Source: Alteromonas sp. LMIT006 (lineage in GTDB: Bacteria; Pseudomonadota; Gammaproteobacteria; Enterobacterales; Alteromonadaceae). Taken from it: a DNA stretch of 64,000 nucleotides. A program made the translations under genes and the position numbers. The notes beneath the pieces are model-generated. The model ran no database searches. It saw nothing but the letters and a program-made list of their open reading frames with translations, and was not told the origin of the DNA. The stretch covers positions 2,294,001 through 2,358,000 of the forward strand of contig NZ_CP101291.1 in assembly GCF_024300645.1 (NCBI RefSeq), written 5' to 3'. Of this stretch, positions 1-64,000 are shown one piece after another (positions within the stretch are counted from its first letter, which is position 1; every line of letters begins with the position of its first letter).

Positions 1-720
1 CAGGTTGGACACAAACTCAGTAGCAGTTCTGAAAAGCTATACCCTCATGCTCAATTGCAACAAGTCAAACCCTTTCAGCCTATTATCGATATTGTGATGC
101 TACCCGGTGATGTTCTCTACATACCGCCATTTTATCCGCATCAAGGTAAGTCCATCACTGAATGTTTCAATTACTCTGTTGGCTTTAGGGCTCCAAATCA
201 AAGTGAATTATTGCAGGGCTTAGCCGATGGCATCTTGGATAACGACTTATTAACCAAACGCTTTAGCGACCCTAATCGTGTGATCACTCATAAACGTTCC
301 GCGGTGAATGGGCATGATATTTTTGTCTTAAAGCAATTATTGCATCAGTTTATTGATCTAGATGAAACCGATTATTTGCTGACAGAAATGTTATCCAAAA
401 CCTATCATCCAATCCACGATGAATATGCTCTTGAATCACCATACAGTTCAGCTGAAATGCTGCGAATGATTAATGCAGGTTTAACCATGGTACCAAATCT
501 TGGGATCCGCCCACTCTATCCTGAGCATCAAACTAATGAGTTTTTCGTGTTCTTTATCAATGGTCGTCGCTATGAGGCCGATGCCTTGGATAGGCCGTTT
601 TTTGAAAGCTTACTCAACGAAACAAAAATGAAGGTAACCCCTAGTGATCACCTTCAATTCAGTAGTGTCAATATCATCGCTGAACTAGTCAACGAAGGAT
701 TTTATGAAATACTCGATTAG
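1..720 (+). CDS. roxA: Ribosomal oxygenase RoxA (YcfD) family, 3' part
   Basis: The frame is open from base 1 to the TAG at 718-720, so the N-terminus lies outside the window. The product resembles the C-terminal two thirds of the JmjC/cupin arginine hydroxylase that modifies ribosomal protein L16. The segment VGHKL, the turn LPGDVLYIPP and the following PHQG match the cupin strand that carries the distal iron-binding histidine, and NYSVGFRAPN is a typical RoxA signature. The remainder is the helical dimerisation and winged-helix-like tail. The first two iron ligands (HxD) would be upstream and cannot be checked. The 3' end overlaps the convergent next gene by four bases. The family call is strong; the substrate is taken from known homologues. 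Confidence 0.85.
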   Translation, partial: QVGHKLSSSSEKLYPHAQLQQVKPFQPIIDIVMLPGDVLYIPPFYPHQGKSITECFNYSVGFRAPNQSELLQGLADGILDNDLLTKRFSDPNRVITHKRSAVNGHDIFVLKQLLHQFIDLDETDYLLTEMLSKTYHPIHDEYALESPYSSAEMLRMINAGLTMVPNLGIRPLYPEHQTNEFFVFFINGRRYEADALDRPFFESLLNETKMKVTPSDHLQFSSVNIIAELVNEGFYEILD

Positions 721-1130
721 TTTACTTGCCAGAGCTTATCATCCTCGCTCATGTGATATAAGTCATGAGCCCGGGTGCCGAGCAACGTGAGGTATTCTTT
801 TTGAGTTTCGTTGATCTTCTCAGCTTGAGAAAGGTTCTCCACTTTCAACTGCCACAACAGCGAAAAATGTTTCAACACGCCTCGAACATCAGATGACACA
901 CTTGCAGGTACAAAATCCACTGGCAAGTCACCACTGATGACCCAAAAGTATTTACCATCACGGGTTTTGATTTTCCATACCGCCACCATTGGCGCGAGAT
1001 AGCGACTATCTTCGATAACTACAGATTCGAATAACACACCGTTTTCTGCTAGGTGTTTATTGGCTTTTTGAAATTGTTCACGCACCCATTCGGCTAATTG
1101 TTCTTGATCTTGAGGAACTGATTCGGCCAT
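717..1130 (-). CDS. DUF4826-like small cytoplasmic protein
   Basis: A 137-residue acidic protein without signal peptide or membrane segment. It begins with a Gln/Glu-rich helix and has a central tract with DGKYFWVISGDLP, then an aromatic-rich C-terminus. I recognise it only as one of the conserved uncharacterised proteins of Alteromonadales and Shewanella (DUF4826-type, from memory); no catalytic motif is visible. It starts 11 bases downstream of the large dehydrogenase stop on the same strand, so the two are probably co-transcribed. Its stop overlaps the convergent roxA stop. Function unknown. Confidence 0.6.
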   Translation of the reverse strand: MAESVPQDQEQLAEWVREQFQKANKHLAENGVLFESVVIEDSRYLAPMVAVWKIKTRDGKYFWVISGDLPVDFVPASVSSDVRGVLKHFSLLWQLKVENLSQAEKINETQKEYLTLLGTRAHDLYHMSEDDKLWQVN

Positions 1131-1141
1131 GTTGGTTCCTA

Positions 1142-4100
1142 TTATAATAGTGAATTGAGTAATATTTGTAGTGGATGTCGCGGCTTGCCATCACTGTATC
1201 GAGCCACTTGACTGCGACAAGAGTAACCTGTTACCGCTCTCTGCTCGGGAGCAAATCGAGCAATTGCATCACGCCAGCTCAAATCATAGATCCCTTTGCT
1301 GTTGTGCAAATGCACCACTTCATGACCATATGTTCCGGCCATACCACAGCACCCAACAGACACGATACTAAGCTCTAACCCCGCATCAGCAAATATCTTC
1401 TGCCATTGCTTTTCACTGGTTGGCAGAGCTGTTTTCTCAGTACAGTGAGTAAAGAGGGCAAACTCATGCTCAGACTGAGCTTGGTTTTTGGCTATGACAC
1501 TTGCTGCATGCTGTACTAACCACTCATGTACTGCCAGTACACTAAACTCTCCACGCTTTGCTCCTAATGTCTTAGTGTACTCATCTCGATAGACCAGCAG
1601 TAGTGAAGCATCTACGCCAACCATTGGGATATTGAGACTTGCGATGTCATTTAAAAAGGCAGCTGTGGACTTTGCAGTCTTGGCAAACTCCGTCAAGAAC
1701 CCTTTGACATGCTGTGGTTTACCATTAGGGTTAAATGGCAGTAACACTGGGTTAAATCCTAGTTTTTGCGCGAGCAAGACAAAGTCTTCTACAACCTGAG
1801 CATCATAAAAGCTCGTAAAGGGATCTTGCACAATTAATACGGTTTGAGCCTTGTGTACGTCTGACAACTGCTGTAAGGCACTCATATCAAATTTTGTAGA
1901 AACCCGTTTCTTTAACGTTGGTGTAGATAGCAATGGTGCATCTACATAGCCAATACTCTCGCGCAGTGCCCATTGCACCAATCGGGAACGCATCACAGCA
2001 TTATGTAGTGGAGCGATTTTGGCCAACCAAGGTGCCATGCGTTCAATATTAGCCACTAGGTAATCTTTTACTGGGCGTGAATATCTTTGATAATACAAGG
2101 CTATGAATTTAGCTCTAAAATCGGGCACATCCACCCCTACTGGACATTGCGACGAGCACGACTTACAGGCTAAGCATTCATCCATCACTTGCATGACTTC
2201 ATGAGAAAAATCCCCTTTGCTTTGCGCTGAATTGGTATTGATTAAACGACTCAGCCATGAAGTTGTTCCTTGAGACGCATCCAAAGACTTGGTATCAACC
2301 CCTTGTTTCGCTAACAGACGAAGCCACTCGCGGATCATACCCGCTCGCCCTTTGGGTGAATGGCGACGATCGGCTGTGATCTTAAATGATGGACACATGG
2401 GCGATGTTGTGTCGTAATTAAAACACAAGCCATTGCCGTTACAGCTCATGGCAGGTTCGTATTCCTCTTTGAGCACCACAGGAATAGTTCGGTCGAATGC
2501 ACCGCGTTTGGTATCACTAACTTTGACGAGCTCAGCATCAGACTTATACGGCGTACAAATCTTGCCAGGGTTCATCTTATTGAGCGGATCAAACACTGCT
2601 TTAATCTTACGCAACTCTGTGTACAGCTCCTCACCAAAAAACTCAGGAGCATACTCACTGCGATAACCTTTACCGTGCTCGCCCCACATCAGGCCACCAT
2701 ACTTAGCAACTAAAGCAACCACTTGGTCCGATATTTGTTTGAGAAGCACTTCTTGCTGCGGATCATTCATATCCAAAGCTGGACGAACATGTAATACGCC
2801 AGCATCCACATGACCGAACATGCCATAATCCAACTTATGCGAATCGAGCAAGTCGCGAAACTCCATGATGAAATCCGCCAAATTTTCAGGTGGTACTGCG
2901 GTGTCTTCCGCAAATGCAATAGGCTTTTTCGCCCCATCGGTTTTGCCTAGCAAACCTACTGCTTTTTTGCGCATAGCGTATATTTTTTGGATATCAGCGA
3001 CATCATAGGTGACTTGAAAGCCAATCACTCCTGTTTCGCCAGATTCAATCTCAGCTTGTAAGCGAGCTTCTAAGGCTGTGATCTTAGTGGTAATTTCGGT
3101 TTCATCTTCGCTGTTGTACTCGACCATATTCAGCCCAAGTACCTCGGCGTTTGGCACATCTTGAATCAGATCCGACACCGAATGCCATATAATATCGGCT
3201 TTGGCTAGATTGAGTACTTTTGAATCGACCGTTTCAACAGACGTAGCTTCAGCCTCGACCATCTTAGGCGCATGACGCAAAGCCGATTCAAATGAGTTGT
3301 ATTTGATATTGACCAAAGCTTTGTGCTTGGCAATTGGGGTAATGTTGAGTTTGGCTTCCGCCACAAATGCCAAGGAACCTTCAGAACCAGCAATTAAACG
3401 GCTTATGTCAAACTGTTGTTGTTCAGGAATATACGCATGTTCCAAATCATAGCCCGTTAAGAAACGATTCAAGCGCGGAAATTTTGCTAATATCTGATCT
3501 CGCTTAGCGACACATGAAGTTTGAATTTGCTCGCTGATTTGCGCATAACTGGACTGGGCATGTGCCAAGCAATCATCGATTGAAGTCGGTTTGGTATGCA
3601 GAACATCCCCATTGGCTAACACACTGGTCAGGCCTAGTATGTGATCGGAGGTTTTACCATAGACTAAAGAGCCCTGACCTGAGGCGTCAGTATTGATCAT
3701 GCCACCAATGGTTGCACGATTCGAAGTCGAAAGGTCTGGAGCAAAGAAAAAACCAAATGGCCTCAATGCATCATTTAACGCATCTTTAACGACACCTGAT
3801 TGGACTCTTACCCATCGTTCTTCAGCATTGATTTCTAGTATCTGATTCATATAACGCGCGGTTTCAACAATGATCCCAGATGTTAATGACTGACCATTTG
3901 TGCCAGTACCACCACCACGAGCAGAAAACACCACTTCGGGAAAATCATTCGCAACTCTGCCAATAATCGATAAATCATTCACTGATTTGGGATAAACCAC
4001 CGCCTGTGGTAGTTTCTGATAGATTGAATTATCCGTTGCCATCGCAAAACGCGAGGAATAGGCCGTTTCAATATCACCAGTAAAATCACTGTCGCGCAAC

Positions 4101-4162
4101 GCATCCAAATAATCTTGATAGTGAACAGATAAAGCTTCTTGAGGGTCGAGTACCGGTAACAT
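1142..4162 (-). CDS. ydiJ: YdiJ-type FAD/4Fe-4S 2-hydroxyacid dehydrogenase
   Basis: A 1006-residue two-part oxidoreductase close in length to E. coli YdiJ (about 1018). The N-terminal half is a PCMH-type FAD domain (ARGGGTGTNGQS near residue 85, then GGMINTDASGQGS) followed by the FAD-linked oxidase C domain, which ends in MNPGKIC. The C-terminal half has cysteine clusters of a ferredoxin-like domain (CNGNGLCFNY...MCPSFK, then CLACKSCSSQCPVGVD) and a CCG-type domain with SVGCCGMAGTYGHE. Relatives oxidise D-2-hydroxyglutarate or D-lactate and pass electrons to the respiratory chain. The exact substrate cannot be read from sequence. It lies downstream of ppsA but behind a terminator, so it probably has its own promoter. 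Confidence 0.88.
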   Translation of the reverse strand: MLPVLDPQEALSVHYQDYLDALRDSDFTGDIETAYSSRFAMATDNSIYQKLPQAVVYPKSVNDLSIIGRVANDFPEVVFSARGGGTGTNGQSLTSGIIVETARYMNQILEINAEERWVRVQSGVVKDALNDALRPFGFFFAPDLSTSNRATIGGMINTDASGQGSLVYGKTSDHILGLTSVLANGDVLHTKPTSIDDCLAHAQSSYAQISEQIQTSCVAKRDQILAKFPRLNRFLTGYDLEHAYIPEQQQFDISRLIAGSEGSLAFVAEAKLNITPIAKHKALVNIKYNSFESALRHAPKMVEAEATSVETVDSKVLNLAKADIIWHSVSDLIQDVPNAEVLGLNMVEYNSEDETEITTKITALEARLQAEIESGETGVIGFQVTYDVADIQKIYAMRKKAVGLLGKTDGAKKPIAFAEDTAVPPENLADFIMEFRDLLDSHKLDYGMFGHVDAGVLHVRPALDMNDPQQEVLLKQISDQVVALVAKYGGLMWGEHGKGYRSEYAPEFFGEELYTELRKIKAVFDPLNKMNPGKICTPYKSDAELVKVSDTKRGAFDRTIPVVLKEEYEPAMSCNGNGLCFNYDTTSPMCPSFKITADRRHSPKGRAGMIREWLRLLAKQGVDTKSLDASQGTTSWLSRLINTNSAQSKGDFSHEVMQVMDECLACKSCSSQCPVGVDVPDFRAKFIALYYQRYSRPVKDYLVANIERMAPWLAKIAPLHNAVMRSRLVQWALRESIGYVDAPLLSTPTLKKRVSTKFDMSALQQLSDVHKAQTVLIVQDPFTSFYDAQVVEDFVLLAQKLGFNPVLLPFNPNGKPQHVKGFLTEFAKTAKSTAAFLNDIASLNIPMVGVDASLLLVYRDEYTKTLGAKRGEFSVLAVHEWLVQHAASVIAKNQAQSEHEFALFTHCTEKTALPTSEKQWQKIFADAGLELSIVSVGCCGMAGTYGHEVVHLHNSKGIYDLSWRDAIARFAPEQRAVTGYSCRSQVARYSDGKPRHPLQILLNSLL

Positions 4163-4200
4163 GTTGACTCTTTAGTCATAATTCATGAACGCAAGTATAC

Positions 4201-4233
4201 AAAAAAGCCCTGAAAGATGCATCAATCAGGGCT
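4201..4233 (-). terminator. Rho-independent terminator of ppsA
   Basis: Read on the minus strand, an 8-bp stem (arms 4226-4233 and 4206-4213, AGCCCTGA/TCAGGGCT) with a 12-base loop is followed by six T residues. It lies 27 bases beyond the ppsA stop and upstream of ydiJ. Confidence 0.8.
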
Positions 4234-4259
4234 CAAATTACTCAATATGCAGGTGTAAA

Positions 4260-6644
4260 TTAAGCGTGCTTCTCCGCTAGGTACAACCACGTTTCGACAA
4301 CTGTGTCAGGATTCAGCGACACACTATCGATACCTTGTTCAACTAGCCAAGCTGCAAGGTCTTCATGGTCAGATGGGCCTTGACCACAAATTCCCACGTA
4401 TTTACCGCGTCTCTTGGCGGCTTGAATGGCCATAGCGAGAAGTTTTTTGACCGCAGTGTTGCGTTCATCAAATAAATGCGCAATTAAACCAGAATCGCGA
4501 TCCAATCCCAACGTCAATTGAGTTAAGTCGTTAGAGCCAATCGAGAACCCATCAAAAATGTCTAAAAATTCATCAGCTAATAACGCATTTGACGGTAATT
4601 CACACATCATAATAACGCGTAAACCATTTTCTCCTTGCACCAAACCTTCTTCGCGCAATAAGTCGATGACTTGCTGACCTTCTTCCAATGTGCGCACAAA
4701 CGGGATCATGATTTCGACATTGGTTAATCCCATGTCATTGCGCACGCGTTTAATGGCTTCACATTCCAAAGCAAAACAATCGCGGAAATCCTCGGAAATA
4801 TAACGTGACGCACCACGGAAACCGAGCATTGGATTTTCTTCGTCTGGCTCGTATTGATAACCACCGACGAGGTTAAAGTATTCGTTCGATTTGAAATCTG
4901 ACATTCGTACGATGACTTTTTCAGGCGCGAACGCCGCACCGATCGAACTGATGCCTTCCACGAGTTTTTGAATATAAAACTCTTTTGGCGAAGCATAACC
5001 GGCAATCATCTCGGCAATTTCGGTTTTCAAATCATCGGGTTGTTCGTCAAAGTTTAAGAGAGCTTTAGGATGCACACCAATCATGCGGTTGATGATAAAC
5101 TCTAGACGTGCAAGACCGACACCTGCATGCGGTAAACGCGCAAAGTCAAACGCGCGATCAGGATTACCTACATTCATCATGATCTTCAATGGTAAATCAG
5201 GCATCGAATCGATGCGTGACGTTACCACGTCAAAGTTTAGTTCTTCTGAATAAATGAAACCAGTGTCCCCTTCCGCACAGGATACAGTGACTTTGTCACC
5301 CGTATTGATGCTCGACGTCGCATCGCCACATCCAACAACAGCCGGAATACCTAATTCACGTGCAATGATCGCAGCATGACAAGTACGTCCACCCCGGTTG
5401 GTGACGATAGCTGAGGCACGTTTCATGATCGGCTCCCAATCAGGGTCAGTCATATCGGTAACCAGCACATCACCCGGCTCAATTTTGTCCATTTCAGCAA
5501 TAGAGCTAAGAACTTTTGCAGTGCCTGCACCAATCTTGTGACCAATCGCACGACCGGTACACACTGTCGGGGCATTGCCATCGAGTTGATAGCGTTCAAT
5601 GACTTGTGCATCTTCACGTGAGCGTACAGTTTCTGGGCGAGCTTGTACTATGTATAACTTCCCATCTGTGCCGTCTTTGGCCCACTCAATGTCCATCGCT
5701 CGGCCGTAGTGCTCTGCGATAATCACGGCTTGCTTCGCTAATTCTTCTACTTCAGCGTCGGTAATAGAAAATGTCAAAGACTGTTCTTTTGGCACATCCA
5801 CAATCTCGACTTGCTTACCGTGTTCTTGCGACGTCGAGTAAATCATCTGCGTAAGTTTACTGCCTAAGTTACGACGCAATACCGCAGGACGCCCCGCCGC
5901 TAGAGTGGGTTTGTGAACGTAAAATTCATCTGGATTGACCGCACCTTGAACCACCATTTCACCTAAGCCAAAACTAGAGGTGATAAACACTACATCTTCA
6001 AAACCAGATTCAGTATCAATCGAGAACATGACACCAGAAGCGGCTTTATCCGAACGCACCATGCGTTGAATGCCAGCAGATAAGGCTACGCCTTTGTGGT
6101 CATAACCTTGGTGCACACGATAGCTGATGGCACGGTCATTAAATAACGATGCGAATACATGTTTAATCGCGACTAATACGGCTTCATAGCCTTTTACATT
6201 CAGAAAAGTTTCTTGCTGACCAGCAAATGATGCATCAGGCATATCTTCTGCAGTCGCCGATGAACGCACAGCAAAAGAAGCGGCGTCGCCGGCATCGCCA
6301 GAAAGCTCAGCAAACGCATCGGCAATGGCTGTTTCTAAAGCTGGCTGGAATGGTGTATCGATGATCCACTGTCGAATTTGCTCGCCGGCTTTAGCTAGCG
6401 CGTTGACGTCTTCGACGTCCAACGCATCAAGCACTTCATGAATACGAGCTTCTAGACCACTTTGCTCTAAAAATTCATTAAACGCATACGAGGTTGTTGC
6501 AAAACCACCCGGTACCTGCACGCCAGCATTGGCTAAATTCGAGATCATTTCACCAAGAGAAGCGTTTTTGCCCCCTACTCGGTTAACATCATGCATACCT
6601 AATTGTTGATACCATAGAACGTATTCTTGCGCTTGTTCTTGCAC
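4260..6644 (-). CDS. ppsA: Phosphoenolpyruvate synthase
   Basis: Makes PEP from pyruvate and ATP (products AMP and phosphate) for gluconeogenesis. The 794 residues equal the usual family length. An N-terminal ATP-binding domain begins with [11 protein letters not shown] and includes [18 protein letters not shown]. The central phosphohistidine domain has [14 protein letters not shown], with the swivelling histidine near residue 422. The C-terminal PEP/pyruvate barrel ends with [10 protein letters not shown], whose cysteine acts as proton donor in the family. The gene is divergent from the PEP synthase regulator, the classical arrangement. The intergenic region is AT-rich and carries two inverted repeats. 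Identification is secure. Confidence 0.97.
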
Positions 6645-6733
6645 TTGCGAGCCTCCAGCCGTATTGTGTAATAGCTTAATGGTTTATCGACATTAATTAC
6701 TGCCTGTTTAAAATTTAACCAAAAAAGCAAAAT

Positions 6734-6796
6734 AGCATTGTAGAATGCTGACTATAAATTTGTAAAATTTAATTGTAATCCGTAATAAAATTACAA
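6734..6796. promoter_or_regulatory. ppsA/ppsR divergent control region with two palindromes
   Basis: Between the divergent starts there are two perfect inverted repeats. One is AGCATT/AATGCT (6734-6739 and 6744-6749). The other is TTGTAAT/ATTACAA (6773-6779 and 6790-6796). The surroundings are very AT-rich. They look like operator half-sites, but I cannot assign a regulator. Confidence 0.4.
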
Positions 6797-6814
6797 GATT
6801 GTTAAGGAGTTGTG

Positions 6815-7627
6815 ATGCGCGCAGCCTATTATATTTCCGATGGCACAGCCATTACTTCAGAAGTTTTTGGCCATGCTTTGCTGTCTTTATTCCCAATTGA
6901 GTTCAATCACATCACGATCCCTTTTGTCGAAACTGAACAACATGCAAATGAAGTGTTAAAGCAAATATCTGTAAGTTTTCAAGAAACAAATCAGCGTCCG
7001 TTGGTTTTTTACACAATCGTTAACAGCGACATTCGTCATATTATTGCCAACTCAGTTGGCATCAATTACAACTTTTTAGACCAATTTGTGGCCCCACTTG
7101 AAAAGATCCTAGGGGTACCATCAAAGCCAGAAAAACATCGTACTCACAGCATCCATGAAACGACATACGACATTCGTATTGAAGCGGTCAACTATGCATT
7201 GACTAATGACGATGGCGCAAATTTACAGAATTATGCAGATGCGGATATTATATTGGTTGGAGTATCGCGCTCAGGCAAAACGCCAACGAGTCTTTATTTG
7301 GCATTACAATACGGTATCAAAGCGGCTAATTATCCTTTTACCGAAGAAGATATGGGAGACATGATAAAACTCAATCCTGCGTTGCGCCGATATAAGAACA
7401 AGATTTTTGGCTTAACTATCGCGGCCGAGCGCTTGCATCAAATACGATCAGAACGCAGAGCCAACTCCAAATATGCCTCAATGCAACAATGTCGTATGGA
7501 ATTGAGAGAAGTGGAAAACTTATACCGTAAAGAAAGGATCCCTTTTCTCAACAGTACCAAATTTTCGATTGAAGAGATTTCGGCCAAAATTTTGGCCACA
7601 ACTGGACTGAAGCGTCGAAAGTATTAA
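6815..7627 (+). CDS. ppsR: PEP synthase regulatory protein (bifunctional kinase/pyrophosphorylase)
   Basis: A 270-residue DUF299-family protein that inactivates PEP synthase by ADP-dependent phosphorylation of an active-site threonine and reactivates it with phosphate. The N-terminus RAAYYISDGTAITSE is diagnostic, and a P-loop GVSRSGKT sits near residues 149-156. A GTG at 6812 lies directly before the ATG. I chose the ATG at 6815 because AAGGAG (6804-6809) is then correctly spaced, whereas the GTG would be only two bases from it. The gene is divergent from ppsA, its target, and ends with a four-base convergent overlap onto rnfH. Confidence 0.95.
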   Translation: MRAAYYISDGTAITSEVFGHALLSLFPIEFNHITIPFVETEQHANEVLKQISVSFQETNQRPLVFYTIVNSDIRHIIANSVGINYNFLDQFVAPLEKILGVPSKPEKHRTHSIHETTYDIRIEAVNYALTNDDGANLQNYADADIILVGVSRSGKTPTSLYLALQYGIKAANYPFTEEDMGDMIKLNPALRRYKNKIFGLTIAAERLHQIRSERRANSKYASMQQCRMELREVENLYRKERIPFLNSTKFSIEEISAKILATTGLKRRKY

Positions 7628-7959
7628 TCTTTGGCTAACGGTCTGCCGCCGGTCACTTTATTGGCTCGACCCTCGGCTTTAGCCTTCTCTGCGCGCAGAC
7701 GACGAACTTCTTTGGGATCAGCTATCAGTGGACGATATATTTCAATGCGATCACCGTCCTTTACCATATCTTTGAGACGACAGGCACGATTCCAAATCCC
7801 GACTTTGTTCTCAGATAAATCGATTTCAGGAAAAATGTGCTGAATATTAGATTGAGTAATACATTCCTCAACTGAAGTCTCAGCAGGGACTTCAACGGTG
7901 ACGATTTCTTGTTTATCTGGAGTGCCATAAACGACTTCAACCGAACACAATTTCTGCAT
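7624..7959 (-). CDS. rnfH: RnfH family ubiquitin-fold protein
   Basis: A 111-residue member of the RnfH/YfjF (UPF0125) family with a beta-grasp fold, seen in CSVEVVYGTPDKQ at the start and KDGDRIEIYRPLIADPKE near residue 75. The C-terminus is basic and disordered. Its start overlaps the ratA stop by one base (TAATG), so translation is probably coupled. The ratA–rnfH pair divergent from smpB is the conserved gammaproteobacterial arrangement. The biochemical role is not settled in the family; despite the name it need not relate to the Rnf complex. Confidence 0.92.
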   Translation of the reverse strand: MQKLCSVEVVYGTPDKQEIVTVEVPAETSVEECITQSNIQHIFPEIDLSENKVGIWNRACRLKDMVKDGDRIEIYRPLIADPKEVRRLRAEKAKAEGRANKVTGGRPLAKD

Positions 7960-8405
7960 TATGCATTTCCTTCCGCTAAGGCTTTTTGTTTAGCTCGAGC
8001 GATAAATGCGCTGACCATTACATTGGCTAGTTGGGTAAACATTTTGCCAAATGCCATGGCGATAAGTTTACTTTTGAACTCAAATGTCAAATTCAACTCA
8101 ACCTTGCATGCGTGCTCATCGAGTTCAGTAAATGTCCATCCACCGCTCAAAGATTTGAACGGCCCATCGGCGAGTTGCATCTTGATTGCACGGTTGGGTT
8201 CAAGGCTATTGAGTGTCGTAAAAGTGTGTTTGATGCCCGCCTTTGCAATGTGCATAGAAGCTTTCATATGTGACTCATCAGCTGAATGCACCTCTATACC
8301 TACACAACCTGGTAAAAACTCGGGATACGCATGAACATCGTTGACTAAGTCATACATTGTCTTAGCACTGTAGGGAACCAGTGCGCTTTTGTTTACGTCA
8401 GCCAT
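7959..8405 (-). CDS. ratA: RatA/YfjG START-like (COQ10/SRPBCC) protein
   Basis: A 148-residue polyketide-cyclase/COQ10-type lipid-binding domain protein. Family features visible are the N-terminal VPYSAKTMYDLVNDV, then YPEFLPGC, and the C-terminal helix with a basic patch. E. coli RatA was reported to inhibit ribosome subunit association, while eukaryotic COQ10 relatives carry ubiquinone; either role could apply here. It is the first gene of the ratA–rnfH pair, divergent from smpB with 111 bases between starts. The pairing with rnfH is a conserved operon and should not be read as a proven toxin–antitoxin module. Confidence 0.9.
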   Translation of the reverse strand: MADVNKSALVPYSAKTMYDLVNDVHAYPEFLPGCVGIEVHSADESHMKASMHIAKAGIKHTFTTLNSLEPNRAIKMQLADGPFKSLSGGWTFTELDEHACKVELNLTFEFKSKLIAMAFGKMFTQLANVMVSAFIARAKQKALAEGNA

Positions 8406-8516
8406 AACACCTCAACCTTAAATATCATGTAAATAATAACATAACCCATATCTTTAAACGCAAAAAAATATCCCCATATCGCTATACACATTGCAAAATA
8501 CCGATATACTAACTGG

Positions 8517-8987
8517 ATGAAAAAGAAGTCAAATCCCAGCACCACCATCGCGCTCAACAAAAAAGCGCGCCATGAATATTCTTTTATAGATAAATATGAA
8601 GCCGGCATGGAGTTACAAGGGTGGGAAGTAAAAAGTATTCGCTCTGGTAAGGTCAATTTAGTTGACGCTTACGTTTTTATTCGTGATGGCCAGGCCTATG
8701 TGTCAAATGTCAATATTACGCCACTCAATGAAGCCTCGACTCATGTGATCTGCGATCCAAGACGCGTGCGTCGACTGTTGCTCAAACGTCGCGAGCTAGA
8801 TCAACTCATTGGCGCAGTAGAACGCGATGGCCATACGATTGTCGCCACTGCCATGTACTGGAAAAAATGTTGGGTCAAACTCGAGGTTCAACTCGCTCGA
8901 GGGAAGCAGTCACACGACAAACGCGATACCATTAAAGACCGCGACTGGGCACGTCAAAAAGAACGCATGATGAAGCACAAAGCTTAA
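8517..8987 (+). CDS. smpB: SsrA-binding protein SmpB
   Basis: The 156-residue partner of tmRNA in trans-translation, rescuing stalled ribosomes. Signature stretches are NKKARHEY, then [16 protein letters not shown] near residues 30-45, and the basic C-terminal tail [16 protein letters not shown], which probes the mRNA channel of the ribosome. Length and order agree with the E. coli protein. No tmRNA gene lies in the 242 bases downstream; those hold only the likely promoter region of the next gene. Confidence 0.97.
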
Positions 8988-9229
8988 TCTAGCTCGGTAT
9001 AGTTGATAAGTACTTTTTCTGCTCCGCTCTAATCTTGGTTTGCTGTATTGAGCGGGATATTGCAAGCATCTAGTAATGCATGAATGTCTTCACTTACACT
9101 TATATTTGAAAGGAAAAGCCCATAACGGTTTCATTTGGGAAAATTATTTATGTTTTTTATCGCTTAATTAGGATAAAAGTTGTAAATTTAGTGATACTTC
9201 ATTTTGCGAAATACACATAAGGACACGTT

Positions 9230-10513
9230 ATGAAACTCGAATCCATGGTCTTGCATCACGCTTACAAATCTGACCCGACGACTAAAGCAGCAGCCGTGCC
9301 AATCTACCAAACCACATCTTATACGTTTGATGACACCCAACACGGTGCTGATCTCTTTGACTTAAAAGTTGCTGGTAATATCTATACTCGAATTATGAAT
9401 CCAACCACAGCCGTATTAGAAGAACGCATGGCGGCTTTAGAGGGTGGGATAGGTGCATTATGCGTTGCTTCAGGTATGGCTGCCATTACCTATGCGGTTG
9501 AAGCCATTACTCATGTTGGCGCGAACATCATCTCGACCAGTCAACTATATGGCGGTACTTATAATTTGTTTGCTCATACCCTGCCACGCCAGGGTGTTGA
9601 AGTACGTATGGCGTCTTTTGATGATCTTGATACATTAGATGCCTTGTTTGACGAGAATACAAAAGCCGTTTTTTGTGAGTCCATCGGTAATCCTGCCGGG
9701 AATGTTGTTGACTTACAAGCGCTTAGTGAGATTGCACATAAACACGGTGTGCCATTAATAGTGGATAACACTGTAGCAACACCCGCGCTGATTCGTCCGT
9801 TTGAGCACGGTGCCGATATCGTGATTCACTCTTTGACCAAATACGTTGGTGGCCATGGCACAACCATTGGCGGTGTGATTGTTGACTCTGGCAAATTTGA
9901 CTGGGTCGCCAATAAAGACCGTTTCCCAATGCTCAACGAACCCGATCCCTCTTATCACGGTGTGGTGTATACCGAAGCACTTGGTCCTGCTGCATATATC
10001 GGCCGCTGTAGAGTGGTACCTTTGCGCAACACAGGCGCAGCACTTTCGCCGCAAAATGCCTTCCAACTACTGCAAGGATTAGAAACTTTGCCATTGCGCA
10101 TGGAGCGCCATTGTCAAAATGCACAAGCCCTCGCTGAATATTTAAGTGCTCATCCGCTAGTAAGCTGGGTCAACTACGCTGGGTTAGATAACAGCCCATA
10201 TCACGCAACATGTCAAAAAATGTCTGGTGGTTTGGCTTCGGGAATAATCAGCTTTGGCATCAAAGCCGATGATGCCAAAGTCGCTGGTGGCAAATTCATC
10301 GATGCATTACAAATGATCTTACGCTTAGTGAATATTGGTGATGCCAAGTCACTTGCTTGTCATCCTGCATCAACGACGCATCGTCAATTATCTCCTGAAG
10401 AACTTGCCTCCGCTGGGGTTTCAGAGGATCTAGTGCGCATTTCGGTGGGCATCGAACACATTGATGATATCATCGCAGATGTTGAACAGGCGCTGAAGGC
10501 CTCCCTAGCTTAA
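9230..10513 (+). CDS. metY: O-acetylhomoserine sulfhydrylase (MetY-type)
   Basis: A 427-residue PLP enzyme of the Cys/Met metabolism family. It begins KLESMVLHHAYKSDPTTKAAAVPIYQ, typical of O-acetylhomoserine aminocarboxypropyltransferase. GGIGALCVASGMAA forms the cofactor phosphate site, and HSLTKYVGGHGT near residue 204 contains the Schiff-base lysine. The length exceeds the roughly 390 residues of cystathionine synthases and fits MetY, which makes homocysteine directly from sulfide. TAAGGACACGTT precedes the ATG. I see no MetJ box or clear riboswitch in the 242-base upstream gap. The gene stands alone; a strong inverted repeat follows it. Confidence 0.92.
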   Translation: MKLESMVLHHAYKSDPTTKAAAVPIYQTTSYTFDDTQHGADLFDLKVAGNIYTRIMNPTTAVLEERMAALEGGIGALCVASGMAAITYAVEAITHVGANIISTSQLYGGTYNLFAHTLPRQGVEVRMASFDDLDTLDALFDENTKAVFCESIGNPAGNVVDLQALSEIAHKHGVPLIVDNTVATPALIRPFEHGADIVIHSLTKYVGGHGTTIGGVIVDSGKFDWVANKDRFPMLNEPDPSYHGVVYTEALGPAAYIGRCRVVPLRNTGAALSPQNAFQLLQGLETLPLRMERHCQNAQALAEYLSAHPLVSWVNYAGLDNSPYHATCQKMSGGLASGIISFGIKADDAKVAGGKFIDALQMILRLVNIGDAKSLACHPASTTHRQLSPEELASAGVSEDLVRISVGIEHIDDIIADVEQALKASLA

Positions 10514-10527
10514 TAAAAACACTAGCC

Positions 10528-10579
10528 TCAAATGAGTTCTTTACGCTATTATATGGCGAAAAATAAAGAACTCATTTGA
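10528..10579. repeat. 16-bp perfect inverted repeat
   Basis: Arms 10528-10543 and 10564-10579 are perfectly complementary (TCAAATGAGTTCTTTA and its reverse complement) around a 20-base loop. There is no T-tract after it, and the right arm ends two bases before the ATG of the next gene, so the hairpin would include that gene's ribosome-binding region. Confidence 0.8.
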
Positions 10580-10581
10580 TT

Positions 10582-11286
10582 ATGTCCAATCGCTCTGCAG
10601 ATCATTTTTCCGAAATTCGACTAGAAGATAATGACCGTGTTGCGCCGCGTTCGCGAGCGGCTTCACCCCCACCCACCCCCAAGTCGTCAAGCTCTTCTTT
10701 GACCCTAATAGCCTTTATTCTAGCCTTATTTGCATCAGGCGTTGGCGGTTACTTGTACTATTTGCATACGCAAACGATAGCAAGCTTGGATGATGCACAA
10801 AACCGGATTGTAGAATTAGAAAATCAGCTCTCCGCCACAGGTGAAGAAATGGGTAGTTCGACGGTTGCCTTGCAAGCCAAACTCAAAGAGTTAGCAGCCA
10901 AAAGCGATGAACTCTGGGAACAAATGGATAAGCTTTGGGCATCGGCATGGCGTCGGAATCAAAAAGAGCTGCGCGATCTAGAAAAAGTTGTAGAAGACAA
11001 TCGCACCAACTTGCAAAAAGGTCAAAATACTATCACCGCAAATGTGGCAAAGACGGACAAAGGACTCGATGTATTAGGTGTGGACATTAGCAGTTTGCGA
11101 AATGAATTACTGGCCGTCAATCTTGAAATTGAATCAGTTAAGCAATCTATATTGAGTCACCAAAGTTCAAACAACACAGTCAATGACAAAATTGCGATAT
11201 TGGAACAACGCAATAATGCACTAAAGCAAAAGGTGACTCAGCTGGAACGCACGGTCTCGACTTTGCGTTTAACACCAACAAGCTAA
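10582..11286 (+). CDS. Inner-membrane protein with long periplasmic coiled coil
   Basis: A 234-residue protein of unknown function. Residues 1-36 are cytoplasmic and rich in Ser/Pro/Arg. One membrane helix follows (about 38-60, LTLIAFILALFASGVGGYLYYL). The rest, from about residue 65 to the end, is heptad-rich helix (ENQL, AKLKELAAKSDELWEQMDKLW, LEQRNNALKQKVTQLER). A TTG at 10576 could extend it by two residues, but the ATG is preferred. No enzyme motif is present. It lies three bases before the ATP-grasp gene, suggesting an operon with that gene and alr. The topology resembles envelope scaffold proteins, but this is inference only. Confidence 0.75.
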   Translation: MSNRSADHFSEIRLEDNDRVAPRSRAASPPPTPKSSSSSLTLIAFILALFASGVGGYLYYLHTQTIASLDDAQNRIVELENQLSATGEEMGSSTVALQAKLKELAAKSDELWEQMDKLWASAWRRNQKELRDLEKVVEDNRTNLQKGQNTITANVAKTDKGLDVLGVDISSLRNELLAVNLEIESVKQSILSHQSSNNTVNDKIAILEQRNNALKQKVTQLERTVSTLRLTPTS

Positions 11287-11289
11287 CCC

Positions 11290-12537
11290 ATGACTGATTC
11301 TGTTCTCATTATTGGTGTAGGTGCTTTTACTCATGGGATTGCCGAGCGTCTTCAAAAGGCTGGATTGAACGTGGTGGTTTGGCTAAATCGAGACTATGGT
11401 CATTACGGTGCTCGACAAGTCGCAACATGTTTTACCTTGCACGACTACGCCAGCCCATTAGAGCTATTGGCTGAACACCCTTGTACCTATGTATTGCCGA
11501 TGTCAATTGATTGGGCTCAGCAAACTTGGGCGTCGGCGCTTGTGGCGAACACAAAGATCCTCTGTCCTATAGGGGAAGCTTTGCAGCTAGAAAGAGATCG
11601 CTTTTTTGCTCATCGTTTATGTGAACAATATGGCATTGCGTTACCTAAAGCACATGTGGCAATGAATCGATTGGACGCTGAAGCCTTTATCGAAGAACAC
11701 CCTGCTCCCTATGTGCTCAAAAACACCTTATGCTCCCCTACGAGTCCCATTCACACCATAGTGTGTGAAACCTTAGCGGATACCAAAAGTTGGCTAAATC
11801 GAATCGACTATGCAGAAGGCGTCTATTTGCAGGAATATCTCGGTCATCGTGAGGCTGGGCATATCGCGTTTGTTCAAGGTGATACCATTACGCCTCTTAT
11901 TACCAATCAAGAATACAAACGCGCATTCAATGGCAATATGGGCAAAATCGCTGGTGCACCACTTGGCGGCATTGTCGAACAAGATCCTACGGATAAATAC
12001 GGACTGGTAGCTGAACTTATCGAACCTTTAAAGCCATGGTTTAAGGAAGTCAATTATTGTGGTCCAGTTCAAGTAACAGCGATATTTAAAGATAATCAAT
12101 GGCGGGTCATTGAATACAACTGCCGACTGGGTGTCACGTGCGGTACTATGATCATGAGTATGTTGAATAACCCAATTGATCTCTTTAGAGCATTGGATGG
12201 AGAATCATTCATACCCGATTTTAAAGCCTCTTATCGGATCGGTACTTCAGTGACATTAGCCGGATATGGCTATCCATTTCTCGAAATCACAGGTCCTGCT
12301 TTCCCTGTTCTGATTGAGCCTTATGCACAAGCTGATATTTGGTTTAACGAAGTGATAAAAGGGCAAAATAATGACATTCTGGCAGATGGTCACAGACTAC
12401 TCGAAGTCAATGCGTATGGTGAAAGCGTGGCACAGGCACTGACTCATTGCTACGCTCAATTGCAACGTATCCATTGTTCTGGAAGTTATTATCGAACGGA
12501 TATCGGTCAAACGATGTGGCCTCCAGGAAATGCCTAA
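11290..12537 (+). CDS. PurD-like ATP-grasp ligase, divergent
   Basis: A 415-residue protein with the domain order of glycinamide ribonucleotide synthetase. It has an N-terminal Rossmann-like part (VLIIGVGAFTHGIAERL), an ATP-grasp lid (LKNTLC near residue 145), a PurD-like strand (FVQGDTITPLITNQEYKRAFNG) and the metal site VIEYNCRLG near residue 275. It lacks the canonical PurD start (G-R-E-H), and the D-P-E that normally follows EFNxRFG is replaced by VTC. It is therefore probably not the housekeeping purD. It overlaps alr by one base (TAATG) and follows the coiled-coil gene by three bases. An ATP-dependent carboxylate–amine ligation linked to D-alanine or the cell wall is a reasonable guess, not shown. 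Confidence 0.75.
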   Translation: MTDSVLIIGVGAFTHGIAERLQKAGLNVVVWLNRDYGHYGARQVATCFTLHDYASPLELLAEHPCTYVLPMSIDWAQQTWASALVANTKILCPIGEALQLERDRFFAHRLCEQYGIALPKAHVAMNRLDAEAFIEEHPAPYVLKNTLCSPTSPIHTIVCETLADTKSWLNRIDYAEGVYLQEYLGHREAGHIAFVQGDTITPLITNQEYKRAFNGNMGKIAGAPLGGIVEQDPTDKYGLVAELIEPLKPWFKEVNYCGPVQVTAIFKDNQWRVIEYNCRLGVTCGTMIMSMLNNPIDLFRALDGESFIPDFKASYRIGTSVTLAGYGYPFLEITGPAFPVLIEPYAQADIWFNEVIKGQNNDILADGHRLLEVNAYGESVAQALTHCYAQLQRIHCSGSYYRTDIGQTMWPPGNA

Positions 12538-13670
12538 TGAATATTCCTGATGTGGCTGCCATCCGCAATGCTTGGGTAGAAATCGATACTGTCCAACTCG
12601 CCCAGAACTTTGCAATCATTGATCGACATGCCCCTGCTCAGCTAAAGCGCTTATGTGTCGTAAAAGACAATGCTTATGGACATGGAGCAATAACAACCGC
12701 TCGTCTTGCATTGGCTAATGGGTATTGTTATTTGGCGGTTGAAACAATTAAAGAAGCCTATGAGCTGCGACAAAACGATATTCAAGCACCGATTTTGTTA
12801 TTTGGTGAAGCGAGTTTAAAAGAACTTGAAGCATGTGTTGCGTTCAACATCACTCCTTGCATCAATTCAGCCTATCGAGCAAAACAGCTTAATGAGCTTT
12901 TAATAAAAGCCGACAAGACTTTATCAGTTCAAGTCGAAGTCGATACCGGCATGAGTCGCTGGGGGATTTCCGATACCCAAGCTGTTGAGTGGATAACGAC
13001 GCTAGCAACCGACTATTCGCAGCTACGCTTAGAAGGTGTGATGAGTCATTTTGCGATGTCAGACGAGGCGGATAAATCTTTTGCGATGCATCAGCTAGCT
13101 CGGTTTAATAAGGTGATTCATCATCCAAATGTACAACAGCTTGATTTACCATATATTCACATGAGTAATACCGGTGGATTATTAGATTTGCCAGATGCAC
13201 ACTTTAGCATGGTGAGAACCGGTATTTTACCCTTTGGGATCTATCCATCGTTGGTATGTAATCAATATCCTGGCCTAAAACCTGTGATGTCAGTTAAAGC
13301 CAAAGTCATGACACTGCGTGACTTGTCGGTTGGCGATAAAGTCGGCTATGGCATGCATTTTACGGCCACCCATCCCATGAAAATAGCCGTACTTCCCATC
13401 GGATATGGCGATGGCTATCCACGTGTCAGGAACAATGGCTATGTCTTAATTAAAGGCAGTCAGTGTCGTGTTGTCGGTGGTAATGCGATGGATGCAATGA
13501 TGGTCGATGTCACCCATTTACCTGAAGTAGCCTTAGAGGACGAGGTGGTACTGATGGGGCAACAGGGGCAGCAATATATTGGTCCAAGAGATTTAGTGCC
13601 ATGGAAACAGACGGTGTGTTATGAGATTTTGACCAATTGGCGCTCAAGACTACCGCGCATTGAAGTGTAA
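12537..13670 (+). CDS. alr: Alanine racemase
   Basis: A 377-residue PLP enzyme interconverting L- and D-alanine for peptidoglycan. The PLP lysine is K43 in VVKDNAYGHGA, and the second catalytic residue is the tyrosine of GYGMHF at about 271. VDTGMSRWG and PIGYGDGYPR are also typical. I place the start at the ATG overlapping the preceding stop (12537), giving MNIPDVAAIRNAWVEID. Upstream in-frame codons back to 12447 lie inside the ATP-grasp gene and do not match the family. Translational coupling to the ligase gene is likely. Elsewhere in gammaproteobacteria alr often follows dnaB, so the neighbourhood here is unusual. Confidence 0.95.
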   Translation: MNIPDVAAIRNAWVEIDTVQLAQNFAIIDRHAPAQLKRLCVVKDNAYGHGAITTARLALANGYCYLAVETIKEAYELRQNDIQAPILLFGEASLKELEACVAFNITPCINSAYRAKQLNELLIKADKTLSVQVEVDTGMSRWGISDTQAVEWITTLATDYSQLRLEGVMSHFAMSDEADKSFAMHQLARFNKVIHHPNVQQLDLPYIHMSNTGGLLDLPDAHFSMVRTGILPFGIYPSLVCNQYPGLKPVMSVKAKVMTLRDLSVGDKVGYGMHFTATHPMKIAVLPIGYGDGYPRVRNNGYVLIKGSQCRVVGGNAMDAMMVDVTHLPEVALEDEVVLMGQQGQQYIGPRDLVPWKQTVCYEILTNWRSRLPRIEV

Positions 13671-13779
13671 TTATCCATCTCATCCTCTTGGCTTAACCAA
13701 AATTTCATTTTTCTGTATCGAAATTGTCATCTTCATTTAGTTTCATTAACGAGATTTTTAGTTAAAGGAATATCTCATA

Positions 13780-15555
13780 ATGAAAAAAACACTATTAAGC
13801 ATAGCAATACTTTCTTCACTTACATTAACAGGTTGCTCCTTGGACGGAGATGACGGTACTGACGGGGCTCCAGGTGCCCAAGGTCCAGTAGGTCAGCAAG
13901 GGATTCAAGGGGCAGCGGGAAATGATGCGAGTTTAGGCATTGAACTAGCACTCACCGCAAGAAGTGTATTAAGCGCTGATGGGGCCGCCGAAATCATTCA
14001 ATACCATGCAGCTTCACAAACTATCTTTGCTACCAATGGCGCAGATGATGCAATTAGCATGATTGATATCAGTGGGATCACTAGTCAAGCATTAACGTTG
14101 CCAAGCAACGACAATTCATTAGTCGCGACCTCTTTATCATTGCCCACTGAACTCAATGGAATTGCTCTTGGTGGTCTTACCAGTATTGCGATTCATGACG
14201 ATTTGCTCGCAGTCGCTATCCCAGCTGATGCACACGCAGATGATGGCGTGATTGCGTTTTACAATAACCTATCCACGGCTCCAACGTTAGTGAAAGCCGT
14301 CACCGTAGGCAATTTACCTGACATGGTCACTTTTACACCAGATGGTAGCAAAGTCCTTGTGGCAAATGAAGGTGAGCCCAGTGATGATTACTCAGTTGAC
14401 CCTGAAGGCTCCATTGCCGTTATCGCAGTAACCAATGGTATACCTGCAGACACTGCAACGATTATTGATTTTAATGACTTTAACGATGATGCTGCAGTTC
14501 TAGCCAGTGCTGGCGTATTATTCCCTAATCCATCCGGTCGCACGATTAATGGCGTGACTATAAACACAACTGTTGCACAAGACTTAGAGCCAGAATACAT
14601 CACGGCAAACAATCAAACAGCCTATGTATCTATGCAGGAAAACAATGCGCTTGCAGTGGTCAATCTTGCCGATAATTCGGTTGAGATTGTTCCGTTAGGT
14701 TTAAAATCTTGGGCAGGATTAGACATCGATACCGTAGAAAATGGCGAAGTAAGCTTTGCACAATTTAACGGTTTATTTGGTGCATATCAGCCAGATTCCA
14801 TCGCGCAATATCAATGGCAAGGACAAACGATCATTGTTACAGCTAATGAAGGGGATGCACGTGAATATTTCTTTGCTGTAGCTGATGAAGCCTCGTGCAC
14901 AGCAGCTGGCGGTCAAGACTATGACGTAAATGATGGCTGTCTAGCGTATACCGATGAATTCAAAATTAAAGATTTAGACGCAGCACCAGGCTCTGCCTTT
15001 GAAGCGTTAAGCAACGATGACCGTATTCGTAACCTGCGTGTGACTCGTGCTGGCGGTGATACAAATAATGACGGTGAATTTGAGTTTGCCGTCGCTTATG
15101 GCGCTCGTTCCTTTACACTTTGGGACCAAAACGGACTTGTGATTTATGACTCTGGCGATGACTTTGAACGGATCACTGCCACTATCTACGGTTCTCAATT
15201 CAATAATACCGATGATGAAAATGCGTCAGATGATCGTTCAGAAAACAAAGGCCCAGAACCAGAGGCCTTAACAGTTGCAACTATTGGTAACCGAGTCTAC
15301 GCCTTTATAGGCTTAGAACGCACTGGTGGCGTGATGATCTATGATGTTACGAATCCTTTCTCGGTGAATTTTGTGGACTATGTGAACAATCGTGACTTTA
15401 CTGAAGGATTAGCCAATTCAGACGGTATTGGCGATCTTGCACCAGAGTCTTTGATTGTTATCTCTGCAACCGATAGCCCTACAGGTAAACCGATTCTTGC
15501 AGTTGGCAACGAAGTGAGTGGTAGTGTGTCGTTGTGGGAAATCACTCAGCGTTAA
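13780..15555 (+). CDS. Choice-of-anchor-I type lipoprotein with collagen-like stalk
   Basis: A 591-residue exported protein. The signal peptide ends in a lipobox (LTGC, lipidated Cys19). Residues 21-50 form about nine Gly-X-Y triplets (GTD GAP GAQ GPV GQQ GIQ GAA), a short collagen-like stalk. The rest is a beta-propeller-like domain with VLVANEGEPSDDYSVDPEGS near residue 200 and ITANEGDAREYF near 355. Both are typical of the choice-of-anchor-I family, whose members carry varied anchors and are sometimes annotated near alkaline phosphatases. Acidic DxDGD-like loops suggest calcium binding. An AAAGGAA precedes the ATG, and a strong bidirectional terminator follows. Substrate unknown. Confidence 0.8.
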   Translation: MKKTLLSIAILSSLTLTGCSLDGDDGTDGAPGAQGPVGQQGIQGAAGNDASLGIELALTARSVLSADGAAEIIQYHAASQTIFATNGADDAISMIDISGITSQALTLPSNDNSLVATSLSLPTELNGIALGGLTSIAIHDDLLAVAIPADAHADDGVIAFYNNLSTAPTLVKAVTVGNLPDMVTFTPDGSKVLVANEGEPSDDYSVDPEGSIAVIAVTNGIPADTATIIDFNDFNDDAAVLASAGVLFPNPSGRTINGVTINTTVAQDLEPEYITANNQTAYVSMQENNALAVVNLADNSVEIVPLGLKSWAGLDIDTVENGEVSFAQFNGLFGAYQPDSIAQYQWQGQTIIVTANEGDAREYFFAVADEASCTAAGGQDYDVNDGCLAYTDEFKIKDLDAAPGSAFEALSNDDRIRNLRVTRAGGDTNNDGEFEFAVAYGARSFTLWDQNGLVIYDSGDDFERITATIYGSQFNNTDDENASDDRSENKGPEPEALTVATIGNRVYAFIGLERTGGVMIYDVTNPFSVNFVDYVNNRDFTEGLANSDGIGDLAPESLIVISATDSPTGKPILAVGNEVSGSVSLWEITQR

Positions 15556-15578
15556 GCACTTATTGATTGTGTCCAAAT

Positions 15579-15610
15579 AAAAAAGCCAGTTCAAGTGAAC
15601 TGGCTTTTTT
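15579..15610. terminator. Bidirectional Rho-independent terminator
   Basis: A 9-bp stem GCCAGTTCA/TGAACTGGC with a 2-base centre, flanked by A6 on the left and T6 on the right. It serves both the lipoprotein gene (plus) and rpsO (minus), which converge here. Confidence 0.92.
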
Positions 15611-15627
15611 GCAATTTAAAACAAGTC

Positions 15628-15897
15628 TTAGCGACGTAGGCCTAAGCGCTTGATCAAATCTTGGTAAGCTTCTAAGTTACGACCTTTTAGATAGTCTAGT
15701 AACTTACGACGCTGAGAAACCATGCGTAATAAACCACGACGTGAGTGGTGGTCTTTCTTATGTGCTTTAAAATGTGACTGTAACTTGTTGATGTTATGAG
15801 TTAACAAAGCAACTTGTACTTGAGGTGAACCAGTGTCGCCTTCTTTAGTCGCGTAATCAGCAACGATAGCTGCAGTTTCTTGAGTATTTAGTGACAT
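15628..15897 (-). CDS. rpsO: 30S ribosomal protein S15
   Basis: An 89-residue primary 16S rRNA-binding protein. Signature parts are [29 protein letters not shown] and RRKLLDYL. The usual start is the ATG at 15897 (MSLNTQE); a longer reading from 15909 adds four non-conserved residues. It has its own well-formed sigma-70 promoter upstream and a terminator directly downstream. The usual partner pnp does not follow; the next gene beyond the terminator is on the opposite strand. Confidence 0.98.
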
Positions 15898-15960
15898 AAT
15901 CTTCTCCAAATGTTGATTAAGTAAGCCCGATCACTAATTCAGGTCTTACGAAGAGCGCGT

Positions 15961-15988
15961 ATTATATAGCATTTTGATGCCTTTGCAA
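15961..15988 (-). promoter_or_regulatory. Sigma-70 promoter of rpsO
   Basis: On the minus strand TTGCAA (15983-15988) and TATAAT (15961-15966) are separated by 16 bases. The start codon of rpsO is about 63 bases further, leaving room for a leader of the kind used for S15 autoregulation in E. coli. Confidence 0.75.
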
Positions 15989-16000
15989 GCTGTTGATAAT

Positions 16001-16921
16001 TTAGTTATGCACTAAACGCTTAACGTAAATATGAGAATCTGCGCGTAAGTCTCCTACTCCAAGAAAACGTCCTTCGCAATACATCCGATACTCACCAATC
16101 TCAATTCCACCAGTCAGTCGTTGTGCTTGTCCATATTGTATCCCTACCCGCTGAGCAGGTGTTAATTCACATTTTGGTAAACTTGCAACAGGTGAATCCG
16201 CTGGCAATAGGTATTGATCAATGACCTCAAAACGCTCGTCTTTGTGTTCATCTGCGAGTGCCTGCAGCGCATCAAAGGTCAACATTTTCTCCGTCGGATA
16301 ATCCGCAACACGTGTGCGTCGCAGTTCGGTCACATAAGCACCGCACCCCAAATCCTGCCCAATATCATCGACCAATGACCGAATGTAAGTACCTTTCGAA
16401 ACTCGCACTGTGAGCGCAAATTCATCATCAGTAATGTCATCTACCGACATATCAAAGATGGTAATTGGACGAGCAGGACGCTCGACTGTGATATCCTGTC
16501 TTGCATACCAATACAGAGGTTTGCCTTCATGTTTGAGCGCAGAATACATCGAAGGCACTTGTTCGGAATCACCTAGATAGGCAAGGCATGCTTGTTGGAT
16601 TTGCTCAGGACCCACTGTCACTGGACGTGTTTCAACCACTTCCCCATCGGCGTCAGAGGTGTCTGTGCGAATGCCTAGCTTAGCACGAACATAATAGGTT
16701 TTGTCTGCATCTAACAAATACTGCGAAAACTTAGTCGATTCACCCAAACAAATGGGGAGCATGCCGCTAGCGAGAGGATCAAGGGCGCCAGTATGACCGG
16801 CTTTTTTGGCGTTAAAAATGGCTCGAACACGTTGCAAATAGCGATTTGACGATTCACCTAAAGGCTTATCCAATAAAAACACGCCATCAATGGCACGGCC
16901 ACTTTTGCGACTACGCGCCAT
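16001..16921 (-). CDS. truB: tRNA pseudouridine(55) synthase TruB
   Basis: A 306-residue enzyme making pseudouridine 55 in the T-loop of tRNAs. The catalytic aspartate is D48 in HTGALDPLASGML. GVFLLDKPLGESSN (residues 13-26) and SKGTYIRSLVDDIG are further family motifs. A C-terminal PUA-like extension is present. It follows rbfA by two bases on the minus strand, in the conserved rbfA–truB–rpsO order. Length and motifs leave no doubt. Confidence 0.97.
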   Translation of the reverse strand: MARSRKSGRAIDGVFLLDKPLGESSNRYLQRVRAIFNAKKAGHTGALDPLASGMLPICLGESTKFSQYLLDADKTYYVRAKLGIRTDTSDADGEVVETRPVTVGPEQIQQACLAYLGDSEQVPSMYSALKHEGKPLYWYARQDITVERPARPITIFDMSVDDITDDEFALTVRVSKGTYIRSLVDDIGQDLGCGAYVTELRRTRVADYPTEKMLTFDALQALADEHKDERFEVIDQYLLPADSPVASLPKCELTPAQRVGIQYGQAQRLTGGIEIGEYRMYCEGRFLGVGDLRADSHIYVKRLVHN

Positions 16922-16923
16922 GC

Positions 16924-17337
16924 TTATTCGTCCTCATCCGAATGATTAATATCCTCAGGCTCACCCGATTTTTTAGCATCCTCGCGACGCACTTGAGACA
17001 CCAAGTTCGAGATGCGCATGCCTTCAGTGATGGAACTGTCCTGAATGAAACGCAATGCTGGAGTATTACGCATTTTGACACGACGTCCTAATAAACCTCG
17101 GACAAAACTTTTGCCTTCATCGAGCAGTTTCATTGATGCTTTATTTTTTGCTTCATCCATTTCTAAAAAGGTCACAAACACTTTGGCGTATGCTAAATCT
17201 CGTGACACTTCTACACCCGACACCGTTACCATGCCGATTTCAGGTACTTGGTGTTTAAACTCATGGTTAAGGATATTGGCAATCTCTTTGTGAAGTTGTT
17301 GCGACACTCGGGCCGTTCTGGAAAATTCTCTAGCCAT
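16924..17337 (-). CDS. rbfA: 30S ribosome-binding factor A
   Basis: A 137-residue cold-shock and ribosome maturation factor acting on the 5' end region of 16S rRNA. It has the KH-like fold with TARVSQQLHKEIANIL at the start, DLAYAKVFVTFL in the middle and LRFIQDSSITEGMRI near the end. The C-terminal tail is strongly acidic (GEPEDINHSDEDE). It is separated from infB by a 60-base gap containing a terminator-like hairpin, so its level may be lower than or decoupled from that of infB. Confidence 0.96.
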   Translation of the reverse strand: MAREFSRTARVSQQLHKEIANILNHEFKHQVPEIGMVTVSGVEVSRDLAYAKVFVTFLEMDEAKNKASMKLLDEGKSFVRGLLGRRVKMRNTPALRFIQDSSITEGMRISNLVSQVRREDAKKSGEPEDINHSDEDE

Positions 17338-17351
17338 ATTCTTCTCTTAGA

Positions 17352-17376
17352 CAAAAACGGAGGCTGTAGCCTCCGT
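17352..17376 (-). terminator. Hairpin with T-tract between infB and rbfA
   Basis: On the minus strand ACGGAGGCT/AGCCTCCGT (17368-17376 and 17357-17365) forms a nearly loopless 9-bp stem followed by TTTTTG. It has all the parts of an intrinsic terminator but lies inside the nusA–infB–rbfA–truB operon, so it probably attenuates rather than ends transcription. Confidence 0.65.
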
Positions 17377-17397
17377 TGCAATTGTTAACCGTGGTAC

Positions 17398-19998
17398 TTA
17401 AATTTCGCGAGCCACTTCGACCACTTCGAATACCTCGATTTGGTCACCCACTTTTACGTCGTTATAATTCTTAACGCCGATACCACATTCAATGCCTTTC
17501 TTAACTTCTTGTACATCGTCTTTGAAGCGACGTAATGACTCAAGCTCACCTTCGTAAATAACCACGTTTTCACGTAGTACGCGAATTGGGTTGTTACGCT
17601 TGATAATACCCTCTGTTACCATACAGCCTGCAATGGCACCAATCTTAGGCGATTTGAAGACATCACGAACTTCAGCCAAGCCAATGATCTGTTGCTTGAA
17701 TTCAGGTGAGAGCATACCGCTCATGGCTGCTTTGACTTCATCAATCAGATCATAAATGACCGAGTAATAACGCAAGTCAATTTCTTCTGACTCTAATACG
17801 CGACGAGCAGATGCATCAGCACGTACGTTAAAACCAACCACAATCGCACTTGATGCTGCAGCTAAGCTAGCATCCGTTTCAGTAATACCGCCGACACCAG
17901 AGCCAACTATGTTGACCTTGACTTCATCTGTAGAAAGTTTGATTAAGCTTTCAGAAATCGCTTCAACTGAACCTTGAACATCCGCTTTTAATACAACATT
18001 CAATTCAGATACATCACCTGCTTCCATGTTGGCAAACATATTTTCAAGCTTAGCTTTTTGTTGTTTTGCAAGTTTCAATTCTCGTTGTTTGATCGAACGT
18101 TTGGTAGCGACTTCTCGAGCCTTACGTTCATCCTTGACCACCAGCGCATCTTCACCAGCAATTGGAACACCTGAAAGGCCTAATACCTCAACCGGTGTTG
18201 ATGGACCTGCGGTCTTGATCTCTGCACCGTGTTCATCGCGCATTGCACGAACACGACCATATTCCAAACCACATAACAAAATATCACCAGGGTGGAGTTG
18301 ACCTTCTTGAACCAACACCGAAGCCACTGGACCACGGCCTTTGTCCAAACGTGATTCGATAACAATACCACGAGCAGGGCCATTATCGACGGCTTGTAAG
18401 TCTAGCATTTCAGCTTGCAAACTGATGGCTTCTAGTAACTCATCAACACCTTGACCAGATTTCGCTGATACATGAACGAATTGGTGTTCACCGCCCCACT
18501 CCTCTGGAATAACTTCTAGTTGAGATAGTTCTGTTTTGACGCGTTCTGGATCAGCGGCTTCTTTATCAATTTTGTTCACGGCAACAATCAAAGGCACACC
18601 AGCAGCGCGAGCGTGCTGTACCGCTTCTTTAGTCTGAGGCATCACACCATCATCGGCAGCCACTACGATAATAACGATATCCGTCGCGGTAGCTCCACGG
18701 GCACGCATTGCGGTAAATGCAGCGTGTCCAGGAGTATCTAAAAATGCGATACGACCATTATCTGTTTCTACAGAATATGCACCAATGTGCTGAGTAATAC
18801 CACCGGCTTCGCCATCGGCTACTTTAGATGCACGAATATAGTCCAGCAAAGATGTTTTACCATGGTCAACGTGTCCCATGATCGTCACTACTGGAGCACG
18901 ACTCACCTTCTCACCGTTGCCTGATTCAGCAATCAATTCATCTTCTAGTGCGTTCTCATTAACCAATTCATATTTGTGCCCCATTTCTTCGACAACCAAC
19001 GTTGCGGTATCTTGGTCTAGCACTTGATTAATGGTTGCCATTTCACCCATTTTCATCATGGTTTTAATGACTTCATTTGCTTTAACTGCAAGTTTATTGG
19101 CTAACTCACCAACAGTGATAGTTTCGCCAAGTTTAACTACACGCTCTACTGGCGCAGCTGGCTTGTTGAAACCTTGCTTGAGGTTGTCAGCGGCTTTTTT
19201 CTTCTTACGACGACGACTGCCACGCTCAATTTGCATGTCTTCTTCGTCTTCCGCTTCTTGCGCATAACGGTTAGAGTGCATATGCACTTCTTCCGCTTCT
19301 TGAGCTTTACGTCGTTCTTCTTCTTCTTTCCAACGACGTTCGTTTTCTTCTGCTAGCTTACGTGCCTCTTCAGCCGCTTTCTTAGCATCTTCTTCGAGTT
19401 TACGCTGGGCTTCTGCTTCTTGTTGTTTGCGGATCTTTTCAGCTTCTGCACGAGCCGCTTCTTGGGCGGCTACTTCTTCTGGAGAGAGAACCGCTTCTTT
19501 TTTCTTGCGTTCTTCAGCTTCTTTCTTCGCTTCAGCAGCGCGTTTTGCTTCTGCTTCTGCAGCCTTGCGACGTGCTTCTTCCGCTTCACGTGCTTTGGCT
19601 TCGGCAGCCTTTTTAGCTTCTTCAGCTGCTTTTTGCTCTGCTTCTAATTTAGCTTGTTCTGCTGCTTGACGATCCGCTTCTTCTTTGGCTAAGCGAGCTT
19701 CTTCTTCTGGTGAACGCTTAACGAAAGTGCGTTTTTTGCGAACTTCAACTTTGACGTTTTTGGAACGGCCAATATTTAAGGTCGTTGTTTTCTTTCGTGT
19801 TAACGTCATTTTCTTCGGGGCAACGTCACCATCGCCACCGTGCTGCTTGCTCAAATGCTCAAGCAGTTTTTTCTTTTCTTCTTCTGTGACGCCTTGACCG
19901 ATTTGCTTGTCAATGCCAGCATCTTTAAATTGTTGCACGAGTCGATCAACATTGGTGCCGATATCACTTGCTAGTTTTTCTAAGGTTACCTCAGACAT
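17398..19998 (-). CDS. infB: Translation initiation factor IF-2
   Basis: An 866-residue GTPase that brings initiator tRNA to the 30S subunit. An IF2-N domain (residues 1-50) precedes a very long charged linker of Glu/Ala/Lys/Arg helix (about 80-240) and a second IF2-N region ([19 protein letters not shown]). The G domain has GHVDHGKTS near 373-381, DTPGHAAF and NKIDK, followed by domains II-IV. The Glu/Lys-rich linker generates many long antisense frames, which are not genes. It follows nusA by 23 bases. Confidence 0.98.
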
Positions 19999-20021
19999 AT
20001 GCTCTCCCCTATGTTGATATA

Positions 20022-21506
20022 TTACTCATCGCCGAACCATTTGATATTACGTGCTGCCATGATTAACGCACCTGCAGAAGCCTCATCAAGCCCCTCAATA
20101 TCAATAATGTCATCGACACCTTGTTCAGCTAATTCTTCGAGATCGGTTATTTTGAGTTTGGCTAACTCCGCAGCAAGCTCTGCAGTCATGCCTTCAAGGT
20201 TTAGTAACTCTTCTTGAGGCTCTAATGATTCTTCATTCGCCAATGCTTTGGTGGTAAGGTAAGCACGTGAACGATTGCGTAATTCCTCGACAATATCTTC
20301 GTCAAGGCCGTCGATTTCAAGTAACTCACTGACAGGTACATACGCAATTTCTTCTAGTGAACTAAAGCCTTCATCCGCTAGCACGCCCGCAAATTCCTCG
20401 TCAATGTCTAACGCTTCAACGAATAAATCAATGACTTGTGAATTCTCGGCAGCTTGTTTTGCCTCTAGATCCTCAACCGTCATCACATTTAACTCCCAAC
20501 CAGTAAGCTGGCTAGCTAGACGTACGTTTTGACCAGACTTACCAATAGCTTGGGCAAGGTTGTCGGCTTCAACGGCAACGTCCATTGTCATGGTATCTTC
20601 GTCTGCGACGATACTAGCAACTTCTGCAGGTGCCATGGCATTAACCACAAATTGCGGCGCTTCTTCGTCCCACAAGACGATGTCTACACGCTCTCCACCT
20701 AATTCATTGGTTACTGCCTGCACACGTGAACCACGCATACCAACACAAGCACCTACTGGGTCTAGACGTTTATCATTGGTTTTGACCGCAATCTTAGCAC
20801 GAGAACCTGGGTCACGTGCTGCAGACTTGATTTCAAGAGTTTCTTCTTGAATCTCTGGGACTTCTAAGCGAAACAACTCAATGATCATGTCTGGGTTGGT
20901 ACGAGAAATCAATAATTGCGGGCCACGTGCTTCCGGACGAATGGCATAAAGTAAGCCGCGAACACGATCACCTGGACGGAAGGTTTCGCGAGGCAACATA
21001 TCGTCTTTATAAATAGCACCTTCTGCATTGTTACCTAAGTCAACAATAATCATATCACGAGTGGCTTTCTTAACCGTACCGGTGACAAGCTCACCGACTT
21101 TATCTTCGTATTCAGCAACCATTTGAGCACGTTCAGCTTCACGTACTTTTTGGAAAATAACTTGTTTAGCAAGTTGAGTAGTGATTCGGTCAAATGTTAC
21201 TGACTCAATCTGTTCTTCGACGTAATCACCCGCTTGAATCTCTGGCTCATCGATTTGTGCTGCAGATAAAGTGATTTCTGCGTAAGGATTCTCTTGTTCT
21301 TGATCGTCCTCAATGACTAACCATCGACGGAAGGTATCAAAATCACCTGTTGCTCTGTCAATGCTTACACGCACTTCGATTTCGCCCTGGTTTTTCTTTT
21401 TAGTAGCAGTAGCTAACGCAAACTCAAGCGCCTCAAAAATGCTCTCTCTTGGCACCTGTTTCTCATTGGAAACTGCTTCAGCAACTAATAAGATTTCTTT
21501 ACTCAT
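20022..21506 (-). CDS. nusA: Transcription elongation factor NusA
   Basis: A 494-residue RNA-binding factor for pausing, termination and antitermination, matching the 495 residues of E. coli NusA. Domains in order are the N-terminal RNA polymerase-binding domain (about 1-130), S1 ([21 protein letters not shown], 135-200), KH1/KH2 ([12 protein letters not shown] and [12 protein letters not shown]) and two acidic C-terminal helical repeats ([33 protein letters not shown]). The autoinhibitory C-terminal repeats are present, as in other gammaproteobacteria. It lies between rimP (29 bases) and infB. Confidence 0.98.
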
Positions 21507-21535
21507 AATGCTATATCCCGTTTCGTGCGTGCTAC

Positions 21536-21997
21536 TTAAAAAGTTGGCACAACATTCGCTTTTTCTATGTTATTGATGGCCAATGTGTACTCTACACCAT
21601 CGACGTTTATTGTAATATTTTGGTCATCCGCTTGCACAACTGTGCCCTTGAATTTACGGCGATTGTTTTCAACCGGCATTCGAGTTCGGCATTCGATCAC
21701 TTCATTGATTACTTCAGCATAATGCGCCACAGTAAACAAAGGCCTATCCATACCTGGTGATGACACTTCTAGGTGATATTCAGTCGCAATCGGATCTTCA
21801 ACATCTAATATTGCGCTGGCCTGATGTGATACATCCGCACAGTGATCCACCGAAATCCCCTCCGGGTGATCGATGAAAATTCGCAAAATAGAGTGTTTAC
21901 CTGCTCGAACAAACTCCAAGCCATAAAATTCAAACCCCAACGACTCTGCGGCCGGAGCAAGCATTTCAGTGAGTTTTTGTTCTAATTGTGACGCCAA
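21536..21997 (-). CDS. rimP: Ribosome maturation factor RimP
   Basis: A 153-residue factor for late 30S assembly. Visible motifs are [23 protein letters not shown] near the N-terminus and [13 protein letters not shown] near residue 80, with a C-terminal SH3-like domain ([15 protein letters not shown]). First protein gene of the operon, behind tRNA-fMet and a terminator-like hairpin, in the same order as the E. coli metY–rimP–nusA–infB operon. Confidence 0.96.
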
Positions 21998-22035
21998 TCT
22001 AATCTCCTAAATCAATTTTTCTGAGTCTAAAAACG

Positions 22036-22065
22036 AAAAAAGCCCCTTTCAAGCAGGGGCTTTTC
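22036..22065 (-). terminator. Terminator between tRNA-fMet and rimP
   Basis: On the minus strand GCCCCT/AGGGGC (22055-22060 and 22042-22047) with a 7-base loop is followed by T6. It would release the initiator tRNA transcript, with read-through supplying rimP–nusA–infB. The A-rich other side makes it potentially bidirectional. Confidence 0.8.
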
Positions 22066-22123
22066 AATACTTCTTGGACCCTAGTCCACCATCTATCTGA
22101 AAGATTTCAGATAACAATGTAAG

Positions 22124-22200
<77 letters not shown>

Positions 22201-22243
22201 CTTGAAACCTGGATGAAAGACTTGCGCCTCTCAAGTGGTGCGT

Positions 22244-22271
22244 ATTATACATCTCTAAACTTAGTTCGCAA
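22244..22271 (-). promoter_or_regulatory. Sigma-70 promoter of tRNA-fMet
   Basis: On the minus strand TTGCGA (22266-22271), 16 bases, then TATAAT (22244-22249). A GC-rich ACGCACC follows the -10, a discriminator of the kind found at growth-rate-controlled stable RNA promoters. Confidence 0.78.
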
Positions 22272-22322
22272 GAGCAAAACCGTTTTATTTTGGATATTTT
22301 GATTGTTTGCCTATTAAGTGAA

Positions 22323-22625
22323 CTATTTAAACTGTTCCATCTTGTTCGCCAGTTTAAAGTCTAATTCACTGATGCCGTCAACATCATGCGTCACCAAATC
22401 TACCTTAACCTTGTTATACACGTTTGTCCATTCAGGATGGTGATTGAGCTTTTCTGCCCAAATGGCCATCTGACTCATCCAACCAAATGCTCGGATAAAA
22501 GAGGTAAACACAAATACTTTGTGTAACTTCCCATCGCTCACCCGCCATTTTTCGGCTTCTGGAATCGTCGTGTTCAATTCAATCAAGTTGGCTTCAATTT
22601 GTGTGGAACTGAGTTTTTCTGCCAT
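22323..22625 (-). CDS. phhB: Pterin-4a-carbinolamine dehydratase
   Basis: A 100-residue protein that dehydrates 4a-hydroxytetrahydrobiopterin, recycling the cofactor of phenylalanine hydroxylase. The active-site signature is LNHHPEWTNVYNKV near residues 61-74, followed by LVTHDVDGISELD. The usual partner phhA is absent here; a divergent LysR gene sits on the other side. A solitary copy may serve a distant phhA or other pterin metabolism. Confidence 0.93.
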   Translation of the reverse strand: MAEKLSSTQIEANLIELNTTIPEAEKWRVSDGKLHKVFVFTSFIRAFGWMSQMAIWAEKLNHHPEWTNVYNKVKVDLVTHDVDGISELDFKLANKMEQFK

Positions 22626-22738
22626 TTTGTCTTACACCTTTTATTAATATTACGTTGTCATTTACATTAAGATCCTTGATGTTTCATTAATCCTGCTTAT
22701 AGTATGTAAAATCAATCATAAACATAACTAATAATAAC

Positions 22739-23653
22739 ATGAACCTACATCGTATTGATTTGAACTTATTCGCTGTATTTGATGCCATTTATAGTGCCGG
22801 AAGTCTGACCAAAGCAGCGGATATTTTGTGTATAACACAACCTGCTGTCAGCAATTCTTTAGCCAGACTTAGGGAATTATTTAATGACCCTCTATTTGTG
22901 CGGACCGGTCACACTATGACCCCAACGCCCGTCGCACAAAATATGATAGTACCCGCTCGAGAAGCACTTAACCTGATGCGCAAAAGCATTCAAGCCAGTC
23001 ATGAATTTGACCCAAGACAAGCCGTAAAACAATTTACCTTCGCTAGTCGGGATCTAATGGAAGTCAGTATCATACCTAGGTTACTGTCTTTACTCGAAGA
23101 TGTAGCGCCATTGGTTACCTTAGCGAATTATGATATCCCACAATCTAAGGTAGTTTCCGAAATGGCAAACGGTCGATTGGATTTTTATGTCGATTCGAGT
23201 AGCTTTACCGATCAACATCTCAAAAAAAGACGCATCGCCTCAGATCGTTATGTGTTGATTGCACGGCAAGGCCACCCTTTGCTAACCAATGGGTGTAATT
23301 TGCAAACATTTTTGAGTTTAAAGCACATTAGTGTGAAACATGCCAATGAGCTTGAAGGGGTCGATCTTGCGTTGGATAAGTTAGGATTACAACGCAAAAT
23401 CGGTTATCAATCTCAACATTTTTTGACAGTACCCAGTGCTTTATTAAAAACAGATATGGTGGCTTGTGTCCCGTATCACCTAGCAAAACATTATGACGTC
23501 GCAATCTATGAATTACCGGTTACGGTTAATCCTCTCGAGTATTATTTGTACTGGCATGTTTCTGTAGAAAATGACAAGGCGCATCAATGGATGCGCCAAG
23601 AACTATTCAATATTTGTCAAAACTACCAAAAGCAACTTCTTCCGGAAGATTAA
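22739..23653 (+). CDS. LysR family transcriptional regulator
   Basis: A 304-residue regulator. The winged helix-turn-helix occupies residues 5-65 (HRIDLNLFAVFDAIY, SLTKAADILCITQPAVSNSLARLRE, DPLFVRTGHTMTPTPVA), of the LeuO/NodD-like subclass. The rest is a periplasmic-binding-protein-like effector domain. It is divergent from phhB with 113 bases between, the classic LysR layout, so phhB is a candidate target. No effector can be inferred. The 3' end overlaps the convergent DUF3106 gene by four bases. Confidence 0.92.
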   Translation: MNLHRIDLNLFAVFDAIYSAGSLTKAADILCITQPAVSNSLARLRELFNDPLFVRTGHTMTPTPVAQNMIVPAREALNLMRKSIQASHEFDPRQAVKQFTFASRDLMEVSIIPRLLSLLEDVAPLVTLANYDIPQSKVVSEMANGRLDFYVDSSSFTDQHLKKRRIASDRYVLIARQGHPLLTNGCNLQTFLSLKHISVKHANELEGVDLALDKLGLQRKIGYQSQHFLTVPSALLKTDMVACVPYHLAKHYDVAIYELPVTVNPLEYYLYWHVSVENDKAHQWMRQELFNICQNYQKQLLPED

Positions 23654-24156
23654 ACATTTTGCTTGAGATACGCCAATTTTTCCTGAGGTGACATGTCTTT
23701 AGTTGCCTCACGAAGCACTTTGCGTTGTTCGGGTGAAAGCGCTTTTAACTTGTTTTTCATGGCACGAAGCGCTGCACGGATCTGATTTTTTTCCTCTTCG
23801 GGCAACGCCTTGTAAGCTTGCGCTTTTTCTTTCAGTGCACGTTTTTGTTCAGGCGATAAATTGACAAAGCGTTTTACGCGTTGTTTAACCTGCTCGCGTT
23901 CTTCAGGCGACATCTCACGGAGTTTACCCATACGTTCCTTGGCTTGTTTTTTTCGCTCAGGTGGTAACTCCAGCCAACGATCGGCACGTTTAATCAGTTT
24001 CAGTTGTTCGGGTTCACTTATATCTTGCCAAGAGAACTCGTACTTTTGCAGTGCTTTTTGTTGACCTCGAGTCAGCGAATTCCATTCAACAGCAAAGGCT
24101 TGGCCGGCACACAATAAACTGGCTAGCAGAATCGCTTTCATTACAGGTTTTTTCAT
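23650..24156 (-). CDS. Periplasmic DUF3106 protein
   Basis: A 168-residue exported protein with a signal peptide ending AFA near residue 22. The mature part is strongly basic and helical, built from repeated LSPEQR/MSPEER-type turns (MSPEEREQVKQRVK, LSPEQKRALKEK, LSPEQRKVLRE), as in DUF3106 and LTXXQ/Spy-like proteins. These resemble periplasmic chaperone or stress proteins. It is the last gene of an overlapping three-gene operon with an ECF sigma factor and a membrane protein (4-base ATGA overlap), so it is probably part of an envelope-response module. Confidence 0.85.
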   Translation of the reverse strand: MKKPVMKAILLASLLCAGQAFAVEWNSLTRGQQKALQKYEFSWQDISEPEQLKLIKRADRWLELPPERKKQAKERMGKLREMSPEEREQVKQRVKRFVNLSPEQKRALKEKAQAYKALPEEEKNQIRAALRAMKNKLKALSPEQRKVLREATKDMSPQEKLAYLKQNV

Positions 24157-24503
24157 GGTTTTTCTCCATCTTCACGGTTATTTCCGTGCTCTGTGATAAT
24201 AGGCTTGGTATTGTTTTCTATTTCAATTAAATCATCGCGAATGACGACAAATATCGGCTCGTCGCTAAGCATGAGCTCAAATTCGGCTTCATCAACCAAA
24301 GGCAGAGGTTCTATGGCATAACTTTGTGAGGTCATAAATATGGCAGCACCACCTGCTACAATCGCGGGTATGAGCCAACTTTTAACCCTACGTGAGTGTA
24401 CAGTTTGCTCTCGGATCTGATTAAGACGGACATTCACCGAACCTTCTAGAGCCTTGGATTGGACATCAAAATATTTTTTAATAGGATCATGCTGCGTTGT
24501 CAT
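24153..24503 (-). CDS. Small single-pass membrane protein, putative anti-sigma factor
   Basis: A 116-residue protein with a cytoplasmic N-terminus of about 40 residues, one membrane helix (about 44-63, SWLIPAIVAGGAAIFMTS) and an acidic periplasmic tail. It sits between the sigma factor (17-base overlap) and the DUF3106 gene (4-base overlap). The place and topology match the membrane anti-sigma or DUF3619 genes of similar operons in betaproteobacteria. No zinc-type anti-sigma motif is visible, so the role is inferred from context only. Confidence 0.65.
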   Translation of the reverse strand: MTTQHDPIKKYFDVQSKALEGSVNVRLNQIREQTVHSRRVKSWLIPAIVAGGAAIFMTSQSYAIEPLPLVDEAEFELMLSDEPIFVVIRDDLIEIENNTKPIITEHGNNREDGEKP

Positions 24504-25026
24504 TAGCGACTCCTAATTCATTTAAAATCGTTGTTTTTGCGCGGTGCAGGTGGGTTTTGACGCTCCCGACAGATATATTCAAAACTTGTGCGGTATCTTT
24601 TTCACTTAATCCATTCAACGCCCTTAATAACAACACTTCTCTTTGTTGCTCACTCAACTCTCGTACCACAGTATAAAAACGTTCCATGAGTTGCTGAGCG
24701 ACCAATTCATCCTCTATTCCCACCAATAATTGTAGATTTTGGTAATTCAACACATCATCTAAATTCGTTTCGTCTGAATGGGTTTGCCAAAAAAACAGAG
24801 TTTGTTTCAACTTTGCTTTGCGCTTGAAATCAATCATTGTGAATTTGACAGTGGTAAAAAACAGCGCAGGCCATTCAGTTTCCGATTTATCCGAATACCG
24901 CTTAAAGCATTTAAGCATGGCATCTTGTAACACGTCATAGGCATCCTCAGTGGGTAAGCCCTGATAGCGGCAATACAAAAACGCTTGCTGTTGATGCGTT
25001 TTAAAAAACGCGTCCATCGCAGACAT
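24487..25026 (-). CDS. ECF-type RNA polymerase sigma factor
   Basis: A 179-residue sigma-70 family protein with only regions 2 and 4. Region 2 lies at about residues 10-85 (QAFLYCRYQGLPTEDAYDVLQDAMLKCFKRY). Region 4 lies at about 120-175 (LSEQQREVLLLRALNGLSEKDTAQVLNISVGSVKTHLHRAK), with a helix-turn-helix for the -35 element. The start may be ATG 25026 or 25017. It heads a three-gene overlapping operon with a membrane protein and a periplasmic DUF3106 protein. I found no obvious autoregulatory promoter in the 176 bases before hemN, which would need comparison with relatives. Confidence 0.9.
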   Translation of the reverse strand: MSAMDAFFKTHQQQAFLYCRYQGLPTEDAYDVLQDAMLKCFKRYSDKSETEWPALFFTTVKFTMIDFKRKAKLKQTLFFWQTHSDETNLDDVLNYQNLQLLVGIEDELVAQQLMERFYTVVRELSEQQREVLLLRALNGLSEKDTAQVLNISVGSVKTHLHRAKTTILNELGVANDNAA

Positions 25027-25136
25027 GTTATTCCTGGTTTGTGCTACTCATACTATTAATAACGCAGATATATATGATTGGTTGACACGCATTGCCATTT
25101 TTTTATGTCCTCTAGTCTGTATTTTTCAAAAAAATG

Positions 25137-25150
25137 TTGTGGTAGATCAA
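25137..25150. promoter_or_regulatory. Possible FNR/Anr site upstream of hemN
   Basis: TTGTGGTAGATCAA matches the FNR consensus TTGATNNNNATCAA in the whole right half-site and three of five positions in the left. It lies about 53 bases before the hemN ATG. Oxygen-responsive control of hemN is known in several gammaproteobacteria. Confidence 0.4.
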
Positions 25151-25202
25151 TTTACGTTTCTTCAATCTAAAGTATCTTGTACACAAAGTAAAAGGGTGTC
25201 AC

Positions 25203-26549
25203 ATGCAACAAGGTCAGTCATTAATAGAATCTTTATATCAACGACAAGTTCCGCGATATACCTCCTACCCTACGGCTCTTGAGTTTCGCAACAAAGACCT
25301 AAGTCAGACATTACATGATGCGTTGCGCAAAGCTCAGTCTCCTCTTTCTTTATATGTTCACATTCCATTTTGTCGTTCCCTCTGCTATTACTGTGGCTGT
25401 AACAAAACCATCACCCAAAACACCGACAAAGCTGACCATTACCTAGAGGCTATTGCCACTGAAGTGGCACAAACCACATCTGATTTAATTGAGCCAAGCG
25501 CCTCTCATTTGCATTTGGGGGGTGGTAGTCCAAGCTTTTTGTCCCTTGCGCAACACAGGCAACTACTTTCTATTCTGCAAACACATATTCAATGGTTAAC
25601 AGATTGCCAGATGAGTATTGAACTCGACCCAAGAAATTGCGATCAAGAATATATCATTGGACTTGCTAAACTGGGTTACAAACGCTTGAGTTTTGGCGTG
25701 CAAGATACATCCTCAGAGGTTCAGACAACTATCAATCGAGTTCAGTGCAGTGAGCATATCGCAATGTTAATCAGAACGGCTTACGAGGCTGGGTTTACCA
25801 ACATCAATGTTGATCTGATTGTTGGATTGCCGAATCAAAGCCTATCTAGTATTGCCCTCACCATACAAGAGGTACTTAGTTGGGATGTCGAACGCATTAC
25901 CGTATTTAACTATGCTCACTTACCGCATCGGTTTGCTGCCCAGCGCAAATTTCGCGAGGATCAATTACCCGCTTCAGAAATTCGCCAAAGCATGTCGAAA
26001 TATATTAATCAGCATCTGAACAGCAAAGGCTATGTAAACATCGGCATGGATCACTATGCTAAACCTGAGGATCCACTGGTCAAAGCCATGCAACAAGGTG
26101 CGCTACAAAGAAACTTTCAAGGCTACACTGCGGATAATAATTCGAACATCTTGGGTTTTGGGGTCAGTAGTATTTCGACTATCGAAGATGTCGTTGCGCA
26201 AAATCCAGTTAAACTAAAAGATTACTATGCTGCTCTACAAACACAAACTCTGCATAATAAAGGTTTAGTCCTGTCTAAAGACGACAGAGTGAGGCGTCAA
26301 ATCATCAGTGAGCTAATGTGTAACTATCAATGCGATTTGCAAGGTATTTGTGCTGAATTTGCTGTTGATATGGCTTTGTATTTTGCTGATGAATTAGCCA
26401 CTCTAGTTAATTATCATCATCAAGGATTACTCGAATTTGAGCATGGAAAAATCAGCGTAAAACAAGTGCATCGCTCTTTAATTCGAGTGATTGCCAGCAC
26501 ATTTGACGTTTATTACATCCCACAAAAAGGCTTTTCTAAAGTAATTTGA
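25203..26549 (+). CDS. hemN: Oxygen-independent coproporphyrinogen III oxidase
   Basis: A 448-residue radical-SAM enzyme of haem synthesis converting coproporphyrinogen III to protoporphyrinogen IX without oxygen. The cluster motif CRSLCYYCGC is at residues 57-66, with the fourth cysteine typical of true HemN rather than the HemW paralogue. The N-terminus QRQVPRYTSYPTA is also diagnostic of HemN. LHLGGGSPSFL is the SAM-binding glycine motif. It is monocistronic and divergent from the ECF operon. Confidence 0.95.
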   Translation: MQQGQSLIESLYQRQVPRYTSYPTALEFRNKDLSQTLHDALRKAQSPLSLYVHIPFCRSLCYYCGCNKTITQNTDKADHYLEAIATEVAQTTSDLIEPSASHLHLGGGSPSFLSLAQHRQLLSILQTHIQWLTDCQMSIELDPRNCDQEYIIGLAKLGYKRLSFGVQDTSSEVQTTINRVQCSEHIAMLIRTAYEAGFTNINVDLIVGLPNQSLSSIALTIQEVLSWDVERITVFNYAHLPHRFAAQRKFREDQLPASEIRQSMSKYINQHLNSKGYVNIGMDHYAKPEDPLVKAMQQGALQRNFQGYTADNNSNILGFGVSSISTIEDVVAQNPVKLKDYYAALQTQTLHNKGLVLSKDDRVRRQIISELMCNYQCDLQGICAEFAVDMALYFADELATLVNYHHQGLLEFEHGKISVKQVHRSLIRVIASTFDVYYIPQKGFSKVI

Positions 26550-26622
26550 GTACTTCACCTATGTATCACAACAAGGTACACTCAAATGCAACAAAATCGC
26601 AAGAATAAAAAAAGGTATGTGC

Positions 26623-27276
26623 ATGCTCACTAAAGCTCAACTCAACACCATGTTGACTTTGCAAGATAATATGAACAAAAAAGTAAACCCTGACTGGATC
26701 AATGCAGGATATGGGTATTTGCGCGCCGCCATGGTCGAATCGGTTGAAGCCATTGAACATCACGGTTGGAAGTGGTGGAAAGCGCAACACAAAGATTTGC
26801 CACAGTTGCAAATGGAATGCGTCGATATCTGGCACTTTGCGCTGTCGCATTTGTTGATTGCACACAATGGAGAGGTTGCAGCCACTGCTGTGGCTTTAGA
26901 AAATGAACTTATGGCCAACCACCAATCGCTCACTTTTGACGGAGACGATTATGTTTTCGGGCAATCCGATCTACTTGCCAATCTTGAATTGATGGCGGGA
27001 CTTGCTGCAGCCAAGCGTTTTGATGTCAGTTTGTTTTTGCGCATTATTGAACAATGTGAGATGTCATCAGATGAATTGTTCCGCCAATATGTTGGCAAGA
27101 ACATTTTGAACTTCTTCCGTCAGGATCACGGTTACAAAGAAGGGACTTATATCAAAGAGTGGCATGGGCGAGAAGACAATGAACACCTCGTTGAAGTACT
27201 CAATGCGTTAGACGCGAATGCAGATGGTTATGCAGACATGGTTTATCAGGGCCTTCTAGAGCGTTACCCAAGTTAA
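26623..27276 (+). CDS. Dimeric all-alpha dUTPase
   Basis: A 217-residue MazG-superfamily dUTP pyrophosphatase (dUTPase_2 type), removing dUTP and giving dUMP. Metal-binding acidic motifs are seen in MVESVEAIEHHGWKWWK and QMECVDIWHFALS, with a further pair near KEGTYIKEWHGREDNEHL. I prefer the ATG at 26623; the one at 26617 abuts the AAAGG ribosome-binding site. Marine gammaproteobacteria often carry this enzyme besides the trimeric Dut. A terminator-like hairpin follows. Confidence 0.88.
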   Translation: MLTKAQLNTMLTLQDNMNKKVNPDWINAGYGYLRAAMVESVEAIEHHGWKWWKAQHKDLPQLQMECVDIWHFALSHLLIAHNGEVAATAVALENELMANHQSLTFDGDDYVFGQSDLLANLELMAGLAAAKRFDVSLFLRIIEQCEMSSDELFRQYVGKNILNFFRQDHGYKEGTYIKEWHGREDNEHLVEVLNALDANADGYADMVYQGLLERYPS

Positions 27277-27286
27277 ATTATTGGAG

Positions 27287-27320
27287 AGCACTTGTTCATC
27301 AACGAGCAAGTGCTTTATAT
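27287..27320. terminator. Terminator at the dUTPase/DUF3422 junction
   Basis: An 8-bp stem AGCACTTG/CAAGTGCT (27287-27294 and 27307-27314) with a 12-base loop, followed by TTATATTT. The right arm lies inside the 3' end of the convergent DUF3422 gene. Confidence 0.55.
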
Positions 27321-28621
27321 TTATTCTTAATCCGACGAGTCAACCACCAAATACCAACAACGACCACAGGTATACTGATACCAAGCACCCACTGTTTATT
27401 GACCAAAATTCCAAGTTCATAGAGTGAGTCGATCATTAGTTTCAAGAGCCCAATTGTATAATAACTAATTGCTGCGACCGATAGGCCCTCAACGGTATGC
27501 TGCATAGCTAACTGAATCCGAGAACGACGTTCCATAGCACTGAGTAATTGTTGGTTCTGACTATGCACCGACAATTCTACTCGGGTTCGAAGCATATCGG
27601 ACGCTCTGTTTACCCGACGTGATAAACTTTCTAAACGTTCCTGTGCTGAGGTACATGAATTGACAGCCGGTGATAACCTTCTTTTCAAAAATTCTTTCAA
27701 CGTCAAATGCCCTGAAACCTCATTTTCTTTCAATTCTTCGATTCTCGCGACCAATACATCATAATAGGCCAGGCTGGCGTTAAATCTGAATGTGGTTTTT
27801 GCTCTAATATTTTCTATGGAAGCCGCCAAATGGGACAAGTCGTTCAATAACAGTTGATCGTCACTTTGACATCCATGCGCTAATTCATCGGTAATGCTGG
27901 CTAATGCTTGATCCATTTTTTTAAGATCCGAGGTTAAAGAGCGGGCTTTCATGTATCCAAGAAGGGTTAATAAACGGTATTGCTCTATTTCGATCAGACG
28001 CTGAACCATTCGTCCCATCTGACCTTTCGTCATGTTCAAGTTAAATACCAAAAAACGCCCAAATCCATCTTCATGGGTTTGAAAGTTTGTCCATATTTGC
28101 GCATCACCATTTTGCGGTAAACTGCCAACCATCAGCGTATTGGCAAAATACGTTTTTAATGTCTGAGGCCTAGGTAATGAAGCGGTAGGAGTGAACACGA
28201 TGTGCAAATGAAATGCTGCGATAACACGACCAGGGAATCGTTCAAACCAGTCACCTGGCAGTCTTTGTAGCGCACTTTTTGAAAATGGGGCGACACTACT
28301 TAATGAATGTTGATGTTCGGTAATAGTCAACGTTGTGAATTCTAAGTGCTGCTCGTAGCGAATTAATAAATCATTCGTTTGATATACCTGACAACTCCCC
28401 TCACAGCACTCTACATCAATTGATAACTCTTGCAAAAAAGACAATAGGGTCTCTTGTTGTTGAACGCGTTGTGTTTCATTACTCAGCAGCGCTATATGCG
28501 TTATTAAAGCATCGGTTTGTATTATTTTAAAAGGACGTGAATGAAGCTCAGCATAAAGTTTGTCTCTTTCTGGATGCCAATCTATTGAGCCAGGAGAAAA
28601 TGAATGAGGTAAAGATGACAT
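27299..28621 (-). CDS. DUF3422 membrane-anchored protein
   Basis: A 440-residue protein of the DUF3422 family. The N-terminal RDKLYAELHSRPFK is the family signature. A long helical central region (about 230-370) with basic heptads precedes two C-terminal membrane helices (about 375-395 and 410-430), ending in a basic tail. The function of the family is unknown. The architecture, a cytoplasmic body with a C-terminal membrane hairpin, recalls CorA-like proteins, but no GMN motif is visible. It stands alone, convergent with dUTPase. Confidence 0.85.
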   Translation of the reverse strand: MSSLPHSFSPGSIDWHPERDKLYAELHSRPFKIIQTDALITHIALLSNETQRVQQQETLLSFLQELSIDVECCEGSCQVYQTNDLLIRYEQHLEFTTLTITEHQHSLSSVAPFSKSALQRLPGDWFERFPGRVIAAFHLHIVFTPTASLPRPQTLKTYFANTLMVGSLPQNGDAQIWTNFQTHEDGFGRFLVFNLNMTKGQMGRMVQRLIEIEQYRLLTLLGYMKARSLTSDLKKMDQALASITDELAHGCQSDDQLLLNDLSHLAASIENIRAKTTFRFNASLAYYDVLVARIEELKENEVSGHLTLKEFLKRRLSPAVNSCTSAQERLESLSRRVNRASDMLRTRVELSVHSQNQQLLSAMERRSRIQLAMQHTVEGLSVAAISYYTIGLLKLMIDSLYELGILVNKQWVLGISIPVVVVGIWWLTRRIKNKYKALAR

Positions 28622-28717
28622 AAAATGAGGCGTTTGTTAAATCTACTCTCATCTTATGATGAGGTGAGTGACAAACAAATCCCTCTTTAGAACGATTTTT
28701 GGCACTCACCTTTGCGG

Positions 28718-30391
28718 TTAAGACACGAACACAACCTTGTCCGTATGCGAGGATTCAATCAGGTTTTTAAATCGCTCCTCCAAAACATGGCGTTTGACTT
28801 TTAACGTCGGCGTCAATAATTCGTTTTCAATTGACCACTCTTCTTTTAATACAACGAAATGGTCTAAGCGCATGTGACTTTCTAATGTTGCATTGACCTG
28901 CTCAAGTGTGGCTGAGAAGGACTCTCTTAACTGATCTTGAGAATGCTTGGCTGCTTCTTCAGATAAGACCATCAAAGCGATGGGTTGAGGCAGATTATTA
29001 CCTGTCACACACACTTGTTCGATATTAGTGTTTTCTAAAATCTTAGCTTCAATTGGTGCTGGGACAACGTATTTGCCTTTTGACGTTTTGAAGATTTCCT
29101 TCAGCCGCCCAGTAATGCGGACGTAGCCTTCTGCATCAATCTCACCTTTATCACCTGTGCGTAAATATCCGTCTTCGGTAAACGTCTCAGCGGTTTTCTC
29201 AGGTTCAAGATAATAACCTAACATATTACAAGGTGCTTTAACTTGAATCTCACCTTCTTCAGACAAGCGAATATCGACACCAGTGTATGCTTTGCCGATG
29301 GTACCAATTTTATCAGCACGAAATGGCAATTGAGCCGTTCCAAATGCTGCGTTTTCGGTCATCCCCCAGCCCTCAGAAATATTCACACCAAGTTTGGCAA
29401 ACCAGCGAATAGTTGCAGGAGCTAGTGGCGCTGAACCACTGGCCCAAGCGCGAGCCTGGTCAATCCCCAATGCAGAGGTGATTTTCTTGCGGATGACGTT
29501 ATTCAAAAATGGGATTTTTAATAACAAATCGAGTTTCTTTTGAGGCATTTTTGCTAAGACACCCATTTGGAACTTGGTCCACAGACGCGGCACAGATACA
29601 AATAAGGTCGGGCGATGTGCCGCAACATCACGAGTGAAACTGTCTAATGATTCTACAAATGCAATCTGCGCACTGGAGTAGAAACTCGACAATTCAATGA
29701 TCACGCGTTCTGTAATATGCGCTAAAGGCAAATAACTCATAATTCGGTCATTGTTATCAACAGAGAGCTCATGCAATGAGTTTTGTGCAGCCCAACAAAT
29801 GGTCGCATAACTGTGCATCACCCCCTTGGGCTGACCGGTACTCCCTGATGTATAAATAATAGTCATCAAATCATCAAGGTCTCGTTTGGGATTATCCGAG
29901 ATAGCCTCGATATTCAGGTAGTCTGTCCAAGTGTAAGTGCCTTTGAGATCATGATAAGGCAAGATAACTGATGGTACAGAGTCGGGAATATGATTAAAGC
30001 TTTGTTCCGCTGCGTCAAACTTGCCAACGAAAACAAGCTTCACATCAGCATGTTGCAAAACATACTCTACTGTTTCTTTACCAGCAGTTGGAAAAATTGG
30101 CACAGACACGTGGCCGGCAAGCATTATCCCAAGGTCGATAATGAACCACTCTGCACAGTTTTTGGAAAAAATACAAATACGACTGCCTGGCTCTAGCTCC
30201 ATCGCACGTAATCTCGCAGCTATTTTTCGGGCTTGTGAGCCTACATCATTCCAAGTGAAGTTTTTTAGCACGCCGTTGATGGGCTGACGTAAGTAAATTT
30301 GGTTACCTGCAGTTTGTTCCCAGTGATAGAGCATCTCTAAGGGGGTTTTTAATTCTGTCGTCATAGTGATACCTGTATGGTCTAGTGGCAT
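28718..30391 (-). CDS. AMP-binding long-chain acyl-CoA ligase-like protein
   Basis: A 557-residue adenylate-forming enzyme. The phosphate-binding loop IYTSGSTGQPKG is near residue 180, the A5 motif GWGMTEN near 350, the A7 region YLRTGDKGEID near 415 and GRLKEIFKTSKGKYV near 430. The order fits eukaryote-like long-chain fatty-acyl-CoA synthetases (FAA1/LACS type). The ATG at 30391 has AAAGGA at good spacing. An internal ATG at 30364 is a weaker alternative. The likely role is activation of exogenous or recycled fatty acids, perhaps upstream of the thiolase 6 kb away, though they are not in one operon. Confidence 0.9.
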   Translation of the reverse strand: MPLDHTGITMTTELKTPLEMLYHWEQTAGNQIYLRQPINGVLKNFTWNDVGSQARKIAARLRAMELEPGSRICIFSKNCAEWFIIDLGIMLAGHVSVPIFPTAGKETVEYVLQHADVKLVFVGKFDAAEQSFNHIPDSVPSVILPYHDLKGTYTWTDYLNIEAISDNPKRDLDDLMTIIYTSGSTGQPKGVMHSYATICWAAQNSLHELSVDNNDRIMSYLPLAHITERVIIELSSFYSSAQIAFVESLDSFTRDVAAHRPTLFVSVPRLWTKFQMGVLAKMPQKKLDLLLKIPFLNNVIRKKITSALGIDQARAWASGSAPLAPATIRWFAKLGVNISEGWGMTENAAFGTAQLPFRADKIGTIGKAYTGVDIRLSEEGEIQVKAPCNMLGYYLEPEKTAETFTEDGYLRTGDKGEIDAEGYVRITGRLKEIFKTSKGKYVVPAPIEAKILENTNIEQVCVTGNNLPQPIALMVLSEEAAKHSQDQLRESFSATLEQVNATLESHMRLDHFVVLKEEWSIENELLTPTLKVKRHVLEERFKNLIESSHTDKVVFVS

Positions 30392-30608
30392 TCTTATTAT
30401 TCCTTTAACACATGATTATCTGTGTTCTTGCTCAGACTTTTAATTTTTGTTAATTAGAAACGAAAAAGCCCTAGCTTGCAACTGTAAGAATATACAAAGG
30501 GATCGCAACACTAATCAAGTATGACATATCTTCTGCTGTATTTACGAATAGCACTCTAGAAATAGACAATGTAAAATAATTAGACACGTTGCACAAGGTG
30601 GTAGCAGT

Positions 30609-31331
30609 ATGCTTCTTCTGACTAGTTTATTGATTGCACATTTCGTCGCAGATTTTTATTTGCAACCTCATGCGTGGGTCATGGATAAAGTGCAATACCG
30701 CGAAAAATCTTTTGGCCTGTTTAAACATATTTGCGTTCATATCTTGCTAACTTTTAGCGCTATTATTTTGAGCATTGCGACATTGTCGTGGGAAGTTTGG
30801 CTCGGCTTTGCTTTTATTATTTTAAGTCACTATGCCATAGATATCTGGAAGACATATCAATCGTTTCAAATTAAATATTTTCTCATCGACCAAATCGGAC
30901 ATTATGTTGTCATTACCGGAGTAACAATGTGGTGGTTGTCACTCGATAGCCTCACCTTTCATTTTCCTTCTTTCTGGTTTGAAGCGGAAACTTGGCTGGC
31001 AATTTTGGCCTCAGTTTTGGGATTCGTATTTCTTTATAAACCAGTTGCTCTGACCCAGATCCTAGTGCTCAATGCGTTAACTTTAGACGATAATCCGAAT
31101 TATCAGTTTGACACACGGAGTATATTTCGGCGGGGATTGGTATTTGTGTTTTCCATCACCTTATCGGTTTTATTCATCATTGCCGAAACGGTCATTCAGC
31201 TTTTAGAAAGCTATTATGAATACAAACAAAAGAATGACGTTACGCTATTACGCAAACGAATAGCAGTCATCGTATTCAACACATTTTGTGTTGCTCTGGC
31301 TTATATTTACTTTAAAGAAGTCGCCGTTTAG
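30609..31331 (+). CDS. DUF3307 integral membrane protein
   Basis: A 240-residue polytopic membrane protein with about six hydrophobic helices. The start LLIAHFVADFYLQPHAWVMDK and the motif LSHYAIDIWKTY are typical of DUF3307, which carries conserved His and Asp residues in the membrane (H11, D15, H78, D81 region), suggesting metal or lipid chemistry. Function unknown. It lies 41 bases before the M49-like lipoprotein gene and could share its transcript. Confidence 0.85.
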   Translation: MLLLTSLLIAHFVADFYLQPHAWVMDKVQYREKSFGLFKHICVHILLTFSAIILSIATLSWEVWLGFAFIILSHYAIDIWKTYQSFQIKYFLIDQIGHYVVITGVTMWWLSLDSLTFHFPSFWFEAETWLAILASVLGFVFLYKPVALTQILVLNALTLDDNPNYQFDTRSIFRRGLVFVFSITLSVLFIIAETVIQLLESYYEYKQKNDVTLLRKRIAVIVFNTFCVALAYIYFKEVAV

Positions 31332-31371
31332 GCAAATGATTTTATCTCTACAATAACAACAAAGGTTTATT

Positions 31372-33075
31372 ATGAAATTCCGAATTACCACACTGAAGGC
31401 AAGTATTTTGTCCTTATATATGTTGACTGGATGTCAGCCTGCTAGCGAGCCTCTAGTTCACAGCCCTGCACAAGACACATCGCCAACAGCTCAAGCAACA
31501 ACCTCTCAACCGCAATTATTGATCGATGAAGCCCGTTTAAATATATATTACCCTGTTGATCTAATAGCCGATCTAGATCATCTTAGTGACAATCAAAAAG
31601 AAATGATTGGTTTGCTCATTGACGCCTCAGAGATCATGGACGATTTATTTTGGCAACAAGCGTTCGGCGAGGATAAAGAGGCATTCTTAGCAAAACTCAC
31701 CGACCCAAGGGTCAAGCATTTTGCTTCGATCAACTATGGACCTTGGGACAGATTAAACGCAGATAAGCCTTTCCTTGCTGGTTATGAGGCAAAATCTAGT
31801 GGCGCTCAATTTTACCCTGCGGATATAACAAAAGACGAGTTACTCAATAGCTCACTTGGTGACAAAACTGGGCTCTATTCTGTCATTGAGCGCGCTGAGA
31901 ATGGTGAATTAGTTGCTATTCCATATCATCAAAAATACGCAACAAAATTACAACAAGCGGCATCTTTACTGCGCCAAGCCGCTGGTTTAGCTGAAGATCC
32001 TGATTTTTCTAACTATTTATTATTGCGCGCCGATGCCTTTCTCTCCAACCAGTATCAACTTTCAGATTTGGCTTGGATGGATGTTAAAAACAATCAAATA
32101 GATGTCGTCATTGGCCCGATTGAAACGTATGAGGACCAATTACTCGGTGCACGAACGAGTTTCGAGTCGTACGTTCTGATTAAAGATATGGCGTGGAGTG
32201 AGAAACTCGCGCAATTCGCTCAGTATCTCCCAGAGTTACAGCGAGGGTTACCGGTTGCTGAAGCCTACAAAGCTCAAATGCCTGGAACCAATGCAGATTT
32301 AAATGCTTATGATGTGATTTATTATGCCGGTCACTCTAATGCTGGGAGTAAAACCATTGCAATTAACCTACCTAACGATGAAGAAGTACAACTGGCTAAG
32401 GGCACCCGTAGACTGCAACTAAAAAACGCAATGCGCGCCAAATTTGACCATATTCTATTACCTATTGCTGATGTGTTAATCGTGCCTGAGCAAAGACAAC
32501 ATATCACCTTTAATGCTTTTTTCGCCAATACCATGTTCCACGAAGTCGCTCATGGTTTGGGTATAAAAAACGTGCTGAACTCTGACACTACGGTTCGTGA
32601 GGCTTTGCAAGAACACGCCTCGGCTTTGGAAGAAGGCAAAGCTGATATTTTAGGTCTATATATGGTCGAGCAACTTTTAGAACGTGAAGTGATCAGCGAA
32701 GGGGTACTTGAGGATTATTATGTCACCTTTATGGCTGGGATTTTTCGTTCTATTCGCTTTGGCGCAAGTTCGGCACATGGCAAAGCCAACATGGTGAGAT
32801 TTAATTACTTTGCAGAAAAAGGCGCGTTTACTCGTAACGAGCTTGGGCAATACGCTGTGGATATGCCCAAAATGCGCGAAGCCGTAAATACTCTATCGAA
32901 TCTTATTTTGACATTACAAGGTGATGGAAATTATGCAGGGGTCGCGTCACTGGTCGCAGCCAAAGGAGTAATTGGTACTCAACTCCAAGCCGACCTTAGC
33001 CGACTTACTGATGCTAATATTTCTGTCGACATTCACTTTAACCAAGGTAAAGACATCCTAGGTTTAGCCAAGTAA
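31372..33075 (+). CDS. M49-like zinc metallopeptidase lipoprotein
   Basis: A 567-residue protein with a lipoprotein signal (lipobox LTGC, Cys21), so it is anchored in the envelope. The catalytic region has FHEVAHG near residue 390 and LEEGKADILGLY near 420, matching the zinc sites of dipeptidyl-peptidase III relatives (HExxGH and EExxAE). The spacing in the first motif is HExxH rather than HExxGH, as in bacterial NUDIX-linked or stand-alone M49-like proteins. The usual substrate is short peptides. A terminator follows 25 bases after the stop. Confidence 0.82.
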   Translation: MKFRITTLKASILSLYMLTGCQPASEPLVHSPAQDTSPTAQATTSQPQLLIDEARLNIYYPVDLIADLDHLSDNQKEMIGLLIDASEIMDDLFWQQAFGEDKEAFLAKLTDPRVKHFASINYGPWDRLNADKPFLAGYEAKSSGAQFYPADITKDELLNSSLGDKTGLYSVIERAENGELVAIPYHQKYATKLQQAASLLRQAAGLAEDPDFSNYLLLRADAFLSNQYQLSDLAWMDVKNNQIDVVIGPIETYEDQLLGARTSFESYVLIKDMAWSEKLAQFAQYLPELQRGLPVAEAYKAQMPGTNADLNAYDVIYYAGHSNAGSKTIAINLPNDEEVQLAKGTRRLQLKNAMRAKFDHILLPIADVLIVPEQRQHITFNAFFANTMFHEVAHGLGIKNVLNSDTTVREALQEHASALEEGKADILGLYMVEQLLEREVISEGVLEDYYVTFMAGIFRSIRFGASSAHGKANMVRFNYFAEKGAFTRNELGQYAVDMPKMREAVNTLSNLILTLQGDGNYAGVASLVAAKGVIGTQLQADLSRLTDANISVDIHFNQGKDILGLAK

Positions 33076-33100
33076 ATCGATTTAAAACACTTTATGATTA

Positions 33101-33136
33101 AAGCCCAATGAGATCAATGTGTCATTGGGCTTTATT
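33101..33136. terminator. Bidirectional terminator
   Basis: An 11-bp stem AAGCCCAATGA/TCATTGGGCTT (33101-33111 and 33122-33132) with a 10-base loop. It serves the M49-like gene and the small convergent gene whose stop is six bases beyond it. Confidence 0.85.
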
Positions 33137-33138
33137 TA

Positions 33139-33306
33139 TTAATAAGCGTAAGGGTCGGCCTTTACTCCTCGAGATTTGCGACGTTTATCTGAGAGTGATT
33201 TACTCTTGTCGCGCTTGTGAGATTTTGCTGAAAATTCTTGATCTTCGAAACCACCGAAATCCGAATAATCATCATCCATTTGATTGTGTCTTTGTTTTTT
33301 GTTCAT
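33139..33306 (-). CDS. Small highly charged protein, 55 residues
   Basis: An open frame from ATG 33306 to TAA 33139. The product starts NKKQRHNQMDDDYSDFGGFE and ends in a basic tract rich in Lys/Arg/Ser (HKRDKSKS, SDKRRKSR) followed by DPYAY. It is hydrophilic, with no membrane segment, and split into an acidic N-terminal and a basic C-terminal half, suggesting nucleic-acid or ribosome binding. The frame ends right at a strong terminator, which supports its reality. I do not recognise the family. Confidence 0.6.
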   Translation of the reverse strand: MNKKQRHNQMDDDYSDFGGFEDQEFSAKSHKRDKSKSLSDKRRKSRGVKADPYAY

Positions 33307-33483
33307 AACCTTATACTACAAAAAATAATTACTTCCTTCATTGAGCATTATCGTACCTTTTGAGATTTTTTAAATAGGATAAACATCATTTTTTGCTGTA
33401 AATGGGTCTAGATGGCAGTGCGTCGGAAGATAGTAATGGTCAGAGTATTTTTGAAGAAATCAGGCAGACAATAGTTCAGTTGC

Positions 33484-33510
33484 AAAAAAGGGAGACCAAA
33501 GTCTCCCTTT
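33484..33510 (-). terminator. Rho-independent terminator of the S9 peptidase gene
   Basis: On the minus strand GTCTCCC pairs with GGGAGAC (arms 33501-33510 and 33487-33496 including flanking A/T pairs), loop of four, followed by a T-tract. Five bases beyond the peptidase stop. Confidence 0.88.
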
Positions 33511-33514
33511 CAAT

Positions 33515-35560
33515 TTAATCTTCTTTTTTGAGTTTATCTGCCAAGCCCAAATCAAACGGCGGTTTTGCTGTTTGACGAGTCGCATCCTCAGCCAAATACG
33601 TATCCATCCAGCGCATCAAACGCAATGCATAATCGTATTGAGCCGCTGCATGACGGTTTCCATGTCCTTCATTTGGATAAAACACCAAGCGTACTGGGGT
33701 ATCGGTTCGCACTTTAATTGAGCGATATAATTCCATCGATTGTGATGGGTGCACGCGAGTGTCCTTTTCACCATGCAAAATCAAAATCGGTGTATCGGCT
33801 TTGCCAGCATGGAAAATCGGTGAACGCTCTAATAAGTTCATCCAGTTATCTTCCCATGGCCATTTGAGTGAATGCACAAGATGCATTTCATTTGGAATAT
33901 CAGACGTACCAAATTTCGATACCTGATTTGAAATCCCCACAAACGCCACCGCTGCAGCAAAGTGTTCAGTTAACGCTGTTGCACCCCACATCGAAGCATA
34001 GCCACCATATGAGCCGCCCGTGATCCCAACACGATCACGATCAATAATACCAGCTTTGGCAAGGGCGTCCACGCCATCCACTAGGTCATTGAACTCTTTG
34101 CCTGCATAGTCATTTTGATGCTGTTTGGCATAAGCCACCCCGCGACCAGTTGAACCGCGATAGTTAGGGTAATACACAGCATAGCCTTTAGCCGCGGCAT
34201 ATTGCCCAGGCATAGAGTACGCCGTCAGCCAACCATCACTATAATGCGCCTCTGGACCTCCGTGAACCATCAAAATTAATGGCCAACCTTTCTCGGGAGC
34301 CTCACCTTTAGGCGTGATCAAAAGACCTTCGACTTTTTCACCATCTCTGGCTTCATACATAAACGTCGATTGTGGTGCTAATGCTATGTCGTTTAGCCAA
34401 GTATTGTGCTGAGTGACTTTTCTCGCTTTATTGCGGTTTACTGCAAACACAGCTCGAGGATGAGAAGGGCTATCTGCAATGAGTTGTACCGTATCATCAC
34501 CTACCGCAACACTGCGCACAACGATATCCTCTGGCGTATTAATGGTGCGTTTTACTTTGCCTTTCTTGTCGTATACCGCAACAGAAGATTCCACCCCGCG
34601 ATGCGCTACAGCAAGAATATCTCGTCCTTTCCATGCGATATCAACGATGTGTTGCAAGGCATCAGCGGTGAGTTGCGTGAGCTCTGCTGAATCAGCTTGC
34701 GCCACCATCAACACGCCATCTGATGAATCACTAATGTCTGCGCCGCCGATAATCGCAATGTCTTTATCGTTACTGTGCAGTACAAACTCACCCAGTTTGC
34801 CTGGCATATCAATTGTATTGGTGATTTCACCAGAACTGACTTGAATGGTGTGAATATTACGTTCCATCAATGAATCATCGACAAGATTGGTCGGGGCAAC
34901 GGCCGCTAACACAAATTCCCCGTCGCTTGATACATCGATGTCAGAAACGTGTCCACCACTGAAGATTGAAGTTGCTTCACCACCTTTTATAGAAACAGAC
35001 CAAAGCTGATTTAAACGAGTGTCTTCTTCATATACTTTTGCATTGAAGCCCTTGTCTTTAAAGTCTTGCGCATCGTCTTTGGCTTTTGCTACAAAAAATA
35101 ACGTATCATCGACGACCTCATAATCGCCAATTGCCGTTTCAAAACCAAACATTTTGTAAGCTTCACCGCCATTCACTGAAATGGCATACAAAGAAGTATG
35201 TTTGTCATCGCCACGTTTAGCGCGGAAATACAGCGTATCACTCGTTTGATTAAAAGATAGACTTGAGATACTTCCCTCGCCGCCGATGAATAAGCGGCTG
35301 GTGCCTTTTTCATCAAGAATATACAAATGCGTATCCGCACGACCATCTTTGTTACCCGCTGTCATATCGCGCGGTACAGATAGAGTGTATGCTGATAGTT
35401 TGCCGTTTGGTGCAACGGTAATGTTCCCTGCATGTTGTACTTTGGGGAGGTGTTCTATTGTGAAATGGTTATGTTCCCCGTGCTCGTGGGCTATGGCAGA
35501 CACACTCATTGCAGCAGTTGCTACAAGTAAAGCGCCAAGCTTAGATAAAGTCAAAGGCAT
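33515..35560 (-). CDS. Secreted S9 prolyl-oligopeptidase family peptidase
   Basis: A 681-residue serine peptidase with a signal peptide (cleavage near residue 24, after AIA). Residues 40-390 form a seven-bladed propeller, and the C-terminal alpha/beta-hydrolase domain has the nucleophile in GGSYGGY (Ser near 517), the aspartate in GEKDTRVHPSQS and the histidine in NEGHGNRH. It resembles dipeptidyl- or acylaminoacyl-peptidases. Location is periplasmic or extracellular, so it is a nutrient peptidase rather than a PQQ-processing enzyme. A 29-residue ORF precedes it by about 100 bases on the same strand. Confidence 0.93.
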   Translation of the reverse strand: MPLTLSKLGALLVATAAMSVSAIAHEHGEHNHFTIEHLPKVQHAGNITVAPNGKLSAYTLSVPRDMTAGNKDGRADTHLYILDEKGTSRLFIGGEGSISSLSFNQTSDTLYFRAKRGDDKHTSLYAISVNGGEAYKMFGFETAIGDYEVVDDTLFFVAKAKDDAQDFKDKGFNAKVYEEDTRLNQLWSVSIKGGEATSIFSGGHVSDIDVSSDGEFVLAAVAPTNLVDDSLMERNIHTIQVSSGEITNTIDMPGKLGEFVLHSNDKDIAIIGGADISDSSDGVLMVAQADSAELTQLTADALQHIVDIAWKGRDILAVAHRGVESSVAVYDKKGKVKRTINTPEDIVVRSVAVGDDTVQLIADSPSHPRAVFAVNRNKARKVTQHNTWLNDIALAPQSTFMYEARDGEKVEGLLITPKGEAPEKGWPLILMVHGGPEAHYSDGWLTAYSMPGQYAAAKGYAVYYPNYRGSTGRGVAYAKQHQNDYAGKEFNDLVDGVDALAKAGIIDRDRVGITGGSYGGYASMWGATALTEHFAAAVAFVGISNQVSKFGTSDIPNEMHLVHSLKWPWEDNWMNLLERSPIFHAGKADTPILILHGEKDTRVHPSQSMELYRSIKVRTDTPVRLVFYPNEGHGNRHAAAQYDYALRLMRWMDTYLAEDATRQTAKPPFDLGLADKLKKED

Positions 35561-35661
35561 AAATGCTCCCTGTCGATTTTGGTTATTGTTTTATGTGTTA
35601 CGTAAACACGCTAGACAAGGAGCAAAATATCCGATTGAACTGAAAAGCACAAGTCGATAGG

Positions 35662-35751
35662 CTAACTTACATACATGACGATGAAGTACAAAATAGCGGC
35701 CGTTGCCATCATGGATGCAATGATTTTAAAAGCTTCTTTTGGTTGACTCAT
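35662..35751 (-). CDS. Candidate 29-residue single-pass membrane protein
   Basis: The frame runs from ATG 35751 to TAG 35662. A short polar start (SQPKEAFK) is followed by one hydrophobic helix (about 9-27, IIASMMATAAILYFIVMYV). The design resembles small membrane subunits or regulators. Only a weak AGAG precedes the ATG. It may be co-transcribed with the S9 peptidase or act as a leader. No family recognised. Confidence 0.45.
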   Translation of the reverse strand: MSQPKEAFKIIASMMATAAILYFIVMYVS

Positions 35752-36047
35752 TTATGTCTCTATTAGATTTGTTTTTGTGACGTCGACTATACGCTTTTAG
35801 TCTTATATTTACAAATAATTAACATTAATCTAAAAATAAAAACACATATATAAAAATAATGATTTACTAATGCGCAAATAATATCCCAAATACCACTAAG
35901 GTCTACCACCAACACCCTATCCATTATAGACAATAAGCTATAATCTAAGCTAGTGGACGTGAAAAGCGTCTTAAGATACAAATAGGATTTGAAGTAGCAA
36001 GTAACCATTCAAGTTCATCGTTTTTTCATAGGATTTGGGATAATAAA

Positions 36048-37232
36048 ATGAGCCAAAATAGTGTTGTTGTATTAAGTGCTGTGCGTTCTGCCATCGGTAC
36101 ATTTAATGGAAGTTTAAAAGGCATTGAGCCAGCTGAGCTAGCAGGCCAAGTCTTAAAGCAAGGTATTGAAAAATCAGGCGTAGATGCCGAGAAATACCAA
36201 TCAATTGTCGTCGGTAACTGTATTCCGACTGAATCGCGTTTTCCTTATGTGGCACGTGTTGCCTCTATTCAAGCAGGTATGAGCTTAGACTCAACGGCCA
36301 TGGCATTGAACCGTTTGTGTTCATCAGGTCTGCAAGCTGTAGTTAGCTCTGCACAAGGGATCATGCTTGGCGATCACGAACTAGCAATCGGTGGTGGTGT
36401 TGAAAACATGACCCGTGGTGGCTATTTGTCTCCTGCACTACGCAACGGAGCGCGCATGGGCGATACGCAAATGATCGATATGATGGTTGCAGCGCTTACC
36501 GACCCGTTCGGTGTTGGCCATATGGGTATCACAGCTGAAAACCTAGCCGACAAATGGGAACTATCTCGTGAAGCACAAGATGCATTCGCAGCAGAGTCTC
36601 ATAAGCGTGCAGCGGCTGCCGTTGAGGCAGGTTACTTCAAAGACCAAATCGTGCCAGTTGAATTAAAGAGTCGTAAAGGTAGCACCTTCTTTGATACAGA
36701 TGAGCATATCAAACCAGCAACCACCGCTGAAAGCCTAGCCGGTATGCGTCCAGCATTCAAAAAAGACGGTACCGTAACAGCCGGTAATGCATCGGGTATC
36801 AATGACGGTGCGTCGTTCCTAACGCTTGCTTCTGAAAACTATGCTAACCGCAATAACCTACAACCCATGGCACGAATGGTATCCTATGCTGTTGCGGGAG
36901 TGCCAAATCACATTATGGGTGAAGGTCCAATCCCTGCTTCTATCGAAGCATTGAAAAAAGCCGGACTATCAATCAACGATATGGACGTTATTGAATCAAA
37001 CGAAGCCTTTGCCGCTCAAGCACTTGCAGTATGCCGTGGTCTTGATTTGGATCCAGCCAAACCAAATCCAAATGGCGGGGCTATTGCATTAGGTCACCCA
37101 ATTGGTGCATCAGGTGCGGTGATTGCGACTAAAGCCATCCACGAACTACAACGCGCACAAGGTCGTTATGCGCTTGTCACCATGTGTATTGGTGGTGGTC
37201 AAGGGATTGCGGTAATCTTCGAACGCATGTAA
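36048..37232 (+). CDS. Acetyl-CoA C-acyltransferase (thiolase)
   Basis: A 394-residue thiolase. The acyl-binding cysteine is in NRLCSSGLQAV near residue 89, the histidine in GGAIALGHPIGASG near 350 and the second cysteine in TMCIGGGQG near 380. Length and sequence fit biosynthetic acetoacetyl-CoA or short-chain thiolases. The 296 bases upstream hold no gene apart from the minus-strand small ORF at their left edge; a TATAAT (35939-35944) without clear -35 is the only promoter hint there. Terminator 26 bases after the stop. Confidence 0.95.
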   Translation: MSQNSVVVLSAVRSAIGTFNGSLKGIEPAELAGQVLKQGIEKSGVDAEKYQSIVVGNCIPTESRFPYVARVASIQAGMSLDSTAMALNRLCSSGLQAVVSSAQGIMLGDHELAIGGGVENMTRGGYLSPALRNGARMGDTQMIDMMVAALTDPFGVGHMGITAENLADKWELSREAQDAFAAESHKRAAAAVEAGYFKDQIVPVELKSRKGSTFFDTDEHIKPATTAESLAGMRPAFKKDGTVTAGNASGINDGASFLTLASENYANRNNLQPMARMVSYAVAGVPNHIMGEGPIPASIEALKKAGLSINDMDVIESNEAFAAQALAVCRGLDLDPAKPNPNGGAIALGHPIGASGAVIATKAIHELQRAQGRYALVTMCIGGGQGIAVIFERM

Positions 37233-37257
37233 TGCACAATTCTCTTTAATGTTATAA

Positions 37258-37289
37258 GCCCATATGCCTTGATGTATGGGCTTTTTTGT
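37258..37289 (+). terminator. Rho-independent terminator of the thiolase gene
   Basis: An 8-bp stem AGCCCATA/TATGGGCT (37258-37265 and 37276-37283) with a 10-base loop, followed by T5G. Confidence 0.88.
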
Positions 37290-37327
37290 AGGTATCATTC
37301 ACGTATAATGTCAAAAGTTAAGCTCAT

Positions 37328-38746
37328 ATGTCCTGCAATTTTTCTGTGCGTCCGATAACGGATCCTCACCTTATTCAAACTGATGTCCTGATCGTTCCTG
37401 CATCCTCAGATGAGCTTGCCAAGTTGCAACTCACAGCAACCAAACCCGATGCTATCACTAATGTGTTTAGACCTGATGGATGGCAAGCAAAATATGTGGT
37501 TTTGTGGCCCCAAGATAGGCATCAATCCAACGTAAGACCCCACCAATTTCGCAAAGCCCATGATGAGCTATTCAAGCATTTAGACACGCTTGATTTTGCA
37601 AAGGTCGCGTTCACTTGGCAATGGGTGGAAACTAATTGGCAACCGTATTTTTCTGCAAGAATTCTCGATTTACTCCAACGCACTTATGTGTTTCTCCAGT
37701 ATAAGACCTCTCCGGTTTCTAAAAAGTCCATTACTTCCTTAGAGATTTATGCGGACGCAGTAAAGCAAGATACTGTCGCCAAAATTAAGGCAACGCATTT
37801 GGGGACGACTTGGTATCGCGATATTGCCAATCAGCCTGCAAATGTTTGTACGCCAGATTACTTAGCTGAAAAAGCACTGCAGTTGGCTCAAGAGTATCGA
37901 ACGATTACGACACAAATTTTAGATGAAGAGGCGCTAGCAAAAGAAGGTATGGTCACGTACCTAGCCGTCAATCGCGCTTCGGCCCTACCTGCCTCGATGC
38001 CCATAATGCATTATCGCGGAGGCGTTCCGGGCGATGCACCAATTGTTTTGATTGGTAAAGGTGTAACGTTTGATACCGGTGGCATCAGTATTAAAACTGC
38101 CGCAAATATGCATGGCATGATTTACGATATGTGTGGCGCAGCGTGTATGTTGGGTGTGCTCAAGAGTGTTGCTGAGTTACAACTCCCACTTAATGTGACC
38201 GTCATATTGGCCACAGCAGAAAATCATGTTGATGGCAACGCCTATCGTCCAGGCGATATCTATCCAACGAAAGATGGGCAAACGGTAGAAATCATCAGTA
38301 CCGATGCCGAAGGCCGACTATTATTATGTGAAGCCATGGCCTATGCCAGAACGCTTAAACCCAAAGTAATGATTGATTGTGCCACCTTAACCGGGGCTGC
38401 GATCACCAGCCTTGGGCACGTTTGTAGTGGTTTGATGGCTAATGATCAACAGCTCGCTAAAGACTTGATACAAGCAGGTCAGAGCTCGGCTGATTATGTT
38501 TGGCAGTTTCCACTTTGGGATGAATATATGCCGGATTTAGAAAGTGAGCACGCCGATTGGCGCAACTCTGGGCGCAATAGTCCGGGTATGATAACAGCCG
38601 GCATGTTTCTCAAAAACTTTGCCCACGATACCCCTTGGGCGCATTTAGATATAGCTGGTACGAGTTTTCATTATGGTACGCAAAACTCTACTACTGGACG
38701 CCCTTTGTATTTGTTACTAGAATACTTGAATAAGTTAAATGCATAA
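37328..38746 (+). CDS. M17 leucyl aminopeptidase family protein
   Basis: A 472-residue cytosolic metallo-aminopeptidase. Metal and catalytic sites are seen in [15 protein letters not shown] (about 243-257), YDMCGAA and [10 protein letters not shown] (about 324-333, family consensus NTDAEGRL). The N-terminal domain is divergent, as in the PepB-like group. It lies 110 bases upstream of pqqA on the same strand with no terminator between, so it may be co-expressed with the PQQ genes. A role in trimming PqqA fragments is possible but unproven; general peptide turnover is the default. Confidence 0.9.
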
Positions 38747-38810
38747 AGTCACAACTAAAGTTAATACTTTTCTCCTCCCTAAGTAGGATGGTGTTTTCAT
38801 GTGTTAGGCA

Positions 38811-38816
38811 TATAAT
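38811..38816 (+). promoter_or_regulatory. Candidate -10 element of the pqqA promoter
   Basis: A consensus TATAAT 40 bases before the pqqA ATG, within an AT-rich 110-base gap. No good -35 hexamer at the right distance (TGGTGT is the best), so activation by a regulator would be expected. Confidence 0.4.
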
Positions 38817-38856
38817 CAATTTTACCGTTAATCAATTGTTAAAAAGGATTGCTACT

Positions 38857-38928
38857 ATGTGGACAAAACCAGAATATACTGAAATGCGTCTAGGCTTTGA
38901 AGTAACTTTATACATCAGCAATCGCTAA
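38857..38928 (+). CDS. pqqA: PQQ precursor peptide PqqA (operon copy)
   Basis: A 23-residue ribosomal precursor of pyrroloquinoline quinone. It begins MWTKPEY, and the two residues that become PQQ are present with the right spacing: Glu15 and Tyr19 in FEVTLY. AAAAAGGAT stands seven bases before the ATG. It is followed by a hairpin with T-tract and then pqqB 81 bases downstream. The peptide is bound by PqqD and cross-linked by PqqE. A second copy differing at one residue is found at 47450-47521. Confidence 0.97.
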
Positions 38929-38959
38929 GATTGATGAGTATTTAGAATTCGAAACAACA

Positions 38960-38990
38960 AAAGGTTGCTTAGGCAGCCTTTTTCATTTTT
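38960..38990 (+). terminator. Attenuator-like hairpin between pqqA and pqqB
   Basis: AAAGGTTGC/GCAGCCTTT (38960-38968 and 38973-38981, one G-T pair) with a 4-base loop, followed by TTCATTTTTTT. Partial termination here would give excess pqqA transcript over pqqBCDE, as described for other pqq operons. Its sequence resembles the terminator behind the second pqqA. Confidence 0.7.
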
Positions 38991-39009
38991 TTAATAAGAA
39001 TAATCACGT

Positions 39010-39930
39010 ATGCAAGTCTTAATATTAGGTGCAGGTGCTGGGGGCGGTTTTCCTCAGTGGAATTGTCACTGCGCAAATTGCTCTGGTCTGCGTCAAGGCC
39101 AATCTCATTTTCAAGAACGCACACAATCGAGTATTGCTGTATCGGTCAACGGCAAGGATTGGGTGCTCATTAATGCTTCTCCAGATTTACGCCAACAGAT
39201 CAATGCCAATCCTGAATTATGGCCAGAAGAAGGTGTTCAGCGTGGTACGGCGATCCGCTCTATTATTCTGACGGATAGCCAAATTGACCATACCACTGGG
39301 TTATTAGATTTGCGCGAAGGCTTACCTCTACCCGTTTACTGTACAGAAGTGGTGCACGAGGATCTCACTACGACTTATCCATTATTTACCATGCTTAAAC
39401 ACTGGCATGGCGGATTAGAACAACACATTATCTCCACTGAGCACGATGATGGGTTTACAGTAAAAGGCGTACCTGAATTACTGTTTCAACCGGTGGTACT
39501 TGAATCCAATGCCCCGCCCTATTCTCGCTATCGCGATAACATTGTGCCGGGCAACAACATCGGCCTCAAAATCACCGATACCACTAATGGCAAAGTCGTG
39601 TTTTACGCGCCAGGTTGCATGCAAGCGAACGACTTAGTCAAAAATATGATGGCACAAGCCGATTGTGTTTTGTTTGATGGCACTTTGTGGCTAGATGATG
39701 AGATGATCGCAGGTGGCTTTAGCCAAAAACTGGGTACTCAAATGGGCCATATGCCAGTAAACGGTGAGCACGGTACGATCAATCTGCTCAATCAATATGA
39801 TATACAACGCAAAGTACTGATCCACATCAATAATACCAACCCTGTTCTCAATGAACAGTCTGAGCAGCATTGTGCCCTAGTCTCACAAGGCATAGAATTG
39901 GCTTATGACGGCATGAAAATCAATTTATAA
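39010..39930 (+). CDS. pqqB: PQQ biosynthesis protein PqqB
   Basis: A 306-residue metallo-beta-lactamase-fold protein. It starts QVLILGAGAGGGFPQWNCHC, with the CxCxxC-type zinc site (CHCANC). LTDSQIDHTTGLLDLRE replaces the usual HxHxDH, as in all PqqB. PqqB acts as an iron-dependent hydroxylase on the Glu–Tyr-derived intermediate. Located after pqqA and nine bases before pqqC, in conserved order. Confidence 0.97.
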   Translation: MQVLILGAGAGGGFPQWNCHCANCSGLRQGQSHFQERTQSSIAVSVNGKDWVLINASPDLRQQINANPELWPEEGVQRGTAIRSIILTDSQIDHTTGLLDLREGLPLPVYCTEVVHEDLTTTYPLFTMLKHWHGGLEQHIISTEHDDGFTVKGVPELLFQPVVLESNAPPYSRYRDNIVPGNNIGLKITDTTNGKVVFYAPGCMQANDLVKNMMAQADCVLFDGTLWLDDEMIAGGFSQKLGTQMGHMPVNGEHGTINLLNQYDIQRKVLIHINNTNPVLNEQSEQHCALVSQGIELAYDGMKINL

Positions 39931-39939
39931 GGAAAAGAC

Positions 39940-40698
39940 ATGAGCAACACCACTGCATGGACAAGAGAAGAATTTGAAGCGCAACTTCGTGCGAAAGGTC
40001 AGTATTACCATATACATCACCCGTTTCATAAAAAAATGAACTCAGGTCAATGTACCAAAGCACAAGTGCAAGGTTGGGTGGCTAATCGCTTATATTATCA
40101 AATTGCTATTCCTGTAAAAGACGCAGGTATACTTGCAAACTGTCCTGACCAAGCCACGCGCCGCAAGTGGATCCAGCGCATCATCGACCACGATGGACGA
40201 GAAGGCGACGAAGGGCTAGGTGGCATAGAAGCTTGGTTACGTCTTGGCGAGGCCGTTGGTCTGACCCGTGAAGAATTATTGGATGAGCGACATTTGTTAC
40301 CGGGTGTCAAATTTGCAGTGGGTGCTTATGTGAATTTTGCCCGTCGCGCAACCTGGGAAGAAGCGGCTTGTTCGTCTTTAACTGAGATGTTTGCACCAGA
40401 AATCCATCAAAGCCGCCTTGATACGTGGCCCGAACATTATGATTGGATTGATAAAGAAGGGTTTAAATATTTCCAAATGCGTCTCTCTCAAGCGCGGCGT
40501 GATGTTGAACACGGTCTTGAAATCACACTGGATCACTTTACAACTCGTCCTCAGCAAGAAAAAGCCCTGAATATTTTGCAATTCAAAATCGACGTATTGT
40601 GGTCACTTGCTGATGCCATCAGCTATGCGTATGATTACGGACAAGTACCGTATGTTGGCATCGCTGATCAATCCATCAGTCATAAAGGAATGCTATAA
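39940..40698 (+). CDS. pqqC: Pyrroloquinoline-quinone synthase PqqC
   Basis: A 252-residue all-helical, cofactor-free oxidase that performs the final ring closure and eight-electron oxidation to PQQ. Typical stretches are [26 protein letters not shown] and [25 protein letters not shown] precedes the ATG. The pqqD ATG follows the stop directly with no spacer. Confidence 0.97.
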
Positions 40699-40962
40699 AT
40701 GAGCACGTTATCCTTAAACCCCTTATATCGCTTGCAGTTTGAGAAAGCGCAAGATTGTTATGTGCTGCTGTTTCCAGAAGGTATGGTAAAATTAAACCCT
40801 TCTGCAGCTGAGATATTACTGCAAGTCGATGGAAACAAAGACGAAGCGGACATTGTTGCAGCTTTGCGTACAAAATTCCCTGACGCACCTGAAGATATGG
40901 ACGCGGATGTCGCTGATTTTGTTGCTAAAGCGACTGAAAATAACTGGATCACTCATGGCTAA
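40699..40962 (+). CDS. pqqD: PqqA-binding chaperone PqqD
   Basis: An 87-residue member of the RRE (RiPP recognition element) family. It holds PqqA and presents it to PqqE. Recognisable elements are [23 protein letters not shown] at the start and [22 protein letters not shown] in the middle. It abuts pqqC and overlaps pqqE by eight bases. It is a separate protein, not fused to PqqC or PqqE as in some species. Confidence 0.96.
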
Positions 40963-42073
40963 ACCGCAACCAGGCCCCCCACTATGGTTACTTGCAGAAG
41001 TGACTTATGCATGCCCTTTGCACTGCCCCTACTGCTCCAATCCAACAGAGCTCGGCGATAAAAAGGATGAGATTGACACGCAAACTTGGCTCGATACTTT
41101 GAGTCAAGCACGGGAGCTGGGGGCTGTTCAGTTAGGCTTTTCCGGTGGTGAACCCTTGTTGCGCCAAGATTTAGAAATCATGGTCAAACACGCGTCTGAC
41201 CTTGGCTTTTACACCAACCTCATAACCTCAGGTATTGGCTTAACCGAAAAACGTATTAAAGCATTAAAAGACGCCGGTCTGGCGCATATCCAGTTATCAT
41301 TTCAAGGTGCTTCACCTGACATCAATGATTTGGTCGGTCAGCGCAAGCACTCATTTGAGCATAAACAAAAAATCGCTCGTCTCGTCAAACAATACGACTA
41401 CCCTATGGTGCTGAACTTTTGTATCACAGCGACCAATATCCATGAGATCCAAGAAATATTAGAACTGGCGACCGAACTCAATGCTGACTTTGTTGAACTC
41501 GCAACTGTGCAATACTACGGCTGGGCGTATCTCAATCGCGATGAACTCCTGCCAACCAAAACGCAATTAGAAGAAGCAGAGGCCAAGGTCAATGCTTATC
41601 GCGATGCGCAAACGAGTGGGCCTAAGTTTATCTTTGTCACACCGGATTATTATGAAACTCGACCAAAAGCCTGCATGAATGGCTGGGGCTCGACGTTTCT
41701 TACCGTGACACCAGATGGAACAGCGTTGCCTTGCCACAGTGCTCGGATGCTGCCCTTACAATTCCCAAACGTGAAAGACACCTCTTTAGAAACCATTTGG
41801 TACGGTGAAACCGATTTTGGGTATTTTAGAGGCGATGATTGGATGCCATCACCTTGTAAAACGTGTGATGAAAAAGACAAAGACTTCGGTGGCTGTCGCT
41901 GTCAAGCCTACATGCTAACCGGTGATATGCATAAGACAGATCCAGTATGTGATAAGTCTCCAGACCATCATCTGATCCAGACGGCTATAGCCAAAGCAGG
42001 ACAAAGTCAGAAAACGCTTGTCTATCGCGATCCCAAAAACGCCATTCCAATCTCTATTGCCGAGACGGAATAG
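40955..42073 (+). CDS. pqqE: PqqA peptide cyclase (radical SAM) PqqE
   Basis: A 372-residue radical-SAM/SPASM enzyme that forms the C–C bond between Glu15 and Tyr19 of PqqA. The SAM cluster motif CPLHCPYC is at residues 20-27. [13 protein letters not shown] follows, and the SPASM cysteines occur in [31 protein letters not shown] and DPVC. The start is the ATG at 40955 inside the pqqD end; longer upstream reading has no family similarity. Confidence 0.97.
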
Positions 42074-42091
42074 GTTTGGAGTAGTCGCTCG

Positions 42092-43192
42092 ATGTCACTG
42101 CAGTTATTTGACTGGAATGAACAAGATTATGCTGCGGTGTGTATTGTGCCTACCCCAAGCATCGATGCATCCGGCATTGCTCACTTAGTTGAGCATCTAG
42201 TCTTTCGATATTCAGATAAATATCCTAGCGGTCACGAATTATTTGTTGCCAACACATTACTTCCAGTCAAAATCAACGCAACGACACAAGATGGTTATAC
42301 TTTGTTTTATGTTGTGAGCCCAGAGCAGGAGGTGTTTTTGGCTTGTCTGGACTTTTTGGTACATGGCCTAGATCAGTTAGATTATCCCGAGCAAACTATT
42401 GAGCTCGAGCGCGATGGCGTATTGCAACGTGAATTACAATGGCTTGAAAGCCTTCCTGAGTACATGTCTGCAGCACTAATTAATCGTACCAATCCTTCCT
42501 GTATACACGCGGGTGGTTACAGTGATTTGATGCCGTTCAATAACATAGGTAATGTGGAAGTATACAAAAGAATTTGCTATCTAAGGTCCCATCGACAATG
42601 GCTGGTAAACGGTAAAGACCTGAAACAGAGTGATTTAGCCTGTCTAGGTTCGCCCACGGCTCTTTTCTCTGACTCTCTTACCACTAGTCAATATGATGTT
42701 CAAAAGCTACCAGAAGTGATCCAAGAATTACTATCTCAGAGCGTGCCAGCTGCTTATACCGAAGCATTGTTGCAATCCGCAAAAGAGCAACTTATGCAAA
42801 CACTGGCAATGCGTTTTCTTGAACCAGGCCAACCTGAAATACTTCCCTATCAGTCTAAACCAATGCCATGTCCTAAGGAGTGTGTCCAAAAGACAATGTC
42901 ATTACTCGCACAAGCATGTCAATGCCATATCAGCAGTGAAAATATCCCACCATTGCCTAATTTTATTCAATCCCAAGTTGCCGAATATCCAATGTTGTTA
43001 TTGGGACAACCCTGCCAAAATATTGTATTGAAAAAACTTGATGAACTTGAAATCGAGTTGGTCACCCAAGCCGATTTTTGGCAAAAACGCTTACAAGGAC
43101 AGTGTTATGCGATGGGGATTGGGCGTTTTGAGGAAGATATTTATCAATATGTTTTTGCTGAAAACACGAAACTATCGTCCTCTAGCACCTGA
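42092..43192 (+). CDS. Half-size M16 metalloprotease, PqqF-like
   Basis: A 366-residue protein 18 bases after pqqE on the same strand. An inverted zinc motif HLVEH is at residues 31-35 within GIAHLVEHLVF. A candidate third ligand is Glu114 in VLQREL, 79 residues later, the spacing expected for M16 enzymes. The piece after the motif (KYPSGHELF, then NATTQDGYTLFYV) resembles the M16C (presequence protease) branch more than classical PqqF. Known PqqF is about twice as long or works as two subunits; here only one catalytic-type half is present, with a divergent C-terminal half. Likely role: cutting cross-linked PqqA. The end overlaps the convergent MFS gene by 21 bases. Confidence 0.72.
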   Translation: MSLQLFDWNEQDYAAVCIVPTPSIDASGIAHLVEHLVFRYSDKYPSGHELFVANTLLPVKINATTQDGYTLFYVVSPEQEVFLACLDFLVHGLDQLDYPEQTIELERDGVLQRELQWLESLPEYMSAALINRTNPSCIHAGGYSDLMPFNNIGNVEVYKRICYLRSHRQWLVNGKDLKQSDLACLGSPTALFSDSLTTSQYDVQKLPEVIQELLSQSVPAAYTEALLQSAKEQLMQTLAMRFLEPGQPEILPYQSKPMPCPKECVQKTMSLLAQACQCHISSENIPPLPNFIQSQVAEYPMLLLGQPCQNIVLKKLDELEIELVTQADFWQKRLQGQCYAMGIGRFEEDIYQYVFAENTKLSSSST

Positions 43193-44557
43193 CGCAACGC
43201 AAGCACACAAGACCATTCCCAACGATAACATCAATGCGAATTCAACGGTTTTAGCTATGTTGTCCAGTGGAGCTATCTCGATGGGTATATCTCCAATAAT
43301 GATGTGAATCATGGTGTTGACGATGCTCATCCCAATCAAATTGCCTACGGTTCTACCAAGATTCATAGCTGCGGAAGCGACTCCGATTTCAGCCTTTGAG
43401 ACACTGCTAACAATTGAATTATTATTGGGTGTTGAAAATAGTCCAAAGCCAATTCCGAGGATCAGTAATGCCAGACCAATCCACCACGGTTCGGCCATAA
43501 TAAAGGGCAAATTCAACAAAAAAAGTCCTACTGCAACAATACTACAGCCAATTGTGGCCACTACTCGTGAAGCAAAACGATCGGCTAATTTACCCGCTAA
43601 CGGTGCCATAATGGCCATCGACAATGCCTGAAATAATAAGATATTACCAGCTTGAGATGGCGTTAGATTGTGTATAAATTGCAGATAGACACTCAGTAAA
43701 AACAGCAGTGCAAAGTTACTCCCATACATGAACAGAGAGCTGGTGAGTGATAAGGAAAACAAGCGATTTTCACGAAACATCTGGACTCGAATCAAAGGCG
43801 TTTTAGCGCGCGCTTGTACACAGACAAACGCCCATAATACTGCAAAAGACGCAATGACGGTGAGTATCCCATACCATGATGGCAAATCAGCCATACCCAA
43901 TACAAACAAACACGAAAATAATGCAAAAATTGCCGTGCCTACCCAATCGACAGCATGGGTTTGCGCATCTTTCCAATCTCCCGGGAGTTTCAAAGCAATA
44001 AAAACCAGTAACATCAGAATCAACGGAACTTGAAACCAAAAAACTGACCTCCAGCCCAAAAATTCCGTCAAATACCCCCCAACCACTGGCGCCAGTGTCA
44101 AGCCCACATACACACATGACGCAACAATACCCAACGCCATACCGCGTTTATTAGCAGGGACGATAGAGGAAACGATTGCCACCCCCGTGCCAAAAATCAT
44201 CGCAGCAGCAATGCCCTGAACGAACCGCAATATAAGTATGATATCCATATTATCGGTTAGGCTCGATGCCGTGGCAGCTAAACCATTAAGCCACAAACCA
44301 TAGACGAACACGCGTTTGCGACCATGGCGGTCAGCCAAGCGGCTAGCGGGTAAAAAGCACATAACACTGCTGAGAATATATACCGTTGGCAACCATCCCA
44401 CTTGTTCGGCAGAAGCCTGCAAATCAAGCGCTAATGCAGGAATCGCCACGTTTACCGCAGACAGTCCCATTGGCGCAATCAAATATCCGGCGCAGACGGT
44501 GATGAGCGCGATTAAAATTGATTCTTCTGATGAAATAGAGGACGATTCAGAACTCAT
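43172..44557 (-). CDS. MFS transporter, DHA2-type
   Basis: A 461-residue inner-membrane transporter with about 14 hydrophobic helices. Motif A is ASRLADRHGRKRVF near residue 77, and the motif C-like region contains APVVGGYLTEFLGWR near 160. The family exports drugs or metabolites by proton antiport. Its start overlaps the WYL regulator stop (ATGA), so the pair is one operon and expression should be regulator-controlled. The 3' end overlaps the M16 protease gene antiparallel. The substrate is unknown; PQQ export is a tempting but untested idea. Confidence 0.88.
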   Translation of the reverse strand: MSSESSSISSEESILIALITVCAGYLIAPMGLSAVNVAIPALALDLQASAEQVGWLPTVYILSSVMCFLPASRLADRHGRKRVFVYGLWLNGLAATASSLTDNMDIILILRFVQGIAAAMIFGTGVAIVSSIVPANKRGMALGIVASCVYVGLTLAPVVGGYLTEFLGWRSVFWFQVPLILMLLVFIALKLPGDWKDAQTHAVDWVGTAIFALFSCLFVLGMADLPSWYGILTVIASFAVLWAFVCVQARAKTPLIRVQMFRENRLFSLSLTSSLFMYGSNFALLFLLSVYLQFIHNLTPSQAGNILLFQALSMAIMAPLAGKLADRFASRVVATIGCSIVAVGLFLLNLPFIMAEPWWIGLALLILGIGFGLFSTPNNNSIVSSVSKAEIGVASAAMNLGRTVGNLIGMSIVNTMIHIIIGDIPIEIAPLDNIAKTVEFALMLSLGMVLCACVASGARGR

Positions 44558-45450
44558 GAGTGTAAGTGATATCCTGGTGCAATGGTTCTGTTGTCGGCTT
44601 CATCAAGGACTTCAAGATTAGCAAGTTGTAACTGATACTCAGCGCCTTTTAGTGAAGCATGGGGCGAACAGTCTACATTCCAACGACGTAACAAGTACCC
44701 CGCCATTGCTTTTCTAACATGGACAATGAGCTTACCATCAGTCATGCCAAAATCTAATTCAATTGCAGTGGGGTGTGAGATATTTTTGCTATGCGGAATC
44801 AACGTGAGTGGAAGTAAGGTCTGCCATTGCTCATCCGCAGCTTGCTCCTCTGCATAAACCGTTTCATCATCCAGCATACTCACATGGGATAAACGCGTGA
44901 GAACAAAGTCCCTAAAACTCTGGGATTTGCGGTCGAATGCCCGCACATGCCAGCGCTGACCATTGTCAACAATGCTATGCGGAACCAGCTCACGAGCACC
45001 AGAACCGCTCGATAAGGATGTGTATATCACACTTACTACTTTGTGCTGTATCATGGCTTGGGATAACGTCGCAATGACATCGATGTTGGGTGTGTTAAGG
45101 TTAGATGGCTTTTCTACTGGAAAAGCAACTTCACCAATTGCATCAGAACCATCACTGATTTGATGTGCTAATTTAATGAGCGTTTTATGTGCATCATGGG
45201 TGAATAAAGGCGAAAACTCAGGCGTGATAAAATATTTTTTGACCGCGTTGTCATAGTGCATATTATCTGGCTTTAATGATTTATAAAGATTGATGTCACG
45301 TGTCGCCGCCGCTAAACCCAGCTCAAAATGCTGAACAATTTGACTGCGTGTCATCATTCCCGTGAAATAAAGAGTAAAGTCAATATACGCCAAGCGTTGT
45401 TTTTGTGCGAAGCTCATTTCTGGTAGGGATTCATTCAACGTTTCAGCCAT
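44554..45450 (-). CDS. WYL-domain transcriptional regulator (CapW/BrxR-like layout)
   Basis: A 298-residue regulator. An N-terminal winged helix is at about 10-75 (AQKQRLAYIDFTLYFTG, then MTRSQIVQHFELGLAAATRDINLYK and the following MHYDNAVKKYF). The WYL domain lies at about 120-205 (VVSVIYTSLSSGSGARELVPH, GQRWHVRAFDRKSQSFRDF), followed by a WCX-like C-terminal domain. Layout and wording recall CapW/BrxR repressors, known for controlling anti-phage systems, but here the downstream gene is an MFS transporter (ATGA overlap). An inverted and direct repeat 25-60 bases upstream is a likely autoregulatory operator. Confidence 0.82.
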   Translation of the reverse strand: MAETLNESLPEMSFAQKQRLAYIDFTLYFTGMMTRSQIVQHFELGLAAATRDINLYKSLKPDNMHYDNAVKKYFITPEFSPLFTHDAHKTLIKLAHQISDGSDAIGEVAFPVEKPSNLNTPNIDVIATLSQAMIQHKVVSVIYTSLSSGSGARELVPHSIVDNGQRWHVRAFDRKSQSFRDFVLTRLSHVSMLDDETVYAEEQAADEQWQTLLPLTLIPHSKNISHPTAIELDFGMTDGKLIVHVRKAMAGYLLRRWNVDCSPHASLKGAEYQLQLANLEVLDEADNRTIAPGYHLHS

Positions 45451-45475
45451 GTGATTGCCTATCTTAGAGTTTGAG

Positions 45476-45507
45476 TATGTATCAAAATAATATGTATCAT
45501 TTTGATA
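45476..45507. promoter_or_regulatory. Operator-like repeat upstream of the WYL gene
   Basis: A 9-bp inverted repeat TATCAAAAT/ATTTTGATA (45480-45488 and 45499-45507) combined with a direct repeat TATGTATCA (45476 and 45491). Its position just before the WYL start and its symmetry suit a dimeric repressor. Confidence 0.55.
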
Positions 45508-45598
45508 TCAATGTCAATGCATTCAGTCATAACACCGTATGACACACACAACAAAATATGGCATGATCCCATCTAGGGTTCGTTTTACATCTATCATT

Positions 45599-46105
45599 AT
45601 GGAATTAATCCAAATCAATAAATCGCGTTACCGTAAACGTCTCAATGTGGTGATCGTCTGTTGCATCATTGCACTAACATCGGGTAGCTTAGGCATCGCG
45701 CAAACTCTTATTGCCGTATTCCCCGATCCAGATGGCAGTCATTTTCATTGGAATCTCTTGGGCGTTATTGTGACAGCCCTGATAATTGGCGGTATTTTGG
45801 GTAACATCAAGCAACACCCTTTTATGACAGAAGTGGTCTATGTTTGGGAGCTCAAACAAGTCCTGAACAAACTTACCCGGAAAATGGCAACGTTAAAACG
45901 CGCAGCACAGGACGGAGATATCAACGCGATGAATGCGATTCAGTATAGTTATGCCGGTTCTCGCTTATTGTGGCAACTCGATGACAATACTCTCGTCATG
46001 GATGAATTATCCATTGCTCAAGCCGAACTTGATGCATTAGCCAAACACCACAACGTGACTTTGGATGCGTCATCATTTCAGATATCACACCTCAAACAAT
46101 ATTAA
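45599..46105 (+). CDS. DUF3087 membrane protein
   Basis: A 168-residue protein with two N-terminal membrane helices (about 15-40 and 50-70, VVIVCCIIALTSGSLGIA and LGVIVTALIIGGILGNI), then a cytoplasmic helical domain with LKQVLNKLTRKM and IQYSYAGSRLLWQLDDNT. These are marks of the DUF3087 family of gammaproteobacteria. An upstream ATG at 45539 would add 20 non-hydrophobic residues; I prefer 45599 by similarity (xLxxINKxRYRKRLN start), though neither has a good ribosome-binding site. Function unknown. Confidence 0.75.
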   Translation: MELIQINKSRYRKRLNVVIVCCIIALTSGSLGIAQTLIAVFPDPDGSHFHWNLLGVIVTALIIGGILGNIKQHPFMTEVVYVWELKQVLNKLTRKMATLKRAAQDGDINAMNAIQYSYAGSRLLWQLDDNTLVMDELSIAQAELDALAKHHNVTLDASSFQISHLKQY

Positions 46106-46128
46106 GTCTTAATTAGACCTAAAGAAAA

Positions 46129-47229
46129 TTACTCAAGGGCATTGAGATAAGCCTGATCTGAAATTTGGGTCCAATGACGCACCATCTTTAGGTAGCTCTG
46201 TTGAGATTCAATGATTTCTTTGGTTAGCGGATCACGTGAAGCAAACTCAGAGAGTAATTTGTCATTTGCCTCACGCAATGCTCGCATCACCGGTTTGGGG
46301 AAGGTTTTGATTTGCACGTTTGGGTAATCTCGTTGCAACGTCGCCAAATTCACGGCACTTTCGTGATAGGAGTAGGCATACATTTCAAAGGCGGATAACC
46401 GCATTGCATTCACGAGGACCGCTTGTAAGTCGGAAGGTAACCGCGCAAAACTGCGTTTGTTGATCAAAAACTGTAAGTCGGCTCCAGGTTCATGCCAGCC
46501 GGTGTAATAGTACTTAGCAATCTGCTGAAAGCCCATGCGCAAATCCAGCGACGGGCCGACCCATTCAAGGGCGTCTATTGCACCGCGCTCCAGTGCAGTA
46601 TAAAGCTCCCCTGGCGCGACATTTGTTGGCTTTGCGCCAAGTTCTGCCATGATCTCACCAGCAAACCCAGGAATCCGCATTTTGAGCCCCTGTAAGTCTG
46701 CGACCGTGTTGATTTCTTTTTGAAACCACCCTCCCATTTGATTGCCCGTGTTTCCTCCGGGAAAGGACATCAAACCAAATTTATCATAGACCTTATTCAT
46801 CAGCCTTTGCCCATCTCCACCATAAAACCAAGCGAATTGCTCGGGGCTAGTGAGTCCAAACGGCATAGTAGTGAAGAACATCGTATTGATATCTTTGCCT
46901 TTCCAGTAATACGATGAGGTATGACCAAGGTCATATTGTCCAGAACGCACCATATCAAATACACCTAGAGGCGCCTTATGCTTATTGGCAGAGTCGATGC
47001 GGACGATCAGTCGACCATTCGACATCTCTTTGGCATATTGAGCCATATTCTGCACAGACTCACCAAAGATAGGAAAATCTTTGCTCCACGTTTGCGCTAA
47101 TTTTAATGTATAGACCCGGTCATTTATTGTTGATGATTCATCGACTTTTTGCTCCTGACTGCAGCCCCAAAGGAGTCCGACTGAACACAACACGATACAC
47201 GTACGAAGGATATGAAGCATAAATTTCAC
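46129..47229 (-). CDS. TRAP-type substrate-binding lipoprotein
   Basis: A 366-residue DctP/TakP-like solute receptor. The signal peptide ends in LLWGC (Cys23), so it is a lipoprotein. The mature part has LKLAQTWSKDFPIFGE, GNTGNQMGGWF and LKMRIPGFAGEIM with the conserved arginine that binds carboxylates, then ALERGAIDALEWVGP. Relatives bind 2-oxoacids and similar monocarboxylates. The membrane partners DctQ and DctM are not adjacent, so it is an orphan receptor in this window. Confidence 0.88.
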   Translation of the reverse strand: MKFMLHILRTCIVLCSVGLLWGCSQEQKVDESSTINDRVYTLKLAQTWSKDFPIFGESVQNMAQYAKEMSNGRLIVRIDSANKHKAPLGVFDMVRSGQYDLGHTSSYYWKGKDINTMFFTTMPFGLTSPEQFAWFYGGDGQRLMNKVYDKFGLMSFPGGNTGNQMGGWFQKEINTVADLQGLKMRIPGFAGEIMAELGAKPTNVAPGELYTALERGAIDALEWVGPSLDLRMGFQQIAKYYYTGWHEPGADLQFLINKRSFARLPSDLQAVLVNAMRLSAFEMYAYSYHESAVNLATLQRDYPNVQIKTFPKPVMRALREANDKLLSEFASRDPLTKEIIESQQSYLKMVRHWTQISDQAYLNALE

Positions 47230-47449
47230 AGCTAACTAATGAACTAATTAGAGATAGTTTACCGTTTGCGGCTTCAATAAGAAATAGTGACTGAACCGGC
47301 AGTAAAATAATAACCATATGATGGCAAAATGCTCAACGACAAGAGACTATCCAATGTACCGCTTCTATTTTTCCTACTATTGAAGGGTATAGATAATCAT
47401 TAAATCCGCCTATACTTATCGATAGTTTTTAACAAATGGAGTAAAAACT

Positions 47450-47521
47450 ATGTGGACTAAACCTGAATATCATGAAATGAGATTAGGATTTGAAGTTACG
47501 TTATATATTAGTAACCGATAA
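47450..47521 (+). CDS. pqqA: Second PQQ precursor peptide PqqA (solitary copy)
   Basis: A 23-residue frame encoding [20 protein letters not shown] followed by SNR. It keeps Glu15 and Tyr19 and differs from the operon PqqA only at residue 8 (His for Thr). GGAG lies eight bases before the ATG, and a perfect terminator follows. Twelve other codons differ by silent changes, which indicates long selection on the peptide. No other pqq gene is next to it; the main operon ends 4.3 kb upstream. It should add precursor under a separate promoter. Confidence 0.93.
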
Positions 47522-47534
47522 TATACGTCTGAAT

Positions 47535-47566
47535 AAAAAAGGTTGCTCATGGCAACCTTTTTTTTT
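47535..47566 (+). terminator. Rho-independent terminator of the second pqqA
   Basis: AAAAAAGGTTGC/GCAACCTTTTTT (47535-47546 and 47552-47563), loop of five, followed by further T residues. Together with the short gene this gives a transcript likely under 200 bases. Confidence 0.93.
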
Positions 47567-47698
47567 GCGGTCCCATTATAAGCTATATAGTGTTCCTCAT
47601 AACGGATTAAATTTAACCAAAAATGCGGGTTCATGAGACCGTATTAGGTATATTTGAGACTAGTGGATTTGTTCGAATAATCACGGAGCAGAAGAAAT

Positions 47699-47825
47699 TG
47701 GTCGGTGTGATAGGATTTACTCCGCACATCCTGTGCTCCGCCCTTCGGGCCGCGCTAAAGCGCGTGCCAAAACGTTCCAGACGTTTTGGTGAACCTACAA
47801 GACCGCTTCGCGCTCTCGTCGTAGG
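47699..47825. repeat. tRNA-Pro 3' fragment joined to an array of small hairpins
   Basis: Bases 47699-47718 are identical to the 3' end of the adjacent tRNA-Pro gene (47875-47894). Then follow consecutive perfect palindromes: GCACA/TGTGC (47724-47736), GCCC/GGGC (47740-47750), CGCGCT/AGCGCG (47751-47764), CCAAAACGT/ACGTTTTGG (47767-47789) and CCTAC/GTAGG (47794-47825). Long open frames across this block on both strands look accidental. It explains most of the 353 gene-free bases between the second pqqA and the tRNA. Confidence 0.8.
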
Positions 47826-47874
47826 TAAGTCAACATGCTGTGGATTCGTTTGAGATTGTGGGAAAGCAGATAAA

Positions 47875-47951
47875 TGGTCGGTGTGATAGGATTTGAACCT
47901 ACGACCCCTGACACCCCATGACAGTGCGCTACCAAGCTGCGCCACACACCG
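47875..47951 (-). tRNA. tRNA-Pro (GGG)
   Basis: A 77-base cloverleaf with encoded CCA, acceptor CGGTGTG/CACACCG, D-arm GCGCAGCTTGGTAGCGC, anticodon GGG in loop ATGGGGT and T-arm GTAGGTTCAAATCCTAT. It has the same unusual T30·T40 opposition seen in the E. coli proL-type tRNA. A fragment of its 3' end is repeated 176 bases away. Confidence 0.93.
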
Positions 47952-47965
47952 ACCGTAGGCAATGC

Positions 47966-47993
47966 ATTATAGGGATTTAGATAGAATTTGCTA
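47966..47993 (-). promoter_or_regulatory. Promoter of tRNA-Pro
   Basis: On the minus strand TAGCAA (47988-47993), 16 bases, TATAAT (47966-47971), with the tRNA 5' end 15 bases further. Confidence 0.6.
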
Positions 47994-48206
47994 GTGATTT
48001 TTTTACTAATTCACACGCCAATTCACCATTTGTGACTTTTCGACACACATACCATCATTTACGCATAAATATCTTCTACTTACCAAGGTGGTCATAGCAA
48101 CATTTTTTATAATTGACAAAATGAAACCCAACCTCATAACGACTATAAAATCGAACGTTTTATCAAATAATTTTCGCTTTTTATTCTTTTTTATAGATCT
48201 ATACTC

Positions 48207-48222
48207 ATGTGTGTAAACACAT
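48207..48222. promoter_or_regulatory. Inverted repeat in the pirin leader
   Basis: ATGTGT/ACACAT (48207-48212 and 48217-48222) just upstream of the TAGGAG ribosome-binding site of the pirin gene; possible operator. The other 255 bases between it and tRNA-Pro are AT-rich and hold no gene I can support. Confidence 0.35.
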
Positions 48223-48236
48223 TTAGGAGTCTAATT

Positions 48237-48923
48237 ATGTATATACGCAGAGCGGAAGAACGCGGTAAAGCAAACTTTGGCTGGCTCGATAGCAAACACA
48301 GCTTTTCATTTGGTCAATACTATGATCCTCTGCATATGGGCATTTCGGTATTGAGAGTGATTAATGACGATATCGTATCAGGCGGTGCTGGGTTTGGTAT
48401 GCATGGTCATCAGGATATGGAAATTATCTCGTATGTGATTGATGGTGCTTTGGAACACAAAGACAACCAAGGTAATCAATATCGTGTGACCGCCGGGGAG
48501 GTTCAACGCATGAGTGCTGGATCAGGCGTTATGCACTCTGAATACAATGCGTCGCAAACAAATGATGTGAACTTTTTGCAGATTTGGATCCTACCCAAGA
48601 GCAAAGGGATTGAGCCTGGTTACGAGCAAAAACGAATCGAACAACAGCAATCCCTTACTCCATTAGTCACACCAGATGGTTCTGATGGTTCAATTAGCAT
48701 GCATCAAGATGCCAGTATTTACCGTTTACGTCTAGCATCGGGAGAATCCCATGAGTTATGTGCAAGGCAAGGCTATTTGCATCTCATCAAAGGACATGTA
48801 ACGAGTGAGGGACTGACCTTTCGACAAGGTGACGCCGTTGCCCCCACCTCCGGCAGTGAGCTGAATATCGTTGCCCAATCTGATGTTGAGGCGTTGTGGT
48901 TTGATTTGCCTATATCGTCATAA
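48237..48923 (+). CDS. Pirin family protein
   Basis: A 228-residue double-cupin protein. The metal-binding site is in GFGMHGHQDMEIISYVIDG with further ligands in HKDNQG and GVMHSEYN. The start YIRRAEERGKANFGWLDSKHSFSFG is typical of bacterial pirins such as E. coli YhhW, which has quercetin 2,3-dioxygenase activity. I use the ATG at 48237, which has TAGGAG six bases upstream; an ATG at 48207 would overlap the upstream inverted repeat. The physiological role is uncertain; redox or iron-responsive functions are reported for relatives. Confidence 0.92.
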   Translation: MYIRRAEERGKANFGWLDSKHSFSFGQYYDPLHMGISVLRVINDDIVSGGAGFGMHGHQDMEIISYVIDGALEHKDNQGNQYRVTAGEVQRMSAGSGVMHSEYNASQTNDVNFLQIWILPKSKGIEPGYEQKRIEQQQSLTPLVTPDGSDGSISMHQDASIYRLRLASGESHELCARQGYLHLIKGHVTSEGLTFRQGDAVAPTSGSELNIVAQSDVEALWFDLPISS

Positions 48924-48984
48924 AATAAATATTTTATCATTGCCATTGAATCGCCATAAAAGCCCTTTATATTGTAATTAGTGT

Positions 48985-49008
48985 GCCTCATAGTGAGGCG
49001 ATTTTTAC
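48985..49008 (+). terminator. Weak terminator-like hairpin between pirin and htpX
   Basis: GCCTCA/TGAGGC (48985-48990 and 48994-48999), loop of three, followed by GATTTTTA. Eighteen bases before the htpX ATG, so it might also act within the htpX leader. Confidence 0.45.
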
Positions 49009-49025
49009 CGTTGAGGACATTTTAA

Positions 49026-49895
49026 ATGCTACGTATTGCCCTATTTATCGCCACGAATATCGCGATAATCGCATTGATATCAATTACTTTTAGTCTATTA
49101 GGTTTCCAAGGATTACTTGCACAAAACGGCGTTGATTTGGATCTGACGGCTCTTTTGGTGTATTCCGCGGTCATTGGTTTTGCGGGTTCATTCATCTCAT
49201 TGTTGCTCTCAAAGTTCATGGCCAAACGGGCAATGAATGTGCATGTGATAACCGAGCCTCGCAATCAAACCGAAGCGTGGTTACTCAGAACCGTCAGACG
49301 ACAAGCTGAACAAGCCAATATCGGTATGCCTGAAGTGGGGATTTTTAACAGTCATGCACCTAATGCATTTGCTACCGGATGGAGTAAAAATAACTCATTA
49401 GTAGCAGTATCCACTGGTCTCATCGATGTAATGAATCAAGCAGAGGTGGAGGCCGTGCTAGCCCACGAAGTGGCTCATGTGGCCAACGGCGATATGGTCA
49501 CGATGACATTATTACAAGGTGTGGTGAATACGTTTGTTATTTTCTTATCTCGGATCATTGGCCACACAGTAGATAGGGTCGTTTTTAAAGTAGAGCGTGG
49601 ACATGGCCCTGCGTTTTGGATTGTCTCAATTATTTGTGAAATTGTCCTTGGTTTCTTAGCACACATGATCACCATGTGGTTCTCGCGCAAACGCGAATAT
49701 CGAGCGGATGCTGATGCGGCCAAGATGGTCGGAAACACGGCTATGATAAATGCTTTGTTAAAGCTTAAAAATCCCAGAGTTGAAGAGCCCCTTGCCGATG
49801 AAGTGGCCGCTTTTGGAATCAACAGCAATGTCAAACAGCTATTTTCTAGTCATCCTCCAATCGATGCCAGAGTTGCGGCTTTACGTCAGCAATAA
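49026..49895 (+). CDS. htpX: Heat-shock membrane protease HtpX
   Basis: A 289-residue M48 zinc endopeptidase of the inner membrane that degrades misfolded membrane proteins together with FtsH. Two N-terminal membrane helices (1-25 and 35-55), the zinc motif HEVAH at residues 147-151, two further helices (about 157-180 and 195-215), then the third ligand region REYRADADAAKM. PPIDARVAAL at the C-terminus is typical. Preceded by GAGGACATTTTAA. Confidence 0.96.
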   Translation: MLRIALFIATNIAIIALISITFSLLGFQGLLAQNGVDLDLTALLVYSAVIGFAGSFISLLLSKFMAKRAMNVHVITEPRNQTEAWLLRTVRRQAEQANIGMPEVGIFNSHAPNAFATGWSKNNSLVAVSTGLIDVMNQAEVEAVLAHEVAHVANGDMVTMTLLQGVVNTFVIFLSRIIGHTVDRVVFKVERGHGPAFWIVSIICEIVLGFLAHMITMWFSRKREYRADADAAKMVGNTAMINALLKLKNPRVEEPLADEVAAFGINSNVKQLFSSHPPIDARVAALRQQ

Positions 49896-49981
49896 ACCGT
49901 TACAACTTGTCCCTCGACAAGGCTGATCAAAAACCTTAGCTTGTTGTGTATAAAGGAATAATAACAATCGAGATGAGTGCT

Positions 49982-50668
49982 ATGATCAGCCTGCGTCAAA
50001 TAAGCAAAACCTTTAGCAATGGTGATGAAACCGTAACGGCCTTAAATAACGTTTCGTTAAATATTAAAAAAAACGAGTTCGTTGCTATTATGGGTACATC
50101 GGGTTCAGGAAAATCGACCCTTATGAATGTGTTGGGCTGCCTAGATAGCCCGACAACCGGAGATTACTTTCTCAATGATCAAAATATTGCACAGTTAGAT
50201 GATGATACGCTCTCAAGTATCCGCAATCGCTACATTGGCTTTATTTTCCAAACCTTTCACCTGCTCCCTAAACTCGATGTAGTGGGTAACATCACCCTGC
50301 CCTTACGATATACTGATGTGTCTCAAAGTGAAACGCGCACTCGTGCCAATGCGTTAATTGAACGAGTGGGGTTGTCTCATCGTAAACATCACAAACCATT
50401 TGAAATGTCCGGTGGTCAAAGACAACGGGTGGCCATCGCGCGCGCGTTGATTAATCAACCTAGCGTGATTTTGGCCGATGAGCCAACGGGTAATCTGGAC
50501 AGCAAGACCTCAGAAGAAATCATGGGGCTATTAACTGAATTACACCAACAAGGCCAAACCATTGTCATGGTGACACACGAAGCTGACATTGCAGAATACG
50601 CACAGCGCGTGATTCGCATGAAGGACGGTCAAATTATCGAGGATACTCAAACATGTTCCGCTGCATAA
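49982..50668 (+). CDS. ABC transporter ATP-binding protein (MacB/LolD type)
   Basis: A 228-residue ATPase. Walker A is GTSGSGKST (residues 38-46), the signature is MSGGQRQR and Walker B with D-loop is VILADEPTGNLD. The family is the type VII (mechanotransmission) exporters: MacB, LolCDE, FtsEX. Alternative starts are ATG 49973 and GTG 49946; 49982 gives the usual MISLRQISKTF beginning. The gene overlaps the tandem adaptor gene by 16 bases. It powers the FtsX-like permease encoded three genes on. Confidence 0.93.
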   Translation: MISLRQISKTFSNGDETVTALNNVSLNIKKNEFVAIMGTSGSGKSTLMNVLGCLDSPTTGDYFLNDQNIAQLDDDTLSSIRNRYIGFIFQTFHLLPKLDVVGNITLPLRYTDVSQSETRTRANALIERVGLSHRKHHKPFEMSGGQRQRVAIARALINQPSVILADEPTGNLDSKTSEEIMGLLTELHQQGQTIVMVTHEADIAEYAQRVIRMKDGQIIEDTQTCSAA

Positions 50669-52605
50669 TTACCTTTGTTTTATGTTTCAGTGCTCTGACA
50701 TGGGCGCAAGATGTCCCATTGGTCTTGTCGGGTAAAGTCAGCTCTGCGGCCAAACAAATTGTCAACGCCCCACGCTCTAGTAGTTGGCAGATCCAGATCC
50801 AATGGATGGCAGAAGAAGGGGATATTGTACAAAAAGGGGAGCCTGTCGTGGTATTTGATGGCGCTGCAACCCAAGCACAACTCGAACAGAATAAGGAGCG
50901 CTTAGATACCTTAAACCTCGAGTTCAAACAACTAAAGATGCGCTTAGAACAAGCGGTTACTGAAGCTCAAGGTCGACTCGCTGTGGCCCAAATGCGCGTG
51001 GCCAAAGCACGCATCCCAGTATCCATCGTATCGGATACCATTAATGCTTATCAACGTGGGCAAAATGAACTCACCTTAGAACGCGCTCTGATGGAACAAG
51101 GTAAAGCTCGAGAGGCAGTCATTGAAGCAGAACAACAGCTCAAAGCTGGGCTAGAAAAAAAACGCATCGATATATTACAGGTCGAAGACGAAATTACTTA
51201 TTTAGCGGGGTTAATGGAAAAACTCAATGTCACTGCCCAACACACTGGGTCGGTGAGTTATGCATTACACCCTTGGTATGGCCGAAAACTGCGCTCAGGT
51301 ATGAATGTCCAGCAAAGCTGGAAAGTGTTAGATGTGCAAGCATCAACCGACTTACAAATCGAATCATACGTGCATGAGATTGACGCCTTAATCCTCAAAG
51401 AAGGCGATCCAGTCACACTGACGTTTGATGCCTTTCCCGGATCTTATTATTCAGGCACTATTGCATCAATCAGTCGTCAAGCAGAAAAAAACCCTCAGTT
51501 GAGTAACGCCAGTTATTTTCCCGTAATCATTGAGTTTAATGAGGTACCAGAACGAGACCTGATGATCGGGATGAGTGTGCGTATTGATACACGCAAAGAA
51601 TTTGTCTCTACATTAATAAGAGATTATGTTGGGCCTTCATCCTTGACCGTTGCAGCTGAGCTCAAATCTTTACAAGACCTCAGCTTCGGTCCACCTTCTA
51701 TTTCACGCATGTGGAATTACAAAGTACAAAAATTAGTAGCTGATAACCAAAGTATTCAACAAGGTGATCTACTTATTCAATTTGACGGTCAAGACTTGCG
51801 CAATCGTCTGGTAGGTCAGCAAGCAGATTTGGATGCTGCGACTAAGGAGCTTGAAAACATACAACTGCAGGACAACGCCAGAGAAAAAGACTTAGAACTA
51901 GCGCTTGCCGAAGCTCGGATGAACGAAGAAAAAGCTCAACGCAAAGCAAAGATCACAGATGCTTCTCGCTCTGAGATTGAGCGTCGCCAACAACAAGCCG
52001 ATTGGGACATAACTCGCGTCTTGAGCGAGCAAGCTCAGCAGCGTTTGGACGAGCATCGCCTGCGCAAAGTACTCAACAAACAAGTGCAACAAGCTCGCAT
52101 TGCCAACCATGCCTCACGGGTAAAAGAAATTCGCCAAAACATGGCAAAACTCCAAATCAAAAGCCCGGTGGATGGTATCGCTATCATCAACAAAAATAAT
52201 GACGGTGATCGATATGCCGTAGGTGATAACGTGCACATGGGAAATACCTTAGTCAATGTGCCCTCATTGGACAAACTTGCTGTCAAAATGGAAATAGACG
52301 AATCCGATACTCAAAAAGTCGCGATTGGTCAGCGCGTGGACATTGTCTTAACGGCCTATCCTGAACGAACGTTTAAGGGCACCATCACAAATAAAGGCAA
52401 ATCTTATCGAGCCAAATCACAGCGAAACCAACGCATTATTTTTGATGCTTGGGTAACGTTTGATGAGATCGAAAATGCCATCATGCGGCCTGGAATGCAG
52501 GCAAACGTGACCTTGCCTTTAAACGAAGAAGGCCTCGCGTTAGTGCCTGATGCCAACGAGGAACTTGTTTTCACAGAGACTCTCACAGCGGAGACTCAAC
52601 CATGA
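50653..52605 (+). CDS. Tandem-duplicated HlyD-family periplasmic adaptor
   Basis: A 650-residue exported protein (signal peptide ending WAQ near residue 19), almost twice the usual adaptor length. It holds two successive adaptor modules. Module one: lipoyl half GDIVQKGEPVVVFDG (about 55-70), coiled coil to about 190, second lipoyl half and beta-barrel GDPVTLTFDAFPGSYYSGTI near 250-270. Module two: NQSIQQGDLLIQFDG near 370, coiled coil to about 495, then SPVDGIAII and GQRVDIVLTAYPERTFKGTI near 560-580. GAGG precedes the ATG. The duplicate could occupy two of the six adaptor positions in the channel. It is followed by an ATGA overlap with a second adaptor gene. Confidence 0.85.
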   Translation: MFRCIITFVLCFSALTWAQDVPLVLSGKVSSAAKQIVNAPRSSSWQIQIQWMAEEGDIVQKGEPVVVFDGAATQAQLEQNKERLDTLNLEFKQLKMRLEQAVTEAQGRLAVAQMRVAKARIPVSIVSDTINAYQRGQNELTLERALMEQGKAREAVIEAEQQLKAGLEKKRIDILQVEDEITYLAGLMEKLNVTAQHTGSVSYALHPWYGRKLRSGMNVQQSWKVLDVQASTDLQIESYVHEIDALILKEGDPVTLTFDAFPGSYYSGTIASISRQAEKNPQLSNASYFPVIIEFNEVPERDLMIGMSVRIDTRKEFVSTLIRDYVGPSSLTVAAELKSLQDLSFGPPSISRMWNYKVQKLVADNQSIQQGDLLIQFDGQDLRNRLVGQQADLDAATKELENIQLQDNAREKDLELALAEARMNEEKAQRKAKITDASRSEIERRQQQADWDITRVLSEQAQQRLDEHRLRKVLNKQVQQARIANHASRVKEIRQNMAKLQIKSPVDGIAIINKNNDGDRYAVGDNVHMGNTLVNVPSLDKLAVKMEIDESDTQKVAIGQRVDIVLTAYPERTFKGTITNKGKSYRAKSQRNQRIIFDAWVTFDEIENAIMRPGMQANVTLPLNEEGLALVPDANEELVFTETLTAETQP

Positions 52606-53807
52606 AAAAACTCAACATGTGTCTCTTATTTTGCTTAGGACTCACAGGTTGTGGCGACACAATGGATACCCAGATCCCAACCTATACCGTGACCGAACAG
52701 GAGTTTGTTATTGCCATCGACGCCTTTGGTGAAGTAGAACCCGCCTCAGCGGAACGCATTACCACTCCAGGTCGTCGGCCAATGGTCTTATCTTGGTTAG
52801 TCGACGAAAATACTCTAGTCAAAGCGGGCGATGTCATTGCTCGATTTGATTCAGAACGCATTATGCGCCAAAAACTAGAAGAAGAATTTGCCATACGCAA
52901 AATTCAGCAAGACATCCTTGCCGGAATCGCTGAGCAGACCCAAGAAAAAAGTGAGATTGCCGTTGAGCAAAGCTTTGTCGATGCGGAATTTCAGTTTGTC
53001 GAACAGTTCGCCATTGACGACTTAAGACTTTATTCTAAATTAGAAATCATAGATACCATGGCGAATCGCGATTTTTTGGAAGCCAAAGATGGTTTTCTCG
53101 ATTGGAAAGCATCTTCAGTAGACGAACAACATGCCTCAGAACAATCTGTTCTAGATATCCGAAAATCGGGTCATGCCAAGAAGTTAAAACAACATCAAAT
53201 GGCCTTGAATCAACTCGAAGTCAGAGCACCTAGTGATGGATTAATTTTGTATATGAAAGACCGACGTGGCGAAAAACCTGCTGTCGGCAATACCGTTTTT
53301 CCTGGCAGTCCGATTGCGCAGATCCCCGATTTAAGCAATTTACAAGTTTCTTTATATGTACTTGCCAATGAAGCCATCGAGTTAGATAAAGGGAATCAGA
53401 TTGAATTTCGTTTAGATGCTTTTCCTGAAAAAACATTCACTGGTCAAATTTTGGAAGTTGCCAAATTTCCCAGCGAAATCCAACGAGGTGATCCCACCAA
53501 ATACTTTGCACTCAGCGCGAATATTGACCAACAAGATGCGTTAGAGCTCCAACCGGGTCGCAAGTTAACGGCCAAAATTACGGTAGAGACTGGAAGAACG
53601 ACACTAACAGTGCCATTGCAATCCGTCATTTATGAGAATGAGCAATCCTATGTATATGTTCAAGATGGCAATGACTTTAGCCGTCAAGTCGTCACAACGG
53701 GACGCAAAAACCTGCACTTTATTGAAATACTTGAAGGCATCGAGCCTGGTACCAAAATCGCGCTGAGCGGAATTGTTGCTTCACAAAACAATCAGGAAGT
53801 TAAGTAA
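52602..53807 (+). CDS. HlyD/MacA-like adaptor lipoprotein
   Basis: A 401-residue adaptor with a lipobox (LTGC, Cys17), so it is membrane-anchored by lipid. Motifs in order: first lipoyl half (ENTLVKAGDVIARFDS near 70), coiled coil (about 90-200), second lipoyl half (VRAPSDGLILY), beta-barrel (GNQIEFRLDAFPEKTFTGQI) and a membrane-proximal domain with VPLQSVIYENEQSYVYV. Translation is coupled to neighbours on both sides (4-base overlap before, 1-base overlap after). Partner of the FtsX-like permease. Confidence 0.9.
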   Translation: MKKLNMCLLFCLGLTGCGDTMDTQIPTYTVTEQEFVIAIDAFGEVEPASAERITTPGRRPMVLSWLVDENTLVKAGDVIARFDSERIMRQKLEEEFAIRKIQQDILAGIAEQTQEKSEIAVEQSFVDAEFQFVEQFAIDDLRLYSKLEIIDTMANRDFLEAKDGFLDWKASSVDEQHASEQSVLDIRKSGHAKKLKQHQMALNQLEVRAPSDGLILYMKDRRGEKPAVGNTVFPGSPIAQIPDLSNLQVSLYVLANEAIELDKGNQIEFRLDAFPEKTFTGQILEVAKFPSEIQRGDPTKYFALSANIDQQDALELQPGRKLTAKITVETGRTTLTVPLQSVIYENEQSYVYVQDGNDFSRQVVTTGRKNLHFIEILEGIEPGTKIALSGIVASQNNQEVK

Positions 53808-55066
53808 TGTCACATCAAGCCAATATTATCTCGACATACATACAGTTAATTATCGATGCGTTACACGAGCTATCCGCACAAAAACTGCGCACATTCTTAA
53901 CCCTGTTGGGGATGATTTTTGGTGTGGGTGCGGTTATCGCCATGCTCAATATTGGTGAAGGCGCTGAACGCGAAGCGTTAAAGATGATCGATTCGATGGG
54001 GGTGAATAACATCATTGTCAACGCGGTCGAATTTACCGATGATGAGTTAACCGAAATTCGTGAGGAATCGCTTGGCCTCAACACTGGTGATGTCGAAGCA
54101 GCCGTTGCGACTCTCCCCTTTGTGACAGAGTTCTCGGCCAGTAAAACCATCAAAACATATGCCTTATACTCAGACTTCGCAAAATCAGATGCACAGGTTG
54201 TCGGCATCACACCAAGCTACTATGAACATGGCAATTTGACTTTGGCCGATGGTCGCTATACCTATTCTGAGGATGATATTCGCTTGGCTCAAGTGGCTGT
54301 CCTAGGAGCTGATGCGGCAAAAGAACTTTTTCCCAATCAGTCTGCAGTAGGCCAGATGGTTAAGGTGAACCACCTGTGGCTTCAAGTCGTTGGTGTGTTA
54401 CAGCCACCTGCTGGGGATAAAAATGAATTTCAAGGTGTACAAATTGGTGGCGACCGCTATCGCGTATTTGTTCCTCTCAATACCGCTAAACAAAAATTTG
54501 CGTTCAATCCGCTTGACAGTGAGTTAGACAGTTTCAAACTCCAAATCTCAACTGAAACCAATCCGGTTGTTGCCGCCAAAGCTGTGACGCACTTGATGGC
54601 TACTCGTCACAATAATATTGACGTATACGACATCATCATTCCGGCAGAATTATTAGCTCAGCAAAAACAAACTCAGCAAATATTTAATATTGTTATGGCC
54701 TGTGTGGCAGGGATTTCATTGTTAGTTGGGGGGATTGGCATCATGAATATTATGCTGGCTAACGTCATGGAACGCACCACAGAAATTGGCCTACTCAGAG
54801 CCGTCGGTGCGACACAACGCGATATTCGCCTACAGTTTTTGGCGGAGAGTTTTACGATTTCTTTACTCGGAGGCATATTGGGTATTGTGTTTGGTTTAGT
54901 GCTATCAGAAGTGATCGGATTTTATAGCGAATGGGCAGTGTCATGGTCCCTCTCCGCTATTGTCTTATCTTTATCCATCTGTATGCTGGTCGGTGTAGGC
55001 TTTGGTGTCTTCCCTGCGATCAAAGCCTCACAACTTAACCCAATTGAAGCACTGCACTCAGATTAG
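53807..55066 (+). CDS. MacB-type ABC transporter permease
   Basis: A 419-residue permease with one N-terminal membrane helix (about 30-50, LRTFLTLLGMIFGVGAVIAML), a large periplasmic MacB-PCD domain and three C-terminal helices (about 290-315, 340-365, 380-405) of the FtsX family, including GLLRAVGATQRDIRLQFLAES as coupling helix. It has no fused ATPase; that is encoded separately upstream. The complex would push a substrate from periplasm outward through an outer-membrane channel that is not encoded nearby. Confidence 0.93.
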   Translation: MSHQANIISTYIQLIIDALHELSAQKLRTFLTLLGMIFGVGAVIAMLNIGEGAEREALKMIDSMGVNNIIVNAVEFTDDELTEIREESLGLNTGDVEAAVATLPFVTEFSASKTIKTYALYSDFAKSDAQVVGITPSYYEHGNLTLADGRYTYSEDDIRLAQVAVLGADAAKELFPNQSAVGQMVKVNHLWLQVVGVLQPPAGDKNEFQGVQIGGDRYRVFVPLNTAKQKFAFNPLDSELDSFKLQISTETNPVVAAKAVTHLMATRHNNIDVYDIIIPAELLAQQKQTQQIFNIVMACVAGISLLVGGIGIMNIMLANVMERTTEIGLLRAVGATQRDIRLQFLAESFTISLLGGILGIVFGLVLSEVIGFYSEWAVSWSLSAIVLSLSICMLVGVGFGVFPAIKASQLNPIEALHSD

Positions 55067-55068
55067 TG

Positions 55069-55983
55069 TTAAGGAGAAGTATGAATCGGAGCTGATATGG
55101 ATGGATTGACCAATAAGGATTCAGCTCCTGTTTGTGCTTTGAGCTGGGCGAACCACATTCGCATAAATTCTTTGCCTAACATATCTTCAAGCTCACCGCG
55201 TTCGTTCGTTGGGCAGAACAAACTCACTGTCACCACGGTTTTAGCATAGCGATTGGTTTCAACGGTAATGTGTGGATCCACATCGATAAACTCAGCATCC
55301 AAACTGTGCTCAATGAAGGATTTATAGCGCAACGCAACCTCGCGGAAATGCGCACATTGTTCACGCGCAAATGTCGCAAAATCTTCGACAAATTCATATA
55401 CATTAACGGTCGGCTCAGTAGTGATAGTAAACTGATGCAACGAATAGCGTTTAAAAAAATTGAGATTCTTTACCGTTTGCGAAATGAGCTTGTTATTCGG
55501 CACATAGATGTGCTGACCGGTGTAATCATAATGTTCAGGGTCGATTTCTAACAAGACAGTCTTGACCCAATCGATCTCAACCACCTCACCGGCCACATTA
55601 TCAACTTTCACCCAGTCCCCAACGCGAAACGGTCTGACCGATACATAGTAAAAAAATCCGATCACACATTGGATAAATTCGCGCATTGCCAAAACAATGG
55701 CCACCATAAAGGCCGCAATGGATAAGGCGAGGTTTTGCATTTCGTTGGCCCAAAACGCAATAACAACAAACGCCAAAATGGCATTGACGATATTCTCAAA
55801 TGTGTTGATAGAGTTCCGGTGATCGGTTTTGAGTTTCTTACTGCGCTTTTTGGCCCACTTTATTATGGCATGCTTTATCAGTAGCACCACCGTAATCAAG
55901 CCAATGGTGCTAAGCACCTTATATTCGTGAACCCACAGCCAAACTAGAACAAGCCAGTTCTGCATTTGTGTCCAATCCAACAT
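55069..55983 (-). CDS. Mechanosensitive channel, MscS family
   Basis: A 304-residue protein with three N-terminal hydrophobic helices (about 10-40, 63-80, 85-105), the pore-lining region ALSIAAFMVAIVLAMREFIQ, the beta domain RPFRVGDWVKVDNVAGEVVEIDW and a C-terminal cage domain. This is an osmotic-release channel of the small-conductance type. Its start overlaps the dcd stop by one base (TAATG), so it is translationally coupled to dcd, a pairing without obvious functional logic. Confidence 0.9.
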   Translation of the reverse strand: MLDWTQMQNWLVLVWLWVHEYKVLSTIGLITVVLLIKHAIIKWAKKRSKKLKTDHRNSINTFENIVNAILAFVVIAFWANEMQNLALSIAAFMVAIVLAMREFIQCVIGFFYYVSVRPFRVGDWVKVDNVAGEVVEIDWVKTVLLEIDPEHYDYTGQHIYVPNNKLISQTVKNLNFFKRYSLHQFTITTEPTVNVYEFVEDFATFAREQCAHFREVALRYKSFIEHSLDAEFIDVDPHITVETNRYAKTVVTVSLFCPTNERGELEDMLGKEFMRMWFAQLKAQTGAESLLVNPSISAPIHTSP

Positions 55984-56576
55984 TAATCCCCTACTTGATC
56001 TTGATTGATTCGAGAAGCGATAGCACCATCTTGGTTTTTGTATTTAGCATCAACACGAGCATTGTAGGGCTTCTCGGCTGGCGCCGATAATACCTCAAAC
56101 GACAAAGCGCCGATTTTCATCCCCGGTTTTAGTGCCAATGGCAGTTTGCCTGAATTAAAAAACTCCAAAACAATATTTCCCGACCAACCCGGGTCAATTC
56201 GATGTGCTGTTACATGCACCATTAAACCTAAACGCGCCAATGACGAACGGCCATCTAACCAGCCGACAATGTTGTCTGGAAGGGTTACAGATTCGTGAGT
56301 GATGGCTAATGCTAATTCACCTGGATGCAAGAAAAAAGACTGATCTTCTGCAATCGTAATCTCGTCACTCATGACTGCTTCAAGCTGATTCTGCACATCT
56401 GACTTGGCACCGGATAAATCGATATAAGGTGCAGCGTGATCTTCAAATACGCGGAACTTGTTGCCCAAGCGCATATCGACCGTCAGCCCACTAATATGTT
56501 CATAAGAGGGTTGTGGCGATATAGTGATTTTACCCTGTTGTAAATACGTCCAAATATCTTTGTCACATAAGCGCAT
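55983..56576 (-). CDS. dcd: dCTP deaminase
   Basis: A 197-residue trimeric enzyme deaminating dCTP to dUTP, the main source of dUMP in gammaproteobacteria. Motifs: [31 protein letters not shown] with the catalytic region, and [17 protein letters not shown]. The start is ATG 56576 ([11 protein letters not shown]); 18 upstream codons to 56630 have no family similarity. Divergent from metG; the mrp/apbC gene often found between them is missing. Confidence 0.96.
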
Positions 56577-56681
56577 AAGCGTCTTGTTCTCAATGGTATT
56601 GCAAAATGTCCAATGTACACATAGTAACATTTAAGCTAAAATCGCACACCATAAATTTGAGGTAAAAAAAGAAAGCAAACT

Positions 56682-58724
56682 ATGAGTCAATCTTCCCGCG
56701 ACATCCTAGTCACCAGTGCCCTGCCGTACGCCAATGGTTCAATTCACTTAGGACATTTACTCGAGCACATACAAACGGACATTTGGACCCGATTCCAGCG
56801 TATGCGTGGACACAACATCATTGCCGTCTGTGCCGATGATGCGCATGGCACGCCGGTAATGCTCAAGGCGCAAGAACTAGGCGTTAAACCAGAAGATATG
56901 GTTGAAGCAACTCGTCAAGAACATTGGCGTGATTTACAGGGTTTTGGGATCAGCTATGACAATTATTACTCAACGCATTCACCTGAAAACACGCAATTCT
57001 CTCAAGATATGTATAATCGCCTCAAAGCGAATGGTTACATCACTAAGAAAACCATCAATCAGCTTTATGATCCAGAAAAAGAAATGTTTCTTCCCGACCG
57101 CTTCGTCAAAGGTGATTGCCCAAAATGCGGAGCTGAAGACCAAAATGGCGATAGCTGTGATGTCTGTGGCGCGACTTACTCTCCAACCGAAGTCAAAAAC
57201 CCACGTTCTGTGGTCAGTGGCGCAACTCCGGTACTAAAAGACTCTGAGCATTATTTCTTTGATTTGCCTCAATTTACTGAGATGTTGCATGAATGGATTG
57301 GCTCTGGATCCATTCAAGCTGAAATGGCCAACAAGCTCAACGAATGGTTTGAGGGTGGCTTGCAGCAGTGGGATATTTCTCGTGATGCGCCGTATTTTGG
57401 GATTGAGATCCCTGATGCGCCAGGTAAGTTTTTCTATGTCTGGCTCGATGCACCCATTGGCTACATGGCGTCCTTCAAAAACTACGCTGACCAGCATGGG
57501 ATTGACTTTGATCAGTTCTGGGCCAAAGACTCTACCGCTGAAATGTATCACTTTATCGGCAAAGACATCACTTATTTTCACTGTTTGTTCTGGCCAGCCA
57601 TGCTCGAAGGTGCAGGTTACCGTAAGCCTACCGGCGTTAACATTCACGGTTTTGTGACGGTCAACGGGGCTAAGATGTCAAAGTCAAAAGGGACTTTTAT
57701 TAAAGCGAGCACCTATCTTGAACATTTAAACCCAGAATATTTGCGATATTATTTTGCTTCTAAACTCAATGATAGCGTGACGGATATTGATTTGAACTTT
57801 GACGATTTTTGTCAAAAGGTCAATGCTGACTTAGTCGGTAAAGTAGTGAATATTGCCAGTCGCTGTGCTGGATTTATTACCAAGCGTTTCGCTGGTCAGT
57901 TGTCTGAAAATGTCATGGATCCTGAGCTGTTAGCTCAATTCCAAAACAAATCCGATGCGATTGCCCAATATTTTGAAAAACGTCAATATCATCATGCAAT
58001 TCGTGAAATCATGACACTGGCCGATGCCGCAAATCAATTCATCGATGCGCAAGCCCCATGGGTCACCATCAAAGAAGAAGGCAAAGAACAGTTCACGCAT
58101 GATGTCTGTTCTATGGGTATTCACTTATTCCGTATTCTAGCTATTTATCTTGCGCCGGTGGTGCCAAATTTAGCGCAAAGCGCTGAGGCGTTTCTCAATG
58201 ACACATTCACTTGGGAAGCAACCAGTAATACGTTAACCGGTCACGGTATTAATAAATTCAAGGCCATGTTACAACGGGTGGATAAAGACAAAGTGGCTGC
58301 TATGGTGGAAGCATCAAAAGAAAACCTTGCTCCCAAAGCGGCCCCTGTAAAGAAGCCGGCAAAGACAGCGAAACTTGCATCAGACGACGAACTTGCTCCC
58401 ACAATTCAGTTTGAAGATTTTGCCAAGATTGACTTACGCATCGCCAAAATAGTCTCTGCCGAGCACGTTGAAGGCGCTGATAAGTTATTGTGTCTGCAAC
58501 TTGACATTGGCACTGAAACGAGACAAGTCTTTGCCGGGATTAAATCCGCTTATTCTCCGGAACAGCTATCCGGAAAACTGACTGTTATGGTGGCTAATTT
58601 AGCGCCTCGCAAGATGCGTTTTGGGATGTCGGAAGGAATGGTCTTAGCTGCAGGTCCAGGTGGCGATGAACTCTACATTTTAGAACCGCATGAAGGTGCC
58701 AAGCCAGGTATGCGCGTCAAATAA
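56682..58724 (+). CDS. metG: Methionyl-tRNA synthetase
   Basis: A 680-residue class I synthetase. HIGH-type motif in [15 protein letters not shown] (about 15-29), zinc-knuckle cysteines [18 protein letters not shown] (about 146-163), KMSKS in [11 protein letters not shown] near 331, and a C-terminal tRNA-binding OB domain (about 580-680, [24 protein letters not shown]) after a Lys/Ala/Pro linker. The dimeric E. coli type. A terminator lies 30 bases after the stop, inside the convergent gene. Confidence 0.98.
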
Positions 58725-58726
58725 CA

Positions 58727-59482
58727 TCAGCGTCTACTGGCAGTATTTAAGTGAGCCGCGGCCGGTCTGAGTCGCGGCTTTATTTTGACCAATTTTGGTG
58801 CTATCAAATTAAGTGGCGTCTCTCTTTTCCTTGCAATAATCACATACATACTGCGTAAGCATGCAAGCGATTCGAATCGTCCCAGTGCTTTGTCTTTTTG
58901 GCTTTTTGCCAAAAGGTTGTGACCTGCAAAGTATTCAGTGTGAATCACTTCAAAATTTAACAACGATAACCAGTCCTTTACGCGAAGTGCACTAAAGTAC
59001 CGAGCGGATTTTAACGGGTTTTGTTTGAACCACGGAGATAGATGCGCTAAGCCTGACAGGCTCGTTGGGTTAAAGCCTGTCATTATTAAATATCCATCCG
59101 ACCTCAATACCCTATCAAACTCCCGCAATTGAGTGTGGGGATCAGAGCTAAAATCTAACGCATGCAATGCCAAAATGGCGTCCATACCATGCTCCTGAAT
59201 CGCCAAGGAGTGATAGTCACTGTTGCATAGGTAGCTATTTAAATTGGCTGACTCAGATGGTGCATTACATAAAATATTGAGTTCTCTGCGCAGACTGTGT
59301 TTATTCCAGTCTAGCTGTTGACTCAATGGCCCGATTCGCAACAAATAATCACCGTACATCGTCGGCCCAAATTCGTTCAGAATATCGATGAGTTTTCTTT
59401 GCACCGTTTGATAACGACTGATACACTTCCAATCCATTGGGTAATCAATTTTTCGTGATATTTTAGCCGGAAACAGCATCAT
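58727..59482 (-). CDS. YafS-like SAM-dependent methyltransferase
   Basis: A 251-residue class I methyltransferase. The central strand region MDAILALHALDFSSDPHTQLREFDRVLRSDGYLIMTGFNPTS is typical, with GPLSQQLDWNKHSLR earlier standing in for the SAM-binding glycine loop, which is weak. The position divergent from gloB equals that of yafS in E. coli. The substrate is unknown. The last 20 residues are basic. The gene's 3' end contains the metG terminator on the opposite strand. Confidence 0.82.
   Translation of the reverse strand: MMLFPAKISRKIDYPMDWKCISRYQTVQRKLIDILNEFGPTMYGDYLLRIGPLSQQLDWNKHSLRRELNILCNAPSESANLNSYLCNSDYHSLAIQEHGMDAILALHALDFSSDPHTQLREFDRVLRSDGYLIMTGFNPTSLSGLAHLSPWFKQNPLKSARYFSALRVKDWLSLLNFEVIHTEYFAGHNLLAKSQKDKALGRFESLACLRSMYVIIARKRETPLNLIAPKLVKIKPRLRPAAAHLNTASRR
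58754..58786 (+). terminator. metG terminator embedded in the yafS-like gene
   Basis: AGCCGCG/CGCGGCT (58754-58760 and 58773-58779), loop of 12, followed by TTATTTT, on the plus strand. Confidence 0.7.
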
Positions 59483-59500
59483 GAGCCTGTTCAGTCCTTT

Positions 59501-60376
59501 ATGAATTTACACAAAAAAACCAACTTTGTTAATTTGTCGGTACAGCTAGAAGATAGCGCGTTGCAATTATTATTACAACAAACTCAAGCAAATGCAGGCT
59601 ATTCAAATAACATTCACATTCTGCCTTTACCTGCTTTTACCGACAATTATATTTGGGCAATGTTCAATAACACTCACTGTGTCGTCGTTGACCCAGGAGA
59701 TGCAAACGTCGTCATTGATTTTGTCGAGCGTTTTGGGTTGGTACTTTCTTCCGTTTTGATTACGCATCACCACCCTGATCATACCGGGGGATTAAAAGCA
59801 CTCAAAGCATACAATTCTGCGTTATCCGTATTTGGCCCTCACTCGGCCAAAATTCCAGAAATCACCACCCCATTGGCCAGTGAAGATTGTGTCTTTCTCA
59901 ATGAGTTTGGTGCAGAGTTTCGTGTGATGGAAGCCCCTGGGCATACTCTTGACCATATTTTATATTACGCCAATGATGTCCTGTTTTGTGGTGATACGTT
60001 ATTTTCAGTGGGATGTGGACGTATTTTTGAAGGTTCTTTCGCGCAAATGCACCAGAGCTTACAACAGATTGTGAGACTCCCACCATCAACCCAGATCTAC
60101 TGTACGCACGAATATACACTGGCTAATATTGCTTTTGCCTTAACAGTCGAACCCGATAATCCTGACCTGAATCATTATAAGGCGTGGGCAGAAAGGCAAC
60201 AGGCGAGTAATATACCCACCATTCCAACGACGTTATCTCAACAGCTTAAGTTAAACCCTTTTTTACGGGTTAAATTCTCACCAGTGGTAAAATTCGCTGA
60301 ACAACGTTCTGGACATAAAGGTCTTGATAATGTTGAAGTATTTACGCAGCTAAGACTGGCTAAAGACGAATTTTAG
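59501..60376 (+). CDS. gloB: Hydroxyacylglutathione hydrolase (glyoxalase II)
   Basis: A metallo-beta-lactamase-fold enzyme cleaving S-lactoylglutathione in methylglyoxal detoxification. The metal motif THHHPDHTGG is near residue 88, with APGHTLDHI and CGDTLFSVGCGR further on and THEYTLAN. Read from ATG 59501 the protein has 291 residues, about 40 more than the usual 251: the family start (IxxLPAFTDNYIW) begins near residue 39. The extension has no in-frame internal ATG, so either it is real or a rarer start is used. Only 18 bases separate this ATG from the divergent methyltransferase start. Confidence 0.92.
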   Translation: MNLHKKTNFVNLSVQLEDSALQLLLQQTQANAGYSNNIHILPLPAFTDNYIWAMFNNTHCVVVDPGDANVVIDFVERFGLVLSSVLITHHHPDHTGGLKALKAYNSALSVFGPHSAKIPEITTPLASEDCVFLNEFGAEFRVMEAPGHTLDHILYYANDVLFCGDTLFSVGCGRIFEGSFAQMHQSLQQIVRLPPSTQIYCTHEYTLANIAFALTVEPDNPDLNHYKAWAERQQASNIPTIPTTLSQQLKLNPFLRVKFSPVVKFAEQRSGHKGLDNVEVFTQLRLAKDEF

Positions 60377-60436
60377 TAGCAAAAACAACCAAAAATCCGT
60401 ACACTTCACGCACATTTATTTGTGTGAGGGTATGAT

Positions 60437-62062
60437 TTGAGAACGGTGTTATTGCTGCTGTGTGGAGTATTGTCTGTTGTCACAATCAGCGGCTGCGTAA
60501 GTACTGATGGTAAAAGCGCATTTGGCTTATACGCTAACAAGACAGCCTCACAATCTCCAGTGCAGGATGAAACCGATCCTGACATTGTACATCCTGTTGC
60601 TGAAATAGCTGAAACGCTCGATAACATTATTGTTGAAACACCTCAATCTGAGCTCCCAAAAGCCATTAAGCCTACCAACGATTTATGGCAATACATCGCC
60701 CAAAACTTAGATACCTTAGCAATCGACAAACAACAAATTCAGAGCCAAATTGATTGGTATGCAAAGCATCCCAACTATATGAAACGCATTAGCCAGCGCG
60801 CTAAATTTTTTCTTTACTACATAGTGCAAGAGCTTGAGGCGAACAACATGCCATTAGAGTTGGCCTTGCTTCCCATTGTCGAAAGTTCGTTTGACCCCTT
60901 TGCATATTCACATGGTAGCGCTGCTGGTATGTGGCAGTTTATTCCTGGCACAGGAAAGCGCTTTGGTATGCAACAAACCTGGTGGTATGACGGTCGCAGA
61001 GATATTATCGCTTCCACACAAGGAGCAATTGATTACCTTCAATATTTGCACAAGTTTTTCGATGGCAACTGGGAGCATGCACTGGCCGCATACAACTCGG
61101 GAGAAGGGCGAGTTCGCAACGCAATTCGCAAGAACAAACGCAGTGGTAAAGCAACGGATTTTTGGTCTTTAAAATTACCCAAAGAAACGCAAGGTTATGT
61201 GCCGAAGTTGATGGCATTGGTCGTACTGCTCAAAGAAGCTGAAACATATCAAATGGTTTGGCCTCATATACCTAATCAGCCTATGATTGATGTGGTTGAG
61301 ATTGACGGTCAGGTTGATCTCGCTAAAGCTGCCGAGCTTGCAGGTCTGAGTGTGAATGAACTACATGCTTTGAACCCGGGGTTTAACCGCTGGGCAACTG
61401 ATCCCAAAGGTCCTCACCGTTTGGTTTTACCTATAGATAGAACTGAGCAATTTACCCGTGAATTTGCAGCGCTATCTGAATCAGATAAAGTCCAATGGGT
61501 ACGGCATAAAGTTCAACCTGGTGAAAGTCTTGGTGTATTAGCTCAAAAATACGCTACAACTGTTCATGTTATTAAGGACATTAACGATCTTAAAAGCAAC
61601 GTCATTATTGCTGGAAAGCATCTGCTTGTGCCTCAGTCTCTAACTTCATTAGAGAATTACGGGCTTTCTGAAGAGCAACGAACAGCTCGATTACAGAATC
61701 GCAAAAAAGCCGATGTGAATATCAAACATGTGATTCAATCAGGTGACACCTTGTGGGATCTTGCACAACAATACAAAGTGTCTACACGAGAAATTGCCAG
61801 TTGGAATGGTCTTTCGCCTAAAGATTATCTCAAGCCAGGGCAAACCTTAGTGATTTGGTATGAAGCTGATAAGCCGGTTGGGATCCAGCGCAAAGTGACA
61901 TATACCGTGCGTAGAGGTGATTCTCTAGCTCAGATTGGTCAAAAATTTAATGTCAAAATAGCCCAAATTAAACAGTGGAATAATCTATTTGGTCAGAAAT
62001 ATTTGCAACCAGGGCAAAAGCTGACCTTAATCGTAGACGTAACACGAACCGGTACAATTTAA
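60437..62062 (+). CDS. mltD: Membrane-bound lytic murein transglycosylase D
   Basis: A 541-residue lipoprotein. Signal with lipobox ISGC (Cys20), then the lysozyme-like SLT domain with the catalytic glutamate in LLPIVESSFDP (about 149), GMWQFIPGTGKRFG and AYNSGEGRVRNA, then three LysM peptidoglycan-binding repeats (about 355-400, 430-472, 485-530). The start is an unusual TTG at 60437 with GAGGG upstream; the nearby ATG at 60432 is out of frame and followed at once by TGA. GTG 60446 is an alternative. gloB–mltD order is conserved. Confidence 0.95.
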   Translation: MRTVLLLLCGVLSVVTISGCVSTDGKSAFGLYANKTASQSPVQDETDPDIVHPVAEIAETLDNIIVETPQSELPKAIKPTNDLWQYIAQNLDTLAIDKQQIQSQIDWYAKHPNYMKRISQRAKFFLYYIVQELEANNMPLELALLPIVESSFDPFAYSHGSAAGMWQFIPGTGKRFGMQQTWWYDGRRDIIASTQGAIDYLQYLHKFFDGNWEHALAAYNSGEGRVRNAIRKNKRSGKATDFWSLKLPKETQGYVPKLMALVVLLKEAETYQMVWPHIPNQPMIDVVEIDGQVDLAKAAELAGLSVNELHALNPGFNRWATDPKGPHRLVLPIDRTEQFTREFAALSESDKVQWVRHKVQPGESLGVLAQKYATTVHVIKDINDLKSNVIIAGKHLLVPQSLTSLENYGLSEEQRTARLQNRKKADVNIKHVIQSGDTLWDLAQQYKVSTREIASWNGLSPKDYLKPGQTLVIWYEADKPVGIQRKVTYTVRRGDSLAQIGQKFNVKIAQIKQWNNLFGQKYLQPGQKLTLIVDVTRTGTI

Positions 62063-62117
62063 ATCTACTTCGCCCATGGCTCATGCTATATTGGCTTAGG
62101 CTTTGCGTCATGCAGCC

Positions 62118-63497
62118 CTAAGCTTTACGCCATGTTGTTCCTTGGGCACTGTCTTCGATAACAATTCCCATCGCCGTTAGAGCATCTCTTGCCGCATCTG
62201 CTGCCGCCCAATCCTTATCCAAACGAGCTTGTTTTCGTTGCTGAATGAGAGCTTCAATTTGTTCGACATCGACATCATCCCCCGCTTGCAAAAACGCATC
62301 TGGTGCACTTTGTAAACACCCTAAGATCTCACCAAGCCCCAGCAATACCCTAGCTAGTTTAGCCGCCTCTTCCGGCTCTGAAGCTTTGGCAATATTCAGC
62401 GCTCGTGCACAGTCAAACATCACTGACATCGCAACTGGCGTATTAAAATCGTCATTCATTGCTGCTTCGAAACGCTCAAGGTATCCACCATAACTTAGAT
62501 CAGTATGTGCATCAGGCGTCACATCACGTAGTGCTGTATAAAGACGCTCGAGTGACGCTTGCGCCTGAGCAATGTTATCTTGTGAATAAGAGAGCTGGCT
62601 GCGGTAATGCGCAGACATCAAGAAAAATCTCAGTGTTTCTGGATGATGTTCAGCCAACACGTCGCGCAATGTAAAAAAGTTACCCAAGGATTTGGACATC
62701 TTTTCATTGTCGACCTGAACCATACCAGTGTGTACCCAGTAGTTTACATAAGGCGTATCAAAGGCACAGCAAGATTGCGCAATTTCGTTTTCGTGGTGTG
62801 GGAAGGTCAAATCAGAACCGCCCCCATGAATATCGAAATGCTCGCCCAAATGTTTGTGATTCATTGCTGAACACTCAATATGCCAGCCCGGTCGCCCTGC
62901 ACCCCATGGTGAGTCCCAGAATGGTTCACCAGGCTTCACCGTTTTCCACAACACAAAATCCAGTGGATCGCGTTTATCTTGGTCTACATCGACGCGAGCA
63001 CCGGCTTGCAATTGCTCCAAATCCTGTTTGCTGAGTTTGCCGTAATCTTTATAAGATTTAACCGAAAATAGCACATCACCATTATCAGCCACATACGCGT
63101 GCTTTTTGTCAATCAAGCGTTGGATGACATCGATAATTTCATTCATGTGCGTGGTAACCCGAGGTTCAATATCAGGTGGTAACAAATTCAGCGCTGCAAA
63201 ATCCTCATGCATCATCGCAATCGTTCGCTCGGTTAATTCCGATGTAGACTCATTATTGGCCATTGCGCGAGCAATGATTTTGTCATCGACATCGGTAATG
63301 TTGCGCACATAATTCACTTGAAAACCCAAATGACGTAAATACCGCACCATGATGTCAAAGCTTAAATAAGTGCGGGCATGTCCCATATGCGACAAATCGT
63401 AAACAGTGATACCGCAGACATACAAACCGACAATACCTGGCTGACGTGGTTTGAATATGGCTTTTTCTCGGTTTAACGTATTGTATATTTGTAACAT
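62118..63497 (-). CDS. cysS: Cysteinyl-tRNA synthetase
   Basis: A 459-residue class I synthetase. Motifs: [17 protein letters not shown] with zinc cysteine and HIGH-type site (about 28-44), [22 protein letters not shown] (zinc ligands, about 207-229) and [15 protein letters not shown] (about 266-280). A C-terminal anticodon domain completes the usual length. Divergent from ppiB, a common gammaproteobacterial arrangement. Confidence 0.98.
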
Positions 63498-63647
63498 AGG
63501 TTTGGCTTAAGTAATTAGATAGAAGGAGATTTGTCAGGATTATACCATTAATGCAATTAGTTGAAACTGGCAAAAAGTCTGCTTTGGCTTGCAAGCAAAC
63601 GATTTTTAAGTATTATTGCGCCCTTATCAACGAATTGGAGCGTCCTT

Positions 63648-64000
63648 ATGACTACCGTTACTTTAGAAACAAACCACGGTGCAATCACCTTAGAATTGAA
63701 CGCAGAAAAAGCGCCAAAAACGGTCGAAAACTTTTTATCTTATGTTAACGATGGTTTCTTTGATGGGACTATCTTCCACCGTGTAATCAAAGGTTTTATG
63801 ATCCAAGGCGGTGGTTTTACTCCAGATATGGAACAAAAATCGACTAAAGATGCCATTGACAACGAAGCCAACAACGGCCTGACCAACGTCAAAGGCAGTA
63901 TTGCCATGGCGCGTACAAATGATCCGCATTCCGCTACGTCGCAGTTTTTTATTAACGTTCGCGATAATGACTTTTTGAACTTTAGCTCTGAATCAGGCAG
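63648..64000 (+). CDS. ppiB: Cytoplasmic peptidyl-prolyl isomerase B, 5' part
   Basis: The frame begins at ATG 63648 (TTGGAG upstream) and is open to the window end, so about 117 of the usual 164 residues are seen. Cyclophilin motifs: [34 protein letters not shown] and [18 protein letters not shown] followed by SQFFINV. No signal peptide, thus the cytoplasmic form. Confidence 0.96.

Follow-up and report, generated by a model that had tools for sequence, protein, structure and literature searches.

Each molecule of PQQ consumes one PqqA peptide. Copies of pqqA beyond the one in the pqq operon have been described in several bacteria. In Methylorubrum extorquens AM1, expression of the orphan genes pqqA2 and pqqA3 reportedly depends on which form of lanthanide the cells are given, and the same paper describes PqqA availability as rate-determining in Methylovorus sp. 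MP688 (PMC11317620). Members of the Methylophilaceae were listed with 3-12 pqqA copies and a single set of the other pqq genes, with one exception (PMC4109929). Hyphomicrobium denitrificans FJNU-6/FJNU-A26 has five pqqA genes, three of them apart from operons, and the off-operon pqqA3 is one of the two copies with high transcription (PMC9851590). Three pqqA copies are also on record for a Beijerinckiaceae strain. Regulation has been described in Pseudomonas: the ped/exa cluster and the distant pqq operon are both activated by the LuxR-type regulator AgmR/ErbR, whose gene has a nosP-type gene and a hybrid kinase gene as neighbours (PMC12997753).

The solitary pqqA2 of Alteromonas sp. LMIT006 joins this known kind, given the orphan or multiple pqqA genes of M. 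extorquens, Methylophilaceae, Hyphomicrobium and Beijerinckiaceae, and its placement as a further orphan pqqA is well supported; the statement of the first-pass annotation that multiple copies occur elsewhere is borne out by the same reports. As in M. extorquens AM1, pqqA is found outside the pqq operon. LMIT006 differs in belonging to another bacterial class and in having a recognisable pqq-operon-like operator before pqqA2. In the Methylophilaceae it is mostly pqqA alone that is multiplied, and genome-wide counts of pqqA and pqqC in LMIT006 gave two and one; unlike them, LMIT006 is an alteromonad with only two copies, 8.6 kb apart, and with one methanol/ethanol-type PQQ dehydrogenase. Off-operon copies are likewise shared with H. 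denitrificans, whereas that organism has a second, nearly silent pqqADE operon and a single pqqC was found in LMIT006. The gene types of the Pseudomonas AgmR/ErbR regulon are also present beside the LMIT006 dehydrogenase. The LMIT006 response regulator reached only 155 bits against the ErdR model (cut-off 390).

We consider it rather probable that pqqA2 is a working extra PQQ precursor gene, a complete small unit under the regulator of the pqqABCDE operon and of the alcohol dehydrogenase cluster, which would raise precursor supply.

Two pqqA genes in LMIT006

The window, the whole 64-kb stretch of LMIT006 DNA analysed, contains pqqA2 at 47450..47521 (+) and the operon copy, pqqA1, at 38857..38928 (+), both identified by profile and genome searches. 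The 23-residue pqqA2 peptide scored well over the curated cut-offs of TIGR02107 (46.3 bits; cut-off 20) and PF08042 (40.5 bits; cut-off 21.1). The PqqA family model had no match in 14 control genomes, which indicates that pqqA2 is not a chance frame. Whole-genome peptide search found pqqA at only these two places in the LMIT006 genome (2.53 Mb, single contig), versus one pqqC, and pqqBCDE are present in the same genome. Alignment confirmed that the two peptides are identical except for Thr8 to His, and that Glu15 and Tyr19 (E-x-x-x-Y), the residues that become PQQ, are present in pqqA2, as claimed in the first-pass annotation. The genes differ by 12 synonymous codons and the T8H replacement, 15 nt in all. 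Weaker expression of pqqA2 on the basis of codon adaptation was rejected, as both copies gave 0.78 against 16 window genes.

The two copies are 8,593 bases apart from start to start. Between them lie pqqBCDE, an M16 peptidase gene, an MFS/WYL pair, a DUF3087 gene and a TRAP solute-binding gene, on both strands. The operon genes pqqB (39010..39930, TIGR02108), pqqC (39940..40698, TIGR02111, the sole pqqC of the genome), pqqD (40699..40962, TIGR03859) and pqqE (40955..42073) are all on the + strand. TIGR02109 matched residues 48-399 of a longer frame (40829-42073); the putative pqqE start given here also fits the relatives, and pqqE is 97-99% identical in Glaciecola sp. KhW_metabat.5 and WKH.6. 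The following M16 peptidase (42092..43192, +; PF00675) has a PqqF-like N-terminal part with HLVEH in its sequence. It is only 366 aa long and barely matches the PqqF model TIGR02110 (14.7 bits; cut-off 320); PqqF-like forms of 482 and 489 aa are found in Glaciecola sp. UBA1851 and UBA2563. An M17 leucyl aminopeptidase gene (37328-38746) directly precedes pqqA1. A homologue of about 50% identity precedes the pqq operon in six of nine compared loci and in genomes G001, G005, G008, G009 and G106, and none was found before the operon in G089, G095 and G145. Our guess is that the M17 enzyme could trim processed PqqA.

The own ribosome site and terminator that had been claimed for pqqA2 were both recovered. 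A GGAG ribosome-binding site (47438..47441, +) lies 8 nt before the ATG, and an intrinsic terminator-like hairpin follows at 47537..47561 (+), with a fold of −17.9 kcal/mol (z −3.95; none of 200 shuffles as good). A terminator- or attenuator-like hairpin (38959..38982, +) was found between pqqA1 and pqqB by fold, terminator scan and pattern search. Throughout the genome the hairpin pattern, itself drawn from these two sites, was found only behind the two pqqA copies, which suggests a copied unit. A simple terminator scan listed the pqqA1 hairpin and not that of pqqA2, and a sigma-70 consensus scan listed no promoter directly before pqqA2. Lying outside the pqq operon and equipped with a ribosome site, a hairpin and a candidate promoter of its own, pqqA2 has the features of an orphan pqqA, as judged from sequence. 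Downstream, a 23-nt repeat of the tRNA-Pro 3' end is present at 47696-47718 and 47872-47894, 176 bases apart. The enclosed stretch is repeat-like; parts of it recur at other places in the genome, and KhW_metabat.5 and WKH.6 lack it here. The repeat pair may be read as an integration or repeat scar.

A palindromic box before pqqA and alcohol dehydrogenase genes

The palindrome CCTnCTnnAGnAGG, followed by a spacer and a −10 element, precedes Alteromonadaceae pqq operons, and CCTnCTnnAGnAGG is also found before PQQ alcohol dehydrogenase genes. Its CCT-N8-AGG element was present in 20 of 33 Alteromonadaceae pqqA upstream regions (0.55 expected; at most 4 in 500 base shuffles), a set that includes the window's pqqA1, both KhW_metabat.5 copies and the WKH.6 operon copy. 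We define the Alteromonadaceae PQQ-box regulon by the palindromic box (16 nt) and a −10 hexamer that follows it at a distance of 21-23 nt. In the LMIT006 operon, promoter comparison and the model placed the box CCTCCCTAAGTAGG at 38774..38787 (no strand assigned) and a candidate −10, TATAAT, at 38811..38816 (+). Before pqqA2, the model located a diverged copy of the palindrome, CCTACTATTGAAGG, at 47373..47386 (no strand assigned) and a candidate −10, TATACT, at 47411..47416 (+), with the box spacing of operon promoters.

The model of box, spacer and −10 was built from 14 non-redundant promoters (of 29, near-copies removed). The pqqA2 spacing had been noticed by eye before model building, and the three genomes with pqqA2 were all left out of training. 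Scores were 31.8 bits for pqqA1, 19.1 for pqqA2 of LMIT006 and KhW_metabat.5 and 14.6 for pqqA2 of WKH.6, each reached in 0 of 500 shuffles. The pqqA2 site was the second best in the 64-kb window after pqqA1; the next independent site scored 15.3, so that only these two reach 19. For the box alone, the chance of a match in the 107 positions of the upstream stretch was 0.0003-0.0008. In WKH.6 one arm of the box is changed, and, with the lower model score, the box may be weakened there. When the region before pqqA2 was aligned freely and locally with those before the operons, the match was weak (best z 3.1), and the box-spacer-minus-10 model was the only one of the methods tried that recognised the promoter likeness. 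A strict whole-genome search with the box pattern gave six matches at five places in LMIT006 and three in the reversed control; the box pattern alone is thus not specific. The diverged box and the −10 spacing before pqqA2 point, if not conclusively, to the same regulon as the pqq operon.

These features bear on the suggestion of the first-pass annotation that pqqA2 is independently regulated, which found no support beyond the separate promoter region, a region that itself carries the diverged pqq-type palindrome and −10 spacing. A rival explanation is that pqqA2 is differentially regulated and feeds PQQ synthesis under conditions of low operon promoter activity, a behaviour reported for the multiple pqqA genes of Methylovorus MP688 and the orphan pqqA of M. 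extorquens. The separate promoter region, the diverged box and the different surrounding bases would fit it, as would the published precedent of pqqA copies with differing responses. However, the operator type and the −10 spacing are recognisably those of the operon, no site of another regulator was noticed, and we regard differential regulation as unlikely, if well short of negligible.

Elsewhere, 28 non-pqqA box sites scored at least 14, and 25 of them were intergenic where intergenic bases make up 11.8%. Five related Alteromonas-type loci account for 20 of the 28, and the sites are therefore not independent. The count covers 14 hand-picked named loci and the dehydrogenase locus of LMIT006, and 8 of these 15 loci had no such site. 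In thirty column-permuted controls the number of intergenic sites ranged from 0 to 8, with no more than 2 in 29 of the controls. Six family loci were examined for a box before a dehydrogenase homologue, and each has one (L092, L097, L098, L107, L108 and L110); in the last five a box is also found near PedF and between two periplasmic-protein genes, the PedF site of L110 falling within a frame called coding.

In LMIT006 the single methanol/ethanol-type PQQ dehydrogenase gene (TIGR03075; L088:5648-7426) lies about 460 kb from the pqqA2 locus. A PF13360 search of the genome returned this dehydrogenase and one other frame of 406 aa, soluble glucose-dehydrogenase types being outside the search. The enzyme carries WDYDGVNE. 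An extra Asp two residues after the catalytic Asp is a mark of lanthanide-dependent PQQ dehydrogenases. Boxes lie before genes for the PedF-type cytochrome, the dehydrogenase, the ExaC-type aldehyde dehydrogenase and nosP (L088:3993, 5515, 7494 and 11319; region 1866000-1879000). When scored with the −10, only the nosP site was strong (24.7); two sites scored 12.5 and 11.9 and one fell outside the best eight, so that three of the four score below pqqA2 in the full model. Genes for a hybrid kinase and the LuxR-type response regulator adjoin nosP beside the dehydrogenase. Four of the five Alteromonas-type loci encode a homologue of this response regulator (57-65% identity) no more than 10 kb from the pqq operon. 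A search of open papers found no described pqq operator for Alteromonadaceae, and the CCTnCTnnAGnAGG box looks like a regulon operator whose description we did not find in the literature.

Distribution, conservation and origin of pqqA2

Ten genomes of the genus were searched, and seven carried pqqA. Two copies were present in three (LMIT006, KhW_metabat.5 and WKH.6) and a single operon copy in four, namely G001 (HTCC2999), G005, G008 and G009 (Opacimonas viscosa), G001 and G008 being only 82-83% complete. As four of the seven pqqA-bearing genomes have one copy, extra supply is not generally needed. In broader samples, pqqA was found in 8 of 147 genomes of the family and 15 of 394 of the order, with two copies in two genomes of each sample, and in 52 of 369 of the class, where 24 of the 52 had at least two copies by hand count, several in tandem. 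Among the best 80 of 135 PqqB relatives, a distant second pqqA was seen in the KhW_metabat.5 locus only and a tandem pair in one Colwellia; one incomplete locus showed no pqqA, and the remaining loci had one. These loci reach at most 10 kb to each side, often less, and the second copy of WKH.6 sits on another contig. A plasmid collection queried with the pqq locus returned 36 records, all 60-80% identical, none of which covers 80% of the query.

Absence of pqqA2 from close relatives that keep the locus was looked for, and both such relatives, KhW_metabat.5 and WKH.6, have pqqA2 at the same position (2/2). The order on one contig of KhW_metabat.5 is pqqABCDE, M16, MFS, WYL, DUF3087, TRAP protein, alpha/beta hydrolase and pqqA2. 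WKH.6 has the same order over two contigs, with the break within pqqC, followed by tRNA-Pro and pirin. In both, the alpha/beta hydrolase gene (443 aa; Abhydrolase_1; L018:13710-15041 and L019:6991-8322), with a weakly proline-iminopeptidase-like core, directly precedes pqqA2. Comparison with these relatives identified a relic of the gene in the window at 47313..47364 (+), about 50 bases with one base missing. A functional link between pqqA2 and the hydrolase was rejected, the hydrolase having been lost in the window while pqqA2 was kept. All three genomes retain the TRAP gene, but in both relatives its distance from pqqA2 is about 1.4 kb greater, and no link with it is claimed.

The pqqA2 sequences of LMIT006 and WKH.6 are identical, and that of KhW_metabat.5 differs at 2 of 69 bases, one of which makes residue 8 Leu; pqqA1 is identical in all three genomes. 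The 82 bases before the pqqA2 ATG show two differences between LMIT006 and KhW_metabat.5, one between LMIT006 and WKH.6 and three between KhW_metabat.5 and WKH.6. At four-fold sites of the neighbouring genes, 15-19% differ (TRAP gene, 28/144 and 28/147; hydrolase gene, 27/185; Fisher p against the 82 bases, 9e-5, 2e-5 and 0.005). In the wider 110 bases before pqqA2, which include the hydrolase relic, 22, 18 and 5 sites differ. The 82-base stretch was picked after the alignment had been seen and the history is mosaic, with distances that differ by gene, so these selection tests are indicative. Loss of the adjacent hydrolase gene did not extend into the 82 bases. Since that gene is reduced to a relic and yet pqqA2 and the 82 bases are almost unchanged, the pqqA2 unit is probably under selection. 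The 12 silent differences between the copies, from which purifying selection had at first been argued, are insufficient by themselves, and the three-genome comparison shows selection better. That pqqA2 is a real, old and conserved second pqqA some 8.5 kb from the first, as the first-pass annotation had it, is upheld by the distance, the profiles and the relatives.

The same comparison weighs against pqqA2 as a leftover of duplication or transfer, kept for now and with no effect on PQQ. Four other pqqA-bearing genomes of the genus have no second copy (two of them incomplete, as noted above), the neighbouring hydrolase has decayed in the window, and 7 of the 13 codons that differ take a form in pqqA2 that none of four genus relatives has. 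Against these points, the coding part and the 82 upstream bases are strongly conserved in three genomes in which neighbouring four-fold sites diverge, and we consider the leftover explanation improbable. That pqqA2 and the preceding hydrolase form a peptide-plus-peptidase cassette that serves some purpose other than supplying PQQ, as their adjacency in two of two relatives might suggest, is very improbable indeed, because the hydrolase is gone in the window where pqqA2 stays and the PQQ-forming residues are kept in pqqA2.

Two trees, one built on 72 coding columns and one on 247 columns, separated pqqA2 from pqqA1 (split support, 95/99 and 89/97) and joined pqqA2 to the operon pqqA of Glaciecola sp. 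UBA1851 and UBA2563. In the pqqBC tree, the LMIT006 operon grouped with the UBA and Alteromonas marina types and not with HTCC2999 of its own genus; the pqq locus therefore does not follow the genus. Duplication and transfer are both possible origins of pqqA2. For Alteromonas australica, a tRNA-adjacent PQQ island has been described (PMC4119200).

Proposed role of pqqA2

Our preferred reading remains that of a working extra precursor gene. The unit would consist of operator box, promoter, ribosome site, pqqA and hairpin, and the same regulator would turn on transcription of pqqA2, of pqqABCDE and of the PQQ-dependent alcohol dehydrogenase cluster. The candidate for this regulator is the LuxR-type response regulator whose gene adjoins nosP and its kinase beside the dehydrogenase. 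The pqqA2 peptide would be cross-linked at Glu15-Tyr19 by PqqDE of the operon and then enter the same PQQ route, and by a dosage effect pqqA2 may increase the amount of this precursor, of which each PQQ molecule takes one. Thus pqqA2 probably adds precursor rather than doing something new.

It is possible, at slightly less than even confidence, that CCTnCTnnAGnAGG is the operator of an undescribed Alteromonadaceae regulon of PQQ and alcohol oxidation read by the nosP-adjacent LuxR-type regulator, and that pqqA2 is a free-standing member of it, acquired as a means of increasing the supply of precursor, with a UBA1851-like pqq locus as a conceivable source.

LMIT006, with one dehydrogenase of the methanol/ethanol family and one pqqC, lends itself well to asking if PQQ synthesis is limited by the supply of PqqA, and the 12 silent codons allow its two near-identical precursor genes to be distinguished in RNA-seq. 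The shared operator may be a more useful by-product than pqqA2 itself, as the palindrome would provide a testable operator for the PQQ genes of the Alteromonadaceae.
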